Shown piece by piece: positions 1-64,000 of a stretch of DNA of 64,000 nt; position 1 is the first letter of the stretch, and the number at the start of each line of letters is the position of its first letter. Location: assembly GCF_021412625.1 (NCBI RefSeq), contig NZ_JAKCFI010000010.1, forward strand, positions 248,001-312,000. Direction: 5' to 3'. This DNA comes from Myxococcus stipitatus (GTDB taxonomy: Bacteria; Myxococcota; Myxococcia; Myxococcales; Myxococcaceae). The notes under the pieces were generated by a model. The model searched no databases. It saw nothing but the letters and a program-made list of their open reading frames with translations, and was not told the DNA's origin. Made by a program: the position numbers and the translations under genes.

Positions 1-1023
1 CCTCAGCGCCCGTTGCTCGATGAGTCGCCAGGACAGGACTCCCAGCAGCCAGATCAGCGGCACTGCCAGCGCCGCGTTCCACCACCACGGCGTAGGGCCG
101 CCCATCCACGCCGCGACTGTCTGTTGCACGGGGAATGCGTAGATGTAGACGCCGTACGAGATGTCTCCGCGTCGCCCGAAGTTCGCGAGCCGGCTGGGGA
201 GGAAGGCGAGGTAGAGCACGAGATACGCGCCGAAGGAGCCCATCGCCACGCGGAGCCCCGTACCCATCATCGCCGTCACGATGAGGACCGCGGCGCTGAG
301 CAATGCGAGCCAGGGATTCATGCGGACCCGGTCCCTCCAGAGGTAGAGGACGAGCCCTCCACCGAAGTAGAGGCCCAGCTCCGGCCAGAAGCCCAGCCGA
401 CCGATGTGCAGGAGGGACATTCCGGCCGTCAGCGCCCACGCCACGAGCGCCCATGCGCGGCGCAGCAGCTTCGCCCGGCCGAGCGCGAGGACGAGGAGGT
501 AGAAGCCCACCTCGTACTTCAGCGTCCAGAGCGAGCCGTTCACCGCGCCGACGTACACGTTCGTCTCGAACACGCCGGGCAGCGTCCACTGCGGTTCGAC
601 GAGCAGGAGGTTGCGCGCGAGGAAGGTATAGGTGGCGGTGGCCGTGAAGTACTCCTTCAGCGGGAGCGTGGTCACCGCGCCGCCCAGCAGGAGTGCGGTC
701 GCCAGCAGGGACACCGCGAGCCCCGGGAAGATGCGCAGCGCCCGCGCCTGGAGGAACGCGCGTGTATCGGGCGTGCGCTCCCAGCTCCGGGTGATGAGCA
801 GCCCGCTGATGACCAGGAACACGGCCACACAGACGATTCCCAGACTGACCTGCCCGTGGCTGAACCCCGTCAGCGGCTCCGGCGTGCCCTTGGGGCCCTC
901 TCCCAGCGGAAACGCATGACTGACGATGACACCCGTGGCCGCGGCAAAGCGCAGGAAGTCCAGGTTGTTGCCGCGGCCCTCGAGGCACTCGCGCAAGGTG
1001 GGGCGGGGCGGAGGCGTCGTCAT
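1..1023 (-). CDS. Acyltransferase family 3 membrane protein (partial, C-terminus off the window)
   Basis: Reading the minus strand from the ATG at 1023 gives an uninterrupted frame to the window edge, so the stop codon lies outside. The N-terminal stretch contains NNLDFLRFAAATGVIVSHAF, the typical first membrane segment and His motif of acyltransferase-3 (OafA/YrhL-like) proteins, and many hydrophobic segments follow. These inner-membrane enzymes transfer O-acetyl or other acyl groups to sugars of LPS or exopolysaccharide. The ATG overlaps the stop of the upstream glycosyltransferase (ATGA), so it is the distal gene of a four-gene polysaccharide-decoration operon. Substrate unknown. Confidence 0.85.
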   Translation of the reverse strand, partial: MTTPPPRPTLRECLEGRGNNLDFLRFAAATGVIVSHAFPLGEGPKGTPEPLTGFSHGQVSLGIVCVAVFLVISGLLITRSWERTPDTRAFLQARALRIFPGLAVSLLATALLLGGAVTTLPLKEYFTATATYTFLARNLLLVEPQWTLPGVFETNVYVGAVNGSLWTLKYEVGFYLLVLALGRAKLLRRAWALVAWALTAGMSLLHIGRLGFWPELGLYFGGGLVLYLWRDRVRMNPWLALLSAAVLIVTAMMGTGLRVAMGSFGAYLVLYLAFLPSRLANFGRRGDISYGVYIYAFPVQQTVAAWMGGPTPWWWNAALAVPLIWLLGVLSWRLIEQRALR

Positions 1024-1976
1024 GGATGGAGGTGGGGATAGGGGCCCTGGAGTTGGGCCCACCGGCTCGCGAGCACGAACAGGATTTCCCGCAGGGAGTC
1101 GCCGCGAAGCGCGAGCACGGGACTGGAGAGCCCGGCGCCGAGCAGCCGCGCGCAGGCCTTCCATCGGTGGAGTCCCGTGGACTTCTGGCCCAGATAGCGT
1201 GCCCGCAGTGTCTGCTCGCTGCGCACCACGCCCACGATGAGCCGCAGGAAATAGCGCGTCTCGAAGCGGGTGCTCGGGATGAGATGCCACACCTTCAGGG
1301 TGGGCGCATAGACGCGGCGATGACCCGCCCTGCCGAGCAGGAAGCCGAACTCGATGTCGCCTCCGCTCAAGAGCTGCTTGCCGAGCCGGTCCGGCATGAG
1401 TTGCTCGGGCGTCTGCCAGGGCACCGCCTCCAGGAAGGCGGCGCGGCGCAGCCACAGTCCGGCGCCAATCGTCGGAGCCAGCGTGGCATCCGCCCCGAAA
1501 TCGATGGGGGCATCCCCCAATCGATGGTTGATGGCGAGCAGGTGCTCCCGACGTGCGATGCTCGGAGTGGGGGGCGTTTCGTAGCGCGGATAGAGGCGCG
1601 AGACGACGCCTCCGACGCTCGCGTCCTCGAATGCCGCCAGCCCATCCGTGACGAAGTTCGATTCGGGGACGTTGTCGTCGTCCAGGAAGCAGACGATGTC
1701 CCGTCGCGCGCTCAGGATTCCGCAGAGCCGTGCGAAGAGCAGTCCCTGCCGGGGCTCGGCGACGACCCGCACCTCGACGCCGCGGCGACGCAGTCCCGCG
1801 ACCGCGTTGCTTTCCTCCACGACTCGCGCGGTGCCGTCGGTCGAATTGTTGTCCACGACCACCACCTCGAAGCACTCGCTCGCCGCCTGTTGCTCGAGCA
1901 GGGCTTGCAAGGGCGCCTCGACGCGCCTCGCGCCGTTGTAGGTGGGGATGACGAAGGTGACGCCGGGCAGGGTCAT
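1020..1976 (-). CDS. Glycosyltransferase family 2
   Basis: 318 aa. The N-terminus carries VTFVIPTYNGARRVEAPL, the GT-A nucleotide-binding strand of GT2 enzymes, followed by the acidic CFLDDDNVPE segment that binds the metal-nucleotide-sugar. It should add a sugar to a lipid-linked glycan on the cytoplasmic face. The frame stays open further upstream, but the ATG at 1976 overlaps the FkbM gene's stop as ATGA and starts directly before the conserved first strand, so it is preferred. Its own stop overlaps the next gene's ATG, showing tight translational coupling. Donor and acceptor cannot be told from sequence. Confidence 0.88.
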   Translation of the reverse strand: MTLPGVTFVIPTYNGARRVEAPLQALLEQQAASECFEVVVVDNNSTDGTARVVEESNAVAGLRRRGVEVRVVAEPRQGLLFARLCGILSARRDIVCFLDDDNVPESNFVTDGLAAFEDASVGGVVSRLYPRYETPPTPSIARREHLLAINHRLGDAPIDFGADATLAPTIGAGLWLRRAAFLEAVPWQTPEQLMPDRLGKQLLSGGDIEFGFLLGRAGHRRVYAPTLKVWHLIPSTRFETRYFLRLIVGVVRSEQTLRARYLGQKSTGLHRWKACARLLGAGLSSPVLALRGDSLREILFVLASRWAQLQGPYPHLHP

Positions 1977-2734
1977 GCGCGCGCCTCCGAACCGCGAGGT
2001 CGAGCCCAGAGCAGGCCGTTCTCCTGCCCCGTCCAGAGGCCCGGTGTGACCTCGTAACCCAGCCTGGCCAGCACCTGTTCGCACCAGTCCTTTCCGTCCG
2101 GATGTTCCCGGGTACGGTGCCACTCCAGGACGAGGGTGCGAATCTTCAATGCCGCGAAGCGCGGATCGCTCAGCAGCGCGTATTCGCCTCCCTCGATGTC
2201 CATCTTGAGCAGGTCGATGGGGTCGGGGCCGATGGTGTCGAAGAAGTCGCGCAGCGGCACCCGAAGCGCCCGCTCCGGGGGGACATCCACCGTAGAGGAG
2301 CGGCTCTCCGCGTCGAGCAGGCTGATCTCCCCCTGACCCACGCCGGCCGCCGCCCGGTGCAGCGTCACCCGCTGCTCCAACCCATTGAGCGCGACATTGC
2401 GCTCCAGCACGGCCAGATGGACGGGATGAGGCTCGAACGCAAGGACATGCGCGTGCGGATAGTGCCTGGCCCAGAACAGGAGGGAGTGGCCACAGTTGGC
2501 CCCGACATCGACGATGCGGCGCGTGGTGGCCACCTCGATGGCAAAGGGGGGCTGGTAGACCCTCGCGACGAACATCTCGTAGGCGGTGGCCAGGTCTTCG
2601 GCGGGAGGCGGGCGCAGCATGAGCCGCTCTCCCGAGCGCAGACGCAACGTCACCGCGCGTCCTCGAGGCAGGGCCCTCCAGGCGAGATAGCGCAGGTGAC
2701 TCAGCGGGGTCAGTTGGTCCCTCAGTCGGGGCAT
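1973..2734 (-). CDS. FkbM-family SAM-dependent methyltransferase
   Basis: 253 aa. SAM-binding motif I appears as VDVGANCGHS, an acidic residue follows in LAFEPHPVH, and the FkbM-typical LLKMDIEGGEY lies near residue 175. FkbM enzymes O-methylate sugars or polyketides; here the neighbours (GT2 and two acyltransferases) suggest a methylated surface sugar. A start at 2776 would overlap the upstream gene by 35 nt. The ATG at 2734 follows AGGA with proper spacing and lies 7 nt after the upstream stop, so it is chosen. Stop and next start overlap (ATGA). Confidence 0.85.
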   Translation of the reverse strand: MPRLRDQLTPLSHLRYLAWRALPRGRAVTLRLRSGERLMLRPPPAEDLATAYEMFVARVYQPPFAIEVATTRRIVDVGANCGHSLLFWARHYPHAHVLAFEPHPVHLAVLERNVALNGLEQRVTLHRAAAGVGQGEISLLDAESRSSTVDVPPERALRVPLRDFFDTIGPDPIDLLKMDIEGGEYALLSDPRFAALKIRTLVLEWHRTREHPDGKDWCEQVLARLGYEVTPGLWTGQENGLLWARPRGSEARA

Positions 2735-2741
2735 GGTGTTC

Positions 2742-3881
2742 CTAGGGAGCAGACTCGCGGCCTTCCATGTTGCCACGCAACCGGGGCGACTCGCCGAGGG
2801 TCCATCGCTCCAACATCACGTCCCTCAGCTTGAGGCACGGCTTCTCCACCGCGACGTAGGTCACACAGGACAAGCCCAGGGTCACTAGGAGGAATGCCAG
2901 CAGGTCCAGCCCCCAGGCCCCCAGGCTGAGCTCCAGCCTTTCGATGCCTCGCACTACGAGGCCATGCCAGAGGTATGCCCCGTAGGACAGGAGCGCCACC
3001 TGTTGGATGGCCCAACGGAGCCCTGGAGGGAGTTGGAGGGATTCGATTCCGATGAGCACACCGCCAAAGCCCACCGCGAGCCCGGCGTGAATCCACGGAT
3101 GGCCCGCGGCCGCGACGACCGCGCCATATCGCGCCACCGTTACCAGGAGCACGGCCGCGCCCAGGATGCCGCAGGCCATGCGCCAGGAACGGTGCCCCCC
3201 ATGCCAGATGGCCGTGGTCCGGGCGAGGAACACGCCGACGGCCAGGCCATCCAGGTGCTGGTCCGTGGACCAGAGGGCGCCCTCGGTGATGGCGAGCATG
3301 GACTTGTCCAATGGAAGCTCCGCCACGAAGAGCGCACGCGCCAGGATGCTCGCTCCCACGGGCAGGAGCCAGACCCAGGCGGGCCAGCGGCGGGCGCCTG
3401 GCGCGAAGGCCACCAGGGGCAGTGCGAGATAGAAGTGCTCCTCCACGCACAGCGACCAGCTCTGCACGAAGTCGCGCGGCATCGTGAAGTTCTGGAGGAA
3501 CACCGCGTAATGCCAGCCGCCGCCGAGGAAGGGCGTGCCCACGGTCCAGGGCTTGAGGGCGTAGAACGCGAGTACGACGAAGTAGAGTGGCAGGGTGCGC
3601 ATCCACCGCTTGAGCCAGAACGTGCGCAGCCGCGTGCCCGTGGGCGCGTCGTCGTCCGGCGCGAAGACCTGCCGGCCCACGAGATAGCCAGAGAGGACGA
3701 AGAAGAGGTTCACCCCCATCCAGCCATGCGCGAAGGCGAACCTCAGCGGCGTGGGCAGGGCCTCGTGGACGACCGCCGGAGCATGGAAGAGCAGCACCCC
3801 GAGGATGGCGCAGGCCCGGAGGACGTCCAGCCCATCCATGCGTCGAGCGGCGGGAGTGTGGAGGGCAGCCGGAAGAGGCAT
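2742..3881 (-). CDS. Acyltransferase family 3 (OafA/YrhL-like) membrane protein
   Basis: 379 aa polytopic membrane protein. RRMDGLDVLRACAILGVLLF at the N-terminus and GVNLFFVLSGYLVGRQ in the second segment are hallmark acyltransferase-3 motifs; the invariant His follows the first. It probably O-acylates a lipid-linked or secreted glycan at the inner membrane. First gene of the run acyltransferase, FkbM, GT2, acyltransferase, so the promoter should lie in 3882-4390. An internal ATG at 3839 just before MDGLDVL is an alternative start, and neither start has a clear Shine-Dalgarno. Confidence 0.88.
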   Translation of the reverse strand: MPLPAALHTPAARRMDGLDVLRACAILGVLLFHAPAVVHEALPTPLRFAFAHGWMGVNLFFVLSGYLVGRQVFAPDDDAPTGTRLRTFWLKRWMRTLPLYFVVLAFYALKPWTVGTPFLGGGWHYAVFLQNFTMPRDFVQSWSLCVEEHFYLALPLVAFAPGARRWPAWVWLLPVGASILARALFVAELPLDKSMLAITEGALWSTDQHLDGLAVGVFLARTTAIWHGGHRSWRMACGILGAAVLLVTVARYGAVVAAAGHPWIHAGLAVGFGGVLIGIESLQLPPGLRWAIQQVALLSYGAYLWHGLVVRGIERLELSLGAWGLDLLAFLLVTLGLSCVTYVAVEKPCLKLRDVMLERWTLGESPRLRGNMEGRESAP

Positions 3882-4390
3882 GGGGCGAGGGGCATTGTGG
3901 CTTCCACCTCGAAGACGTCAACAGGCGGTGAGGACGCGGGGCCTGGTCGCTGGGATGGTAGGGGCGCGCCATGGCCTGGTGAGACGCCATCGGGTTGCGC
4001 GACCGTGGGGTATCCCTCCGCGGCCCTGCGCGTTGAGTGCGTGCCACGTCCGCCGCTCCAGGCGACAGAGGCTTCGTGCAGGCACAGCCCGGCACGAACT
4101 CGCCGAGCCGTCGCCGCCCAGGAGGAGCTCGAGGTCATGCTCCGGGCTCCCTGGAGGAATGGTCGATTGCTCCGGGCAGGGTCATTCATGACAGGGGTCT
4201 GCCATGCCTTGGCAACCGTCGTCGCTGGGATGCTCAACCAGGATGAAGAAGTCCTGCGTCGGCGGACTCGCTGAGGCCGGCCGCCTGTCTCCCGGCGGTT
4301 CAGGCCCGAAGACTTCCCGACTGTCCTACAAGGACGTTCATTGACGCATCGTGACAGGGACCGTCACCATGGGCGCCGCGGCCCCTCCGT
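3882..4390. other. Divergent intergenic region, no supported gene
   Basis: About 509 bases between the minus-strand acyltransferase operon and the plus-strand phosphoglycosyltransferase gene. Short open frames exist on both strands, but none has a convincing ribosome-binding site, recognisable domain or family resemblance. The region must hold promoters for both directions; no -35/-10 or -24/-12 pair stood out clearly. Confidence 0.5.
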
Positions 4391-5878
4391 ATGATCACGT
4401 ACTTCGTCGCCTTCCTGGTCTCGCTGTTGGTCGCCCTGGCGCTCACGTACTTCGTGCGCAACCAGGCCCTGGCTTGGGGCTGGCTGGACCAGGCGAACTC
4501 GAGCCGCAAGGTCCATGTTCGACCGATTCCCCGGCTCGGGGGCGTGGGCATCGTCGCGGGCTTCTTCGCTCCGCTGTGCGCGCTGTTCCTCGTCGACTCC
4601 GGCGTGGGCTACCACTTCCGGCTCCACACGGACCTGGTCTCCGGCCTGTTCCTCGGGGGCGCGGTGATCGCCGCGCTGGGGCTCTATGACGACCTGCGCG
4701 GCGCGGGCGCGCGCCTCAAGTTCTCCGTGCAGTTCGCCGTGGCGTTCGGGCTCTACGCGCTGGGCTTCCGCATCGAGGTCATCGCCAATCCCTTCGGCCC
4801 GGAGCTGACGCTCGGCGCGCTGAGCCTGCCGTTCACCGTGCTGTGGATGGTCGGCGTGGTCAACGCGCTCAACCTCATCGACGGGCTCGATGGGCTCGCG
4901 GGCGGCGTCGCGTTCTTCGGCGTGGGCACCAACTTCATCCTGTCGCTCGCTCGGGGCGACGTGCTGATGTGCCTGCTGATGGCCGCGCTGGCGGGCGCCA
5001 TCCTCGGGTTCCTGGTGTTCAACTTCAACCCGGCCTCCATCTTCATGGGAGACACGGGCAGCATGTTCCTGGGCTTCGTGCTCGCCGCCGTGTCCATCAA
5101 GACGAGCACCAAGAGCGGCACCGCCGTCGCCATGCTCGTGCCCATCATGGCGCTGGGCCTGCCCATCATGGACACGCTGCTCGCCGTGGTGCGCCGCTCG
5201 CTGATGGGCCGCCCGCTGTTCAGCGCGGACAAGGAGCACATCCACCACCGCATCATGAACCGGCTGGTGCTCAGCCACCGCTCCACCGTGCTGGTGCTCT
5301 ATGCCCTGTGCGGCCTCTTCATGCTCGCGGCCCTGGGCCTCAACTTCGCCAACAGCGCCCAGAGCGCCCTGCTGCTGTGTGGCATGGGCGTGGTCATCTT
5401 CGTGCTCATGCGCAAGCTGGGCTACCTCGACCTGGGGCGCGCCGCCGACATGCAGCAGGTCCGCCAGCGCAACCTCCGCCTTCGCTCGCTCGTGAAGGAC
5501 GTCACCGCCGCCGTCCGCTCGGCGCCCTCGCTCCAGGCCGTCTGGGATGCCGTGCGCCCTCTCGCGGAGGGCCTCGAGGTGTCGCGCCTGGAGCTGCGCT
5601 TCCTCCAGGTCCGCGCGGACGCTCCCGCCGAAGGCATCGTGTTCGAGACCCAGCGCGCCACCGGCCTGTCCCTGCCTCACGAGGTCCGTCTGGACTTGAA
5701 GGAGGCGGAGGAGATGCTGGGCTCGCTCGTGCTGGCGTGGCGCGATGGTCGCGGCGCCATCAACCGGGACGAGGAGTTGGCCCTGGAGGTGGTGGCCGAC
5801 GCCGTGGCCGAGCGCGCCTCGCGGTTGATGGCCGTCGCGGAGCCGGAGCCCGGCCGCGTCGTCGCCCTGAGGCGGTGA
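4391..5878 (+). CDS. WecA/TagO-type UDP-sugar:undecaprenyl-phosphate sugar-1-phosphate transferase with C-terminal extension
   Basis: 495 aa. The first ~340 residues are a polytopic MraY/WecA-family enzyme, with NLIDGLDGLAGG near residue 160, FMGDTGSMFLG near 219 and the cytoplasmic HIHHR motif near 283. It should load a HexNAc-1-phosphate onto undecaprenyl phosphate and so start O-antigen or exopolysaccharide repeat synthesis. Residues ~345-495 form an extra soluble domain of mixed helix/strand character, reminiscent of a GAF fold but not firmly assigned; usual family members end near 330-370. The downstream nucleotidyltransferase-like gene starts 4 nt after the stop. Confidence 0.88.
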   Translation: MITYFVAFLVSLLVALALTYFVRNQALAWGWLDQANSSRKVHVRPIPRLGGVGIVAGFFAPLCALFLVDSGVGYHFRLHTDLVSGLFLGGAVIAALGLYDDLRGAGARLKFSVQFAVAFGLYALGFRIEVIANPFGPELTLGALSLPFTVLWMVGVVNALNLIDGLDGLAGGVAFFGVGTNFILSLARGDVLMCLLMAALAGAILGFLVFNFNPASIFMGDTGSMFLGFVLAAVSIKTSTKSGTAVAMLVPIMALGLPIMDTLLAVVRRSLMGRPLFSADKEHIHHRIMNRLVLSHRSTVLVLYALCGLFMLAALGLNFANSAQSALLLCGMGVVIFVLMRKLGYLDLGRAADMQQVRQRNLRLRSLVKDVTAAVRSAPSLQAVWDAVRPLAEGLEVSRLELRFLQVRADAPAEGIVFETQRATGLSLPHEVRLDLKEAEEMLGSLVLAWRDGRGAINRDEELALEVVADAVAERASRLMAVAEPEPGRVVALRR

Positions 5879-5882
5879 CGGC

Positions 5883-6914
5883 GTGACGGATTCCATCGCC
5901 CTCGTGGCGCTGCTGCGGGACTGGCCCTCCGCGCCGTCCCGCCCCGCGCCCGTGGGCAAGGAGGCCCTCGACTTCGTGCGCGCGGCCGTGCGCCATGGGC
6001 TCGCGGGCTTCGTGGCCCACGCGGTGGGGCAGGGGGGCTGGTCGCTGCCCGCGGAGGCGGGCGCGCTCCTGCGCCGCGAATCCCTCGCGGGCGCCGCGCG
6101 CAACATCCAGGTCAAGGCGCTGCTCCTGCGCGCCCTGGAGGTGCTCGCCGGCGAGGGCATCGTCCCCGTGGCGCTCAAGGGCTATGGGCTCGGCCTGCGG
6201 CTGTACCCCGACCCGCTCCAGCGCGCGACGCGCGACGTGGACCTGCTCGTGGGGCGCGAGCAGGTGGGCCCGGCGGTGCGCGCGCTCACGCGGCTGGGAC
6301 TCGCCACGCGGAGCCCGGACGCCGCGCGGCACGTCGAGGCGTCCGCGCACCACGTGGAGCTGGAAGGGCCCGCGGGGCTCGTGGAGCTGCACTTCCATGC
6401 GCTGTCCCCCTGGGGACACCCGTTGGAGGGTGACACGCTGCTCGCGCGCGCCGTGGAGGACGGGTTGGAGGGGCGACGGGTGCGGTGGCTGCGGCCCGAG
6501 GACGAGGCCGTGTACCTGTCACTGCACGCGGGCAACCACCTGCTCCAGCGCCTCGCGTGGGTGTTCGATTTGAAGCTGCTGGCGCTGCGTGGCCTGGACT
6601 GGCCTCGGGTGGTGGCCGCCGCGCGGGAGACGGGGCAGGCCCAGGCGGCGTGGTACGGCTGGGAGACGGCGCGTCGGCTCCTCGGAGCGCCAGTGCCCGA
6701 AGCGGCCCTGCGAGAGCTGGCGCCGCCCCTGTGGCAACGGACCGTGGCCGGGCGGCTCTTCACGGCGTCGCGCCTGGTGGACACGGAGCTGCTGAACAGC
6801 AAGCCCGCGTGGCTGGCGGCGAAGCTCCTGCTGGCTCCGAGCGGGCGCACCGTGGCGGCCTACTCGTTGCGACGGTTGCGGTCGCGGCTGTGGGGCCTCC
6901 AGCGCCGACCGTGA
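5883..6914 (+). CDS. NTP_transf_5-type nucleotidyltransferase-like protein
   Basis: 343 aa, GTG start 4 nt after the preceding stop. The core VALKGYGLGLRLYPDP followed by RATRDVDLLVGRE matches the uncharacterised nucleotidyltransferase family PF14907, with the paired acidic residues (DVD) of a polymerase-beta-like active site retained. Such proteins are common in exopolysaccharide clusters; their substrate is not established. A second, more divergent relative lies at 7691-8662. Co-transcribed with the phosphoglycosyltransferase, so a role in modifying a sugar or carrier lipid is plausible but inferred. Confidence 0.75.
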   Translation: MTDSIALVALLRDWPSAPSRPAPVGKEALDFVRAAVRHGLAGFVAHAVGQGGWSLPAEAGALLRRESLAGAARNIQVKALLLRALEVLAGEGIVPVALKGYGLGLRLYPDPLQRATRDVDLLVGREQVGPAVRALTRLGLATRSPDAARHVEASAHHVELEGPAGLVELHFHALSPWGHPLEGDTLLARAVEDGLEGRRVRWLRPEDEAVYLSLHAGNHLLQRLAWVFDLKLLALRGLDWPRVVAAARETGQAQAAWYGWETARRLLGAPVPEAALRELAPPLWQRTVAGRLFTASRLVDTELLNSKPAWLAAKLLLAPSGRTVAAYSLRRLRSRLWGLQRRP

Positions 6915-7052
6915 GGTGGGCCCAGGCATGAGGCGCTGGCTTCCGTGCGGAGCCCGAGGCGTCCTTCCCGCGGTGATGGACTCGCGCGTGCGCTTTCTTG
7001 GCGCGGGGACGGTGTTAGAGAGAAAGGCGAAGGGTTCGCGCGAGGCTCGGAC

Positions 7053-7559
7053 ATGGTCAGGATCCACACAGGTCGAAGCGAGCAGGAGTCGCGGAGCATC
7101 CTGGATGCCCACTCCCTCTCGGTCGGGCGTACGGCCTTCTTCTGGCCCTCGGGTGGGAACTGGGGCGGCGCTCATTCCAGGACGTACCAGACCCTCACCG
7201 AGGGCGGGCGGCTCCTCCTGCGCAAGCAGGCCACCGCGACGAACATTCCCTGGTTCGACACCTACGTCTCCATCCGGTTCATCCCTCGCGAGGATGGCGC
7301 CGAGCTCGAGCTGGATTCCCATGCCCGATTCCAGTGGGTGGGGACGCTCGGACTGGCCTCGCTCTGCGCCTTCTTCGCGATGGTGGCGCTCCTGTCCCCG
7401 GGGTTCGTGTCCGTGTCTCTCGCGGTGCTGACCGGGGCCGCCTCGGTGTTCTTCTGGCGAGGCATCCGGCGGCGCCGAGAGGCCGACCTGCGGCGGGTCT
7501 CCACGCACCTGCGCGCCTTGCTCGACGGCCGGGACGCCGCCGCTCCGGCCCCTGTGTGA
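7053..7559 (+). CDS. Hypothetical membrane protein
   Basis: 168 aa from the ATG at 7053; a longer start at 6945 is possible but runs through a stretch with poor coding character. No family recognised. The N-terminal half is soluble and polar (around HSLSVGRTAFFWPSGG). Two adjacent hydrophobic segments follow (around GLASLCAFFAMVALLSPGF and VSLAVLTGAASVFFW), then a basic, Arg-rich tail, suggesting a two-pass inner-membrane protein with cytoplasmic ends. It lies between the two NTP_transf_5 genes and is followed by a strong hairpin. Confidence 0.6.
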   Translation: MVRIHTGRSEQESRSILDAHSLSVGRTAFFWPSGGNWGGAHSRTYQTLTEGGRLLLRKQATATNIPWFDTYVSIRFIPREDGAELELDSHARFQWVGTLGLASLCAFFAMVALLSPGFVSVSLAVLTGAASVFFWRGIRRRREADLRRVSTHLRALLDGRDAAAPAPV

Positions 7560-7560
7560 A

Positions 7561-7578
7561 GAGGGGCCCGGCCCCCTC
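7561..7578 (+). terminator. Hairpin after the hypothetical membrane protein gene
   Basis: GAGGGG and CCCCTC arms around CCCGGC form a 6-bp all-GC-type stem starting 2 nt after the stop codon. No U-tract follows, so termination may be inefficient. Confidence 0.4.
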
Positions 7579-7690
7579 CTCCGGGGCCACCGTCTGTCCG
7601 GTGTCCATCAACCCTCCGTGACGGGGAGCCTCGGGTCGGGCACAGGCAGTCGTTGCAGGGCACAGGGTGGGCCCGTTAAAGGGGGCCCCC

Positions 7691-8662
7691 ATGTCGCTCA
7701 GCCTGCTCGACACGTTCCGCGTCCTCGCCTCGTTCGACCCACCGCGAGGCGCGCTCAAGGGCGCGCCCTGGGAGGCGTACGTGGACTGGGCCGTCGCCCA
7801 GGGCCTGGCGCCCCTGGCGGCCTACAACCTGGAGTACCGCCTGGGCGGCGGCGGCGCCCCCGAGTGGGCGAGGGACAGGCTGCTGTCCACCTATCAGGGC
7901 TCCGTCAACGACAACGTGATGAAGCTCGTCAACTTCAAGCAGATCGTCGACCAGCTCGAGGGCCGCAAGCTCGTCATGCTCGGCGGCGCCTCCTTCGCCG
8001 AGGCCGTCTACCCGCACGTCGGCTTCCGCCCCGTGCTCGACCTGCAGCTGCTCATGCGCCGCATGGACGTGGAGGGCTTCGCCGGCTACCTCTCCAACCA
8101 CGAGTTCAAGCCCGAGGCGGACACCGCCCACAGTGGCGCCGCGAAGGTCGTCTCCGACGGCCGCACCGCCATCTACCTCTACTCGGACATCCTCGGCCCC
8201 CAGCGCCGCGAGCAGACCGCCGGCATCCTCGAACGGGCGAAGCCCATGAAGGTCTACGGCCCCTCCATGTACCGGGCCGACCTGGAGGACTCGGTCCTGC
8301 TCGTGTGCCTCGAGCACGCGCGTCAGGGGTATGACGTACCCTGGCTGTCCTTCATCGACCTTCGCGAGCTCGTCACGGGCGCGAAGTGGATGGGCGGCAT
8401 CTACTCGCGCCCGCTCGACGTGCCGGCGCTGCTCGCCCGGGCCGCCGAGTGGCGCCTGGAGCGCGCCCTCTACACGTCGCTGTCCATCGTCGCCCGCCTG
8501 TTCCCCGAGGCCGCTCCGGACGCCACCGCCGCGCTGCCGCCGCTGCGCAGGGCCACGCGCGAGCTGCTGGACCGCACGGTGGTGGGTCCAGTTGGCACCC
8601 CCGGACGCACCTCGGCTCTCAAGGGCTTGGAAAGAGTGCGTCGTCTGCTCACGGGGCAGTGA
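7691..8662 (+). CDS. Divergent NTP_transf_5-like protein
   Basis: 323 aa from the ATG at 7691, which follows AAAGGGGG; a GTG at 7667 is in frame but less well placed. Overall layout resembles the gene at 5883: an N-terminal helical part, then KLVMLGGASFAEAVYP and a VLDLQLLMRR segment at the place of the acidic active-site motif. The second Asp of the DxD pair is replaced by Gln, so catalytic competence is doubtful. The helical C-terminal half contains an all-alpha region with EHARQGYDVPWLSFIDLREL. Likely a polysaccharide-cluster accessory protein. Confidence 0.6.
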   Translation: MSLSLLDTFRVLASFDPPRGALKGAPWEAYVDWAVAQGLAPLAAYNLEYRLGGGGAPEWARDRLLSTYQGSVNDNVMKLVNFKQIVDQLEGRKLVMLGGASFAEAVYPHVGFRPVLDLQLLMRRMDVEGFAGYLSNHEFKPEADTAHSGAAKVVSDGRTAIYLYSDILGPQRREQTAGILERAKPMKVYGPSMYRADLEDSVLLVCLEHARQGYDVPWLSFIDLRELVTGAKWMGGIYSRPLDVPALLARAAEWRLERALYTSLSIVARLFPEAAPDATAALPPLRRATRELLDRTVVGPVGTPGRTSALKGLERVRRLLTGQ

Positions 8663-8767
8663 GGCCGGCCGGCCGCCGTACGGTCAGAGGGGACGGGCTT
8701 TCTTTCAGAGCGCGTCCCGGCGTATGAGTTCCAGGCAGGAAACCTCCCCACTCCTGGGACTCTTTCA

Positions 8768-10069
8768 ATGCGTATTGCCATCATCGGAACCGGCTACGTC
8801 GGCCTCGTCGCGGGCACGTGCTTCGCGGACTCGGGCAACGACGTGACGTGCGTGGATATCGACGAGCGGAAGATCCGCATGCTCCAGGCGGGCGAGGTGC
8901 CCATCTACGAGCCCGGTCTCGAGGAGCTCATCAAGAAGAACGTGCGCGAGAAGCGCCTGTTCTTCACGCGCGACCTGGCCGAGGCCGTCTCCGCCGCGCA
9001 GGTGGTCTTCATCGCCGTGGGCACGCCCGAGGGCGAGACGGGCGACGCCGACCTCCAGTACGTGCTGGCCGCCGCCGAGCAGATCGGCAAGGCGATGAAG
9101 CAGTACACCGTCGTCGTCGACAAGAGCACCGTGCCGGTGGGCACCGCGGACAAGGTGCGCGAGGCCATCCGCAAGGTGACGAGCATCGAGTTCGACGTTG
9201 TCTCCAACCCGGAGTTCCTCAAGGAGGGCGCCGCGCTCGACGACTTCCTCAAGCCCGACCGCGTCGTCATCGGCGTGGACTCCGAGCGCGCCCGCCAGGT
9301 GATGGGCGACCTGTACGCCCCCTTCGTGCGCACCGAGAACCCGGTGCTGTTCATGGACACGCGCTCGGCGGAGCTGACCAAGTACGCGGCCAACGCGATG
9401 CTCGCCACGCGCATCTCGTTCATGAACGACATCGCCGCGCTCTGCGAGAAGGTGGGCGCGGACGTGGACTTCGTGCGCAAGGGTCTGGGGTCGGACCGCC
9501 GCATCGGCTACCCGTTCCTCTTCCCCGGCGTGGGCTACGGCGGCTCCTGCTTCCCCAAGGACGTGAAGGCGCTGGGCGCCACCGCGCGTGAGTTCGGCCT
9601 GGAGCTGGACCTGCTGCGCGCCGTGGAGCGCACCAACGAGCGGCAGAAGAAGCTGCTGGTGAACAAGGCGACCAGGCACTTCGGCGGCTCGCTGGAGGGC
9701 AAGAAGTTCGGCGTGTGGGGCCTGGCCTTCAAGCCGAAGACGGACGACATGCGCGAGGCGCCCTCCATCGACGTCATCGAGGGCCTCATCGGCAAGGGCG
9801 CGCAGGTCATCGCCCACGACCCGGTGGCCACGCACACCGCGCGCCGCGTCTTCGGCGACCGCATCCGCTACGCCAGCGTGCCCTACGAGGCGCTGGAGGG
9901 CGTGGACGCGCTCTTCGTCGTCACCGAGTGGAACGAGTTCCGCCGCCCGGACTTCGAGCGCATGAAGTCGCTGATGAAGGCCCCTGTCATCTTCGACGGC
10001 CGCAACGTGTTCGACCCGGCGCGCATGCGCGAGCTGGGCTTCACGTACTACGGCATCGGGCGGAAGTGA
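8768..10069 (+). CDS. ugd: UDP-glucose 6-dehydrogenase
   Basis: 433 aa, full length for the UDP-glucose/GDP-mannose dehydrogenase family. MRIAIIGTGYVGLVAGTCFA is the NAD-binding Rossmann start, and the catalytic cysteine is Cys261 in GYGGSCFPKD. It oxidises UDP-glucose to UDP-glucuronate in two NAD-dependent steps, supplying acidic sugar for surface polysaccharide. Its TGA overlaps the GTG of the downstream acyltransferase (GTGA), so the two are coupled. No good Shine-Dalgarno precedes the ATG. Confidence 0.93.
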   Translation: MRIAIIGTGYVGLVAGTCFADSGNDVTCVDIDERKIRMLQAGEVPIYEPGLEELIKKNVREKRLFFTRDLAEAVSAAQVVFIAVGTPEGETGDADLQYVLAAAEQIGKAMKQYTVVVDKSTVPVGTADKVREAIRKVTSIEFDVVSNPEFLKEGAALDDFLKPDRVVIGVDSERARQVMGDLYAPFVRTENPVLFMDTRSAELTKYAANAMLATRISFMNDIAALCEKVGADVDFVRKGLGSDRRIGYPFLFPGVGYGGSCFPKDVKALGATAREFGLELDLLRAVERTNERQKKLLVNKATRHFGGSLEGKKFGVWGLAFKPKTDDMREAPSIDVIEGLIGKGAQVIAHDPVATHTARRVFGDRIRYASVPYEALEGVDALFVVTEWNEFRRPDFERMKSLMKAPVIFDGRNVFDPARMRELGFTYYGIGRK

Positions 10070-11262
10070 GCGGAAGCAGCGCCCGCTCGCTCGACGCGCT
10101 CACGGGGCTGCGCTTCCTCGCGGCCCTCCACGTCGTGTTGTTCCACTTCGCGCGGCCGGCCCTGGAGCCGGCCCCGGTGTGGCTGGGCAACCTCGTGGGC
10201 GCGGGCTACTCCGCCGTCGGCGTCTTCTTCGTCCTCTCCGGCTTCGTCCTCGCCTGGAACTACCTGGACGCGGAAGGGCGCATGGAGACGGGCACCCGCG
10301 CCTTCCAGGCCGCGCGCCTGGCCCGGGTGTATCCCGTCTACGTGCTGACGTTCCTGCTGTCCGCGCCGCCCACCATCGAGGCGTCCGTCGCGGACAACGG
10401 CTGGCTGCTGGCCGGCGCGAAGCTGGTGGTGGGCGGGCTGCTCACGCTGACGCTCGCGCAGGCGTGGGTGCCGAGGCTCGCGCTGTACTGGAACCCCCCG
10501 GGCTGGTCCGTATCGGTGGAGGCGTTCTTCTACGCGCTCTTCCCCCGGCTGACGCGGTGGCTGCCGCGCCTGAGGCCCGCGCGGCTGGGGTGGGCGCTCG
10601 TCGTCGTCTGGGCGCTGGGACTCGCGCCGCCGCTCGCGTACCTGGCGACGCGACCGGACGGCCCCATCCCCCTGGACGCGCACGCCTGGGGGCCGTGGCT
10701 GGCGTTGATGAAGTTCAGCCCGCTGGCGCGGCTGCCGGAGTTCCTGCTCGGCGTGCTGCTGGGTTGGTGCTTCGTGCGCGAGCGGAGCGCGGGGCCCGCG
10801 CGTGGCTCCGGCGCGGTGTTCGCCACCGTGGGGCTGGCGCTGCTCGTGGCGGCGGGGATGGCGGGCGAGGCGGTGGCCTACCCGCTGATGCACAACGCGC
10901 TGCTGGCGCCGGCGTCGGGGCTGCTGGTGTACGGGCTGGCGCGGGGCGGTGGGTGGCTGGGCCGGTGGCTGGCGCACCCGCTCATGGTTCGGCTGGGGGC
11001 GGCGAGCTACGCGCTGTACCTCTTGCAGTACCCGGCGGGCGAGGCGGCCGCGAAGCTGGAGCGCCTGCTGTCGCCCTGGGTGGACCTGCACACGCCGTGG
11101 GGGTGGCTCGGCTCCGTCCTGGCGCTGGCGGTGCCGACCTCGCTGCTGGTGCACCACTTCGTGGAGACCCCGCTGCGAGGTCGGATGCGCAAGGCGCTTC
11201 AGCCCTGGGTGGACGCGGAGCGGGGCGCCGCCGAGTCGAGGCCCGTGGCGCCCGGCGCGTGA
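10066..11262 (+). CDS. Acyltransferase family 3 membrane protein
   Basis: 398 aa from the GTG overlapping the ugd stop. RSLDALTGLRFLAALHVVLF plus the His, then VGVFFVLSGFVLAWNY, define the acyltransferase-3 family. About ten hydrophobic segments follow and it ends in a basic tail after HHFVETPLR. Probably O-acylates an exported glycan. The frame is open far upstream inside ugd, but the conserved N-terminus begins at this start. Third acyltransferase-3 in the first 11 kb, implying a heavily acylated polysaccharide. Confidence 0.88.
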   Translation: MSGSSARSLDALTGLRFLAALHVVLFHFARPALEPAPVWLGNLVGAGYSAVGVFFVLSGFVLAWNYLDAEGRMETGTRAFQAARLARVYPVYVLTFLLSAPPTIEASVADNGWLLAGAKLVVGGLLTLTLAQAWVPRLALYWNPPGWSVSVEAFFYALFPRLTRWLPRLRPARLGWALVVVWALGLAPPLAYLATRPDGPIPLDAHAWGPWLALMKFSPLARLPEFLLGVLLGWCFVRERSAGPARGSGAVFATVGLALLVAAGMAGEAVAYPLMHNALLAPASGLLVYGLARGGGWLGRWLAHPLMVRLGAASYALYLLQYPAGEAAAKLERLLSPWVDLHTPWGWLGSVLALAVPTSLLVHHFVETPLRGRMRKALQPWVDAERGAAESRPVAPGA

Positions 11263-11265
11263 GCG

Positions 11266-11556
11266 TCAGTCGATGCCGCCCTCACGGGAGATGCCGCACT
11301 CGCGCTTGCCCTCGGGCGTCTCGATCTTCTTGCAGTCGCAGTTGGCGATCTTCGCCTCGCAGATCGTCTCGTCCTCGGGGGTGGGCTCCACGCGGCTCTC
11401 CTCGTCGGAGGCGTTGCGGAGGCACACTTCCTTCTCCACGGAGTTGATGGCGCAGTCGCACAGCTTCTCGGACAGCTCGCGGCAGGCCCCCTTGCAGCCG
11501 GCGAGGCCGGTCAGGGTGGAGCAGAGGAGGGCGGCGGTGACGAGGAGGCGGCGCAT
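11266..11556 (-). CDS. Small cysteine-rich lipoprotein
   Basis: 96 aa. MRRLLVTAALLCSTLTGLAGCKG is a lipoprotein signal with lipobox LAGC. The mature part has eight further cysteines in closely spaced groups (CREL, CDC, VCL, ICE, CDC, CGI), suggesting disulfides or metal binding outside the cytoplasm. An upstream in-frame ATG at 11571 would add five residues. Convergent with the acyltransferase gene, with only 3 nt between stops. No family recognised. Confidence 0.65.
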   Translation of the reverse strand: MRRLLVTAALLCSTLTGLAGCKGACRELSEKLCDCAINSVEKEVCLRNASDEESRVEPTPEDETICEAKIANCDCKKIETPEGKRECGISREGGID

Positions 11557-11806
11557 GGGTGCGGCGAACATGCCAGAAGGTCTTCCGGATGCAAGCCAAC
11601 TCCGGACCCGGGCGTGCCCGGGAGGATGGCTGGCTGGGTGAGGCCCCGCACCGAGGGCGGAGGCGCCCCAGAGGTGGAGGTGAAGCGCGAGTCGTGGACA
11701 CCCGCCACGGCCCGCATGCCCGCCGGCCCCTCGTCCCTCCGACCGTGGGCGCGCGCGGGGACAGGGGACGCTCCAGGTCGTGCCATACTCCCGGCCCCCG
11801 CCCCGA

Positions 11807-14410
11807 ATGGCTTCCTCCCATCGCAGCAGCTCCCGGTATACCCGGCTCGCCGAAGTGGCGCTGATGGCGCTCGTCGTGGTGTGCCCGCTGGCGCTCGGGG
11901 GCGCGGCGAGGTGGGTGCACTGGCCCCTGGTGGGGCTGGCGGGCCTGGCGGCGGTGCTCGCGGGCGTGGGGGCCCGCAGGCAGGGGCAGTCGCCGCGCTT
12001 CCCGCTGCTCGCGGCGCCGTTGGCGGGCGGCGCGGTGCTGTGCGCGCTCCAACTGGTGCCACTGCCCGCGAGCGTGCTGGGCGTGGTGAGCCCGGAGGCC
12101 GCGGCGCTCCGGGAGTTCGCGCTGGAGCCGCTCGGACTGACGGGGGCCCGGCCCGTGTCGCTGGACCCGACCGCCACTTGGCGCGAGCTGGCCCGGCACC
12201 TGGCCTACCTGCTAGCCTTCCTCGCCGCAGTGCAGGTGTGCCGGGCCCGGGACAGCCGCAGGCGCCTGCTGGCGACGGTGCTCGTCACGGGCGCGGTCGT
12301 GGCCCTGGTGGGGCTGGGACACGCGCTCTTGGACGTGTCGTCGCTCTTCGGTTCGCGGCCCTGGGTGCACGCGCGGCCCCCGCTGGTGACGTTCTTCGGC
12401 AACCCGAACCACCTCGCGGGCTACCTGGGGCTGGCCGCCACGGTGGGCGTGGGGCTGGCGCTCACCGCCCGCCCGCGCGCGAGGGCGATGGCGTACGCGT
12501 TCGGAGCGGCCACCTGCGGCACGGGCGTGGTGCTGTCGCTGTCGCGGGGAGGCATCGCCTTCTTCGTCTTCGGGCAGGTGCTGCTGGCCGCGTGGCTGCT
12601 GTCCCGGCGTCGCGAGTCGTCCCGGCGCGCGGGCCCCGCCTGGGCGCGGAGCGCCGCCGCGCTGCTCGGCCTCTTGACGGTGCTGGCGGTGGGGGCGTAC
12701 GTCGCGGCGGACGCGCTGTGGGCGGAGGCCCGGTCCGCGGGCGACGTGGAGGCGCTGCGCCGCTCGAAAGTGTCGCTGTGGCCGATGATGGCGGAGGCGG
12801 CGCGGACCTTCCCCGTGCTGGGCATGGGGCGAGGTGCCTTCGAGGCGGCCTTCCCGCGCTACCAGACGGAGCCCAACCCCAACACGCTCACCCACCCGGA
12901 GAACGCCGTGCTCCAGGTGGCGACGGAAATGGGCGTGCCGGGCCTCGTGCTGCTCGCCGTGGCGCTGTGGGGCTTCGCGCGGCTGGTGCGCCGCGAGCAC
13001 CTGGACACGCTGGAGCTGTCGGCGCTGGCGGGCGTGGCGGCGCTGGCGCTGCATGACCTGTTCGACTTCAGCCTGGAGCTGCCCGCGTGCGCCGTCGCGG
13101 CGCTGGTGGTGCTGGGGGCCGTGGCCCGGCCGCGCGCGCGCGAGCGGCGACAGGCCGGGTTCTCGCCCTCCGTGCCGGTGCTCGTGACGGCGGGGGCGCT
13201 CACGGTGGTGGGGCTCGTCGCGCTGGTGCCCGGGCGGCACCGGGTCGCGGACGCGGAGCGCGCGCTGGCGGAGCTCGTCGTGTCCGGCGCGCCCATCGAG
13301 GCCGTGCGCGAGCAGGGGCTGGCGCTCGTCGACCGGCACCCCGCGGACTATCTGCTGTACCGGCTGCTGGCCTCCGCGGAGGCGGCGCGGGGCCCGAAGG
13401 GCGCGGGGGACGCGCTCTCCTTCGTCAACCGCGCGCTGTACCTGGCGCCCTGGGACGCCGTGTCCCACCGGGTGGCGGCGCGCGCGCTGCTGACGCTCCA
13501 CCGCCGCGCGCAGGGCTTCCTGGAGTACCGGCTGGCGCACGAGGCGGGGGACACGGGCATCCTCCAGGCCGAGGCCGTGCTCCGGGCCCGCACGGTGGAG
13601 GAGCTGGTGGCGCTGACGTCGGACTCGCCGGAGGCGGCGGACCGGCTGCTGGCGTCGCTGTCCGACGTGCCGGCGCGTCACGCGCTGGCGCTGGAGTACG
13701 GGGCCTGGGCGCGCGAGCACTTCGCGGGCCGGCCGGGCGAGGCCTCGCTGTGGGTTCGCGAGGCGCGGCTGCGGATGTGGCGCAAGGAGTTCGCCGAGGC
13801 GGAGGCGGCGTGCGCGCGGGTGGAGGCGCTGGCGCCGGACGCGCGGGACACGGCGCTGCTGCGCGCGGAGGTGCTGCGGGCCCAGGGGCAGGGTGGCGCG
13901 GCACTGCAGGTGGTGGAGCGGCTGGTGTCGCGCCAGCCGGGCGACGTGGAGGTGGCCTTCACGCTGGCGGGCTGGCAGCTCGACGCGGGCCTGGTCCGGC
14001 GCGCCCGCGACACCCTCCAGGCGGTGGGGCCCTTCCTCTCCGACTATCGCCAGCGCGCGCGGCTGTTGTCCCTGGAGGCGGCCTGCCTGGAGCGGGAGGG
14101 GCTGCTGTCGCGCGCGGTGGAGCGCCGGCAGACGGCGGCGCGGCTGGTGCCTTCGCCGGAGGCGCACTTCGCCGTGGCGCGGCTGCAGGAGGCCCTGCGC
14201 CGGTACGACGCCGCGTCGCGCTCGGTCCACGAGGGCCTGCGGCTGCTGCCCCCCGAGGGGCGCGAGGCGGCCCGGGCGTGGGCGGCGCGGCTCGAGGCCG
14301 CGGAGCGCGAGCGCGTGGACCAGCGGCGCCAGGAGCTGATGGACGACCCGAACGCCCAGGAGCTCCAGCACCTGCTGGGAGACCCGGAGCGCCCCGCCGT
14401 CGAGCCCTGA
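11807..14410 (+). CDS. Wzy/O-antigen-ligase family membrane protein with TPR-like C-terminal domain
   Basis: 867 aa. The first ~450 residues are polytopic, with the O-antigen ligase/polymerase core: FFGNPNHLAGYLGLA near residue 195, a LSLSRGG loop and later NPNTLTHPENAVLQV. The remaining ~400 residues are soluble, Ala/Arg-rich helical hairpins resembling TPR repeats. It should polymerise or ligate polysaccharide units on the periplasmic side. Position just upstream of the lpt-rpoN block matches my memory of M. xanthus WzyB (biosurfactant polysaccharide polymerase); orthology is inferred only. ATG at 11807 chosen over an in-frame GTG at 11780. Confidence 0.82.
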   Translation: MASSHRSSSRYTRLAEVALMALVVVCPLALGGAARWVHWPLVGLAGLAAVLAGVGARRQGQSPRFPLLAAPLAGGAVLCALQLVPLPASVLGVVSPEAAALREFALEPLGLTGARPVSLDPTATWRELARHLAYLLAFLAAVQVCRARDSRRRLLATVLVTGAVVALVGLGHALLDVSSLFGSRPWVHARPPLVTFFGNPNHLAGYLGLAATVGVGLALTARPRARAMAYAFGAATCGTGVVLSLSRGGIAFFVFGQVLLAAWLLSRRRESSRRAGPAWARSAAALLGLLTVLAVGAYVAADALWAEARSAGDVEALRRSKVSLWPMMAEAARTFPVLGMGRGAFEAAFPRYQTEPNPNTLTHPENAVLQVATEMGVPGLVLLAVALWGFARLVRREHLDTLELSALAGVAALALHDLFDFSLELPACAVAALVVLGAVARPRARERRQAGFSPSVPVLVTAGALTVVGLVALVPGRHRVADAERALAELVVSGAPIEAVREQGLALVDRHPADYLLYRLLASAEAARGPKGAGDALSFVNRALYLAPWDAVSHRVAARALLTLHRRAQGFLEYRLAHEAGDTGILQAEAVLRARTVEELVALTSDSPEAADRLLASLSDVPARHALALEYGAWAREHFAGRPGEASLWVREARLRMWRKEFAEAEAACARVEALAPDARDTALLRAEVLRAQGQGGAALQVVERLVSRQPGDVEVAFTLAGWQLDAGLVRRARDTLQAVGPFLSDYRQRARLLSLEAACLEREGLLSRAVERRQTAARLVPSPEAHFAVARLQEALRRYDAASRSVHEGLRLLPPEGREAARAWAARLEAAERERVDQRRQELMDDPNAQELQHLLGDPERPAVEP

Positions 14411-14432
14411 GCGCGTTCGCCGGAAGGGAGCG

Positions 14433-14969
14433 TCATGCGGGCATGGGCGTCTCCACCTCCATCAGCACTGGCGTCACCGGCTCCACGTCGCGCGGGGCGC
14501 GCAGCCGCTCCTCGATGAACGACGCGACCAGGGGCCACTCCAGCGTGGCGAAGTCCTGGAAGCGCATCTCCAGGGCCTCCTCGTGCGAGCCGGCGCGGAA
14601 GAGCACGTGTTCGGCCAGGCTGAGTGATTCGTCCACCGCCACGGGCAGGCCATAGAGCTCGCCGAACGGCGGCTCCGCTCCCAGCTCGCAGTCGGGGAAG
14701 CGCCTGGAGAACTCCTGCTCGGTGGCCAGGCGCACGTGTCGGGCGCCGAGCATCTCGCGCAGCCGCGGCAGGTCCACGGTGCTCGCCGCGGGCACCACCA
14801 CAATCCAGGGCTGTCGATCCGCCATGACGATGACGGACTTGGCGACCCGCCACCCGGAGACGTGGAGCACCTGCGCCAGTTCCTGCGCGCTCACGGCCCG
14901 CGGGTGCCAGTACCGCTCGTACAGAATCCGGTTTCGTCGCAGATACTGCTGAATCGATGCGGGAATCAT
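14433..14969 (-). CDS. YbaK/EbsC-type aminoacyl-tRNA deacylase domain protein
   Basis: 178 aa. The fold markers VAKSVIVMADRQPWIVVVPA, DLPRLREMLG, and the conserved ending FGELYGLPVAVDESL identify the YbaK/ProXp superfamily, which hydrolyses mischarged tRNAs in trans (for example Cys-tRNAPro or Ala-tRNAPro). An ~23-residue N-terminal helical segment precedes the domain. The start is secure: GAGGAGGTGA lies seven bases before the ATG. Convergent with the Wzy-type gene. The specific tRNA substrate is unknown. Confidence 0.85.
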   Translation of the reverse strand: MIPASIQQYLRRNRILYERYWHPRAVSAQELAQVLHVSGWRVAKSVIVMADRQPWIVVVPAASTVDLPRLREMLGARHVRLATEQEFSRRFPDCELGAEPPFGELYGLPVAVDESLSLAEHVLFRAGSHEEALEMRFQDFATLEWPLVASFIEERLRAPRDVEPVTPVLMEVETPMPA

Positions 14970-15100
14970 GGGGACATCACCTCCTCGCTGGAAAAGGTGT
15001 GTCACCCGGACGACTTCGACCACGGAGCCCCACCCTCCCCGAGGTCGGAGAGGCCCTCCGGGCGCACGCCGCCCCGGGAGTGGGGCGGGCGGGCTGCGAC

Positions 15101-16423
15101 CTACCGCTGGAAGTCGTAGACGCTGCCGAGCTTGAGGATGCGGGTGAGCTCGTCGAGCGCCGTCATCGTCTCGCGGGCGAGCTGCGGGTCCTGGAGGTCC
15201 TTGGCGCGCAGCACGTCGCGGTAGTGGCGGCGCACCCAGGCGGCGAGCGAGTCGTGCAGGGCGGGCGTGTAGAAGACGTCCGCGCGGATGGCGCGGCGCT
15301 CCGTGTCCGTCAGCCACACCCGCTGGCGCAGGCACGCGGGGCCGCCGCCGTTGTTCATGGACTGGCGCACGTCCAGGTAGTGCACGGCCTTCACCGGCGT
15401 GTCCTCGGCGACGACGCGCTCCAGGAAGCCGCGCGCGGCGGGCGTCTCGCGGCTCTCCAGCGGCGCGACGATGGCCATGGTGCCGTCGGGGAGCGTGAGC
15501 ACCTGCGAGTTGAAGGGGTACGCCTTCACCGCGTCCTTGGGGGGCAGCTCCGCGCTGCTGGCCACCACCGCGCGGAAGTCCGGGCCCAGCTTCTCGCGCA
15601 GCACCTGGAGCAGGCCCGGGTGGTCCACGAAGGCCAGCTCGTGGAGCATGAGGAAGCGCTCGTTGCCCACCGCCATGACGTCCGTGTGGAAGGCGCCCGC
15701 GTCGATGCCGTCCGGGTGCTGCCGGGGGAAGAGCACCGCCTTGGGGTCGAGCTGGTGCAGCCGCGCCAGCGCCTGGCTCGCCTCCAGCGTCTGCCGGGCG
15801 GGGAAGCGCTTGGGCCCCGGCACCTCCTGCCACGCGCTGCGGCCCCAGGCCAGCAGGTGCACCGCGGGGTGACCCGGAGTGGCCAGGCGGGTGTGGTTGG
15901 CCGCGCCCTCGTCCGCGAAGTGGCTGCCCTGGGGCAGCGGGGCGTGGACGGCGAAGTGCTTCTCGTCCGCGAAGATGGCCTTCAGCACCGCGTGCGTGGT
16001 GTCCGCCTCCAGGGCGCGGTGGAACATCTGCGACAGGTTGGCCGGCGTCAGGTGCACGCGGCCGTCCGCGGTGTCCGCGCTGGGCGCCACCGTGGCCGCG
16101 TTGGCCGTCCACATGGCGGAGGCGCTGGAGGTCAGCCGCAGCAGGTGCTCGGCGTCGCGCGCCGCGCGGGTGATGACCTCCTCGTCGGAGCCGGTGAAGC
16201 CCAGGGCCCGCAGCATGCGCAGCGACGGGCGCGGCTGGGGCGGCAGCACCGCCTGCCCCACGCCCAGGCTGGACACGAAGCGCATCTTCTCCAGGCCCTG
16301 GAGCGCCGCCTCCCGGGGATGGCTGGCCTCTCCGACATGGCTCTGCGACGCCAGGTTTCCAGGCGACAGGCCGGCGTAGTTGTGGGTAGGACCGACGAGC
16401 CCGTCGAAGTTGTATTCGCGCAT
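15101..16423 (-). CDS. astB: N-succinylarginine dihydrolase
   Basis: 440 aa, near the usual 440-450. MREYNFDGLVGPTHNYAGLS is the highly conserved AstB N-terminus, and FPRQHPDGIDAGAFHTDV and QSMNNGGGPACLRQRV hold active-site His and Cys residues of this amidinotransferase-fold enzyme. It converts N2-succinylarginine to succinylornithine, CO2 and ammonia, the second step of the AST arginine-catabolic route. No other ast gene is adjacent. A longer start would run into the divergent lpxL gene; the ATG at 16423 matches the family N-terminus and lies only 16 bases from the lpxL start. Confidence 0.93.
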   Translation of the reverse strand: MREYNFDGLVGPTHNYAGLSPGNLASQSHVGEASHPREAALQGLEKMRFVSSLGVGQAVLPPQPRPSLRMLRALGFTGSDEEVITRAARDAEHLLRLTSSASAMWTANAATVAPSADTADGRVHLTPANLSQMFHRALEADTTHAVLKAIFADEKHFAVHAPLPQGSHFADEGAANHTRLATPGHPAVHLLAWGRSAWQEVPGPKRFPARQTLEASQALARLHQLDPKAVLFPRQHPDGIDAGAFHTDVMAVGNERFLMLHELAFVDHPGLLQVLREKLGPDFRAVVASSAELPPKDAVKAYPFNSQVLTLPDGTMAIVAPLESRETPAARGFLERVVAEDTPVKAVHYLDVRQSMNNGGGPACLRQRVWLTDTERRAIRADVFYTPALHDSLAAWVRRHYRDVLRAKDLQDPQLARETMTALDELTRILKLGSVYDFQR

Positions 16424-16439
16424 GGGATATGGAACGGCT

Positions 16440-17384
16440 GTGGAGCGTCCACCCTTAGCAAAGCGCCTGAAACGTTTCCTCCGGTACGTGCTCATCCGGG
16501 GCGTCCTGTTGTGCCTTCAACCCCTGCCCCTGTCGTGGGCCCGGGCCCTGGGGGCCTGGCTGGGCGGGCTGGCCTACACCGTGGCGGGGGGCGAGCGCCG
16601 CAAGGCGTTGAAGTCCCTGTCCGTGGCCTTCCCGGAAAAGTCCGACGCGGAGCGGCGGACCCTGGCCCGCGCGTGCTTCCGGCACCTGTCCGCCGCGGCG
16701 CTGGAGGTGGCCTGCACGCAGTCCCTGGACCGGGGGCTCGAGGGGCTGGTGTCCTGGCCGGACGAGGACCGGAAGGTGCTGGACACGGCGCTGGCGCGGG
16801 GCAAGGGCGTCGTCTTCGTCACCGGCCACGTGGGCAACTGGGAGCTGCTCGCCCGCCGGGTGGCGCGCGCCGGCTACCCCAGCCAGAGCATCGCGAAGGA
16901 GACGTCCGACCCCCGCCTGACGGGGCTGGTGGAGCGCTTCCGCGCCCGGGGCGGCGTGCGGAGCATCTGGCGCGGCCAGGACGGCGCCGCGCGGGCCATG
17001 CTGCGGGCCCTGCGAAGTGGGGAAATCCTGGGCATCCTGATCGACCAGGACACCAAGGTGCAGTCCGTCTTCGTGCCCTTCTTCGGGAAGCTGGCCTCCA
17101 CGCCCCGGGCGGCGGCGGACCTGGCGGTGCGCACGGGCGCGTCCGTGGTGGCGGGCTTCTGCCACCGCGTCGAGGGAGGGGGCTACCGGCTGTCGATGGA
17201 GGAGGTCTGCCTGCCGGAGGTGGAGGACCGCGAGGAGGCCGCCGTGGCGCTCACCGCGGCGCTGTCCGAGCGCATCGAGGCGGCCATCCGGCGCACACCC
17301 GAGCAGTGGGTGTGGATGCACCAACGGTGGAAGACGCGCCCACCCGCCGCGCTTCCCGAGGCGCCACGGGCCGCCTCCGGGTGA
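16440..17384 (+). CDS. lpxL: Lipid A late acyltransferase (LpxL/HtrB family)
   Basis: 314 aa from a GTG at 16440; an in-frame ATG at 16422 overlaps the astB start codon on the other strand and is the alternative. One N-terminal hydrophobic segment precedes the catalytic VTGHVGNWELLARR motif (HX4E type), then GILIDQDTKVQSVFVPFFG. The enzyme adds a secondary acyl chain to Kdo2-lipid A at the inner membrane. The lptC GTG follows 13 nt after the stop, so lipid A acylation and LPS transport genes form one operon. Confidence 0.85.
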   Translation: MERPPLAKRLKRFLRYVLIRGVLLCLQPLPLSWARALGAWLGGLAYTVAGGERRKALKSLSVAFPEKSDAERRTLARACFRHLSAAALEVACTQSLDRGLEGLVSWPDEDRKVLDTALARGKGVVFVTGHVGNWELLARRVARAGYPSQSIAKETSDPRLTGLVERFRARGGVRSIWRGQDGAARAMLRALRSGEILGILIDQDTKVQSVFVPFFGKLASTPRAAADLAVRTGASVVAGFCHRVEGGGYRLSMEEVCLPEVEDREEAAVALTAALSERIEAAIRRTPEQWVWMHQRWKTRPPAALPEAPRAASG

Positions 17385-17397
17385 TAGAAGGCCCCCC

Positions 17398-17949
17398 GTG
17401 TCGCGCACGCTCGTCGCCAGCCTCGTCGCCAGCCTCGTCGCCGCCTGTTCCTCCCGTCGTCCGGGGGAGGGGGCGGAGCAGGAGCCCCCACCCCAGGTGG
17501 TGCTGCACGGCGCGCGCCTGTCCACCTACGAGGGCGAGGCGCTGACCCTGTCGGGCCACGCCGAGCGGCTGACGTACCAGCGCACGGGCGGTGACGCGCG
17601 GGCGTTCAACGCCACGCTGAGGGTGCCTCCGGGCGCCCCCGGAGGCGGGGGCGTGGGGGCGTCGAAGGGCCTGGAGGTGAGCGCTCCGAATATGGAGGGC
17701 CTCCAGGCGTCGAAGGAGCTGGTGGCCTCGGGCGGGGTGGTGGTCCGCACGGGGGAGGGGATGGTGGTTCACACGCCGCGGTTGACCTACGACGCCACCA
17801 CGGAGTCGGCGTGGGGCAACGAGGGCGTGCGCATCCAAGGGCCGGGCTACAACCTGCGGTCGGACCGCTTCGAGCTGTCCTTCCCGGATGAGACGTTCAC
17901 CTTCGAGGGCTCGGTGGAGACCGTGCTGGGAGCGGTGGAGCGTGATTGA
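17398..17949 (+). CDS. lptC: LPS transport protein LptC (lipoprotein-like N-terminus)
   Basis: 183 aa, GTG start. The N-terminus has three tandem LVAS-type units ending in AAC, giving a lipobox-like signal rather than the single transmembrane anchor typical of E. coli LptC. The mature part has the LptC/OstA beta-jellyroll pattern (VVLHGARLSTYEGEALTLSG, ASKELVASGGVVVRTGEGMV, AWGNEGVRIQGPGYNLRSDR). It should receive LPS from the LptBFG extractor and pass it to LptA. Overlaps lptA by 8 nt. lptF and lptG are not in the window. Confidence 0.82.
   Translation: MSRTLVASLVASLVAACSSRRPGEGAEQEPPPQVVLHGARLSTYEGEALTLSGHAERLTYQRTGGDARAFNATLRVPPGAPGGGGVGASKGLEVSAPNMEGLQASKELVASGGVVVRTGEGMVVHTPRLTYDATTESAWGNEGVRIQGPGYNLRSDRFELSFPDETFTFEGSVETVLGAVERD
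17410..17445 (+). repeat. Three tandem 12-bp units in the lptC signal peptide
   Basis: Two exact copies of CTCGTCGCCAGC followed by a third differing at two bases encode LVAS-LVAS-LVAA directly before the lipobox cysteine. Loss or gain of a unit would stay in frame and change the hydrophobic core length by four residues. Confidence 0.7.
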
Positions 17950-18520
17950 GTTTCTCGTGATGGCCTTCTTCGTGGCGCAGCCGCTGCCGGCGGTGGCGGC
18001 GACGCCCGCAGACGGTGGGACGCCTCCGGCGGCGGACGCCGGGGCACAGGGGCAGGGCTCGCTGGCGCCGCTGGACCTGGACGCGCCCATCCAGATCAAC
18101 GCCGACCTCATCAACGGCGACAAGACGCACGCGACGCTCACGGGCAACGTGAGGGCGACGCACCGCACGCTCGAGCTCAAGTGCGACAAGATGACGGCCT
18201 ACTTCACCCAGCCGCGCGTCGTGACGCGGGTGGTGTGCACCGGCGGCGTCAACGCGGTGGATGGGGACCGCATGGCCCGCGGCGAGCGCGCCGAATACGA
18301 CGTGGCCAGCGGCGTGCTGGTGGTGACGGGCTCGCCCGAGGCGCGCCAGGGCACCACGTACATGCGCGGGACGAAGGTCCGCCTCACGCTGGGCAGCGAG
18401 AAGCTCGAGGTGGAGAACGCCGTCATCATCTTCGAGTCCCCGCCGTCCACCCCCGCGCCCGCCCGGAAGAAGCCCGCGCGCGCGCCCGCCGCCCCCGCGG
18501 ACGGAGGCGTGCCCCGGTGA
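17942..18520 (+). CDS. lptA: LPS transport periplasmic protein LptA (OstA-like)
   Basis: 192 aa from the GTG at 17942, which overlaps the lptC 3' end. A hydrophobic signal sequence ([17 protein letters not shown]) with likely cleavage after AAA/AVA is followed by a short Gly/Pro linker. The OstA repeat pattern comes next: [59 protein letters not shown]. LptA bridges the periplasm and carries LPS to LptD. The tail is Pro/Ala/Lys-rich. Stop overlaps the lptB GTG. Confidence 0.88.
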
Positions 18521-19257
18521 GCGCGAAGCTGATGGCGGAGGGGCTCCACAAGGCGTACCGGGGCCGTCAGGTGGTGAAGGGCGTGTCGTTCACCGTGTCC
18601 CCCGGCGAGGTGGTGGGCCTCTTGGGCCCCAACGGCGCCGGGAAGACGACGAGCTTCAACATGGTGGTGGGCCTGGTGACGCCCGACGCGGGGCGCGTGC
18701 GCGTGGGCGACGAGGACCTCACCCACCTGCCCATGCACCGCCGAGCGCGCCGGGGCGTGGGCTACCTCCCCCAGGAGGCCTCCGTCTTCCAGAAGCTCAC
18801 CCTGCGCGACAACCTGCTGGCCGTGCTGGAGCTCCAGAAGGGCCTGGACAAGCGCGCCCGCGAGGCCCGCGCCGCCGCCATCCTCGAGGAGTTCGGCCTC
18901 ACCCACGTCGCCGAGTCCCTGGGCGGCACCCTGTCCGGTGGCGAGCGCCGCCGTGCCGAAATCGCGCGCAGCCTGGTGCCCCAGCCGCGCTTCATCCTCT
19001 TCGACGAGCCCTTCGCCGGCGTCGACCCCATCAACGTCGGCGACCTCCAGCGGCAGATATTCCTCCTGCGCGAGCGCGGCCTGGGCGTGCTCATCACCGA
19101 CCACAACGTCCAGGACACCCTCGGCATCTGTGACCGCGCCTACATCATCGCACAGGGACAGATCCTGGAGGAGGGCACCCCGGCGGAGATCGCCGCGTCC
19201 CCCCGGGCGCGCGCCGTCTACCTGGGGGAACGGTTCCGGCTCCAGCAGACCTCCTGA
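18517..19257 (+). CDS. lptB: LPS export ABC transporter ATPase LptB
   Basis: 246 aa, GTG start overlapping the lptA stop as GTGA. Walker A is [11 protein letters not shown]-loop [18 protein letters not shown] (an LptB signature), ABC signature [17 protein letters not shown], Walker [15 protein letters not shown], and the switch His is in [10 protein letters not shown]. LptB powers LPS extraction from the inner membrane. The gene ends the lpxL-lptC-lptA-lptB unit and is followed by a terminator-like hairpin before rpoN. Confidence 0.95.
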
Positions 19258-19272
19258 GCCCGGCTGGTCAAC

Positions 19273-19310
19273 GGCCAACCCGATGCATAGACTGGGTTGG
19301 CCTCGCTTTT
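19273..19310 (+). terminator. Rho-independent-type terminator after lptB
   Basis: A perfect 9-bp inverted repeat, GGCCAACCC (19273-19281) and GGGTTGGCC (19294-19302), is followed by TCGCTTTT. It begins 16 nt after the lptB stop, the expected place for a terminator. Confidence 0.65.
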
Positions 19311-19439
19311 GCGCCGCTCGCCCGGCGCCTCCTCCTCACGCGGAGTACGTGTAAACCGTTGGTTTCCTTGTGGAATTTTGAATATGCAAGCAAGGGACCA
19401 CGATTCCACCACTAGACGGCGTCAGGGTGCCTTGTTACG

Positions 19440-19456
19440 TTGGCACGGTCTTTGAT
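19440..19456 (+). promoter_or_regulatory. Sigma-54-like element upstream of rpoN with imperfect -12 box
   Basis: TTGGCACGGTCTTTGAT matches the -24/-12 consensus at every strongly conserved position except that the -12 doublet GC is GA (GG at 19442-19443, ten bases, then GA at 19454-19455). A functional promoter would start near 19467, about 38 nt before the rpoN ATG. It could be a weak promoter or a binding site for autoregulation. Confidence 0.4.
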
Positions 19457-19504
19457 TGGTCCCCTGTCGAAGGGGACTGAATCAGCTCGGGGAGACCCTG
19501 TCTC

Positions 19505-21022
19505 ATGGCGATGGAACTCAAACAAAGCCTGAAGCTCGCGCAGCAGCTGGTGATGACGCCGCAGCTGCAGCAGGCCATCAAGCTGCTCCAGCTCTCGCGG
19601 ATGGAGCTCTTGGAGCAGGTCCGGGAGGAGATGGATCAGAACCCGCTCCTGGAGCAGCCGGACGAGCAGGCGCCCGGGGACGTGGGGGACAAGGAGCCGG
19701 GGGAGGCCTCGCTGGAGGCGGACAACGTCGAGATGCCGCGCGACGTGGAGCTGCCGGCGGCCAACAGCGACACGGCGACGGAGTTCAAGGCGGATGGGGA
19801 CGGGCCCCCGGAGATCGACTGGGAGGCGTACCTCAACAGCTACCAGTTCAACGAGCCGACCACCGCGTCCAACAAGGGCAACGTGGCCACGGACGACCTG
19901 CCGTCGTTCGAGGCCAACCTGGTCAAGAAGGAGGACCTGGTCGACCACATCCAGGAGCAGCTGGGCACGCTGCGCCTGAACGACGCCGAGCGGCGCATCG
20001 CGATGCTCATCCTCGGCAACCTGGATGACGACGGCTACCTGAAGCTGCCGGACCTGGAGGGCGACCCGCTCATCCGCCTGGCCAACGAGGCGGACGTGCC
20101 CATGCACATCGCCGAGCGCACCCTGCGGCGCATCCAGATGCTGGAGCCCCGGGGCTGCGGCGCGAGGGATTTGCAGGAGTGCCTGCTCATCCAGCTGCAG
20201 GGGATGAAGGAGCCGCAGGCGCCGCTGTTGGGCCTCATCATCAAGCGGCACCTGAAGTACCTGGAGAGCAAGAACCTGCCCGCCATCGCCAAGGACCTGA
20301 AGGTCCCGCTGGAGGAGGTGGTGGCGGCGGTGAAGCTCTTGCCCAAGCTGGACCCGAAGCCGGGCCGCAACTTCAGCGGGGACGACGCGCAGTACATCAC
20401 CCCCGACGTGTTCGTCTACAAGATGGGGGACGAGTACACGGTGGTGCTCAACGACGACGGCCTGTCGAAGCTGCGCATCTCCGGCATCTATCGCAACGCG
20501 CTGAAGACGGGCGCGGTGGGCCCCGGCCAGACGAAGGACTTCATCCAGGACAAGCTGCGCAGCGCGGTGTGGCTCATCCGCTCCATCCACCAGCGGCAGC
20601 GGACCATCTACAAGGTCACCGAGAGCATCGTGAAGTTCCAGCGGGACTTCCTGGACAAGGGCATCGCGCACTTGAAGCCCCTCATCCTCCGGGACGTGGC
20701 GGAGGACATCGGCATGCACGAGTCCACGGTGAGCCGCGTGACGACGAGCAAGTACGTCCACACGCCGCAGGGCATCTTCGAGCTGAAGTACTTCTTCAAC
20801 TCGTCCATCTCCCGCGTGTCCGGCGAGGACACGGCGAGCGAGGCGGTCAAGCACCACATCAAGCAGCTGGTGGCGCAGGAGGACGCGCGCAACCCGTACT
20901 CGGACCAGAAGATCGTCGAGCTGCTTCGCGCGCAGGGCACGGAGATTGCCCGGCGCACGGTGGCCAAGTACCGCGAGGTGCTGGGCATCCTGCCGAGCAG
21001 CAAGCGCAAGCGGTACTACTGA
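19505..21022 (+). CDS. rpoN: RNA polymerase sigma-54 factor
   Basis: 505 aa, full length. The Gln/Leu-rich region I (LKQSLKLAQQLVMTPQLQQA) contacts enhancer-binding AAA+ activators. An acidic region II follows, then the core-binding domain (RRIQMLEPRGCGARDLQEC), the HTH that reads the -12 element (LRDVAEDIGMHESTVSRVT), and the C-terminal RpoN box ARRTVAKYREV that reads -24. GGGGAG lies ten bases before the ATG. Position downstream of lptB and upstream of hpf/ptsN is the conserved rpoN neighbourhood. It is required by the pxrR-type activator and pxr promoter found later in this window. Confidence 0.97.
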   Translation: MAMELKQSLKLAQQLVMTPQLQQAIKLLQLSRMELLEQVREEMDQNPLLEQPDEQAPGDVGDKEPGEASLEADNVEMPRDVELPAANSDTATEFKADGDGPPEIDWEAYLNSYQFNEPTTASNKGNVATDDLPSFEANLVKKEDLVDHIQEQLGTLRLNDAERRIAMLILGNLDDDGYLKLPDLEGDPLIRLANEADVPMHIAERTLRRIQMLEPRGCGARDLQECLLIQLQGMKEPQAPLLGLIIKRHLKYLESKNLPAIAKDLKVPLEEVVAAVKLLPKLDPKPGRNFSGDDAQYITPDVFVYKMGDEYTVVLNDDGLSKLRISGIYRNALKTGAVGPGQTKDFIQDKLRSAVWLIRSIHQRQRTIYKVTESIVKFQRDFLDKGIAHLKPLILRDVAEDIGMHESTVSRVTTSKYVHTPQGIFELKYFFNSSISRVSGEDTASEAVKHHIKQLVAQEDARNPYSDQKIVELLRAQGTEIARRTVAKYREVLGILPSSKRKRYY

Positions 21023-21077
21023 GACGCGCGCAAGTGGCCCTTTTCCGCCGGGTCCCCGGCGGACACACTCGGGGGCC

Positions 21078-21719
21078 ATGAGCAGCCACCTTCCCTCCGA
21101 CGACATCCCTCCGCGACGGGAGCCGGTGCCGCTCGTCGCGCCCCCGGTCGTCCTGGAGGGCACGTGGGTGCGACTGGAGCCGCTGGGGCTCGAGCACGCG
21201 CCGGCGCTCCAGGCGCTGTGCGAGCCCGACATCTTCACCCACTTCTCCCAGGTGCTGCGCACGCGCGAGGACGTGGAGTCCTACATCCGCGCGGCGCTGC
21301 GGGGCGCGGAGGCCGGGGTCGAGCGGCCCTTCGTCATCCTGGGACAGAAGACGGGGGAGGCGCTGGGCTCCACCCGCTACCTGGACATCCAGCGCGAGCA
21401 CCGGACGTTGGAGGTGGGCTCCACGTGGCTGGCGCGGCGCGCGTGGCGCACCGTCGTGAACACCGAGTGCAAGTACCTGCTGTTCCGCCACGCCTTCGAG
21501 TCGCTGGGCGTCATGCGCGTGCAGCTCAAGACGGACCGGCGCAACACGCGCTCGCGCGCCGCCATCGAGCGGGTGGGCGCCCGCTTCGAGGGCATCCTCC
21601 GCCACCACATGCTGGTGCGCGGCGGCCAGGTGCGCGACAGCGCCTACTACGCCGTCATCGACACGGAGTGGCCGGAGGTGAAGGCCCGGCTGGAGGCGAT
21701 GCTCCGGCGGGAGGGGTAG
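21078..21719 (+). CDS. GNAT-family N-acetyltransferase (RimJ/RimL-like)
   Basis: 213 aa from the ATG at 21078. The domain begins at VLEGTWVRLEPLGLEHAPAL and includes GEALGSTRYLDIQREHRTLE, EVGSTWLARRAWRT and LKTDRRNTRSRAAIERVGAR, typical of the Acetyltransf_3 branch acting on protein N-termini or small amines. The usual acetyl-CoA loop (Q/RxxGxG/A) is replaced by the RRAWRTVVNTECKYLL stretch seen in this branch. Inserted between rpoN and hpf; not part of the canonical cluster. Confidence 0.8.
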   Translation: MSSHLPSDDIPPRREPVPLVAPPVVLEGTWVRLEPLGLEHAPALQALCEPDIFTHFSQVLRTREDVESYIRAALRGAEAGVERPFVILGQKTGEALGSTRYLDIQREHRTLEVGSTWLARRAWRTVVNTECKYLLFRHAFESLGVMRVQLKTDRRNTRSRAAIERVGARFEGILRHHMLVRGGQVRDSAYYAVIDTEWPEVKARLEAMLRREG

Positions 21720-21811
21720 GCGGGCGGGCGGGCGGGAGCGGGCCCGTTCCTCGCTGGCTCGCCGTTCTGCCGCGCGCGCCGGGCGTCGCGGGGGTATAGG
21801 GTGCGCCCCGT

Positions 21812-22594
21812 ATGCGACCTTCCTTCCTTCAGACTCGGGGCGCCCTGGCGGGGGCGCTCGTGGCGCTCGGCCTGCTGAGCGGCTGTGGCAATTCCCTCAC
21901 CGCGGAGACCGTGGACCTGGCGGGGCTGGCGGACCGCACGCTGCTGTACGCGCTCAACGACGTGGACGCGTACGAGCGGGGGGACGCGCCGGGCGCGCAC
22001 CGCTTCACCATCACCTTCTCCTCGGCGAGCGGCGACCGGTGCACGGACCTGCGCGCGGGCACCACCGCCACCCTCAACGGGCTGCCCATGCGGCTGGAGC
22101 CGGGCGGCGTGGACGACACCGCGGGCCGCGACCTGTGCCTGCCCACGCGGGCCTACTTCGACTTCGACCCGAGCGTGTGGGCGATTCAGGAGCAGGAGGA
22201 CCTGCGCGTGGTGCTCCAGGATTCGACCCACACCGTCGCCCTGACGCTCCAGGGCGGCAAGGCCAAGCGCACCTTCCGGTACGAGGGCGTGGGCGCCGCG
22301 GACCGGCTCATGCGCGGCCAGACGTACTCGTTCCGCTGGCAGCCGGACAACGAGGCGCCCCGCGCCGCGGGCGTCACCCTGCTGCGCGAGGATGGGCTCG
22401 CCACCGCGACCGTGCCCGCGACGCTGACCGACGACGGCGCGGTCCGCTTCACCCTCCTCGACACCACGCCCGTGGCCACCTACCTGCTGACGCTCAGCGG
22501 CTCCACGAGGGGCGTGGTGACGGAGTGCTCGGGCGTGGTCCTCTGCGACGGCGCCTTCCTGCACGCCGAGGAGCGCGTCGTCACTGTCCAGTAG
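21812..22594 (+). CDS. Hypothetical lipoprotein
   Basis: 260 aa. Signal peptide with lipobox LLSGC (ALVALGLLSGCGNSL), so probably anchored to a membrane facing the periplasm or cell surface. The mature part is polar, with many beta-strand-like stretches (for example RFTITFSSASGDRC, AYFDFDPSVWAIQ) and a C-terminal pair of cysteines in ECSGVVLCDGAF. No known domain recognised. TATAGG lies 11 nt before the ATG with no Shine-Dalgarno, hinting at a very short leader. Confidence 0.7.
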   Translation: MRPSFLQTRGALAGALVALGLLSGCGNSLTAETVDLAGLADRTLLYALNDVDAYERGDAPGAHRFTITFSSASGDRCTDLRAGTTATLNGLPMRLEPGGVDDTAGRDLCLPTRAYFDFDPSVWAIQEQEDLRVVLQDSTHTVALTLQGGKAKRTFRYEGVGAADRLMRGQTYSFRWQPDNEAPRAAGVTLLREDGLATATVPATLTDDGAVRFTLLDTTPVATYLLTLSGSTRGVVTECSGVVLCDGAFLHAEERVVTVQ

Positions 22595-22734
22595 CCCCCG
22601 GTCCAGGCCGGGTGTCGCCAGGCTGACGCGACGCGTGAATCCGCGGGGTTGAAGCGTCGGGTGGGGACCGCGTCCGTCGTGCCAGTGACGGGGCGTGCCT
22701 GCCGGGTGTCGACCCCCGGACGCGGGGTGTGGTC

Positions 22735-22769
22735 GGGAAGAGGCAACCCAGGGCGCCGGGTTGCTTCCC
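22735..22769 (+). other. Bulged hairpin upstream of hpf
   Basis: GGGAAG and CAACCC (22735-22749, with a 3-nt AGG bulge between them) pair with GGGTTGCTTCCC (22758-22769), giving a 12-bp GC-rich stem with an 8-nt loop. It sits between the lipoprotein gene and hpf and may be a terminator or a 5' leader structure. A short palindrome CAGAA-CGT-TTCTG follows at 22775-22787. Confidence 0.4.
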
Positions 22770-22828
22770 GCGGACAGAACGTTTCTGATCTGTCACGCAG
22801 CTCCCCTCACCCTAGGAGGCAGCCACGC

Positions 22829-23500
22829 ATGCAGTTCAACATCACCTTCCGTCAGTTCGGGGCGTCGGATTCCCTCAAGGAGTACGCACGCGAGAAGGTA
22901 GAGCGGGTGAACAGGCTGTTGGATAGAGCGGGCGAGGCCCACGTGGTCCTCTCCCTGGAGCGGCATCTCCACCACGCGGACATCACCATCCACTCCGGCG
23001 CCTGGGTCCTCCGAGGCCGGGACAAGAGCGATGACATGTACGCGTCCATCGACCTGGCGATGGACAAGATCGAACGCCAGCTGCGGCGCTACCGGGACAA
23101 GCTGAAGACGCATCACGGCCGCGAGCGCGTCCACCACCGACAGGACCTGGTGAATCACCTGAAGGTGCGCCACGCCGTCTTCGAGGTCCCCGACACGGAG
23201 GAGCTGGCGGCCGTCGCGGAGAAGCCCGCGGTGAGCGGCGCCGAGGCGCCCAAGGCCACCCCGGTGGTCTCCGCGGCCTCCTCGCCCGCGACGCGCGTGG
23301 TGAGCTCCACGCAGCTGACCGTCAAGCCGCTGTCCGTGGACGAGGCGGTGATGCAGATGAACCTGATGAACAACGACTTCTACGTCTTCCACAACGTGGA
23401 GTCGGACGCGCTGGGCATCGTCTACCGGCGCAAGGATGGGCAGTACGGCCTCATCGAGCCGCACGAGCCGGCGCCGCTGGCCGCCGCCGCGGGCACCTGA
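22829..23500 (+). CDS. hpf: Ribosome hibernation promoting factor, long form
   Basis: 223 aa. The N-terminal ~100 residues are the RaiA/YfiA domain (MQFNITFRQFGASDSLKEYA, DITIHSGAWVLRGRDKSDDM, MDKIERQLRRYRDKLK) that binds the decoding centre of stationary-phase ribosomes. After an Ala/Pro linker, residues ~165-215 form the dimerisation domain (KPLSVDEAVMQMNLMNNDFY, GIVYRRKDGQYGLIEP) that joins 70S into 100S. Start set by AGGAGG at 22814-22819. Linkage to rpoN and ptsN is widely conserved. Confidence 0.93.
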   Translation: MQFNITFRQFGASDSLKEYAREKVERVNRLLDRAGEAHVVLSLERHLHHADITIHSGAWVLRGRDKSDDMYASIDLAMDKIERQLRRYRDKLKTHHGRERVHHRQDLVNHLKVRHAVFEVPDTEELAAVAEKPAVSGAEAPKATPVVSAASSPATRVVSSTQLTVKPLSVDEAVMQMNLMNNDFYVFHNVESDALGIVYRRKDGQYGLIEPHEPAPLAAAAGT

Positions 23501-23526
23501 GGTCCTCCGGTCCGCGGTGGAAGCAA

Positions 23527-23561
23527 CGCGCTCCGCCACCCCCCTCGGGAGGCGGAGCGCG
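23527..23561 (+). terminator. Hairpin terminator after hpf
   Basis: CGCGCTCCGCC (23527-23537) and GGCGGAGCGCG (23551-23561) form a perfect 11-bp stem with a 13-nt loop, 27 nt after the hpf stop. No U-tract follows. Confidence 0.55.
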
Positions 23562-23738
23562 CGGCACCCCGGTCCGGTGTGGAACCGGGGCGCCAGGTCC
23601 TCCCCATGTCGGACCTGTCACGGCCCTGGCGCGCGACGTGCCGCGCCCGCCCGTGACGCGCCACCCGCTGGGGCGTGGCGGCGCTGTCCGGTCCAGGGAA
23701 CGCTCCGGGACGCCGGGGCATATCGGCATCGAGAAGAC

Positions 23739-23776
23739 GACGCGCCCCATCCCTCCCCCGGAGGATGGAGCGCGTC
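23739..23776 (-). terminator. Hairpin downstream of the minus-strand lipoprotein gene
   Basis: GACGCGC-C-CCATCC (23739-23752) pairs with GGATGG-A-GCGCGTC (23763-23776): 13 bp with one mismatch and a 10-nt loop. It lies 38 nt beyond the stop of the convergent lipoprotein gene. Together with the hpf hairpin it explains most structure in the 314-bp convergent gap 23501-23814; nothing else was seen there. Confidence 0.5.
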
Positions 23777-23814
23777 GGGCCATCCCTCGGGAGGGCGGCG
23801 CTGGAAGGGGTGTG

Positions 23815-24441
23815 TCAGAAGACTTCCTTGCAGGGGAAGCGGTTGGACCCGGGGCGGTCCTGGGCCACGCCGCTGGAGATGGCCACGCGCGGCACCATCA
23901 CCGGTCCCTGGGTGTTGACGAGCGTCAGCGCCATCAGCGCGGCCCGCTCGCCCAGCTGGCGCTGGGCGATGGTGGCGGGGAACGCCACGGCGATGTCCCG
24001 CTCCAGCACGCCGCCGCACTGGCGCACGCCCTCGAGGGTGGTGTCGCTGGCGCGCTTGAGGGCATAGGCGCAGCCGCCCACGCGGCCGTGAAGCCACGTC
24101 CCATCCTCGGTGAGGTCCACGAGCACGCCGCCGAAGCTGCCCCAGACGCGGGTGTCGTCACCCTCGGCCAGCTCCAGCCGCGTCGCCTGCTCGCCCACGG
24201 TGCCGGTCATCTTCTGGTAGTCCCAGGCGAGCGCCACGGGGCTGCTGCGGAAGCGCCCGCGCATGCCGTGCTCGTCCAGACGCAGGGTCGACGAGGGGCC
24301 GGTGAGGTCGTTCCCCTCGAGCACGAGGGGCTCCTGCCCCTCGCGCCCCAGGGCTTGTCCCTGGGTGACGCGGGCGGTGGTGGCGCAGCCAGTGGCCAGG
24401 GCGGAGACGAGGACGAGGGTCGAGAACAGTGGGCGCGTCAT
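23815..24441 (-). CDS. Hypothetical lipoprotein
   Basis: 208 aa. MTRPLFSTLVLVSALATGCA is a lipoprotein signal with lipobox ATGC. The mature protein is beta-rich, with TLRLDEHGMRGRFRSSPVAL and VWGSFGGVLVDLTEDGTWLH, and contains three further cysteines (GGCAYAL, RQCGGV, FPCKEVF). No domain recognised. Divergent from ptsN and convergent with hpf, so it is independently transcribed inside the otherwise conserved rpoN-hpf-ptsN region. Confidence 0.68.
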   Translation of the reverse strand: MTRPLFSTLVLVSALATGCATTARVTQGQALGREGQEPLVLEGNDLTGPSSTLRLDEHGMRGRFRSSPVALAWDYQKMTGTVGEQATRLELAEGDDTRVWGSFGGVLVDLTEDGTWLHGRVGGCAYALKRASDTTLEGVRQCGGVLERDIAVAFPATIAQRQLGERAALMALTLVNTQGPVMVPRVAISSGVAQDRPGSNRFPCKEVF

Positions 24442-24656
24442 GGCGCTCCTCCGGGGTGTGGGGTGGGGCGTGTCGTGGTTTCAAGGCGGGAAACGGCGGG
24501 CCGGGGCACGCATATCGCCCCGGGGTACGGGCCCCGCCCCCCGCCGCCCTGATGCGCAGTGAGCGGCCGTGGCTTTTCGGCGACAGGCGACCCTTGCGCG
24601 AATCCAGGGTGAGGAGTAATTGCGGCAAGCTCAGGAGCGCCAGCGCGGGAGCGTCA

Positions 24657-25118
24657 GTGAGAATCGCCGAGTTCCTCAGCCCCCAAGCCGTCATCGCGGA
24701 CATGCAGTCGCGGACGAAGCCAGAGGTGTTGCGCGAGCTGAGCGCGACGCTGGTGCGGGCCCATCCGCAGCTGCAGGAAGACCGCCTGGTCGACGTGCTT
24801 CGCGAGCGCGAGAAGCTGGGCAGCACCGGCATCGGCGAGGGCGTGGCCATCCCCCACGGCAAGCTGCCGGGCATGACGCAGCTGCAGGCCGCCTTCGGCG
24901 TGTCCCGGGCGGGCGTGGACTTCGAGGCCATCGACGGCAAGGCCACCCACCTGTTCTTCGCCCTGGTGGCGCCGGAGAACAGCGCGGGCGTCCACCTCAA
25001 GGCGCTCGCTCGCATCTCCCGCCTCTTCAAGAACCCCCGCTTCCGGGCCGCCATCCTCGAGGCGCCCTCGGCCGCGGACATCCACGCCCTCATCATCCAG
25101 GAAGACGCCCGGCCCTGA
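24657..25118 (+). CDS. ptsN: PTS IIA-like nitrogen regulatory protein
   Basis: 153 aa from the GTG at 24657 (GGGAGCG upstream). It matches EIIA-Ntr: RIAEFLSPQAVIADMQSRTK, LGSTGIGEGVAIPHGKLPGM with the phosphorylated His67, and THLFFALVAPENSAGVHLKA. It takes phosphate from the PTS-Ntr chain (EI-Ntr, NPr) and regulates nitrogen, potassium or stringent-response functions. An in-frame ATG at 24552 would add 35 residues not typical of the family. Its usual partner hprK or npr is not in the window. Confidence 0.92.
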   Translation: MRIAEFLSPQAVIADMQSRTKPEVLRELSATLVRAHPQLQEDRLVDVLREREKLGSTGIGEGVAIPHGKLPGMTQLQAAFGVSRAGVDFEAIDGKATHLFFALVAPENSAGVHLKALARISRLFKNPRFRAAILEAPSAADIHALIIQEDARP

Positions 25119-25139
25119 GCCGGCAGGGGAGGTCCTCGC

Positions 25140-25985
25140 ATGGACGTGGTGCTCCGCCCCATCAATGATCGCTTCTTCCACGAGCAGGTCCTGCCCTTCC
25201 TCACGCGGGCCATGGGCGATGCCTCGGGCGCGCTCGAGACGCTGATGGAGGGGCTGGGGGACGGGCAGGCGCGCATGCTGTGCGAGCGCATGCTGGCCAC
25301 GGCGGTGCCGGGCGGACTGAACGCGGTGGACGCGGACCCGTGGGCGGACCTGGTGGACCGGCTCGCCTTCCTGCTCTGGACGGAGGGCCCCGCCGGCTGG
25401 GAGGTCAGCCGCGCGCACGCCGGCTACGCGGACGCGTGGGACGAGGCGCTGCACCTGGCGCTGATGCTGGAGGAGCCCAACTACCCCTACTGGGACTCGC
25501 GCGAGGCGCGCGAGGTGCGTGACGGCTTCCGCCTGCGTCCGTTGCCGGACATGGGGCTGGCCTCGCTGCTGGCGGGGTACTGGGACCCCTTCCCGGAGTT
25601 CCCGCCCGACCGCGTCTTCGTCACGCAGGGCCGGGGCGAGTACTTCCCGGCGATGAGCTTCGCCTTCGCGGACTGGGCCTGGCGCCCGGCGCGGGCGGTG
25701 GCGCACTGGCAGGTGAACCTGCCGCGCAAGCTGGAGCGGCTGCTGGCGCGCGAGCAGGCGCGGATGAAGCTGCCGGCGCTGCCGGAGAAGGACGAGGTGC
25801 TCGGCTACTGGCTGGGCAAGCTGCCCCAGCCGCCGCCGCTGACGGTGGCCTTCTCCGGCCTGGGGCCGCGCGCGGCCAACTGGATTCGCGAGCTGGGCGC
25901 GCTCACCGGCCACATCCGCGAGGCGGCGCTGGCCAAGCAGGGCCTGGCCGCGCTCGTCACCAAGGGCAACACCGTCCGCGTCTAG
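25140..25985 (+). CDS. Conserved protein of unknown function
   Basis: 281 aa with GGGGAGG before the ATG, 21 nt after ptsN, so likely co-transcribed. No known domain recognised. It is acidic/aromatic and mostly helical, with [13 protein letters not shown] and [17 protein letters not shown] in the middle and a C-terminal [20 protein letters not shown] helix. No signal peptide or membrane segment, so cytosolic. Its stop shares the palindrome CTAG with the stop of the convergent dtd gene. Confidence 0.7.
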
Positions 25986-26443
25986 CCCCTGGGCGCGGCG
26001 GGGCCGGGGCTCTCCAGCAGCAGGGTGACGGGCCCGTCGTTGACGAGGGCCACCTTCATGTCCGCCGCGAAGACGCCGGTGCCCACTGCGAGGCCTCGCT
26101 GCCGCAGCGCCTCGCACGCCCGCTCGTAGAGGGCCTTGGCGACGGTGGGCTCCATGGCGTCGATGAAGCTGGGGCGCCGGCCCTTGCGCGCGTCGCCGTA
26201 GAGGGTGAACTGGCTCACCACGATGAGCTGCCTCGAGGTGTCCTCGAGGGACAGGTTCATCTTCCCGTCCGCGTCCTCGAAGATGCGCAGGGTGGCCAGC
26301 TTCTCCACCATCCACGCCACGTCCGCCTCCGTGTCGCCCTTGCCCACGCCCAGGAGCACGAGCAGGCCCGGGCCCATCTGGCTGACCCGCTGCCCGTCCA
26401 CCGTCACGGACGCCTCCAGCACCCGCTGCACCACCGCTCGCAT
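25982..26443 (-). CDS. dtd: D-aminoacyl-tRNA deacylase
   Basis: 153 aa, standard length. [20 protein letters not shown] opens the DTD fold, [20 protein letters not shown] holds the SQxT active-site motif, and [11 protein letters not shown] contains the conserved Gly-cisPro-like NDGPVT motif. It frees D-amino acids from mischarged tRNA. Terminal four bases overlap the convergent upstream gene's stop. A second, YbaK-type deacylase is found at 14433-14969. Confidence 0.95.
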
Positions 26444-26712
26444 CGTCGCCTTCCTCCCGTCACGCCGAGGGGCGCGCGTCAGGGCCCGCCATCCCCTCCT
26501 CGTCGTCGTGAGGCGCCGGTATACCCCGACGTGGGGGGCGCGGCGGAGCGGACCCACCCGGGAGGGCTGTCAGAGGCCCGCGCCATCATGAACGCGGGTG
26601 CTGCCATGTCACTCGAAGGTTGCAATGAGAAGAAGTCCACACGGTGGACTCTCATTTTTCCACTGGGCGGTAGAGCGAGCGCCCAACCGTGGACTCCCGC
26701 TGCCCCTCTCCC

Positions 26713-26742
26713 TTGCCGGGCTTTCACACCCTTCCCCATAAT
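26713..26742 (+). promoter_or_regulatory. Sigma-70-type promoter of dacB
   Basis: TTGCCG (26713-26718), an 18-nt spacer and CATAAT (26737-26742) make a good -35/-10 pair. Transcription would begin near 26749, downstream of the apparent ATG at 26741, which favours the GTG at 26768 as the real start. The divergent gap 26444-26767 holds this promoter; no clear dtd promoter was seen. Confidence 0.6.
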
Positions 26743-26767
26743 GGCCGCCGACTTCCCTGGAGCGTGC

Positions 26768-29044
26768 GTGCAGGTTCTTCGAGCCAGACACCTCGTGGCC
26801 GTGCTGGCCACCGTTTCCCTGCTGCTGACCGTCGCCGCCCAGGCGGCCCCTGCGTCCTCCGCGGAGAAGCGCGCGGACCGCGAGGCCCTGCGCGCGGCGT
26901 TGATGGAGGTGCTGCAACGCGCGCCGCTGAAGTCGAGCCGCGTGGGCGTGCACATGCAGAGCCTGGATGATGGCTCCGTGGTGTTCACCCACAACGCGGA
27001 CGAGCTGCTCAACCCCGCCTCCAACGTGAAGCTCGTGACGTCCGCGGCGGCGCTGGCGACGCTCGGGCCGGAGTTCCGCTACGAGACGGAGTTCCTCGCG
27101 GAGCCGGAGCTCGCGGCGGACGGCAAGGTGAAGACGCTCTTCGTGCGCGGCCGGGGCGACCCGTCCATGACGACGGAGCGGCTGTGGGGCATCGTCTCCG
27201 AGCTGTGGCACGCGGGCGTGCGCGAGGTGGGCGACATCGTCGTGGACGACTCGTGGTTCGACGCCGAGCGCACGCCGCCCGGCTACGACCAGGAGGACTC
27301 GGACCGCGCCTACATGGCGCCCACCGGCGCGCTGAGCCTCAACTGGAACGCGGTGGCCATCTACGTGCGGCCCGGCTCCAGTCCCGGCGCCAAGGCCAGC
27401 GTGGAGATGGAGCCGCCCAGCGACTACTTCATCGTGGAGAACCTCATCACCACCGGCGCCCGGCGCGCGCGCCGCGTCTCCGTGACGTCGGACCCGTCCG
27501 GGGCGCAGCAGAAAATCGTCGTGCGCGGGCAGGTGCCGGCCGAGCGCGGCGGCGCGGTGAGCGTGTGGAAGAAGATCGACAACCCGCCCATGTACTTCGG
27601 CCAGACGCTCAAGCAGCTGCTCACCACGCGGGGCGTGAAGGTGAAGGGGCGGGTGAAGGGCGGGCTGACGCCGTCGCGCGCGCGGGCGGTGTTCGTGGCG
27701 CAGTCGGACACCTTCGACGTGCTGCTCAAGCGGCTCAACAAGCTGTCGAGCAACTTCGTCGCCGAACAGCTGCTCAAGACGATGGGCGCCGAGCTGCGCG
27801 GCCAGCCGGGCTCTTTCGCCAAGGGCGTGGAGGTGGTGGAGCAGTTCCTGGAGCGCGACGTGGGCATCCAGCGCGGCACGTACGTGATGAAGAACGGCAG
27901 CGGCCTGAATGACGCGAACCGCTTCTCCGCCACCCAGCTCAACAAGCTGCTGCGCTACATGTACGAGCGCTTCCCCTTCGCGCCGGAGTACCTGTCCTCG
28001 GTGCCCATCGCGGGCAAGGACGGCACGCTGAAGTACCGCTTCGAGGGCAGCGACGCGGTGGGGCGGCTGCGCGCGAAGACGGGCACGCTGGAGGGCGTCT
28101 CCGCGCTGAGCGGCTACGTGACGAGCGCGGGCGGCGAGCGCTTCTCCTTCTCCATGATGGTCAATGACTTCGCGGGCCGCGCCGGTCCCATCGTCGCGGG
28201 CCTGGACGCGCTCGGCGCGGCGGTGGCCGCCACGGGCTCCAGCCTGGGGCCCTCCAACGCCGTCGCGACCCTGGCGGAGGGCGGCAAGGCCACCGGCGGC
28301 GTCGACGACGTGGCCGCCCGCATCAAGACGTACCTGGACCTGGGCCGCCAGCGCGACCCGCGCAACATCGGCTTCCTGCGCACCGCGTGGCGCAGCGAGC
28401 GCGACCCCGCGGTGCGCGCGGTGCTCGCCGAGAGCCTCTACCAGTCCAACCCGCACGACTACCTGGGGGCCCGCACGCTGCTCGACAGCTACTCCGCCGG
28501 CGGCGACGTGTTCGGCCGCCTGAAGGAGGTGGCCCGCGTGCTGGCGGTGGAGGTGCCGGGCGTGACGTCCATGGTGGAGCTGGCGGCTGGCGGCAACACG
28601 GAGGCGCTGGCGCGCGTGCTGGAGCTGGCTGGCGCCGCGGGCACGGACACCCAGGCCCAGACGGAGCTGTCCGTCGCCCTGGGCGAGGTGGCGCGCACCG
28701 CCCCGGAGGAGCTCGTGGTCGCGCTGCGCGCGGCGAGCGCCTCCGACCGGGAGGTCTCCACCACGCTGCTGGCCCGCGCGCTGGTGCAGACGGGGCAGGC
28801 GGACCACCCCTTCTGGAAGTCCCTGCGCCGCATGCTGGGCAACGCCGACCCGCAGGTGGCCGCCTTCGCCAAGAGCCTGGACGCCTCGCTGTCGCAGAAG
28901 GTGGCCGAGGCCAAGGCGCCCCGTCCGGATGGCTCCGCCCCCGTGGAGATGGTGGCGCCCGCCGGCAAGGCGTCTCCGCCCGGCACGCAGCGGTCCGGGG
29001 CCCTCCCGGACGCGCGCACCGCGGAGACCCGCCCGGGCGGGTAG
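26768..29044 (+). CDS. dacB: D-alanyl-D-alanine carboxypeptidase/endopeptidase (PBP4, S13 family) with extended C-terminus
   Basis: 758 aa from GTG 26768, preceded by GGAG. Signal peptide VLRARHLVAVLATVSLLLTV. Catalytic motifs of the S13 family are all present: S85-N-V-K88, S327-S-N329 and K437-T-G439. It trims and cleaves peptidoglycan cross-links in the periplasm. Family members are usually ~450-500 aa; here residues ~490-740 form an additional alpha-helical region of repeated ~35-residue hairpins (HEAT-like in appearance) with a Pro-rich tail. The in-frame ATG at 26741 lies inside the likely -10 box. Confidence 0.88.
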   Translation: MQVLRARHLVAVLATVSLLLTVAAQAAPASSAEKRADREALRAALMEVLQRAPLKSSRVGVHMQSLDDGSVVFTHNADELLNPASNVKLVTSAAALATLGPEFRYETEFLAEPELAADGKVKTLFVRGRGDPSMTTERLWGIVSELWHAGVREVGDIVVDDSWFDAERTPPGYDQEDSDRAYMAPTGALSLNWNAVAIYVRPGSSPGAKASVEMEPPSDYFIVENLITTGARRARRVSVTSDPSGAQQKIVVRGQVPAERGGAVSVWKKIDNPPMYFGQTLKQLLTTRGVKVKGRVKGGLTPSRARAVFVAQSDTFDVLLKRLNKLSSNFVAEQLLKTMGAELRGQPGSFAKGVEVVEQFLERDVGIQRGTYVMKNGSGLNDANRFSATQLNKLLRYMYERFPFAPEYLSSVPIAGKDGTLKYRFEGSDAVGRLRAKTGTLEGVSALSGYVTSAGGERFSFSMMVNDFAGRAGPIVAGLDALGAAVAATGSSLGPSNAVATLAEGGKATGGVDDVAARIKTYLDLGRQRDPRNIGFLRTAWRSERDPAVRAVLAESLYQSNPHDYLGARTLLDSYSAGGDVFGRLKEVARVLAVEVPGVTSMVELAAGGNTEALARVLELAGAAGTDTQAQTELSVALGEVARTAPEELVVALRAASASDREVSTTLLARALVQTGQADHPFWKSLRRMLGNADPQVAAFAKSLDASLSQKVAEAKAPRPDGSAPVEMVAPAGKASPPGTQRSGALPDARTAETRPGG

Positions 29045-29060
29045 CCTCGCCCCCGGCGCG

Positions 29061-29083
29061 GCCCCCCTTCCGTTGAGGGGGGC
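29061..29083 (+). terminator. Hairpin terminator after dacB
   Basis: GCCCCCCT (29061-29068) and AGGGGGGC (29076-29083) form a perfect 8-bp stem with a 7-nt loop, 16 nt beyond the dacB stop. The remainder of the 318-bp gap before ssb holds no gene that I can support. Confidence 0.5.
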
Positions 29084-29241
29084 GTCCCGAGGGCGCGGAG
29101 GTCCCCTCCAGCCAGCGCCACCCCGTGGGGCCCGTCCCTCCCGGGAGGTGGTCGCCCCGCGTACCTCGTCCCTCGCCTGTCCGCCGTCCCTCCGCTCGGG
29201 GAGCGTGCGCCCGGGCGGGCCCCCTGGGTGGGTCCGCCTTC

Positions 29242-29269
29242 TGGAAATGTCAGGGCGCGCTGCTATACG
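29242..29269 (+). promoter_or_regulatory. Candidate ssb promoter
   Basis: TGGAAA (29242-29247), 16 nt, then TATACG (29264-29269) preceded by TGC, resembling an extended -10. The start would be about 88 nt upstream of the ssb ATG. Confidence 0.35.
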
Positions 29270-29362
29270 TGGGAGGCAACCTGCCAGGGCTGATGCTCGG
29301 TGGGCCGTGCGTGTCCCGTCCTTGGTGGGTGGGACCTCGACAGAAAGGCAGAGGGAGCAGTC

Positions 29363-29863
29363 ATGGCTGGAGGCGTGAACAAGGTCATCCTCATCGGCAA
29401 CCTGGGGGCGGACCCCGAGGTTCGCTTCACTCCCGGTGGTCAGGCGGTGGCGAACTTCCGCATCGCGACCAGCGAGAGTTGGACGGACAAGAACGGCCAG
29501 AAGCAGGAGCGGACCGAGTGGCACCGCATCGTCGTCTGGGGAAAGCTCGCGGAGCTGTGCGGCGAGTACCTGAAGAAGGGACGGCAGTGCTACGTCGAGG
29601 GCCGCCTGCAGACGCGTGAGTGGACGGACAAGGAGAACCGGAAGAACTACACCACGGAGGTCGTCGCCAACGCGGTGACGTTCCTGGGCGGTGGTGGCCG
29701 CGACGCGGGTGAGGGCATGGGCGGCGGTGGCGGGCGCCGGCAGTTCGGCGGCCAGCGCGGCGGCCAGGACTCCAACGACTACGGCCAGCCGCCTCCCATG
29801 GATGACGGGATGGGCGGGGGCCACGGCGGCGGCGGCAACGGCGACGACGACATCCCGTTCTGA
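29363..29863 (+). CDS. ssb: Single-stranded DNA-binding protein
   Basis: 166 aa. The OB fold covers residues ~1-110 ([53 protein letters not shown]). A Gly/Gln/Arg-rich disordered linker follows, and the acidic tip DDDIPF recruits replication and repair proteins. GAGGGAG precedes the ATG. Single-gene unit with its own promoter-like sequence and a strong terminator. Confidence 0.96.
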
Positions 29864-29898
29864 AACACCGGGCCCGCGGGCCCATCCCCTGGAAGCGA

Positions 29899-29944
29899 AC
29901 CGGCCGCTCCCCGAGAATCCCTCGGGGGCGGCCGGTGTGCTTTT
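29899..29944 (+). terminator. Rho-independent terminator after ssb
   Basis: ACCGGCCGC-T-CCCCGAG pairs with CTCGGGG-GCGGCCGGT (one bulged T), giving a ~16-bp GC-rich stem followed by GTGCTTTT. It sits 36 nt after the ssb stop and may also act against convergent sdhC transcription. Confidence 0.75.
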
Positions 29945-30006
29945 CGCAAAGGGACTCGCGTGGGGGCCGGGCGGCACGCGCGAGCGCGCCGGCCCGGTGG
30001 AGGGCG

Positions 30007-30681
30007 TCAGGCCGCGGGGCCGAGCGCGCCGCCGGCGGTGTAGAGCGCGTAGATGACGCCCCAGCTCATCGCCGTCAGCAGCAGGAAGATGATGATGGAG
30101 AACGGCTCGAAGCGGCGCATGGCGCGCTCGCTGCCCAGCAGGCCCCAGCCCATGGCGAAGCCCTGGAGGCCGTTGGCCAGGTGGTACGAGGTGCCCAGCG
30201 TGCCCAGCAGGTAGACGACGAGCGTGGGGCCGTGGAAGTGCATCTCCCGGGCGATGTCGATGAACGCCTCCGGGTGACCCGCGACGAGGCGCGGCTGCAG
30301 GAAGGCGAGCCAGATGTGGGCCCCGAGGAAGGCCAGCACGCCCACCGCGCTCACGCGCTGGAGGATGTACTTGAGGTTGCCGTAGTTGTTGTACCGGTTG
30401 TTGTTGGGGCGGAAGCTGAACAGCCGGACGATGCCCCAGCCCGTGTGGAACAGGAGCGGCAACATGACGACGAGGAACGTCAGCGCCTGCGAGTACGGGT
30501 TGGCGTAGGAGGTGACGGACTTCTCCCACGCGTCGGCGCCGTAGAAGGCGGCGAGGTTGTCCCAGAGGTGGTTGACGACCCAGACGCTCAGGGGGACCAC
30601 CGCGAGGAACGAACCCAGGCGGGACTTGAGGAGCGGAGTCTTCGTCGGAACGGCGTCGGCTGTGGCAGCCTGGGTGCTCAT
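30007..30681 (-). CDS. sdhC: Succinate dehydrogenase cytochrome b subunit (b558 type)
   Basis: 224 aa with five hydrophobic segments, as in Bacillus-type SdhC/FrdC rather than the SdhC/SdhD pair. Candidate haem-ligand histidines lie in VWVVNHLWDN, LLFHTGWG, GAHIWLAF, MHFHGPTL and SYHLANGLQG. It anchors the flavoprotein and Fe-S subunits and binds two haems and menaquinone. Unusually, no sdhA or sdhB follows: only 143 nt separate its stop from convergent ssb, and hslO lies divergently upstream. Confidence 0.87.
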   Translation of the reverse strand: MSTQAATADAVPTKTPLLKSRLGSFLAVVPLSVWVVNHLWDNLAAFYGADAWEKSVTSYANPYSQALTFLVVMLPLLFHTGWGIVRLFSFRPNNNRYNNYGNLKYILQRVSAVGVLAFLGAHIWLAFLQPRLVAGHPEAFIDIAREMHFHGPTLVVYLLGTLGTSYHLANGLQGFAMGWGLLGSERAMRRFEPFSIIIFLLLTAMSWGVIYALYTAGGALGPAA

Positions 30682-30943
30682 CGTTTCTCCAGGGGCGGCG
30701 CGCGGGCGGGTTCCCCGCGCCCCAAGTCAATGTCAGGGGACTGTCGCAGGGCGGTTTATAACCGTTCCGGCGGCGGGGCTGGATTTCTTCCGCACCCGCG
30801 CATCCCAGCCGTCGCACACGGAGGCATAAGGTCCGGCTTATGCGTCACCCCGGGTGGGCCTGCTGGCGGACCGCCGGGCGAAGGGGTGTCCGCCTTCTGC
30901 CGTTGGCGGGCAATGCGGGGTCGGGCACGCTAGTCGCACAGCT

Positions 30944-31837
30944 ATGTCCGATGAGCTCGTCAGTGGATTGTTGAAGAAGGCGGACCTGCGCGTGGTGCTG
31001 GCCGTCACCACGGCCCTGTCCCAGAAGGCCCGGGCCACCCACCGCACGGCCCCGGCCGCCGCCGCGCTGTTGTCCCAGGCGCTCACCGCGGCCGCCCTGC
31101 TCGGCGCCCTCCAGAAGAGCGAGGCGCGCATCAACCTCCAGGTCGAGTGCGACGGCCCCCTGCGGGGCCTGTTCGTGGACGGGGACGCCGCCGGCACGGT
31201 GCGCGGCTACGTGAAGAACCCGCTGGTGGAGTACGTGGGCGGCGACGGCCAGTACCACTGGCGGCCCGTGCTGGGGAACCAGGGCTTCCTCTCCGTCCTG
31301 CGGGACATGGGGCAGGGCGAGCACTACCGCTCCTCCGTGGAGCTGGAGCGCTTCGACCTGGCGGGCGACCTGGAGCGCTACTTCCAGCAGTCGGATCAGC
31401 TCCCGTCACACCTGCTGCTCGCGCAGCTGCCCACCCCCGGGCCGGGGGGGCAGACGGAGTCGCTGGGCGTCGTCGCCGGCCTGCTCGTGCAGCCGCTGCC
31501 CAACGCGGACATGGAGGCCTTCGGCGCGCTGGGGGAGCGGCTGCGTCGAGACTTCGAGTCCGTGCTCCGCGCGCACGCGGCGTCTGGCGCGTCCGCGGTG
31601 CTCCGCGCGCTGCTGCCCGAGTCCGACTTCGAGGTGATGTCGCGCTACCCGCTCGGCTTCGCCTGCTCGTGCAGCGAGGACCGCGTCAAGCGCGCGCTGC
31701 TGGCGATGGGACGCGAGGAGCTCCAGGACCTGCTCGACAAGGAGGGGCAGGCGGAAGCGACGTGTCAATTCTGTACGACGCGATATGTCATTCCGGGAGA
31801 CGTCATTCGGGGCATGCTGGCGAGCGGCTCGGTTTGA
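30944..31837 (+). CDS. hslO: Redox-regulated chaperone Hsp33
   Basis: 297 aa. N-terminal chaperone domain (LVSGLLKKADLRVVLAVTTA, HRTAPAAAALLSQALTAAAL, GYVKNPLVEY) and C-terminal zinc switch with CSC near residue 245 and CQFC near residue 277 (CXC-X(27-32)-CXXC), all four cysteines present. Oxidation releases zinc and turns it into a holdase. No Shine-Dalgarno; a TAGTCG hexamer lies 7 nt before the ATG. The 3' end overlaps the promoter of the next gene. Confidence 0.93.
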   Translation: MSDELVSGLLKKADLRVVLAVTTALSQKARATHRTAPAAAALLSQALTAAALLGALQKSEARINLQVECDGPLRGLFVDGDAAGTVRGYVKNPLVEYVGGDGQYHWRPVLGNQGFLSVLRDMGQGEHYRSSVELERFDLAGDLERYFQQSDQLPSHLLLAQLPTPGPGGQTESLGVVAGLLVQPLPNADMEAFGALGERLRRDFESVLRAHAASGASAVLRALLPESDFEVMSRYPLGFACSCSEDRVKRALLAMGREELQDLLDKEGQAEATCQFCTTRYVIPGDVIRGMLASGSV

Positions 31838-31862
31838 CTTGGGTGCGCGGCCTCGGTACTTG
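31834..31862 (+). promoter_or_regulatory. Promoter of the leucine dehydrogenase gene, probably leaderless
   Basis: TTGACT (31834-31839), a 17-nt spacer and TACTTG (31857-31862). The predicted start is ~31869, three bases before the ATG at 31872, and no Shine-Dalgarno exists. The -35 box overlaps the hslO stop codon. Confidence 0.55.
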
Positions 31863-31871
31863 CCGCGCGCC

Positions 31872-32903
31872 ATGAGCTACTTCACGCAACTGCTCGAGGG
31901 CGGCTACGAGGCCGTCCATCTCCTCAGTGACTCCCGCACGGGCCTGCGGGCCATCGTCGGAATGCACAACACGCGACTGGGCCCCGGCCTGGGCGGTACC
32001 CGCGCGTTGGCCACGTACACCAGCGAAGAGGAAGCCGTCGCGGACGCGCTCCGGCTGGCGCGCGGCATGACGTACAAGGCCGCGCTCGCGGGGCTCCCCC
32101 ACGGCGGTGGCAAGGCCGTCATCATGCTGCCGCGGGGCAACTTCGACCGGGCGAAGCTGTTCGAGTCGTTCGGCCGCGCGGTGGAGTCGCTCGGCGGGCG
32201 CTACATCACCACCGAGGACAGCGGCACCAGCCCGGACGACATGGAGCACGTGCGCAAGCACACGCGCCACGTCGTGGGGCTCAAGGAGCGCAGCGGTGAC
32301 CCCTCGCCGGTGACGGCGTACGGCGTGGCGCGCGCCATGGAGGCCACGGCGAAGCACGTCTTCGGCACGTCCGACCTCAAGGGCCTGCGCGTGACGGTGC
32401 TGGGCGTGGGGCACGTGGGCATGTACCTGGTGAAGGAGCTGCACGCGCGCGGCGCGAAGGTGTGGGTGAGCGACATCAACGCGGCCAGCGTGGAGGCGGC
32501 GGTGAAGCAGTACGGCGCCACGGCGGTGGACGCGAACACGCTGCACCGCATGGAGGCGGACATCTTCGCCCCGTGCGCGCTGGGCGGCGCCATCAACGAC
32601 GCCACGCTGCCCCTGCTCCAGGTGCGAGCGGTGTGTGGCGCGGCCAACAATCAGCTGCTCACCTCGCGTCACGGCGAGCAGCTGGCCGGCCGCGGCATCC
32701 TCTACGTGCCGGACTACGCGGCCAACGCGGGGGGCCTCATCAACGTGGCCCAGGAGTGGGCGGGGTACGACCGGGACAAGGCCTACGCCCGGGCCGCGAA
32801 CATCTTCGACACCATCGACACGGTGCTGCGCCGCGCAAAGGAATCCGGGCTTCGCCCCGAGCAGGTGGCCGACCGGATGGTGGAGGAGAAGCTGGCGGCG
32901 TGA
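31872..32903 (+). CDS. Leucine dehydrogenase (Glu/Leu/Phe/Val dehydrogenase family)
   Basis: 343 aa. The catalytic lysines lie in ARGMTYKAALAGLPHGGGKA, and the NAD-binding Rossmann motif is VTVLGVGHVGMYLVKELHAR. FAPCALGGAINDATLPLLQV and NAGGLINVAQEW are typical of the short Leu/Val branch. It reversibly deaminates branched-chain amino acids to 2-oxo acids, feeding isovaleryl-CoA and iso-fatty-acid synthesis, prominent in myxobacteria (established for the group, inferred here). Confidence 0.9.
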   Translation: MSYFTQLLEGGYEAVHLLSDSRTGLRAIVGMHNTRLGPGLGGTRALATYTSEEEAVADALRLARGMTYKAALAGLPHGGGKAVIMLPRGNFDRAKLFESFGRAVESLGGRYITTEDSGTSPDDMEHVRKHTRHVVGLKERSGDPSPVTAYGVARAMEATAKHVFGTSDLKGLRVTVLGVGHVGMYLVKELHARGAKVWVSDINAASVEAAVKQYGATAVDANTLHRMEADIFAPCALGGAINDATLPLLQVRAVCGAANNQLLTSRHGEQLAGRGILYVPDYAANAGGLINVAQEWAGYDRDKAYARAANIFDTIDTVLRRAKESGLRPEQVADRMVEEKLAA

Positions 32904-33021
32904 GCCGGCGCGACGCGTCCGTCGCTCATGCGGGTTGATGAACGACGGACGCCGCGTGGATGTGGCCACGGCGCGAGGCTCGGGATATGACGGGCCCGCA
33001 CCCCAGCCGGAGCTCACCGCC

Positions 33022-33759
33022 GTGGCAACCAAGCGGGCAGCGCCCGGGCCCAAGGCCCAGGGCAAGAGCAAGCCCACCGCGAAGTCCTCCTCGAAGAAGC
33101 CCTCGCTCCTGTCGCGCCTGGCGCGCAAGCGGAAGTCGGGCAAGGAGCAGGCCCAGAAGCTCGTCTCCATCCCGGCGGACATGGTGTTGGCGCCGCAGGT
33201 GGAGGCGCCTCGGCATCCCACTGGAAAGGACCAGTCGCGCAGGCGCTCCGCGAGCGTGCGGGAGCTGACGTGGAAGGAGTTCGACCGCGCCGTGCAGCAA
33301 CTGGCCGGCTCCATCCTCAAGTCGTTCCAGCCGGAGGCCGTGGTGGGCGTGGTCCACGGCGGCGTGTTCGTGGGCGGGGCGCTGTCGTCGGCGCTCGGCT
33401 GCGAGTTCTTCCCGGTGCGCATCAGCCGGCGCAGCCGCGACCGCCAGAGCGAGCCCCGCGCGAAGAAGGGCGGCAACCCGACGCTCAGCGGGGTGATGCC
33501 GCGCGAGCTGAAGGGCCGTCGCGTCCTCATCGTCGACGACGTGGCCTCCAGCGGGGACACGCTGGAGATGGCCACCGCGCTGGCGCTGGAGGTGGGCGCC
33601 CGCGAGGTGTCGACGGCGTGTCTGGTCGCGAAGCCGGAGGGCTTCGCGCCGGACTTCCAGGGGCTCACCACCGAGGCCCTGGTGGTCTTCCCCTGGGACT
33701 ACGAGCCCGTCACGGGCGACGCGCGCTTCGAGGAAGACCCGGACAAGGCCGGGGCATGA
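33022..33759 (+). CDS. Phosphoribosyltransferase (purine-type) with basic N-terminal extension
   Basis: 245 aa from a GTG at 33022; an ATG at 32938 would add 28 residues and cannot be excluded. The first ~75 residues are Lys/Ser/Pro-rich and likely disordered. The PRTase domain follows: [20 protein letters not shown] and the PRPP loop [18 protein letters not shown]. It resembles xanthine/hypoxanthine-type PRTases that salvage purines with PRPP, but the base is not determined. Ends 20 nt before selB, so it probably heads the selB-pxrK-pxrR transcript. Confidence 0.8.
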
Positions 33760-33779
33760 GCCCCTGACGCGGTGACGCG

Positions 33780-35696
33780 ATGATTGTCGGGACGGCGGGC
33801 CACATCGACCACGGCAAGACGTCCCTGGTGAAGGCGCTCACCGGCATCGACACCGACCGTCTCCAGGAGGAGAAGCGCCGGGGCATCACCCTGGAGCTGG
33901 GCTTCGCGCACCTGACGCTGGATGACGGCGCGGTGGCGGGCGTGGTCGACGTCCCGGGCCACGAGCGTTTCGTGAAGGCCATGGCCGCGGGCGCGGGCGG
34001 CGTGGACCTGGTGGTGCTGGTGGTGGCGTCGGACGAGGGCGTCATGCCCCAGACGCGTGAGCACCTGGACATCTGTCGGCTGCTCGGCGTGCGCGCGGGG
34101 GTCATCGCCCTCACCAAGTCGGACCTGCTCTCGGAGCTGGGGCCGGAGTGGCGCGCGCTGGTGGAGGCGGACCTGGCCGCGCTCACCGCGGGAACGTTCC
34201 TCGAGGGCGCGCCGGTGGTGCCCTGCTCGGCTCGCACGGGCGAGGGGCTCGCCGCGCTGCGCGCCGCGCTCACCCAGGCCGCGCTCGCGCTGGACTCGCG
34301 CCCCTCGGAGGGGCCGCTCTTCCTGCCGGTGGACCGCGTCTTCACGCTCAAGGGGTTCGGCACGGTGGTGACGGGCACGCTCCTGTCGGGCGCGGTGTCG
34401 GTGGAGGACGCGGTGTCGCTGCTGCCGGGCGCGCCGGGGCCGCTGCGCGTGCGCGGCGTGCAGCGCCATGGCCAGCCCGTGCCGCGCGCGGTGGCGGGTG
34501 AGCGCGCGGCGGTGAACCTGGGCGGCGTGGAGGCGGACGCGCTGCGCCGGGGCATGGTGCTCACGCGCGCGGGGGAGCTTCCCGAGACGCGCATGCTGGA
34601 TGTCGAGCTGTCGCTGCTGCCGGCGGCCGAGGCGCCGCTGCCGCGCCGCAAGAAGCTGCTGCTGCACCTGGGCACCGCGCAGGTGGAGGCCACGGTGGCG
34701 CTACTGGACGTGGAGAAGCTCGAGCCCGGGGAGACGACGCTCGCGCAGCTGCGGCTCGAGGAGCCCGTGGCCGCGCTCGTGGGACAGCGCTTCATCCTGC
34801 GCGGCTCCCGCGCGCTGCCCGGACGGGGGGCCACGGTGGCGGGAGGCCGCGTGCTGTCGAACGCCCCGCCCCGGCGGCGCAGGGGCGGCGCGGCCCTGGT
34901 GTCTCCGCTGCGCGAGGCGGATGCCGCGGGGCAGGTGACGTGGCTGTTGCGACAGGCGGGCTACCGGGGGCTGACGCAGGCGGAGTTGTTCGGCCGCTCG
35001 GGGCTGGCGCCCCGGGTGCTGACGCGCGCGTTGGAGCTGCTCGGCGCGCGGGGTGGGGTGGTGCTGCTGGACCGGGAGCGCCGGTGGTACCTGTCGGGAG
35101 AGGTCCTGGAGGGGCTCCAGGGGCGCTCGCTCGCGTTGTTGGCCGCCTTCCACGAGCGCGAGCCCCTGCGCGACGGGCTGCCCCGCGAGGAGCTGCGCCA
35201 GCGGTTGTCGGCGGAGCTGGACGCGCGGGCCTTCCAGCGCGTGTTGCAGGGACTGGTGGACGCGGCGAAGGTGGAGGTGGACAAGGACGTGGCGCGCCTG
35301 AGGGGGCGCGGGCGGACGCTGTCCCTGGGGGACGAGGCGGCCCGGGCGAGGCTCGCGGCGGAGCTGTCCGCGGCGGGGCTCGGCCCGCCCACCCAGGGCG
35401 AGCTGTCCCAGAAGCTCCAGCTCCCCGAGCCCCGCCTGAGGGAGCTCTTGAAGGTGCTGGCCGCCCAGGGCGTGGTGGTGCGCGTCAGCGACGACCTGTG
35501 CTTCGACGCGGGCGCCCTGGCGTCCTTGCGGGAGCGGCTGGTTGCCCACCTCCGCGAGAAGAAGGAGATTACGACCCAGGGGTTCAAGGAGCTGGTGGGA
35601 CAGAGCCGCAAGTTCGTCATTCCCCTGTCCGAGTACTTCGACCGTGAGAAGGTGACGCTCCGCGTGGGCGAGAAGCGGGTGCTGCGTCGAGGATGA
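33780..35696 (+). CDS. selB: Selenocysteine-specific translation elongation factor
   Basis: 638 aa. GTPase motifs: [20 protein letters not shown] (G1), [13 protein letters not shown] (G2), [13 protein letters not shown] (G3), TKSD (G4). EF-Tu-like beta-barrels follow, then ~270 C-terminal residues of tandem winged helices (for example [19 protein letters not shown] and [17 protein letters not shown]) that bind the SECIS hairpin. It delivers Sec-tRNASec to UGA codons. selA, selC and selD are not in the window. Its stop overlaps the pxrK start (ATGA). Confidence 0.94.
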
Positions 35697-38209
35697 GCAC
35701 GAGGCAATACAGCGAGGCGTCGCTGCGCGCCTTCATCGAACCCTTCCACAACCCCGTGCTCGCGGTGGTGGCGGGACGGGTCTTCGCGGCGAACGACGGG
35801 TACCTCGCGCTGGTGGGGTTGCCCCGCGAGCGCGTGGAGGGTCGTCCGGTCATGGACTTCGTCCAGCCGGAGGAGCGCAGCCGGCTCGCCGAGCGCTACG
35901 AGCGGGTCGGAGCGGGTGCCCCGCTGGAGGCCGTGACCCAGGTCTACCAGGTGCCCCACGCGGGGGGCGGCTCGAGGGAAGTGGCCCTCTACGCGTCCCT
36001 GCTGCCGTTGGAGGATGGGCGCCGGGCGCTGCTGCTCAACCTGTTGCCGCTGACGGAGCGGCCGCCGGAGCTGTCCATGGCCGAGCGGCTGGTGGAGACG
36101 TCCGCCAACCTGGTCTCCGCGCACTCCGAGGACGCCGTGCGCCGCGTGGCGCTCAAGGGGCTGGAGGCCGCGGGCTTCCGGGTGCGGCTGCTGCGGTGGG
36201 ATGGCGCGCGGCTGCTGCCGCTCGACGGTGGGGCGTCCCCCGAGGACATCCACCTGGGGTTGGAGGCGCTGTCGGACGGCAGGCCCGTCTTCGGCGGCGC
36301 GGGGAGCGCCGCGCCGTCGCATGTCTACATCCCCGTGGGCGGCCCCCAGGTGGAGGTGCTGCGCATGGAGGGGCCGTGGGTGGCGCCTCGCCACGGCTCG
36401 GTGCTGACGCTCTTCGCGAAGGTGGTGGGCGCGGCGCTCGCGGACGCGCGCGTGCAGGCGGACGGCGCGCGCAGCCGCTGGGAGGTGGGCGCGGTGGCGG
36501 AGATGGCGCGCTTCGTGGCGCGGCCGATACCGCCCACGCCCGAGGACTTCCTGGCGCGCGTGGCGGAGCTGCTGCTCGCCGAGGCCGCGGTGCTGCACCT
36601 GACGCAGGGCGCGGAGGGGCCCTTGTCGCTGGCGGCGCACGTGGGGCTCGTGGAGGCCGTGGGGCGGGACGGGGACGTGGAGCGGCTGGGCGCGGTGATG
36701 GCGCGCACGGTGCCGGACGCGCTCGACGGGGAGCTGTCCTCGGCGGAGCAGGCGCGCGCGCTGCGCGAGGCGTCCGCGGACCGGCTGGGCAGCGGGGCGG
36801 TGGTGCGGCTGGCGCGGGGTGGGGAGGTGCGGGGCGTGCTGCAGGTGCTGCGCGCGCCGGACCGGCCCTTCGACGCGCGGGACATCCGGCTGCTGGGCAC
36901 GCTGGCGGAGCTGCTGGTGACGCTGCTCGAGCAGCGGCGGCTGCGCTCGGAGGCCGCGCGCCAGCTCACCGAGACGCGCCTCCTGCTGGACCTGGCGCGC
37001 ACCACGTCGGGCGTGCTGGAGACCTCCAGCATCCTCGACGTGGCGTCCGACTTCCTCGTCCACCTGCTGGACGTGTCCAACTGCTACATCATGCTGTACG
37101 ACGAGGGCGCCAAGGCGCTGCGCGGCGCGGCCGCGTCGGCGGCGCACCGGGACTTCTTCCGCACGGTGGTGCTGTCGCTGAGCAGCGACAGCGTGGCGGC
37201 GCGCGCGGCGCGGGAGCGCAGGCCCGTGGCCATCGAGGACGTGGAGTCGTCCGGAGGTGGCTTCAACGCGCAGCTCGCCCAGCGCTTCGGGGAGAAGGCG
37301 CTGCTGGCGCTGCCGCTCACCTCGCGCGAGGAGCTCATCGGCGTGGTGCTGCTGGACGACACGCGGCGCGCCCGCGCCTTCGGCCCGGAGCTCATCGAGC
37401 TGGCCGAGGCGACGTGCGGACAGCTGGCGCTGTCCATCGCCAACGCGCGGCTGTACGAGTCGCTGTGGGCCAGCTACGCGGAGCTGGCGGCCACGCGCGC
37501 GGAGATGGTGAAGCGCGAGCGGCTGGCCGCGCTGGGCGAGCTGTCCGCCATCGTCGCCCACGAGGTGCGCAATCCGCTGGGCGTCATCTTCAACGCGGTG
37601 GCCTCGCTGCGGCGGCTGCTGGAGCCGAGCGGCGACGCGGGCATGTTGCTGGACATCCTGGGCGAGGAGAGCGACCGTCTCAACCGCATGGTGGGGGACC
37701 TGCTCGACTACACGCGTCCCAGGGACCCGGTGCTCCAGCACGAGGACCTGGGGCGGGTGCTCCAGGATTCGCTGGAGGCGGCGCGCGCGCAGGGCGGCGG
37801 CTCCGAGCGCACCGTCCTCATCAAGTCGGAGGTGGAGCCGGGCCTGCCCCCGGTGCCCATGGACCGCCGGCTCATCCGCCAGGCGCTGGTCAACGTCGCC
37901 GTCAACGCCATCCAGTCCATGCCGCAGGGGGGGCTGGTGCAGGTCCGCGCCCGCAGGGAGGCGCACGCGGGCCGCGAGCAGCTGCGCATCGACGTGGCGG
38001 ACCAGGGGCCGGGGATTCCCGCCGAGCTGCTCCACCGCGTCTTCGAACCCTTCTTCACCACCAAGGCCCAGGGCACGGGCCTGGGCCTGGCCGTCGTGAA
38101 ACGCATCCTGGAGGAGCACCGCGGTGAAATCGCCGTGGACAGCATTCCCGGACGCGGTACTACCTTCACCTTCCGGCTGCCCCTCTCACAGCCCCCGTCC
38201 TTCCCATGA
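35693..38209 (+). CDS. pxrK: Sensor histidine kinase, PAS plus GAF domains (PxrK-type)
   Basis: 838 aa, no signal or membrane segments, so cytosolic. Layout: PAS domain ~15-125 (NPVLAVVAGRVFAANDGYLA), a degenerate middle region ~130-270, GAF-like domains ~275-415 and ~430-585, then HisKA with phospho-acceptor His623 in IVAHEVRNPLGV and an HATPase with N box VNVAVNAIQSM, G1 DQGPGIP and G2 GTGLGLAVVKRI. It is translationally coupled to selB upstream and to the NtrC-type regulator downstream. Position directly before the regulator and the pxr-like sRNA matches M. xanthus PxrK, a positive regulator of Pxr. Signal unknown. Confidence 0.88.
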   Translation: MSTRQYSEASLRAFIEPFHNPVLAVVAGRVFAANDGYLALVGLPRERVEGRPVMDFVQPEERSRLAERYERVGAGAPLEAVTQVYQVPHAGGGSREVALYASLLPLEDGRRALLLNLLPLTERPPELSMAERLVETSANLVSAHSEDAVRRVALKGLEAAGFRVRLLRWDGARLLPLDGGASPEDIHLGLEALSDGRPVFGGAGSAAPSHVYIPVGGPQVEVLRMEGPWVAPRHGSVLTLFAKVVGAALADARVQADGARSRWEVGAVAEMARFVARPIPPTPEDFLARVAELLLAEAAVLHLTQGAEGPLSLAAHVGLVEAVGRDGDVERLGAVMARTVPDALDGELSSAEQARALREASADRLGSGAVVRLARGGEVRGVLQVLRAPDRPFDARDIRLLGTLAELLVTLLEQRRLRSEAARQLTETRLLLDLARTTSGVLETSSILDVASDFLVHLLDVSNCYIMLYDEGAKALRGAAASAAHRDFFRTVVLSLSSDSVAARAARERRPVAIEDVESSGGGFNAQLAQRFGEKALLALPLTSREELIGVVLLDDTRRARAFGPELIELAEATCGQLALSIANARLYESLWASYAELAATRAEMVKRERLAALGELSAIVAHEVRNPLGVIFNAVASLRRLLEPSGDAGMLLDILGEESDRLNRMVGDLLDYTRPRDPVLQHEDLGRVLQDSLEAARAQGGGSERTVLIKSEVEPGLPPVPMDRRLIRQALVNVAVNAIQSMPQGGLVQVRARREAHAGREQLRIDVADQGPGIPAELLHRVFEPFFTTKAQGTGLGLAVVKRILEEHRGEIAVDSIPGRGTTFTFRLPLSQPPSFP

Positions 38210-39651
38210 CCGACGCGAACACCCCGCCGTCCCGTGGACGCATCCTCGTGGTGGACGACCAGCGCAACATGCGCGCCACCACCGCGCTGCTCCTGCGCGC
38301 CGAGCAGTACACCGTCTTCGAGGCCGCCACCGGCGAGGAGGCCCTGGCGCACCTGGCGGGCGGCAGCATGGACCTGTTGCTGACCGACCTGAAGATGGAG
38401 CCCATGGACGGGCTGACGCTCCTGCGGCGCGCGCTGGAGGTCGCCCCCCGGCTCCAGGTCATCATGATGACGGCCTTCGGCTCCATCGAGAGCGCGGTGG
38501 AGGCCATGCGCCTGGGCGCGTACGACTACGTCACCAAGCCCTTCAAGGAGAGCGAGCTGCGCTACCGCGTGGAGCGCGCATTGGAGCGGGCGCGCCTGCT
38601 GCGCGACGTGGACAACCTCGCCACGGACTTCAACCAGCGCCACGGCCTGTCCGCGCTGGTGGGCCGCAGCGCGGCCATGCGCGACCTCACCACGCGGCTG
38701 ATGCGCGTGGCCCAGTCGGACGCCACCGTCCTCATCCAGGGGGAGAGCGGCACGGGCAAGGAGCTGGTGGCGCGGGCGCTGCACGCGCACAGCCGCCGCA
38801 AGGGGCGCTCCTTCGTGCCCGTCAACTGCGCGGCCATCAGCGAGACGCTGCTGGAGAGCGAGCTGTTCGGTCACGCCAAGGGGGCCTTCACCGGCGCGGT
38901 GAAGGCGCGCAGGGGCCTCTTCGAGGAGGCCGACGGAGGCACCCTCTTCATCGACGAGGTGACGGAGACCAGCCCCACCTTCCAGTCGAAGCTGCTGCGC
39001 GCCCTCCAGGAGGGCGAGGTGCGCCGCGTGGGCGAGTCCACCGCGCTGCGCGTGGACGTGCGCACCGTGGCCGCCACCAACCGCGACATCGAGCTGGAGG
39101 TGCGGGAGAAGCGCTTCCGCCAGGACCTCTACTACCGCCTCAACGTGGTGACGCTGCGGGTGCCGCCCCTGCGCGAGCGCTTGGAGGACGTCCCCGCGCT
39201 GGCGGAGCACTTCCTGGAGCGCGCCAACGCCCGCAGCCCCAACCCCAAGCGCCTGTCGGCCTCGGCCGTGACCCACCTGATGGGCTACACCTTCCCCGGC
39301 AACGTGCGCGAGCTGGAGAACCTGGTGGAGCAGGCGGCCGCCCTCGCGGAGGGCGACGAGCTGTTGCCCGAGGACTTTCCCCTGCGTCAGGCGCGCCTGG
39401 CGCCCGTGCAGGAGACCTCCAGCGTCTCGCCCCTGGATGGACAGGCCCTCTCGGGCGGCGGCGCCAGCACCGGACCGACCCTGGCCCAGGTGGTGGAGGA
39501 GGCCGAGCGCCGCGCCATCGCCCAGTCCCTGGAGCGCCACGGCGTGGACCTGGCCCGCGTCGCGGATGAGCTGGGCGTCTCGTCCACCACCCTGTGGCGG
39601 AAGATGAAGCGCCTCAACCTGCGCCCCCCCAGCGAGGCCTCCCGCGAGTAG
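38206..39651 (+). CDS. pxrR: Sigma-54-dependent response regulator, NtrC family (PxrR-type)
   Basis: 481 aa. Receiver domain with acidic pocket D17-D18 and phospho-acceptor Asp61 (LLLTDLKMEPMDG). AAA+ domain with Walker A GESGTGKE near 178, sigma-54 contact loop GAFTGA at 226-231, and Walker B GGTLFIDEV. C-terminal Fis-type HTH VADELGVSSTTLWRKMKRL. It should be phosphorylated by the coupled kinase and activate a sigma-54 promoter; a near-perfect one lies 212 nt past its stop. Gene order regulator, sRNA, GNAT matches M. xanthus pxrR. Confidence 0.92.
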   Translation: MTDANTPPSRGRILVVDDQRNMRATTALLLRAEQYTVFEAATGEEALAHLAGGSMDLLLTDLKMEPMDGLTLLRRALEVAPRLQVIMMTAFGSIESAVEAMRLGAYDYVTKPFKESELRYRVERALERARLLRDVDNLATDFNQRHGLSALVGRSAAMRDLTTRLMRVAQSDATVLIQGESGTGKELVARALHAHSRRKGRSFVPVNCAAISETLLESELFGHAKGAFTGAVKARRGLFEEADGGTLFIDEVTETSPTFQSKLLRALQEGEVRRVGESTALRVDVRTVAATNRDIELEVREKRFRQDLYYRLNVVTLRVPPLRERLEDVPALAEHFLERANARSPNPKRLSASAVTHLMGYTFPGNVRELENLVEQAAALAEGDELLPEDFPLRQARLAPVQETSSVSPLDGQALSGGGASTGPTLAQVVEEAERRAIAQSLERHGVDLARVADELGVSSTTLWRKMKRLNLRPPSEASRE

Positions 39652-39734
39652 GGGGAGGCACGCCGTGGAACTTTCCCGTCCGTTCGAATTCAGAACCGAA
39701 ATCGGGGCGGTTCACCGATGAAAAACCCAATCGG

Positions 39735-39785
39735 CTGAAATCGTTACCTTTTTTCAGTTCTGCAAGGCGATTTCAGGCATGAAAT
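39735..39785 (+). promoter_or_regulatory. Inverted-repeat array, candidate enhancer for the NtrC-type regulator
   Basis: CTGAAATCG (39735-39743) and CGATTTCAG (39768-39776) are a perfect 9-bp inverted repeat. The core TTTCAG recurs at 39752-39757, and ATTTCA-GGCA-TGAAAT spans 39770-39785. The sites lie about 105-155 nt upstream of the predicted sRNA start, the usual enhancer distance. The tract is locally AT-rich, unlike its surroundings. Function is inferred. Confidence 0.5.
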
Positions 39786-39862
39786 GCAGTCCGGCCGGCA
39801 AGCACGACCCCGTGGCGGCTCTAAGTACTTGAGAAAACTAGGTTTTGTCCGGACGAAGACAC

Positions 39863-39879
39863 TGGCACGGCGACTGCTA
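39863..39879 (+). promoter_or_regulatory. Sigma-54 (-24/-12) promoter of the pxr-like sRNA
   Basis: TGGCACGGCGACTGCTA: GG at 39864-39865, exactly ten bases, GC at 39876-39877. It agrees with the TGGCAC-N5-TTGC consensus except one T in the -12 box. The start is predicted near 39889. The upstream neighbour encodes a sigma-54 activator. Confidence 0.85.
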
Positions 39880-39888
39880 AAGAAATCC

Positions 39889-40010
39889 ACGGGACACATC
39901 GAAGCGAGGCTGAAGGCGGTTCCCCCCCACCCCTTCAGCACTTCCGGTGAGTCACCTTCAGAAGACCCGCGGCCCGGTGCTCCTCACGGAGCGCTGGGCC
40001 GCCTTCTTTT
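39889..40010 (+). ncRNA. pxr: Pxr-like small RNA (developmental repressor sRNA)
   Basis: Predicted ~122-nt transcript with three stem-loops. SL1: GCTGAAGG (39909-39916) pairs with CCTTCAGC (39932-39939), its loop holding seven consecutive C (39922-39928). SL2: GGTG-AGT-CACC (39946-39956). SL3: a 15-bp terminator stem (39969-40002). No credible reading frame. In M. xanthus, Pxr is a sigma-54-dependent sRNA that blocks fruiting-body development while nutrients are abundant. As I recall, the evolved PX strain carries a change within a run of seven C in SL1. It lies between the NtrC-like regulator and GNAT genes there, exactly as here. Start estimated from the promoter. Confidence 0.85.
39969..40010 (+). 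terminator. Rho-independent terminator of the pxr-like sRNA
   Basis: GCGGCCC (39969-39975) pairs with GGGCCGC (39996-40002), continued by eight more pairs including two G-U, closed by loop TCAC (39984-39987) and followed by CTTCTTTT ending at 40010. Confidence 0.85.
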
Positions 40011-40060
40011 GGGCCCTTGAAGTCCGAGCCGCTGGGTGTCCCCCACGGTAGCCTTCGCTC

Positions 40061-40900
40061 ATGAAGGACGAAGTGCGACAGGGGCCCTGGCGGCTGCGCG
40101 CCGCGCGGGTGGACGACCTCGCGGCCTTCTCGCGGCTGTTCACGGAGCTGGGGGTGGATGAGCCACCGCCCGACCTGGCGCAGTGGGAGCGCGAGCTGGC
40201 GGCCCGGACGTGGATGGTGGACGGGCCGGGTGGGGTGGCGGGCTACACGACGACGGACGTGCTGGGGGCGCTGGGGTACGTGCAGCAGCTCGTCATGGAT
40301 GCGTCCGCGCGGCGGCGGGGCCTGGGGCGGTGGGTGATGCGCCAGGTGGCGGAGGACTTCCGCGCGCGCGGCTGCCGTGAGTGGACGCTCAACGTGAAGC
40401 GGGACAACGCCGCCGCGCTCGCGCTCTATGCCTCGCTGGGACTGCGGCCCTCGCGGCAGGCGGTGAACCTGGGGGTGACGCGGCGGCAGGTGGAGACGCT
40501 TCCGCCCGCTCCCGCCGGAGTCTCGGTGGTGCCCGCGGTGGAGGCGGACTGGCCCTCGCTGACGGAGTCCTTCGGGCTGCTGCCGGGGAAGCTCGCGCGC
40601 TTCGCGACGCTCGACTCGCACCGGCTGCTGCGGTTGTCCCGCGCGAACGGAGGCGAGGTGCTGGGGATGATGGACGTGCGAGTCCCCTCCGCGGTGCTGT
40701 TCCCCTTCTTCGCGGTGTCCGCGGGACACGCGCGCGCGCTGCTGGAGCAGGCCTTCGCGCTGCTCGGCGACGCCCGTGACGCGGTGGGCGTGGTGGTGAC
40801 GGACGACGCGGCGCTGGAGCGGCGGCTGCGCGAGGCGGGCGCGGTGGCGCGGCTCGAGACGTTCGAGCTGCGCGGGCCGCTGCCCGAGCCCGTGCCTTGA
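40061..40900 (+). CDS. GNAT-family N-acetyltransferase
   Basis: 279 aa. N-terminal GNAT domain ~10-140: LGYVQQLVMDASARRRGLGR with the acetyl-CoA loop RRRGLGRWV, then LNVKRDNAAALALYASLGLR. The second half (~155-279) looks like a degenerate second GNAT fold lacking the loop. Substrate unknown. It is the gene immediately downstream of pxr in M. xanthus as well. No Shine-Dalgarno; a TAGCCT hexamer ends six bases before the ATG. Weak read-through from the sRNA is also possible. Confidence 0.82.
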   Translation: MKDEVRQGPWRLRAARVDDLAAFSRLFTELGVDEPPPDLAQWERELAARTWMVDGPGGVAGYTTTDVLGALGYVQQLVMDASARRRGLGRWVMRQVAEDFRARGCREWTLNVKRDNAAALALYASLGLRPSRQAVNLGVTRRQVETLPPAPAGVSVVPAVEADWPSLTESFGLLPGKLARFATLDSHRLLRLSRANGGEVLGMMDVRVPSAVLFPFFAVSAGHARALLEQAFALLGDARDAVGVVVTDDAALERRLREAGAVARLETFELRGPLPEPVP

Positions 40901-40907
40901 AACACGA

Positions 40908-40938
40908 CGCCCGCCCGAGCGCGAGGCCGGGGCGGGCG
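40908..40938. terminator. Bidirectional hairpin between the GNAT gene and nuoN
   Basis: CGCCCGCCC (40908-40916) pairs with GGGCGGGCG (40930-40938), a 9-bp GC stem between two convergent stops. No clear U-tract on either strand. Confidence 0.5.
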
Positions 40939-40971
40939 AGGTGACTCACGGGGCTCGTCGCCCCGACGGGG

Positions 40972-42531
40972 CTACAGGCCGAAGATGCGGCTGGCCTGCT
41001 GCAGCCACGTGGTGATGGGGCCGGGGAGGATGCCCAGCACCACGACGGCGGCGGTGGAGAGCACCAGCGTGAGCTCGGTGGACCAGCTGCGCTCGAGCGT
41101 CTGGGCGCCCTCGGGCACCGGACGCATGAACATGTAGACCACCACGCGCAGGTAGTAATAGACGCCCGCCGCGCTCGACAGCACGCCCACGACGGCCAGA
41201 CCGACGAGGCCCGAGTCCACCGCGCTCTGGAAGATGAGCAGCTTGCTCATGAAGCCGATGGTGGGGGGAATCCCGCCCAGCGACAGCATGAACGCGGCCA
41301 TGGCCACCGCCCAACCCGGACGGCGCTGCGCCAGCCCGCTGAAGCGCTCCAGGTCCCACGCGGTTCCCTTCTCCTCGTCCTCGCGGCGCTCCAGCGCGGA
41401 CACCATGGCGAAGGCGCCCACCGCGCTGAACGTGTACGCCAGCAGGTAGAAGAGGATGCCGCGCAGGGCCTGCGCGCGCGCCAGGTCCACCGGCGTGCCG
41501 CCCGTCAGCTCGGACGGGCCGAGCAGGCGGAACTGCTCGCCCGGGCCGGTGACGAACAGCGCCGCCACGCCCACCAGCAGGTAGCCGGCGTGCGCGATGG
41601 ACGAGTACGCCAGCATGCGCTTCACGTTGCGCTGCGGAATCGCCAGCAGGTTGCCCGCCACCATGGTGAGGAAGGCCAGCACGGAGAAGAGCACCAGCGG
41701 CAGGTGCGGGTCGATGCCCTTGCCCAGCGTGAGGAACACGCGCACCAGCGCCGCGAAGGCCGCGGCCTTCACGCCCGCGCTCATCAGCGCCGTCACCGGC
41801 GTGGGGGCGCCCTCGTACACGTCCGGCGTCCACATGTGGAACGGCACCGCCGCGACCTTGAAGGCGAAGCCAGCGCCCACCAGGATGAGGCCCGCGTAGA
41901 CCAGCAGCGGCTGCGCCGCGAGCGCGCCCGACAGCGGGCCCACCATGTCCGTCAGCTTCGTCGTGCCCGTGGCGCCGTACAGCAGCGCGGCGCCGTACAG
42001 CAGCACCGCCGACGAGAACGCGCCCAGGATGAAGTACTTGAAGCCCGCCTCGCTCGGCCGCGTGCCGCGCCGCAGGTACGACGTCAGCGCGTAGGTGGCG
42101 ATGGAGAGGACCTCCAGGTTGACGAAGAGGGTGATGAGCTCGTTCGACATGGCCAGCAGGCTCATGCCCGCCGCGGCGAACAGCATCAGCGCGTAGAACT
42201 CGCCGCGCTCCGCGCCGCGCTTGCGCAGGAAGCTCACGGAGCTGAGCGCCGCCAGCCCCAGGCCCACGCACACCACGAAGGTGAGGAAGCTGGAGAAGGG
42301 GTCCAGCACGCCGAAGCCGAGGAACACCTCCTGCGCCGGCTCGAACATGGCCGTCAGCGCCGCGATGCCGGCCGCCACCGCCGTTACCACGGTGAGCACG
42401 GCCTGGTAGGCGCGCGACGAGGTGGCGCCGAGGAACACCTCCGACAGCAGCAGGATGGAGGCGCCCACCACCATGATGATGGCGGGAATCAGCGGGAGGA
42501 AGTCTGCCAGGGTGAGGTTGGGCAGGTTCAT
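40972..42531 (-). CDS. nuoN: NADH-quinone oxidoreductase subunit N
   Basis: 519 aa polytopic antiporter-like subunit of complex I with about 14 membrane segments. Diagnostic segments: AAVPFHMWTPDVYEGAPTPV and NVKRMLAYSSIAHAGYLLVG, carrying the conserved proton-channel lysine and histidine. Last gene of the nuoEFJKLMN operon, 19 nt after nuoM, followed by a hairpin. Confidence 0.94.
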   Translation of the reverse strand: MNLPNLTLADFLPLIPAIIMVVGASILLLSEVFLGATSSRAYQAVLTVVTAVAAGIAALTAMFEPAQEVFLGFGVLDPFSSFLTFVVCVGLGLAALSSVSFLRKRGAERGEFYALMLFAAAGMSLLAMSNELITLFVNLEVLSIATYALTSYLRRGTRPSEAGFKYFILGAFSSAVLLYGAALLYGATGTTKLTDMVGPLSGALAAQPLLVYAGLILVGAGFAFKVAAVPFHMWTPDVYEGAPTPVTALMSAGVKAAAFAALVRVFLTLGKGIDPHLPLVLFSVLAFLTMVAGNLLAIPQRNVKRMLAYSSIAHAGYLLVGVAALFVTGPGEQFRLLGPSELTGGTPVDLARAQALRGILFYLLAYTFSAVGAFAMVSALERREDEEKGTAWDLERFSGLAQRRPGWAVAMAAFMLSLGGIPPTIGFMSKLLIFQSAVDSGLVGLAVVGVLSSAAGVYYYLRVVVYMFMRPVPEGAQTLERSWSTELTLVLSTAAVVVLGILPGPITTWLQQASRIFGL

Positions 42532-42550
42532 GGTCGGAAGCTCTGGCGGC

Positions 42551-44278
42551 CTACTGCCGCGGCGAGGGGACGTCGCGGGCGGCGAGAGGGGTGGGCGCCT
42601 GGGGCGCGGCCGCGGTGGGGCTGGAGGGCAGCGACATCACCTCCACGCGCACCTGCTCGGCCTGGGGGGCACCGGGGATGCCCACGCGAGCGCGGGCGAT
42701 GAAGCGGTCGGTCGACGGCGTCAGCCGCTCCAGGAAGGGCTGCGGCATCAGGCCCATCACGCCCACCAGGGCGATGAAGGGCAGCACGGTGAGCGTCTCC
42801 CGCAGGCCGATGTCGCGCAGGTGCTGGTTCTCCCGGTGCGTCAGGCTGCCGAAGAACACCTTCTGCACCATCCACAGCATGTAGGCCGCGCCCAGGATGA
42901 CGCCCAGCGTGGCGAACGCGCCGAACACCATCGTCAGGTGCGGGTTGCCCGCCGCCGCGCCCAGGTCGCTCTTGAACGTGCCCAGCAGGACCAGGAACTC
43001 ACCGATGAAGCCGTTGGTGCCCGGCACCGCCACCGACGAGAAGGTGATGATGACGAAGAACGCGGTGAACACCGGCATCACCTTGGCGATGCCGCCGAAG
43101 TCCGCCATCAGGCGCGAGTGGCGCCGCTCGTACAGGAAGCCGAACAGGAGGAACAGCGCGCCCGTGGACACGCCGTGGTTGAGCATCTGGTACGCGCTGC
43201 CCGTGGCGCCCTCGGCCGTCACCGCCAGCATGCCCAGCATGCAGTAGCCCAGGTGGCTGACGGACGAGTACGCGATGAGCTTCTTGATGTCCCGCTGCGC
43301 CAGGCACATCAGCGCGCCGTACACGATGCCGATGACCGACAGCGTGGCCAGGAACGGGCGCGCCTGCTGCGCCGCCACCGGGAAGAACGGAATCGCGTAG
43401 CGCCAGAAGCCGAACGTGCCCATCTTCAGCATGACGCCGGCCAGGATCATGGAGCCGGCCACCGGCGCCTGGACGTGCGCGTCCGGCAACCAGGTGTGCA
43501 CCGGCCACATGGGCACCTTGATGGCGAACGCGAGCGCGAACGCCGCGAACATCCACGGCCCGTACGTGTAGAGCGTCCCCGCCAATCCCGTCAGCGACGC
43601 GCACGCGCCCTCGGGGCCCACGCGGCAGGCGTTGAGCTGCCGGTTGGCCTCCAGGAGGCCGTTGTACATGCTCGCGTAGTCGAACGAGCGCGCGCCCGCC
43701 GGAGCGCTGATGAAGTACACGGCGATGAGCGCCACCAGCATCAGCAGCGAGCCCACCAGCGTGTAGAGGAAGAACTTCACCGCCGCCATCTGGCGGTCCT
43801 CGGCGCCCCACACACCCACCATGAGGTACATGGGGATGAGCATGGCCTCGAAGAAGATGTAGAAGAGCAGCACGTCCAGCGACACCAGTGCGCCCAGCAT
43901 CGTCGTCTGGAGCACCAGCAGCGCCAGGTGGAACTCCTTGATGCGGTGGCTGATGTACGTGGTGGAGGCGAGCACCACCAGCGGGCCGAGGAACACGGTG
44001 AGCAGCAGCAGGCTCACCGCGAGGCCGTCGACGCCCAGGTGGTAGCTGAGCCCGAACTCCTTGAACCAGTGGACGCGGTACTCCAACTGGAACTCCGCGC
44101 CGCCCGGCTCGAAGCGCGTGTACGCCCACACGCCGACCACCAGGTCCACCAGCATGCCGATGAGCGTGACGGCGCGGATCTGCCCCGGCTCGCTGGCCGG
44201 CAGCATCAGCACCAGCGCCGCGAACACGAGCGGCAGGAAGACGACGAGGTTGAGCAGGTGGGTGTCGAAGAAGCTCAT
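42551..44278 (-). CDS. nuoM: NADH-quinone oxidoreductase subunit M
   Basis: 575 aa. Proton_antipo_M core with FLGPLVVLASTTYIS, FFEAMLIPMYLMVGVWGAED (conserved Glu), FAIKVPMWPVHTWLPDAHVQ and IKKLIAYSSVSHLGYCMLG. Proton-pumping membrane-arm subunit. An internal hydrophilic loop around LNACRVGPEGACAS has two Cys not typical of the family. The C-terminus is Ala/Pro-rich. ATG overlaps the nuoL stop (ATGA). Confidence 0.95.
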   Translation of the reverse strand: MSFFDTHLLNLVVFLPLVFAALVLMLPASEPGQIRAVTLIGMLVDLVVGVWAYTRFEPGGAEFQLEYRVHWFKEFGLSYHLGVDGLAVSLLLLTVFLGPLVVLASTTYISHRIKEFHLALLVLQTTMLGALVSLDVLLFYIFFEAMLIPMYLMVGVWGAEDRQMAAVKFFLYTLVGSLLMLVALIAVYFISAPAGARSFDYASMYNGLLEANRQLNACRVGPEGACASLTGLAGTLYTYGPWMFAAFALAFAIKVPMWPVHTWLPDAHVQAPVAGSMILAGVMLKMGTFGFWRYAIPFFPVAAQQARPFLATLSVIGIVYGALMCLAQRDIKKLIAYSSVSHLGYCMLGMLAVTAEGATGSAYQMLNHGVSTGALFLLFGFLYERRHSRLMADFGGIAKVMPVFTAFFVIITFSSVAVPGTNGFIGEFLVLLGTFKSDLGAAAGNPHLTMVFGAFATLGVILGAAYMLWMVQKVFFGSLTHRENQHLRDIGLRETLTVLPFIALVGVMGLMPQPFLERLTPSTDRFIARARVGIPGAPQAEQVRVEVMSLPSSPTAAAPQAPTPLAARDVPSPRQ

Positions 44279-46506
44279 TGCAGCACCTGGATGAAGGCGT
44301 AGGCGATGCCGCCCAGCAGGGCGACGACCATCACCGCGGCATAGGCCTGGGCATCACCGGACTGGACGTAGCGCAGCGCGCTGCCCACGCGCGCCGTCAC
44401 CCACGCCGTGCCCCGGACGGCCACGGTGTCGATGAGCAGCGCGTCCACCACGCGGAAGAGGATGAAGCTCAGGAACTTCACCGGCCGGATGACGACCAGC
44501 TCGTACAGCTCGTCCACGTAGAACTTGTTCTGCGCCACGCGGCGGACCGCCCGCGCGAAGGCCGGAGCGGGCTGAGCCGCCCGGGCCGGGAAGAAGCTCA
44601 GGTACAGGAAGGCCGCGGCGCCGCCGCCCACCAGCGCGACGAGCCACGCGAAGCCGTAGTCACCCAGCGTGGGGACGCTGGTGTCCAGCTCCACCACCTT
44701 GCCCGCCTCCACCACGCGGTTCATGGAGGCGAAGACCGGGCTCAGGAAGTTCTCGAACACCGGCTGCGGCCGGCCGTCGCCCGGCGCCTTCATCAGCGGC
44801 CACGCGTACACCGCGGCCACCACGCTGAGCACCGCCAGCACCACCAGCGGCAGCGTCATGTGCCAGGCGCTCTCGTGCGCGTGCGCCACCCGGGCCTCCT
44901 TGGAGCGCGGCCCCTCGAAGGTCAGCAGGTACAGGCGCGTCATGTAGAAGGCCGTGCTCGCGGCGATGGTCAGCCCCAGCCCGTACACCAGCGTGGAGAC
45001 CCAGTGCAGGCCCTCCAGGTGGTTGTGGTGCACGCCGTGGAGGATGGCGTCCTTCGAGAAGAAGCCCGACAGCGGCAGGATGCCGGTGATGGCCAGCGTG
45101 GCGACCAGGAAGGTGCCCCACGTCCACTTCATCTCGTGGCGCAGGCCGCCCAGCTTCTTGATGTCCGTCTCGTCGCCGTTGCCGTGCATCACGCTGCCGG
45201 CGCCCAGGAAGAGGCAGGCCTTGAAGAACGCGTGCGTCACCAGGTGCAGCACCGCCGCCCAGAACACGCCCATGCCCACGCCCATGAACATGATGCCCAG
45301 CTGGGACACCGTGGAGTAGGCGAGCACCTTCTTGATGTCGTCCTGCGCGAAGGCGATGAGCGCCGCCAGCAGCGACGTCAGCGCGCCCACGATGGCGATG
45401 GTCGCCATGGCGGTGGGGCTGAGCACCAGCAGCGCGGACATGCGGCTGAACAGGTAGACGCCCGCGGTGACCATCGTCGCCGCGTGGATGAGGGCGGAGA
45501 CCGGCGTCGGGCCGGCCATGGCGTCCGGCAGCCAGACGTAGAGCGGCAGCTGCGCGCTCTTGCCCGCCGCGCCCAGGAGGAACAGCAGCAGGGCCACCGT
45601 CATCACCCCGCCGAACGTGTAGCCCTCCAGCGGGCCGGACGCGATGGGGGTGGACAGGTCCACCTTGCCGCTGGCGCCGTCGGGGAGCCCCTCGGCCAGC
45701 TTCTGCAGGCCCAGGAACGTCACGGGGCCCTTGGCCTCCAGCCCCGCCTTGTAGCGCTGGGCGCTGGTGGCGCCCGGCAGGTAGTCGCGCTCGTCCGCCT
45801 GCTTCGTGAAGGCGCCCACCAGCAGCACCATGAGGAAGGTGGCGATGAGGAACGCGAAGTCACCGATGCGGTTGGTGACGAAGGCCTTGCGCCCCGCCCA
45901 CGCCTTGGCGGGGTCCGTGTACCAGAAGCCGATGAGCAGGTAGCTGGCCATGCCCACGCCCTCCCAGCCCACGAAGAGCAGGACCAGGTTGTCGGCCAGC
46001 ACCAGCGTCAGCATCGCCGCGACGAAGAGGTTGAGGTACGCGAAGTACCGCCAGTAGGCCTCGTCGTGCTCCATGTAGCTGGTGGAGTACAGGTGGATGA
46101 GGAAGCCCACGCCGGTGATGACCAGCAGGAGCGTGCCGGACAGGTGGTCCACCATCAGCCCGAAGTTCACGCGGAAGTCGCCCACGGCGAACCAGGTGCC
46201 GTAGTCGTACGCCAGCGCGTAGCGGACGTAGTCGCGCTCGATGCCGAACGGGTTGGGGAAGAACGACAGCAGCCGGCGGCTCTCCGGGTCCGTGCTGCTG
46301 GTGGCCCAGAAGGCGAGGACGCTCAGGATGAACGCGCCCGCCACCGCCGAGCAGGCGACGAGGTGGACGTTGGCGCGGCCCAGCATCTTGCCGAACACGC
46401 CACAGATGAACGCGCCCAGCAGGGGCAGGGCGATGATGAGCCACAGCGACGGCGCCAGCACTTCCGGAGCGACGGGCGCCACCTGGAGGAATTGGGAGAG
46501 GTTCAT
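44275..46506 (-). CDS. nuoL: NADH-quinone oxidoreductase subunit L
   Basis: 743 aa, the largest antiporter-like subunit. Diagnostic segments: LFVGWEGVGMASYLLIGFWY, AQLPLYVWLPDAMAGPTPVS, IKKVLAYSTVSQLGIMFMGV. A C-terminal lateral helix and terminal segment follow (KVVELDTSVPTLGDYGF onward). An insertion of ~50 hydrophilic residues near 240-290 (PGATSAQRYKAGLEAKGPVT) is longer than in E. coli. Starts 22 nt after nuoK. Confidence 0.95.
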   Translation of the reverse strand: MNLSQFLQVAPVAPEVLAPSLWLIIALPLLGAFICGVFGKMLGRANVHLVACSAVAGAFILSVLAFWATSSTDPESRRLLSFFPNPFGIERDYVRYALAYDYGTWFAVGDFRVNFGLMVDHLSGTLLLVITGVGFLIHLYSTSYMEHDEAYWRYFAYLNLFVAAMLTLVLADNLVLLFVGWEGVGMASYLLIGFWYTDPAKAWAGRKAFVTNRIGDFAFLIATFLMVLLVGAFTKQADERDYLPGATSAQRYKAGLEAKGPVTFLGLQKLAEGLPDGASGKVDLSTPIASGPLEGYTFGGVMTVALLLFLLGAAGKSAQLPLYVWLPDAMAGPTPVSALIHAATMVTAGVYLFSRMSALLVLSPTAMATIAIVGALTSLLAALIAFAQDDIKKVLAYSTVSQLGIMFMGVGMGVFWAAVLHLVTHAFFKACLFLGAGSVMHGNGDETDIKKLGGLRHEMKWTWGTFLVATLAITGILPLSGFFSKDAILHGVHHNHLEGLHWVSTLVYGLGLTIAASTAFYMTRLYLLTFEGPRSKEARVAHAHESAWHMTLPLVVLAVLSVVAAVYAWPLMKAPGDGRPQPVFENFLSPVFASMNRVVEAGKVVELDTSVPTLGDYGFAWLVALVGGGAAAFLYLSFFPARAAQPAPAFARAVRRVAQNKFYVDELYELVVIRPVKFLSFILFRVVDALLIDTVAVRGTAWVTARVGSALRYVQSGDAQAYAAVMVVALLGGIAYAFIQVLQ

Positions 46507-46528
46507 GAAAGGGCTCCTGGCGGGTCCG

Positions 46529-46831
46529 TCAGTGCTTCATGGTCCGGATGTCTTCCACCAGGACGCTGCCTCGGCTGCGGAAGACGGCGATGACGATGGC
46601 CAGGCCGATGGCCGCCTCCGCCGCCGCCACCGCGATGACGAAGAAGGCCGACACGTGGCCGATGCTGTCGCCCCGCATACGGGCGAAGGCCAGGAAGGTC
46701 AGGTTCGCCGCGTTGAGCATGAGCTCCACGCACATGAAGACGACCAGGGCGTTGCGGCGCACCAGGACGCCGAACATGCCCATGCAGAACAGGGCGGCGG
46801 CAAGCAGGAGGTAGTAGGAGATGGGGACCAT
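46529..46831 (-). CDS. nuoK: NADH-quinone oxidoreductase subunit K
   Basis: 100 aa, standard length, three membrane helices. VVFMCVELMLNAANLTFLAF carries the conserved Glu on helix 2, and AAAEAAIGLAIVIAVFRSRG the Glu on helix 3, both part of the E-channel. Lies 76 nt after nuoJ. Confidence 0.95.
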   Translation of the reverse strand: MVPISYYLLLAAALFCMGMFGVLVRRNALVVFMCVELMLNAANLTFLAFARMRGDSIGHVSAFFVIAVAAAEAAIGLAIVIAVFRSRGSVLVEDIRTMKH

Positions 46832-46907
46832 GGGCCGATTCGGGGCCTCGCGGGCGGACGACCTGCGCCGCCATCTAGCACAGAAAGAATTGTCGGAACG
46901 CAGGCGA

Positions 46908-47413
46908 TCAGATTCGCGACTTCGCCACCACCACCGCGCCCACCATCGCCACCAGGAGCAGCAGGCTCACCGCCTCGAAGGGGAACAGCCACTGGGTGAA
47001 GATGGTCTGACCCAGCGCCGCCATGGTGCCGAAGGTGGCCGCCTCCGCGCCTCCCATCGCCGGCGGGGCCGCCGTGGGCAGCTTGCTGATGGCCAGCCCC
47101 AGCACCGCCAGGAAGCCCAGCGTCGCCACCGCGCCGGCCACGCGGGCCAGCGTGGGCCGCCCACGCGTGGGCGACTCGCCCAGGTTGAGCAGCATGATGA
47201 CGAACAGGAAGAGCACCATGATGGCGCCCGCGTAGACGAGCACCTGGAGCACCGCCACCGTGTGCGCCCAGAGCAGGACGTAGAGTCCGGCCAGGAAGAA
47301 GAACGTCGACACCAGGGCCATGGCGGAGTTGATGGGACTCCGCGCGAAGATGACCAGGCCGGCCGACAGCAGCGTCAGGAGCGCGAACGCCCCGAAGAGG
47401 ATGAGCTCGATGT

Positions 47414-47417
<4 letters not shown>
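46908..47417 (-). CDS. nuoJ: NADH-quinone oxidoreductase subunit J
   Basis: 169 aa from a GTG overlapping the nuoF stop (GTGA). VNIELILFGAFALLTLLSAG, FARSPINSAMALVSTFFFLA and QVLVYAGAIMVLFLFVIMLL are the conserved helices, including the pi-bulge region of helix 3. Membrane-arm subunit. Linkage of nuoF directly to nuoJ, skipping nuoG/H/I, is unusual. Confidence 0.93.
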
Positions 47418-48754
<1,337 letters not shown>

Positions 48755-48790
48755 GTGGTGACGTCCTAACGAATTTTGGGAAGGGGTGGA

Positions 48791-49279
48791 TCAGCTCAGC
48801 TTGGCGAGGATGGCGTCCAGCTTGGCCCGCGTGAGGCTCTCGTGGTGATCCTCGTTGATCTGCAGGCAGGGCGCGGTGCCGCAGGAGGCCAGGCACTCGG
48901 TCTCCCGCAAGGTGAACTTCTCGTTGGCTTCACCGGCCTTGAGCCCGAGCTTCTCCTCCAGGTAGGCGAGCATCTTCTCCGCGCCCCAGAGCGAGCAGGA
49001 CAGGTTGGTGCAGACGTCGATGACGTACTTGCCCGGCTTCTTCAGGTGGTACATCACGTAGAAGCTGGCGACCTCGTAGGCGCGCTCCGGCGTGACCTCC
49101 AGGTGCTTCGCCACCAGGCGCAGCCCTTCCTGCGGCAGCCAGCCCTTGATCTCCTGGAGCAGGCGCAGCGCCGGGAGCATGCCCGCGCTTTTGCGATCAG
49201 GGGGGTAGTGGGAGATGATCTCCGCGATACCCGCGTCGAACTTCTTCTGCTCTTCAGGAGTGAACAGGGGCTCCGCCAT
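48791..49279 (-). CDS. nuoE: NADH-quinone oxidoreductase subunit E
   Basis: 162 aa. Thioredoxin-like [2Fe-2S] protein with ligands in DVCTNLSCSLWG and ETECLASCGTAPCLQINE, and a helical N-terminus (RKSAGMLPALRLLQEIKGWL). Pairs with NuoF in the NADH module. First gene of the operon. Its ATG lies only ~5 nt from the predicted transcription start and lacks a Shine-Dalgarno. Confidence 0.95.
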   Translation of the reverse strand: MAEPLFTPEEQKKFDAGIAEIISHYPPDRKSAGMLPALRLLQEIKGWLPQEGLRLVAKHLEVTPERAYEVASFYVMYHLKKPGKYVIDVCTNLSCSLWGAEKMLAYLEEKLGLKAGEANEKFTLRETECLASCGTAPCLQINEDHHESLTRAKLDAILAKLS

Positions 49280-49290
49280 GGCGGGGGGCT

Positions 49291-49319
49291 ACGTATTGCT
49301 CCAATGGCCGCGTTGTCAA
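49291..49319 (-). promoter_or_regulatory. Promoter of the nuoEFJKLMN operon
   Basis: On the minus strand a perfect TTGACA (49314-49319) is followed after 16-17 nt by AATACG/ATACGT (49291-49297). Predicted start near 49284 leaves a leader of about five bases before the nuoE ATG. Confidence 0.6.
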
Positions 49320-49384
49320 CATAAACCCTCGACGCTACACTGGGCCGCCATCAGCAAATTGCCGAGCGATTTCAACCCCTTGTT

Positions 49385-50134
49385 ATGACCCCGGGACCAG
49401 AGAACAAGCGCCAGCACCCCCGGGTCCCGGCCGTGCTGAAGGTGGAGTACGCGGACGGCCGCCAGGTGCGGGACGTCACGGAGAACCTGTCCCAGGCGGG
49501 CCTGTTCGTGCAGACCGACCAGGCCTTCACCCTGGGGGACGAGGTCCGCCTCGCACTTTCTTTCCCGGGACTGCTGGATCCGGTAGAAGTCACCGGCATC
49601 GTGGCATGGGCCAGGCCCCCGGGTTTCGATCAACCCGGTGGAGTCGGCGTCCGCGTGGAGCGCGAAGAGGACAGGCGGAGACTGGGTGACATCTTGAGTG
49701 CGGCAGGACCCAACAGCCAGGCGCCCCACGTCGAGCACGAGGGCTACCGCGTGCTCATCGTCGAGGACAACCCGCACATCATCGAGATGTACAGCTACGT
49801 CCTGAAGAAGCTGGCCTCGGGCGAGCTCCACGGGAAGGTGCCGCTGGAGGTCCACTTCGCGCCGGACGGCCATCACGCGCTGCTGATGCTGCGCGAGGGG
49901 CGCTTCAGCCTGGTGATGACGGACCTGTACATGCCGGTGATGGACGGCTTCGCCCTGGTGGAGCGCATCCGCGAGGAGGAGGCGCTGCGCGCCATCCCCA
50001 TCATCGCCATCTCCGCCGGCGGCAAGGAGGCCCAGGAGCGGGCGCTCCAGCTGGGGGTCGACATCTACCTGCGCAAGCCGGTGAAGTTCGTCGAGGTGCT
50101 GGAGACGGTGAAGCAGCTGTTGCGCATCCGGTAG
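49385..50134 (+). CDS. PilZ domain-response regulator fusion
   Basis: 249 aa. N-terminal PilZ domain (~1-110) with the c-di-GMP motifs RxxxR (R9/R13, in KRQHPRV) and NxSxxG (ENLSQAGLFV), both intact. A receiver domain (~122-249) follows with phospho-acceptor Asp180 in VMTDLYMPVMDG and Lys in YLRKPVKF. No output domain, so it may link phosphorylation to c-di-GMP through protein contacts. Divergent from nuoE; start follows a purine-poor region. Confidence 0.88.
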   Translation: MTPGPENKRQHPRVPAVLKVEYADGRQVRDVTENLSQAGLFVQTDQAFTLGDEVRLALSFPGLLDPVEVTGIVAWARPPGFDQPGGVGVRVEREEDRRRLGDILSAAGPNSQAPHVEHEGYRVLIVEDNPHIIEMYSYVLKKLASGELHGKVPLEVHFAPDGHHALLMLREGRFSLVMTDLYMPVMDGFALVERIREEEALRAIPIIAISAGGKEAQERALQLGVDIYLRKPVKFVEVLETVKQLLRIR

Positions 50135-50178
50135 CGTGGGCCCGGTGATTTTCCGGTTCCACGGCGGGTAGTCCCACG

Positions 50179-50208
50179 TTGAGTGGGGGCGCGGGGACGT
50201 CGTAGAGT
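50179..50208 (+). promoter_or_regulatory. Promoter of the kinase-like gene, probably leaderless
   Basis: TTGAGT (50179-50184), 18 nt, TAGAGT (50203-50208). The predicted start ~50215 is three bases before the ATG at 50218; the intervening bases are C-rich with no Shine-Dalgarno. Confidence 0.5.
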
Positions 50209-50217
50209 CCCCCACCC

Positions 50218-51810
50218 ATGCCGAAGGCCGCCATCAACCGCGACGCCGTCAGTGGCGAGGCGCTGTTCATCCTCCGAAACCTGAGGGAGAACGGCCGACT
50301 CGGACGCTCCAACAAGCTGGCCGACGTGAAGGCCGCCCTGGAGCCATCCGTCTCGCTGGAGTTCGACAACTACTTCTTCTTCCTGCGCAAGTTCCACTAC
50401 ATCGCCATGGACCGCGAGGCCCAGCTCAAGCTCACCGAACAGGGTGAGCGGGTGGCGGGTGGGGACCTGCAGGACCGCTTCTCCACGGAGGTGGGCGAGT
50501 TCTTCGCGGACCAGCTCCTGGCGGCCGAGGACGAGCCGCCGGTGGCGCAGGGCACCGAGGAGCCCGCGGTGATTCCGCCGCCGCCGCCGGAGCTGTTGCT
50601 GGACGAGACCGAGGTGGTGCCCACGTCCACCACGCAGGTGGCTCCGCCGCCCATGCCGCCGGCGATGCCGCCGATGCGCGCCTCGCGCGCGGCCATGCCC
50701 GCGCTGGACCTGACGCCCGCGGCCGCGCCCGCTCCGGCCGCCGCGCCCGCGGTGGTGGTGACGGCGGCGGTGCCCGCGCCGACCCACGTCCCCGAGTCGC
50801 GGAGGGAGACGGGCGTCGGCCCGATTCCCTCCGCCCCCGCGCCGCAGCCCTCCGCTCCTCCCCAGTCGTCGCCCGCCGCCTCCATGCCCCCTCCCGCCGC
50901 CACCGCTCCTGTCGCCGCCGTGCCCGCCGCCGCAGCCCCCAAGGGCGCCGAGCTGGACCTGCGCTACCAGAAGTTCGACCCCATCGGCACCGGGCCCCTG
51001 GGCACCGTCTTCAAGGGGCGCTTCACGGCGCTGGGCCTGGACATCTGCCTCAAGGAGCTCAAGGACATCTTCGGCTACTTCTCCTTCCTCCAGCGCGGCG
51101 AGGTGCTCAAGCGGCTGAAGAAGGAGCTGTGCGCCCAGGCGCAGGTGCGCCACCCCGGCATCGTGCAGGTGGTGGACCAGAACGTGGACTCCGCCCGGCC
51201 CTACTTCGTGCTGGAGCTGCTCAACGGCAGCCTCAAGGAGCGGCTGGAGGCGGGGGGCGGCAGCGGCGTGCCGGTGCCCTTCGCGCTGCGCACGTTCCTG
51301 CAGATGGCGTACGCCCTGCGCGCCGCGCACGCCACGGGCCTGACGCACCACAACCTCAAGCCGGAGAACGTCCTCTTCGACGCGTACGGCAACGCGAAGC
51401 TGTCCGACTTCGGCCTGGGCCGCGTGGTGGAGGTGGACGCGACCAAGGGCATGCCCCAGGTCTTCGTGGGCACCGGCGGCATGGCGTACATGGCGCCGGA
51501 GCTGATGAACAACCGCGGGGCGAAGGACCCGGGCCCGTCCGCGGACGTGTACGGGCTGGGCATCATGCTCTACGAGATGCTGACCGGGCAGATTCCGGGC
51601 CGCCGCTCGCCGCTGCCCTCGGAGGTCAACCCGGAGGCGCCCAGCGGGTTGGATCAGCTCTTCGACAAGGCCACGCAGGACAAGCGCGAGCAGCGCTATC
51701 CGGACGTGGACGCCATGCTGGAGGACTTCTACAAGGCGTTCCCCGACAAGGAGTTCCTGGAGCGGGGCGACCTCATCCTCTCCTCCAACGCCACCGCGCC
51801 GCAGTCGTGA
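50218..51810 (+). CDS. Ser/Thr protein kinase-like protein, probable pseudokinase
   Basis: 530 aa. Residues 1-100 form a small helical domain of unknown type (FDNYFFFLRKFHYIAMDREA), 105-240 a Pro/Ala-rich linker, 245-510 a eukaryotic-type kinase fold. Present: glycine loop IGTGPLGTVFKG, ATP lysine K279 (CLKEL), metal-binding DFG in LSDFGLGR, and APE-like MAPEL. The catalytic loop reads H-H-N-L-K-P-E-N (377-384): the catalytic Asp of HRD is Asn379. It may bind ATP and signal without phosphotransfer, or be weakly active. No membrane segment. Confidence 0.85.
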   Translation: MPKAAINRDAVSGEALFILRNLRENGRLGRSNKLADVKAALEPSVSLEFDNYFFFLRKFHYIAMDREAQLKLTEQGERVAGGDLQDRFSTEVGEFFADQLLAAEDEPPVAQGTEEPAVIPPPPPELLLDETEVVPTSTTQVAPPPMPPAMPPMRASRAAMPALDLTPAAAPAPAAAPAVVVTAAVPAPTHVPESRRETGVGPIPSAPAPQPSAPPQSSPAASMPPPAATAPVAAVPAAAAPKGAELDLRYQKFDPIGTGPLGTVFKGRFTALGLDICLKELKDIFGYFSFLQRGEVLKRLKKELCAQAQVRHPGIVQVVDQNVDSARPYFVLELLNGSLKERLEAGGGSGVPVPFALRTFLQMAYALRAAHATGLTHHNLKPENVLFDAYGNAKLSDFGLGRVVEVDATKGMPQVFVGTGGMAYMAPELMNNRGAKDPGPSADVYGLGIMLYEMLTGQIPGRRSPLPSEVNPEAPSGLDQLFDKATQDKREQRYPDVDAMLEDFYKAFPDKEFLERGDLILSSNATAPQS

Positions 51811-51881
51811 GGTCGCGGCGGGCGGGCCCCTCGAGTGGGGGCCCGCCGCCGGTGGTGATGCAACCCCCCTCGAAGGTTCCC

Positions 51882-53075
51882 ATGTCCGAGCGCCCTTCCG
51901 ACCGCGTGCTCATCACCGTCACCGGGAAGGACCAGCCCGGAATCACCGCCCGCCTCACCGGCCTGCTCTCCGAGTCGGGCGCCGAGCTGCTCGACGTGGA
52001 GCAGGTGGTGCTCCAGGGCCGGGTCACCCTCTGCCTCCTCGTCCGCCTGTCCGAGTCGCGCGGCGTGCTCAAGGAGCTGCTCTTCGCCGCGCGCGAGCTG
52101 GGCGTGGAGCTGGACTTCCAGGCGCTGGAGGCGCCCGCGGCGGTGCAGGCGCCCGCGCCCGCGCGCTACGTCGTCACGGCGGTGTCGCGCGCGCTGGGCG
52201 TCCGGGAGCTGCACGCGCTGGCGGAGCACCTGGCGCGGCACGGCGCCAACATCGACCGCATCGTCCGGCTGACGCACACGCACCTGGGCTCGCTGGAGAT
52301 TCACGTCACCCTGTCTCCGGACGTGGAGCCGGAGGCGCTCAAGCGCTCGCTGCTGGCGCTGGCCATGCGCGACAACACCTTCGACGTCGCGCTCCAGCGC
52401 GAGGGCCTGTTCCGGCGCAGCAAGCGGATGGTGGTGATGGACATGGACTCCACGCTCATCCGCATCGAGGTCATCGACGAGCTGGCGCGCGCGCACGGGG
52501 TGGGGGAGCAGGTGGCCCGCATCACCGAGCGCGCCATGCACGGGGAGATGGACTACGACGAGTCGCTGCGCCAGCGCGTGGCGCTGCTGGCGGGGCTGGA
52601 CACGGCCGTGCTGCACCGGCTCGCGGCGAACCTGCCGTTGACGGAGGGCGCGCAGACGCTGGTGCGCGTGCTCAAGCGCCTGGGCTACCGCACCGCCGTC
52701 ATCAGCGGTGGCTTCTCCGTGGCGGCCGAGGCCCTCAAGGCCCGGCTGGGCATCGACCACGCGTACTCCAACGTGCTCGAGGAGGCGGACGGCCGGCTCA
52801 CCGGGCGCACCGTGGGCCCCATCGTCAACGCGCGCCGCAAGGCGGAGCTGCTGGAGTCGCTGGCGGCCCAGGAGGGCATCCTCCTGGACCAGGTCATCGC
52901 CGTGGGCGACGGCGCCAACGACCTGCAGATGCTCGAGCGCGCGGGCCTGGGCATCGCCTTCCGGGCCAAGCCCCGGCTGCGCGAGGCGGCCGACACGTCC
53001 ATCTCCGCCGGCGGCCTGGACACCGTCCTCTACCTGCTCGGCCTCACCGGCAGGGAGCTCGAGGAGGTCGGCTGA
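51882..53075 (+). CDS. serB: Phosphoserine phosphatase with N-terminal ACT domains
   Basis: 397 aa. Two ACT-like regulatory modules at ~8-80 (VLITVTGKDQPGITARLTGL) and ~92-165 (RYVVTAVSRALGVRELHALA) precede the HAD domain. The nucleophile is Asp187 in VMDMDSTLIR (with Asp189), followed by AVISGGFSVAAEALK and IAVGDGANDLQML. It makes serine from phosphoserine, with ACT-mediated serine feedback likely. ATG at 51882 chosen; an in-frame ATG at 51858 is possible. Confidence 0.94.
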   Translation: MSERPSDRVLITVTGKDQPGITARLTGLLSESGAELLDVEQVVLQGRVTLCLLVRLSESRGVLKELLFAARELGVELDFQALEAPAAVQAPAPARYVVTAVSRALGVRELHALAEHLARHGANIDRIVRLTHTHLGSLEIHVTLSPDVEPEALKRSLLALAMRDNTFDVALQREGLFRRSKRMVVMDMDSTLIRIEVIDELARAHGVGEQVARITERAMHGEMDYDESLRQRVALLAGLDTAVLHRLAANLPLTEGAQTLVRVLKRLGYRTAVISGGFSVAAEALKARLGIDHAYSNVLEEADGRLTGRTVGPIVNARRKAELLESLAAQEGILLDQVIAVGDGANDLQMLERAGLGIAFRAKPRLREAADTSISAGGLDTVLYLLGLTGRELEEVG

Positions 53076-53076
53076 G

Positions 53077-53928
53077 CTACAGCCGCATCCGCGCGGCCAG
53101 CTCGCGCTGCTGCAGCTGCCCCTTCTCCAGCAGCAGCTCCAGCAGGGCGCGGAGAATCTTGGAGCTCTTCTCCTGATTCTGCTGCACCGTCTGGAGCCGC
53201 TGCAGGTCCTCCTCGCTCCACTCCGAGGAGGGCGCCCCTCCCGCGAGGATTTCGTCGAGGATGTCCGCGGCGCTCGAGGCCTGGGCCGGGGCGCGGGCCG
53301 GCGCCTGCGCGGGGGCGGGCGCGGTGGCGGGGGACTCCGGCGGGACGATGTCCGCGATGCGCTTGACGACCGTCTTGCCGCTCATGTCGACGACCTTGAA
53401 GTCGTCGCCGCCGTCGTCGAGCGTGCCGGCGTCCGAGGCCTGCGGGGGCCGGGGACCGCCGTGGCGCGTGCTCACCACCGGCTCCTGGTTCCGGTAGTTC
53501 CGGAGGATGGCGTGCTCGATTTCGCGCTCGCCCGCCACCATGGGGACCACGCGGGCGCGGCTGCGCGCCGCCACCTGGTCGAGCGTGGCCAGGTCCGTGG
53601 GGTCCGCCATGGCCAGCACCAGCGTCTTGCCGTTGTCCTTCAGCTGGACGGGGAAGACGGCCTTCTGCTCGGCCAGGTTCACGTCGACCTTCGCCAGCGC
53701 GCCCGGGTCCCGGGTGATGTTGCCCAGCTGGACGCGCTGCATGCCCAGGCCCTGGCAGATGGCCTCGGTGACGGTGTCCTCGGTGGCCAGCCCCAGGTCG
53801 GCGACGACGCGCGACAGGCGGCCGCCCCACTGGTCCAGGGAGGCCATGGCGCTGCGCAGCTGGAGCTCGTCGATGACGCGCGCCTTGACCAGGATGTCGC
53901 CAATGCGATTGCGGGAAGGAGGAGCCAT
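53077..53928 (-). CDS. MshEN (type II secretion ATPase N-terminal) domain protein
   Basis: 283 aa. Residues ~5-150 match the GspE/PilB N-terminal MshEN fold: IGDILVKARVIDELQLRSAM, GGRLSRVVADLGLATEDTVT, AVFPVQLKDNGKTLVLAMAD and DPTDLATLDQVAARSRARVV. MshEN modules can bind c-di-GMP. A Pro/Ala-rich linker and a helical C-terminus (ADILDEILAG, LLEKGQLQQRELAARM) follow; no ATPase domain. Likely a stand-alone regulator tied to pili or secretion. The stop lies one base from the serB stop. Confidence 0.78.
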   Translation of the reverse strand: MAPPSRNRIGDILVKARVIDELQLRSAMASLDQWGGRLSRVVADLGLATEDTVTEAICQGLGMQRVQLGNITRDPGALAKVDVNLAEQKAVFPVQLKDNGKTLVLAMADPTDLATLDQVAARSRARVVPMVAGEREIEHAILRNYRNQEPVVSTRHGGPRPPQASDAGTLDDGGDDFKVVDMSGKTVVKRIADIVPPESPATAPAPAQAPARAPAQASSAADILDEILAGGAPSSEWSEEDLQRLQTVQQNQEKSSKILRALLELLLEKGQLQQRELAARMRL

Positions 53929-54009
53929 GTCTCGACAGTCTACCGTCTGAATGCGCGGATGCTGAGTCCGCGACGCAGTCGCCCGGTTCGAGGGCGAGGA
54001 GGCACCACC

Positions 54010-54204
54010 ATGCAGCCCTTCGCGGAAGCCGCCATCCAGCAATGCCCGTATTGTGGCGAGGAGGTGGAGGTCGACGTCGACCCCATCGGCGCCAGCACGG
54101 AGCGCTACATCGAGGACTGCCCCGTGTGCTGTCGCCCCTGGGCGGTGCACGTGTCGCGCGAGGAATACGCCGTCAACGTCCTGCTGGGGCGCGAGGACGA
54201 CTGA
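54010..54204 (+). CDS. CPXCG-type zinc-ribbon protein
   Basis: 64 aa with GAGGAGG before the ATG. Two knuckles, CPYCG at residues 12-16 and CPVCC near 37-41, form a probable zinc ribbon (Cys_rich_CPXG family). The rest is acidic (EEVEVDVDPIG) and ends in REDD. Function unknown; members occur beside diverse genes in Gram-negative bacteria. Confidence 0.85.
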   Translation: MQPFAEAAIQQCPYCGEEVEVDVDPIGASTERYIEDCPVCCRPWAVHVSREEYAVNVLLGREDD

Positions 54205-54448
54205 GCGCCGCCCCCCGGCCGGCGGGGCCCGCCAGGTGGCCCGGAGAGCGGGCGGGCGGGCGTGGAGCGCCCCGTCCACCGCGGCCCGGGGCGTTGCTTG
54301 ACACGTTCCGGAGCATGGTTCTCTTGAGTCCTGTGAGGCGGCGCTGGAGCCCCCCGGCAGAGTGGGGGCCCGAGGCGACCGCGTACCAGGACAGATGTCT
54401 GTGTTTCATTCCGTGCGCCCGGAAGGGCGACACGCACAGGAGAAGACC

Positions 54449-54895
54449 ATGCAGACCCGCAACCCGTTCAACTCCGCCGTCGTCGTCAACCCGCTGGCCC
54501 GTGAGTTCGACTCGCTCTTCCGCGAGCTGACCCAGCCGGTGTTCTTCCGGGAGTCGCCGCGCGAGCGCGTGCCCGCCGCCGACATCCACGAGTCCGACAG
54601 CGGCCTGACGCTCCTGCTCGACATGCCGGGCGTGGACGCCAAGGACATCCAGGTGACGGTGGAGCGCGACGTGCTCACCGTGAAGGCCGAGCGCAAGGCC
54701 CCGCCGCCCGCCGAGGGCGTCACCGTGCGCCGCCAGGAGCGCGGGCGCGGCGCCTTCGCGCGCACGTTCTCGCTGCCGGACACCGTGGATGCCAGCAAGG
54801 TGGAGGCTCGCTACGAGCAGGGCGTGCTGACGCTGACGCTGCCTCGCCGCGAGGAGTCCAAGCCTCGCGTCATCGAGGTCAAGGTCCAGAGCTGA
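54449..54895 (+). CDS. Small heat shock protein, Hsp20/alpha-crystallin family
   Basis: 148 aa. AGGAGAAG precedes the ATG. The alpha-crystallin domain spans ~40-135: PAADIHESDSGLTLLLDMPG, VTVERDVLTVKAERK, FARTFSLPDTVDASKVEARY and GVLTLTLPRREESKPRVIEV. ATP-independent holdase. TTGACA at 54298-54303 could be a -35 for a leader of ~120 nt, but no good -10 was found. A perfect hairpin terminates it. Confidence 0.93.
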   Translation: MQTRNPFNSAVVVNPLAREFDSLFRELTQPVFFRESPRERVPAADIHESDSGLTLLLDMPGVDAKDIQVTVERDVLTVKAERKAPPPAEGVTVRRQERGRGAFARTFSLPDTVDASKVEARYEQGVLTLTLPRREESKPRVIEVKVQS

Positions 54896-54970
54896 CCTTG
54901 CGCGCACACCGCTCCATGGAGGCCGCTGTCCGCCAGAACGTCGCGGCTTCCCGTTCACTTCACCGCTGTC

Positions 54971-55005
54971 CGAGGGCTTCCGCGAGGGGGCGGCGGAAGC
55001 CCTCG
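54971..55005. terminator. Perfect 13-bp bidirectional hairpin
   Basis: CGAGGGCTTCCGC (54971-54983) and GCGGAAGCCCTCG (54993-55005) with a 9-nt loop, between the convergent hsp20 and HTH-receiver genes. Confidence 0.65.
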
Positions 55006-55009
55006 CGCT

Positions 55010-55591
55010 TCAGCGCTTGGCGCTGAGCGAGATGGGCACGCGGAACAGCTCCAGCACCTCCTGCACGTCGAGCGGCTTGGCGAGGCACGCCAGCGCTCCG
55101 GCCTGCTTGGACTGCTCCACCACGTCCGGCGTGTGCATGGACGTCATGGTGATGAGGCGCACGCCCTCCATCTGCTTGCGCTGACGGATGCGGCGGCAGA
55201 CCTCCAGGCCGTCGATGTCCGGCATGTTGAGGTCGATGATCATCCCGTGCGGCTTCTGCTCGGACACCAGCAGCAGCGCCTCCACGCCGCTGGTCGTCGT
55301 CTGCAGCTCCACCTGCGCGGCGAAGGGCTTGAAGGCGCGCTTGACGGCGTCCAGCACCGCCCGCTCGTCGTCCACCACCAACAGGCGCACCGTGCCGCTG
55401 CCCAGCTCCTCGGGGACCGGCATCTGGTGGGTGATGAGGAACGTGCGAAGGTCCGCGGACCGCACCCGACGGTGACCACCCGGCGTCCGGAAGGCCATCA
55501 GGATGCCCCGGTCAATCCACTTGCTCACCGTGGACGGATCCACCTGAAGCAACCGACTGATGTCGTGCGTCGTGTAGAGCTGGTCCGTCAT
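55010..55591 (-). CDS. DNA-binding response regulator, excisionase/MerR-type HTH plus receiver
   Basis: 193 aa from the ATG at 55591, which has GGGGAG upstream; longer in-frame starts exist. N-terminal HTH (~5-55): YTTHDISRLLQVDPSTVSKW and FRTPGGHRRVRSADL, the BldC/excisionase-like fold. C-terminal receiver (~68-190): LLVVDDERAVLDAVKRAF, phospho-acceptor Asp120 in MIIDLNMPDIDG, switch Lys in CLAKPLDVQE. HTH-first order is atypical for response regulators but seen in myxobacteria. No cognate kinase adjacent. Confidence 0.88.
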   Translation of the reverse strand: MTDQLYTTHDISRLLQVDPSTVSKWIDRGILMAFRTPGGHRRVRSADLRTFLITHQMPVPEELGSGTVRLLVVDDERAVLDAVKRAFKPFAAQVELQTTTSGVEALLLVSEQKPHGMIIDLNMPDIDGLEVCRRIRQRKQMEGVRLITMTSMHTPDVVEQSKQAGALACLAKPLDVQEVLELFRVPISLSAKR

Positions 55592-55665
55592 CGCCGTACT
55601 CCCCTCTTGCTGCATCATTCCGCTGCCCATGGAATCAACCACCTACCTTGAATACGGGGTTTCCT

Positions 55666-56282
55666 TCAACCTCTCTGCGCACTGCGTCCATCAGCCCCCC
55701 TCATCAGACCCACCGCCCCCTCCCACCGCCCACTGGCCTTGAGGCACAGCTCCACGAGCTCACGGACGGCGCCTCGGCCGCCCGGACTGTGGGCCACGAA
55801 GTGGACCTCCTGACGCACCTCGGGAACAGCATCCGCGGGACACGCGGACAAGCCCACCTTGGAAAGTGGGGCCAGGTCGTTGTGGTCATCCCCCATGTAG
55901 GCGCAGGCCTCCGGGGGGACGTTCAACTGCTGGCACAGCTCGTCCAGTGCGGCACCCTTGTCGCGGCGGCCCTGGAACACGGCCGCCAGCCCGAGCTCCC
56001 GTCCGCGAGCCTCCACGATGCCTGAGGTGCGGGCGGTGAGGATGGCGGCGGGCAGGCCCGACAAGCGGGCCATCACCAGGGCGTGGCCATCCTTCACATC
56101 GAAGCGCTTCATCAGCTCGCCGCCGTCGCCGTAGTACAGGCCGCCGTCGGTGAGCACCCCGTCCACGTCGAAGACAAGCAGCCGCACGCGTGCCGCGCGG
56201 GACGTCAGCTCTTCCTTGCCGGGCTTGGAAGGTGCTTCCGTCTGCATGACCTGTCCGGCTCCTCCCCTCTCCGCCGTGTCCA

Positions 56283-56283
<1 letters not shown>
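55666..56283 (-). CDS. kdsC: 3-deoxy-D-manno-octulosonate 8-phosphate phosphatase
   Basis: 205 aa if started at 56283, where TGATG couples it to the kdsA stop; an ATG at 56247 giving 193 aa is the alternative. HAD type C0: LLVFDVDGVLTDGGLYYGDG (nucleophile DVD), FDVKDGHALVMARLSGLPAA, ILTARTS and AYMGDDHNDLAPLSKVG. It removes phosphate from KDO-8-P. The C-terminal ~25 residues are Gly/Arg-rich. Last gene of pyrG-kdsA-kdsC. Confidence 0.93.
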
Positions 56284-59288
<3,005 letters not shown>

Positions 59289-59386
59289 GGCATCACCTCC
59301 TTTCTGCGGGGGCAAGCCTAACCCCGGGCCCTCGCGCGCGCCACTCCCCGTGGGGAGGGCGGCGGGCCCGGGTGGGAGGCGGGCGC

Positions 59387-61165
59387 TCAGGCGGCGACGA
59401 ACTGGCGTTCGACCAGGCGGCGATACAGGCCCTCCTGGCTCATGAGGCTGGCGTGGGTGCCGCTCTGGACGATGCGGCCGCCCTCCAGCACGAGCACGCG
59501 GTCCACGTTGGCCACGGTGGACAGCCGGTGGGCGATGATGAGCGTGGTGCGGCCCTTCATCAGGCGCTCCAGCGCGTCCTTCACCAGGTGCTCGCTCTCC
59601 GCGTCGAGCGCGCTGGTCGCCTCGTCGAGGATGAGCAGGCGGGGGTCCTTCAACACGGCGCGGGCGATGGCGACGCGCTGCTTCTGGCCACCGGACAGCT
59701 GCACGCCGCGCTCGCCCACCTGGGTGCGGTAGCCGTCCGGGAAGCGCTGGATGAAGTCGTGGGCGTTGGCCGCGCGCGCGGCCTGCTCCACCTGTTCGTC
59801 CGTGGCGTCCGGGCGCGCGTAGCGGATGTTGTCCGCGATGGAGCAGGAGAACAGCTGCGGCTCCTGGGCCACCATGCCGATGTTGCGGCGCAGCCACTCC
59901 GGCTCCAGCGCGGTGAGCGCGTGTCCGTCCAGGAGCACCGCGCCGCCCTGCGGGTCGTAGAAGCGCGACAGCAGCGAGGCGAGCGTGGACTTCCCGGCGC
60001 CGGAGGGGCCCACCACCGCGACCACTTCGCCGGGCCGCAGCTCCATGTCCAGGCCGTGGAGCACGGGCAGGTCCTGCCGGGTGGGGTAGGCGAAGCGAAC
60101 CCCGCGGAACTCCACGTGGCCGCGCACGCCGGGCAGCCGCTCGCCGCCCGAGGGGATGGCGGGCTGGCGATCCATCAGCTCGAAGACGCGCTCGGCGGCG
60201 CCGCTGGCGCGCATGAGGTCCGTCCACACCTCCGCCATGGCGCTCAGCGAGAGGGCCACCATCATCGTGTAGATGAGGAACGAGGTGAGCGCGCCCACGG
60301 TGAGCTGGCCGTCCACCACCAGCCGGCCGCCGTACCACAGCATGGCCGCGGTGGAGCCGTAGCCGGCGATGGACGCCCCCGCCATGAAGAGCGCCGTCTG
60401 GAGCACGCGCCGCTTCGCCAGCTCGAGCGAGTGGTCCACGGCGGCGGCGTAGCGGTCGGCCTCGTGGCCCTCGGCGGCGAACGAGCGCACCGTGCGGATG
60501 CCCGCGAGGTCCTCCTCGGCGACCTCGTTGGCGGTGGCGAGCGCGTCCTGCACCTGGCGCGACAGGCCGCGCACGCGGCGGCCGTAGATGAAGGCCCCGA
60601 GGACGACGGCGGGCACCAGGGCGAGCATCACCAGCGTCAGCCGGGGCGAGGTGTAGAACAGCAGCGCCACCCCGCCCACCGCCTGGCAGCCGTAGCGCAG
60701 CGTCATGGAGACGTTCACCGTGACGGAGTTCTGCAGGACGGTGGTGTCGGACGCCAGGCGGCTGGTGAGCTCGCCCGTGCGGCGCTCGTCGAAGAAGGCC
60801 ACCTCCTGGGCGAGCAGGCTCTGGAACAGGCGCTTGCGCAGCCGCGTCACGACGCGCTCGCCGGCGATGCTGAAGAGGTAGACGCGCAGCGCCATGGCCG
60901 CGCCCTGCACCACGAACACGCCGAACATGCCCAGGGCGATGAGGTCCAGCCGTTCGCGGTTCTGCGCGCCCAGCGCCTCGTCCACCAGGTTCCCGATGGC
61001 CTTGGGGAAGACGAGCATGGCGGCGCTGCTGATGAGCAGGAAGAGGGTACCCACGGCGATGGTGGGCGCCTCCGGCCGCGCCAGGGAGAGCAGGCGTGCG
61101 ATGCTCAGGCGCGACGGTTTACGGGGCGGGGAAGGGGAATCCGAGGGGGCGTGGGGGGCGGACAC
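59387..61165 (-). CDS. ABC transporter, fused permease-ATPase (MsbA-like half transporter)
   Basis: 592 aa from a GTG at 61165 (weak ribosome site). Six membrane segments in ~40-330 with coupling-helix residues EVAEEDLAGIRTVRSFAAE, then the ATPase: Walker A GPSGAGKSTL, signature QLSGGQKQRVAIARAVL, Walker B LLILDEATSALDAESE, H-loop IAHRLSTVAN. Works as a dimer to export a hydrophobic or lipid-linked substrate. Its place between KDO genes suggests lipid A or glycolipid flipping, but multidrug-type export cannot be excluded. Confidence 0.9.
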   Translation of the reverse strand: MSAPHAPSDSPSPPRKPSRLSIARLLSLARPEAPTIAVGTLFLLISSAAMLVFPKAIGNLVDEALGAQNRERLDLIALGMFGVFVVQGAAMALRVYLFSIAGERVVTRLRKRLFQSLLAQEVAFFDERRTGELTSRLASDTTVLQNSVTVNVSMTLRYGCQAVGGVALLFYTSPRLTLVMLALVPAVVLGAFIYGRRVRGLSRQVQDALATANEVAEEDLAGIRTVRSFAAEGHEADRYAAAVDHSLELAKRRVLQTALFMAGASIAGYGSTAAMLWYGGRLVVDGQLTVGALTSFLIYTMMVALSLSAMAEVWTDLMRASGAAERVFELMDRQPAIPSGGERLPGVRGHVEFRGVRFAYPTRQDLPVLHGLDMELRPGEVVAVVGPSGAGKSTLASLLSRFYDPQGGAVLLDGHALTALEPEWLRRNIGMVAQEPQLFSCSIADNIRYARPDATDEQVEQAARAANAHDFIQRFPDGYRTQVGERGVQLSGGQKQRVAIARAVLKDPRLLILDEATSALDAESEHLVKDALERLMKGRTTLIIAHRLSTVANVDRVLVLEGGRIVQSGTHASLMSQEGLYRRLVERQFVAA

Positions 61166-61270
61166 CCGCGGAGAGTAGCGCCAAGGCTCCTCGTTCGCAC
61201 GGCGAGGGGTGTCGGTGCGGGTGGGCCGTGTCGAATCTGGCGGGTGGGTCCGTGTTCGGGAGGTGGTTCC

Positions 61271-62119
61271 ATGGAGCAGCGTGTCTTCGGTCACACCGGC
61301 AAGCAGGTGCCCGTCCTGGGGCAGGGGACGTGGCAGATGGAGGACGATTCGCGGGAGGAGGCCATCCGCTCGCTGCGCGCGGGCCTGGACCTGGGCCTGA
61401 CGCATGTCGACACCGCGGAGCTGTACGGCCACGGGCGGGTGGAGGAGTCCATCGTGTCCGAGGCCATCGCCGGGCGCCGGGACGAGGTCTTCCTGGTGTC
61501 GAAGGTGATGCCCTCGCACGCGACGTACGCGGGCACGCTGGCCGCGTGCGAGAAGAGCCTGCGGCGGCTGCGCACGGACCGGCTGGACTGCTACCTGCTG
61601 CACTGGCCGGGCTCCCACCCGTTGGAGGAGACGGTGCGCGCCTTCGAGAAGCTGGTGGCGGACGGGAAGACGCGCGCGTGGGGCGTGAGCAACTTCGCGG
61701 TGGCGGACCTGGAGGAGCTGGTGTCGCTCGCGCCCGCGGAGCACGTCGCCTGCAACCAGGTGCTCTACCACCTGGAGGAGCGCGCCATCGAACACGCGGT
61801 GCTCCCCTGGTGCGAGGCGCGCGGCATCGCCGTGGTGGGCTACAGCCCCTTCGGCAATGGCCGCTTCCCCAGCCCCCGGAGTCCGGGCGGGCGTGTGCTG
61901 GAGTCCATCGCCCAGGCCCACGGGGCCACCGCGCGGCAGGTGGCGCTCCAGTTCCTGGTGCGCCGGCCGTCGCTGTTCGCCATCCCCAAGGCCAGCCGCG
62001 AGGCGCACCTGCGCGACAACGCGGCGGCGGCGGCGCTGGAGCTCTCCCGGGAGGAGCTTCAGCGCATCGACGAGGCCTTCCCGCTGGGGCCCTCCAGCGA
62101 CGCGCTGCCCGTCCTCTGA
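61271..62119 (+). CDS. Aldo/keto reductase
   Basis: 282 aa, GGGAGGTGG before the ATG. TIM-barrel AKR with catalytic tetrad: Asp and Tyr in HVDTAELYGHG, Lys in FLVSKVMPSH, His in CYLLHWPGSH. NADPH-binding segment AIPKASREAHLRDN. Also GVSNFAVADLEELV and AVVGYSPFGNG. It probably reduces aldehydes with NADPH; substrate unknown. Divergent from the ABC exporter and convergent with kdsB. Confidence 0.93.
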   Translation: MEQRVFGHTGKQVPVLGQGTWQMEDDSREEAIRSLRAGLDLGLTHVDTAELYGHGRVEESIVSEAIAGRRDEVFLVSKVMPSHATYAGTLAACEKSLRRLRTDRLDCYLLHWPGSHPLEETVRAFEKLVADGKTRAWGVSNFAVADLEELVSLAPAEHVACNQVLYHLEERAIEHAVLPWCEARGIAVVGYSPFGNGRFPSPRSPGGRVLESIAQAHGATARQVALQFLVRRPSLFAIPKASREAHLRDNAAAAALELSREELQRIDEAFPLGPSSDALPVL

Positions 62120-62138
62120 CGGCGGCGGGCGCGCTGGC

Positions 62139-62888
62139 TCAGCGCATCAGCCCCTTCTGGCGCATGACGGCCTCCACCTTGGCGACGTCGCCGGGGACGT
62201 CCACGGCCACGGTGCGCCAGCAGACGCGGGCGGTGCGGATGGGGATGCCGTGCTCGAGGGCGCGCAGCTGCTCCAGCTTCTCCGTCTCCTCGAGGGGCGT
62301 GGGCGAAAGCTCCGCCAGCCGCAGCAGCACGTCCCGGCGATAGCCATACAGGCCGATGTGGCCCCAGCGGTCCACGTGCGCCGTGGCGGGCTCGCGGGCG
62401 TGGGGCACGAGGCTGCGGCTGAAGTAGAGCGCGTCGCCGTTGAGCGCGAGCACCGCCTTCACCACGTGGGGGCTGTCCGCCTCGTCGGGTTCGAGCGGCC
62501 GCACGAGGGTGCCCATCCGCACGGTGGGGTCCTGGAACAGGCCGGCCAGCGCCTGGAGCGTGGCGGGGTCCAGGAGCGGCTCGTCGCCCTGGACGTTGAC
62601 CCAGACGTCCACGTCCGGCCGGGCGCGGGCGACCTCCGCCACCCGGTCCGTGCCCGTGGCGCAGGCGGGGCTGGTCATCACCGCCTTGCCGCCGAAGCCG
62701 TCGACGGTGGCGCGGATGCGCTCGTCGTCGGTGGCGACCCAGACCTCGTCGAACACGCCCGCCTCCTGGCAGCGGCGCCAGACGTGCTCCACCATGGGGG
62801 TCCCCGCGATGAGGGCGAGCGGCTTGCCGGGGAAGCGGGTGCTGGCGTGGCGGGCGGGGATGACGGCGACGGTCCGGAAGGGGGGCAT
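62139..62888 (-). CDS. kdsB: 3-deoxy-manno-octulosonate cytidylyltransferase (CMP-KDO synthetase)
   Basis: 249 aa. VAVIPARHASTRFPGKPLAL is the nucleotide-binding start, WVATDDERI and VWVNVQGDEPLL carry metal and CTP ligands, and HIGLYGYRRDVLLRLAELSP and EKLEQLRALEHGIPI are family-specific. It activates KDO with CTP, the last soluble step before transfer to lipid A. GGAG precedes the ATG. Kept apart from kdsA-kdsC by ~5 kb. Confidence 0.96.
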   Translation of the reverse strand: MPPFRTVAVIPARHASTRFPGKPLALIAGTPMVEHVWRRCQEAGVFDEVWVATDDERIRATVDGFGGKAVMTSPACATGTDRVAEVARARPDVDVWVNVQGDEPLLDPATLQALAGLFQDPTVRMGTLVRPLEPDEADSPHVVKAVLALNGDALYFSRSLVPHAREPATAHVDRWGHIGLYGYRRDVLLRLAELSPTPLEETEKLEQLRALEHGIPIRTARVCWRTVAVDVPGDVAKVEAVMRQKGLMR

Positions 62889-62954
62889 GGCACACTCCGT
62901 CTATCAGATTCAGGACGGACGCTGGGCCCGGCCTGGTGGGGCGGCCCGTCGCCA

Positions 62955-62980
62955 CTAGGCATCCGGGGCGGGATGCCTAG
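62955..62980. repeat. Perfect 10-bp palindrome at the wecB start
   Basis: CTAGGCATCC (62955-62964) and GGATGCCTAG (62971-62980) around GGGGCG. It lies in the 105-bp divergent gap between kdsB and wecB, and its right arm contains an in-frame ATG at 62973. It could be an operator for a dimeric regulator or an RNA hairpin in the wecB leader. Confidence 0.6.
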
Positions 62981-62993
62981 CTTGGCTGGCGAC

Positions 62994-64000
62994 ATGAAGA
63001 AGGTCATCCATATCGTCGGCGCGCGTCCCAACTTCATGAAGGTCGCGCCCATCCACCGGGCCATCGCCGCTCGGACTCCGTTCCAGCAGGTGCTCATCCA
63101 CACCGGGCAGCACTACGACGTGAAGATGAGCGACGTCTTCTTCTCGGACCTGGGCCTGCCCGCGCCGGACGTCCACCTGGGCATCGGCTCTGGCAGCCAC
63201 GCCCAGCAGACGGCCCGCATGATGATGGAGCTGGAGCGCGTCTTCCAGGAGCACAAGCCGGACCTCGTCTCCGTCGTCGGCGACGTCAACAGCACGGTGG
63301 CCGCCGCCATGGTGACGTCGAAGCTGGCGATTCCCCTGGCCCACGTGGAGGCGGGGCTGCGCAGCCACTCGCGCCACCAGCCGGAGGAGATCAACCGCGT
63401 CGTCACCGACCGGCTGTCGGACCTGCTCTTGACGCCCTCTCGCGACGCGGACGCGAACCTGCTCAAGGAGGGCGCGGAGCCGGCCCGCATCCACCTGGTG
63501 GGCAACGTGATGATTGATTCACTGCTCGCCTCCAAGGCGAAGGCGGAGCAGCTGCCCGTGCTGAGGACGCTGGACCTGGCGCCTCGCGGCTATGCCGTGT
63601 GCACGCTGCACCGGCCCTCCAACGTGGACGACCCGAAGGTGCTCGGCGGGCTTTTGTCCGCCGTCTCCCACGTGGCCTCGCGCCTGCCCGTGGTGTTCCC
63701 GGTGCACCCGCGCACGCGGAAGATGATTTCGGAGCTGCGCCTGTCCGCCGACTTCGAGCGCAACCCGAACCTGCGCGCGGTGGACCCCATGGGCTACCTG
63801 GAGTTCCTCGCGCTCACCTCGCAGGCCCGGCTCATCCTCACCGACTCGGGCGGCCTCCAGGAGGAGACCACCGCGCTCGGCGTGCCCTGTCTCACGCTGC
63901 GCGAGCAGACCGAGCGCCCCATCACCGTGGACGAAGGCACCAACGAGGTGGTGGGCGTCGACCCGGAGCGCATCCGCCTGGCCGCGGACCGCGTCCTCGA
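62994..64000 (+). CDS. wecB: UDP-N-acetylglucosamine 2-epimerase (partial, C-terminus off the window)
   Basis: At least 335 residues with the stop beyond the edge. KKVIHIVGARPNFMKVAPIH, LIHTGQHYDVKMSDVFF, VVGDVNSTVAAAMVTSKLAI, VEAGLRSHSRHQPEEINRVV and TDSGGLQEETTALGVPCLTL are all WecB/MnaA signatures. It makes UDP-ManNAc for surface polysaccharide. ATG at 62994 preferred; the in-frame ATG at 62973 sits inside a perfect hairpin. Confidence 0.94.
   Translation, partial: MKKVIHIVGARPNFMKVAPIHRAIAARTPFQQVLIHTGQHYDVKMSDVFFSDLGLPAPDVHLGIGSGSHAQQTARMMMELERVFQEHKPDLVSVVGDVNSTVAAAMVTSKLAIPLAHVEAGLRSHSRHQPEEINRVVTDRLSDLLLTPSRDADANLLKEGAEPARIHLVGNVMIDSLLASKAKAEQLPVLRTLDLAPRGYAVCTLHRPSNVDDPKVLGGLLSAVSHVASRLPVVFPVHPRTRKMISELRLSADFERNPNLRAVDPMGYLEFLALTSQARLILTDSGGLQEETTALGVPCLTLREQTERPITVDEGTNEVVGVDPERIRLAADRVL

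Follow-up and report, generated by a model that had tools for sequence, protein, structure and literature searches.

The window, that is, the whole 64-kb stretch of DNA analysed here, holds a non-coding region between an NtrC-type regulator gene (38206-39651) and a GNAT gene (40061-40900), just as the original prediction had described it. Scanning the entire window with Rfam returned RF01812 (Pxr) as the sole match over threshold; it lies on the plus strand at 39902-40010, scores 113.7 bits against a threshold of 80 (E 1.4e-19) and spans model positions 1-109 of 109. The features of the locus, in window coordinates, are as follows.

35693-38209, plus strand: pxrK ortholog, a histidine kinase (PAS, GAF, HisKA, HATPase_c), in the M. 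xanthus order (PMC5684412)
38206-39651, plus strand: pxrR ortholog, an NtrC-type sigma-54 activator (Response_reg, Sigma54_activat, HTH_8)
39735-39785, unstranded: candidate PxrR sites, namely CTGAAAT at 39735-39741, TTTCAGTTCTGCAA at 39752-39765 and the palindrome ATTTCAGGCATGAAAT at 39770-39785
39863-39877, plus strand: sigma-54 promoter, -24 TGGCAC at 39863-39868 and -12 GC at 39876-39877; start expected near 39889
about 39889-40010, plus strand: predicted primary Pxr transcript of about 122 nt, its start taken from the promoter and its end from the terminator
39891-39901, plus strand: 5' arm (leader) of the helix P0, outside the Rfam model; pair probabilities 0.82-0.999, covariation
39902-40010, plus strand: RF01812 (Pxr) match, model positions 1-109 of 109
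39906-39943, plus strand: SL1, apical loop at 39921-39928 with seven C at 39922-39928
39945-39956, plus strand: 3' arm of P0, overlapping the published SL2 hairpin (39946-39949 with 39953-39956)
39969-40010, plus strand: SL3 terminator, stem at 39969-40002 followed by a T-tract
40061-40900, plus strand: pxrA homolog, a GNAT acetyltransferase, starting 50 nt past the pxr terminator
40972-42531, minus strand: nuoN-type gene, convergent, a neighbour conserved at the pxr locus

The gene order in M. xanthus is pxrK-pxrR-pxr (PMC5684412), and its pxr neighbours include pxrA (PMC11928866) and an NADH dehydrogenase gene (PMC5568312). The published location rule places pxr between the sigma-54 regulator pxrR and the NADH dehydrogenase gene (PMC5568312), and the window gene follows it, with PxrR upstream and PxrA, then NuoN, downstream. 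The closest named relative among the loci compared is Myxococcus dinghuensis (L115), to which PxrR is 96%, PxrA 80% and NuoN 98% identical.

The original prediction had taken the region for a copy of Pxr, a small RNA that keeps Myxococcus from building fruiting bodies, and proposed a covariance-model search as a check. This interpretation is supported, as the match is full-length and over the curated threshold, and the promoter, C7 loop, terminator and neighbours are as in M. xanthus pxr; the observation as it had been described was partly confirmed. Set against Pxr of M. xanthus (RF01812), the window copy agrees with the sequence and structure model from end to end, in its neighbours pxrK, pxrR and pxrA, and in its sigma-54 promoter, C7 loop and SL3 terminator. 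Nothing in the window copy is different; the helix P0 proposed below changes the model of the whole family, and M. xanthus-like copies (L009) have the same leader pairing.

The genome has a single Pxr copy above the Rfam threshold. Two weak hits (30.1 and 21.8 bits) were rejected as second copies, being the 3' ends and terminators of cold-shock-type genes, a type judged by eye. Terminators behind two cold-shock-type genes (L002 1501-1600 and L003 1501-1653) resemble SL3 enough to score with Pxr models. The only match in the genome to PF04552, the DNA-binding domain of sigma-54, marks rpoN at about 20537-21013 (plus strand) of the window, roughly 19 kb before pxr. The window gene is an ordinary pxr, the only one in a Myxococcus close to M. 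dinghuensis, and by orthology Pxr would repress development in this species too. For the window alone, the result is a known RNA found in another Myxococcus.

Promoter, transcript and fold

The promoter has the form TGGCAC-N7-GC. As TGGCAC-N6-TGC occurs once in the 64-kb window and 1.03 occurrences are expected by chance, the motif alone proves nothing, and since random stretches often score alike (99th percentile 14.0), the evidence for the promoter lies in its fixed position and not in its score. Of 78 distinct Myxococcaceae copies, a set that leaves out L042:3616, which is not a pxr, 76 carry a GG/GC element that precedes the SL1 core by 48-56 nt; the two exceptions are L060 and L061 of genus g21. 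These two copies (L060 2761-2870, L061 3058-3167) have neither pxrR nor nuoN adjoining and, like L235 2969-3092, carry no recognisable sigma-54 element, so that a change of promoter is possible in all three.

Upstream of the promoter, CTGAAAT/ATTTCAG, often palindromic, is the most enriched 7-mer across 32 loci (23 occurrences against 0.7 expected), although these loci are homologous and other enriched 7-mers resemble the end of the pxrR coding sequence. We regard these as candidate PxrR sites. A transcript start near 39889, as the promoter implies, would fit an RNA of about 122 nt. The terminator scan found a 15-pair stem at 39969-40002 before the T-tract; since 0.8 such sites are expected in shuffles, the scan by itself is weak.

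The sigma-54 promoter, the seven C in the SL1 loop and the U-tract terminator of the original prediction were all recovered. SL1 is predicted as a hairpin slightly longer than the 39909-39939 it had been given. Of the three stem-loops that had been proposed, SL1 and SL3 are predicted in the full-length RNA and a separate SL2 is not. The PX mutation, in the fifth base of the loop (PMC5684412), corresponds here to 39925.

The predicted full-length RNA folds with a z-score of -6.66, and none of 200 shuffles was equally stable. In its best fold the leader at 39891-39901 pairs with 39945-39956 and forms a closing helix, P0, around SL1. This helix uses the same bases as the published SL2 hairpin, and the pair probabilities in the full-length RNA are 0.82-0.999 for P0 and 0.0001 for SL2. 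The best fold has an energy of -67.1 kcal/mol; if the leader is kept unpaired, this becomes -60.1 kcal/mol and SL2 appears, so that SL2 is predicted only with the leader absent or held open. The Rfam match begins at 39902, after the 5' arm, and the Rfam model is therefore without P0.

The same pairing recurs across the family. Of 77 distinct copies, 76 have at least six P0 pairs in their best fold (the exception is L037:2583) and three have an SL2-like hairpin, the set leaving out L042:3616 and L077:5598, the latter cut by a contig end. The C-run of these copies is C7 in 68, C6 in eight and C8 in one. In a swap test on 29 representatives of the 78 copies (one or two per genus), leaders paired with their own linkers at a mean duplex energy of -14.28, compared with -10.33 (sd 0.53) for permuted linkers, and none of 20000 permutations was as low; four of the 29 (g2, g3, g13, g17) were not better than their own trans mean, the start in g13 being mis-assigned.

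Covariation agrees with this picture. On a sequence-only alignment of 36 copies, RNAalifold found P0, SL1 and SL3 and no SL2. P0 covariation was 0.583 as against 0.252 (sd 0.026) in shuffles and 0.127-0.175 in slid registers; over 40 sequences from six families, promoter included, it was 0.653 against 0.265 (sd 0.023) in shuffles and 0.088-0.174 in slid registers, with 85.3% of cells paired. The tool warns that shuffles do not remove relatedness among the copies; slid registers do. Covariation of the published SL2 was 0.296 against 0.238 in shuffles (32 of 500 as high), and its cells were 64.2% paired against 57.5% (9 of 500 as high), a weak signal in which one pair is split by an alignment gap. 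Taken at the level of predicted folds, these results suggest that the published Pxr shape misses a conserved stem formed by the 5' leader. No mention of such a helix was found in the accessible passages of open-licence papers on Pxr.

Distribution of Pxr and its one-hairpin relatives

Within the order, the Rfam model found a match at E 0.001 in 93 of 145 genomes (61 over the curated threshold), all of them in family f1, which has 96 genomes. The model R1, built from 36 f1 copies so as to cover P0 as well, scored at least 46 bits in 95 of the 96, missing only G134, which is 85% complete. Its matches include three g23 genomes of 2.1-2.7 Mb that retain pxr beside nuoN. No PxrR ortholog was found in these three, their best NtrC-type proteins being 46-47% identical, in a search that reached only 47-49% in five other f1 genomes; at other f1 loci holding most of the gene, PxrR is 68-100% identical. 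The rpoN gene was found in two of the three, and the fruiting ability of g23, judged from genome size, is doubtful.

Several loci depart from the single-copy arrangement. In L035, L036, L040 and L071 pxr is repeated four or five times in tandem at intervals of about 290-330 nt, every copy having its own promoter, and divergent second copies, each with a sigma-54 element, occur at L045 2805-2919, L050 2674-2784 and L236 2103-2222; neither PxrR nor NuoN was seen beside these in the L045 and L050 loci or in the 3.4-kb stretch of L236. A record titled Comamonas sp. KCTC 72670 (L091) contains a Myxococcus-type pxr locus with PxrR 90% and NuoN 88% identical to those of the window, and this genome is probably mislabelled or contaminated. 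Four non-myxobacterial matches (L076, L086, L092, L112) were dismissed as chance, the letters examined having no Pxr promoter or terminator context. A second core match in L042 was also rejected; it lies inside nuoN on the other strand.

For the neighbour pxrA, published work that required E < 1e-100 and > 80% similarity reports the protein from only a few species of Myxococcus (PMC11928866). By tblastn, pxr is immediately followed by a homolog of 48-55% identity in Archangium lansinium (L079), A. violaceum (L080), Hyalangium versicolor (L111) and genome G121 (L057); the search gave no homolog next to pxr in the loci of Corallococcus and Citreicoccus or in those deep genera that have retained pxr. 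The homologs in Archangium and Hyalangium indicate that pxrA is probably older, and more often lost, than published.

Read one by one, the weak R1 hits outside f1 proved in many cases to be terminators and in others to be clear relatives of a simpler form. Three f3 loci (L232, L233, L234) have a PxrR homolog upstream (60-63% over the part within the locus) and NuoN downstream (58-59%), and between them a TGGCAC-N5-TTGC promoter followed by one hairpin of about 77 nt with GGTCCCCCCCCGCC at its tip. The base stem of this hairpin runs directly into the T-tract, so that P0 doubles as the terminator and there is no SL3. Two of the three loci may belong to Anaeromyxobacter, which is not known to fruit. 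PxrR homologs of 57-64% adjoin such hairpins in further f3, f6 and f9 genomes; none was found in the flanks read in f2, f4, f5, f7 and f8. Three tandem one-hairpin relatives stand beside a PxrR homolog in L247 (G041:C158), which indicates that tandem copies arose outside Myxococcaceae too. By eye, the R1 hits in G140, G007, G027, G001, G038, G036, G145, G005, G030, G022 and G137:C44, and the second R1 hits in G112 and G061, were rejected as terminators behind genes; several of the genomes with rejected hits had other hits scored later by R2 or R3.

Across the phylum, a model of the promoter and P0-SL1 (R2) found a match at E 0.01 in 129 of 195 genomes. A further model, R3, matched 40 of the 49 genomes that the order has outside f1 (E 0.001), having been trained on many of the 49 and with some hits taken on score without reading by eye, both at 35.7-38.8 bits (G001, G004, G007, G028, G032, G036) and among the strong ones (e.g. 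G013, G015, G016, G017, G019). In 50 further genomes (48 outside the class and two f10 genomes inside it) R3 had a match in 14 at E 0.05 and in three at E 0.001; these three (G155, G160, G188) are R3 training members found first by R2 at 1.7e-4, 1.8e-4 and 1.1e-6, and the E-values of these covariance models are rough, according to the description of the tool. G188, the strongest outside the class, has AT-rich flanks, a C9 loop and the order pxrK (49%), pxrR (59%), hairpin. All 47 sequences of the widest alignment (A3), which leaves out six of the 27 loci read and 14 of the 40 rows of A2, carry a C-run of C5 to C10 in the apical loop of the predicted fold.

The origin of Pxr has been placed at the base of or within the Cystobacterineae, now the order Myxococcales, in the passages available from three papers (PMC5568312, PMC5684412, PMC8538405), and the Pxr passages of the last do not report it in Anaeromyxobacter. 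Our sequence searches agree with this origin, the order being a minimum age for Pxr, and would extend it by a one-hairpin version of the RNA and by one or more loci beyond the class. The original prediction saw in the window gene a conserved copy of a key developmental switch; it is indeed a conserved copy of pxr, but the link to fruiting bodies needs revising because relatives of the RNA occur in lineages of unknown or doubtful fruiting ability. The core unit, a sigma-54-driven C-loop hairpin beside PxrR, appears to predate the control of fruiting bodies.

Proposed mode of action and alternative explanations

Published work has established that PxrR is essential for Pxr synthesis, that RNase D matures a Pxr precursor and that Pxr occurs in a long form, Pxr-L, and a short one, Pxr-S. 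SL3 is required for Pxr accumulation (PMC5684412), and a C-to-A change in the loop abolishes function (PMC5568312). The explanation that we favour, and hold to be likely, is a single pxr from which PxrK/PxrR and sigma-54 drive an RNA of about 122 nt with two domains, P0-SL1 and SL3, and a C7 seed. To judge from the sequence and from work in M. xanthus, PxrK and PxrR would act via sigma-54 and probably via the upstream CTGAAAT palindromes. The RNA is predicted to form a composite hairpin, P0-SL1, with seven C in the apical loop, in which P0 is supported by covariation, and a terminator, SL3. The C7 loop would be a seed: by pairing with G-rich RNA it would keep that RNA from being used as long as nutrients abound. 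The 5' leader is predicted to select the shape, giving P0 and no SL2 when present and SL2 when absent, and removal of the leader could, speculatively, be the step of processing from Pxr-L to Pxr-S.

In a target scan, TGGGGGGRAA occurred at 31 sites in G125, 24 in G126 and 14 in G127, counting the pxr locus, and the reversed pattern at 30, 12 and 21 sites, respectively; the target pattern was in excess in just one of the three. Based on the longest reading frame at each site, no target protein shared between genomes was found at E 1e-10, in a scan that covered three small genomes and one exact pattern and left out sites without a reading frame. One pair of conserved-looking target sites (L142, L172) was rejected, being by eye codons on the opposite strand. 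RepG of Helicobacter pylori targets a G-repeat by means of a C/U-rich loop. The CcsR/alpha-r15-type sRNAs of alphaproteobacteria likewise have C-rich hairpin loops, but these resemble anti-Shine-Dalgarno CCUCC motifs and not a pure C-run as in Pxr. The G-repeat targeted by RepG lies in an mRNA leader (PMC8295292). For Pxr the likeness to RepG is by analogy only; the three-genome scan gave no G-run target shared between genomes.

The main rival to an RNA seed is a protein ligand, with the C loop binding a protein instead of G-rich RNA and Pxr serving as a protein sponge or scaffold. We know of no protein partner of Pxr. The lack of a shared seed site in the three genomes speaks for a protein, and a loop that keeps its apical place at lengths from C5 to C10 suits a protein site equally; on the other side, that scan was narrow (three small genomes, one exact pattern, the longest frame per site), and the single C-to-A change that ends function fits a seed equally (PMC5568312). 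We consider a protein ligand unlikely on balance. A purely local role, in which the element acts mainly in cis as a leader or terminator control of pxrA, is very improbable in our judgement. It is true that pxrA begins 50 nt after the terminator, that deleting pxr raises MXAN_1079 (pxrA) more than any other transcript and that pairing near its promoter has been proposed (PMC11928866); but in Corallococcus, Citreicoccus and the deep genera pxr has no pxrA next to it, the published constructs work from an integrated copy (PMC5568312, PMC5684412) and restored pxr lowers pxrA (PMC11928866).

The shape of the RNA has its own alternative in the published model, in which an RNA starting near 39902 has the three hairpins SL1, SL2 and SL3. 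On this view the leader belongs only to the promoter-proximal DNA, and the match between leader and linker is a coincidence or has to do with the DNA. A start at 39902 would lie 25 nt past the -12 GC, a distance longer than in any sigma-54 case known to us. The P0 covariation, far above shuffles and slid registers, and the swap test with 0 of 20000 also count against this model; for it are the published gene length of 108 nt (PMC5568312), the start of the Rfam match, the prediction of SL2 once the leader is open or absent (-60.1 kcal/mol) and the weak pairing signal of SL2. Taken together, the published model seems to us distinctly improbable.

If, as we prefer, the leader is part of the RNA and forms P0, it may bear on a published failure of complementation. 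Foreign pxr alleles were tested behind a 429-nt upstream stretch of M. xanthus (PMC5568312) that, by the start position proposed here, would include the M. xanthus leader. Single-copy alleles and second Cystobacter paralogs were functional in M. xanthus, and Cystobacter paralogs 1 and 3 failed, with little or no Pxr-S (PMC5568312). The leader of the M. xanthus-like L009 gives -5.8, -9.6 and -6.1 kcal/mol with copies 1, 2 and 3 of Archangium violaceum Cb vi76 (L077, L080), against -11.5 for its native pair. The order of these energies fits, and a mismatched leader in the chimeras could possibly help to explain the failed paralogs, although the comparison has three points and comes from strains other than those of the paper, so that the alleles may not be the published ones. 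Against this reading, four of the five copies in Archangium L035 score better with the foreign leader than with their own.

On the wider history we see roughly even chances that Pxr is the Myxococcaceae branch of an old Myxococcota family of sigma-54-driven C-loop hairpin RNAs, whose ancestral single hairpin combined a terminator stem and a C-seed loop beside PxrR. In Myxococcaceae the stem would have become P0, SL3 would have taken over termination and the leader would have gained control of shape; the first job of the RNA would not have been fruiting bodies, and the mismatched leader of the chimeras would help to explain the two failed Cystobacter paralogs. The authors of the work on Pxr state that its direct targets are not known, and the fold of the RNA is a predicted one. 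P0 offers a test, at the level of base pairs, of how Pxr is shaped and processed. The one-hairpin relatives are a minimal version of the RNA, some of them in bacteria that possibly do not fruit, and the original target could be sought there.
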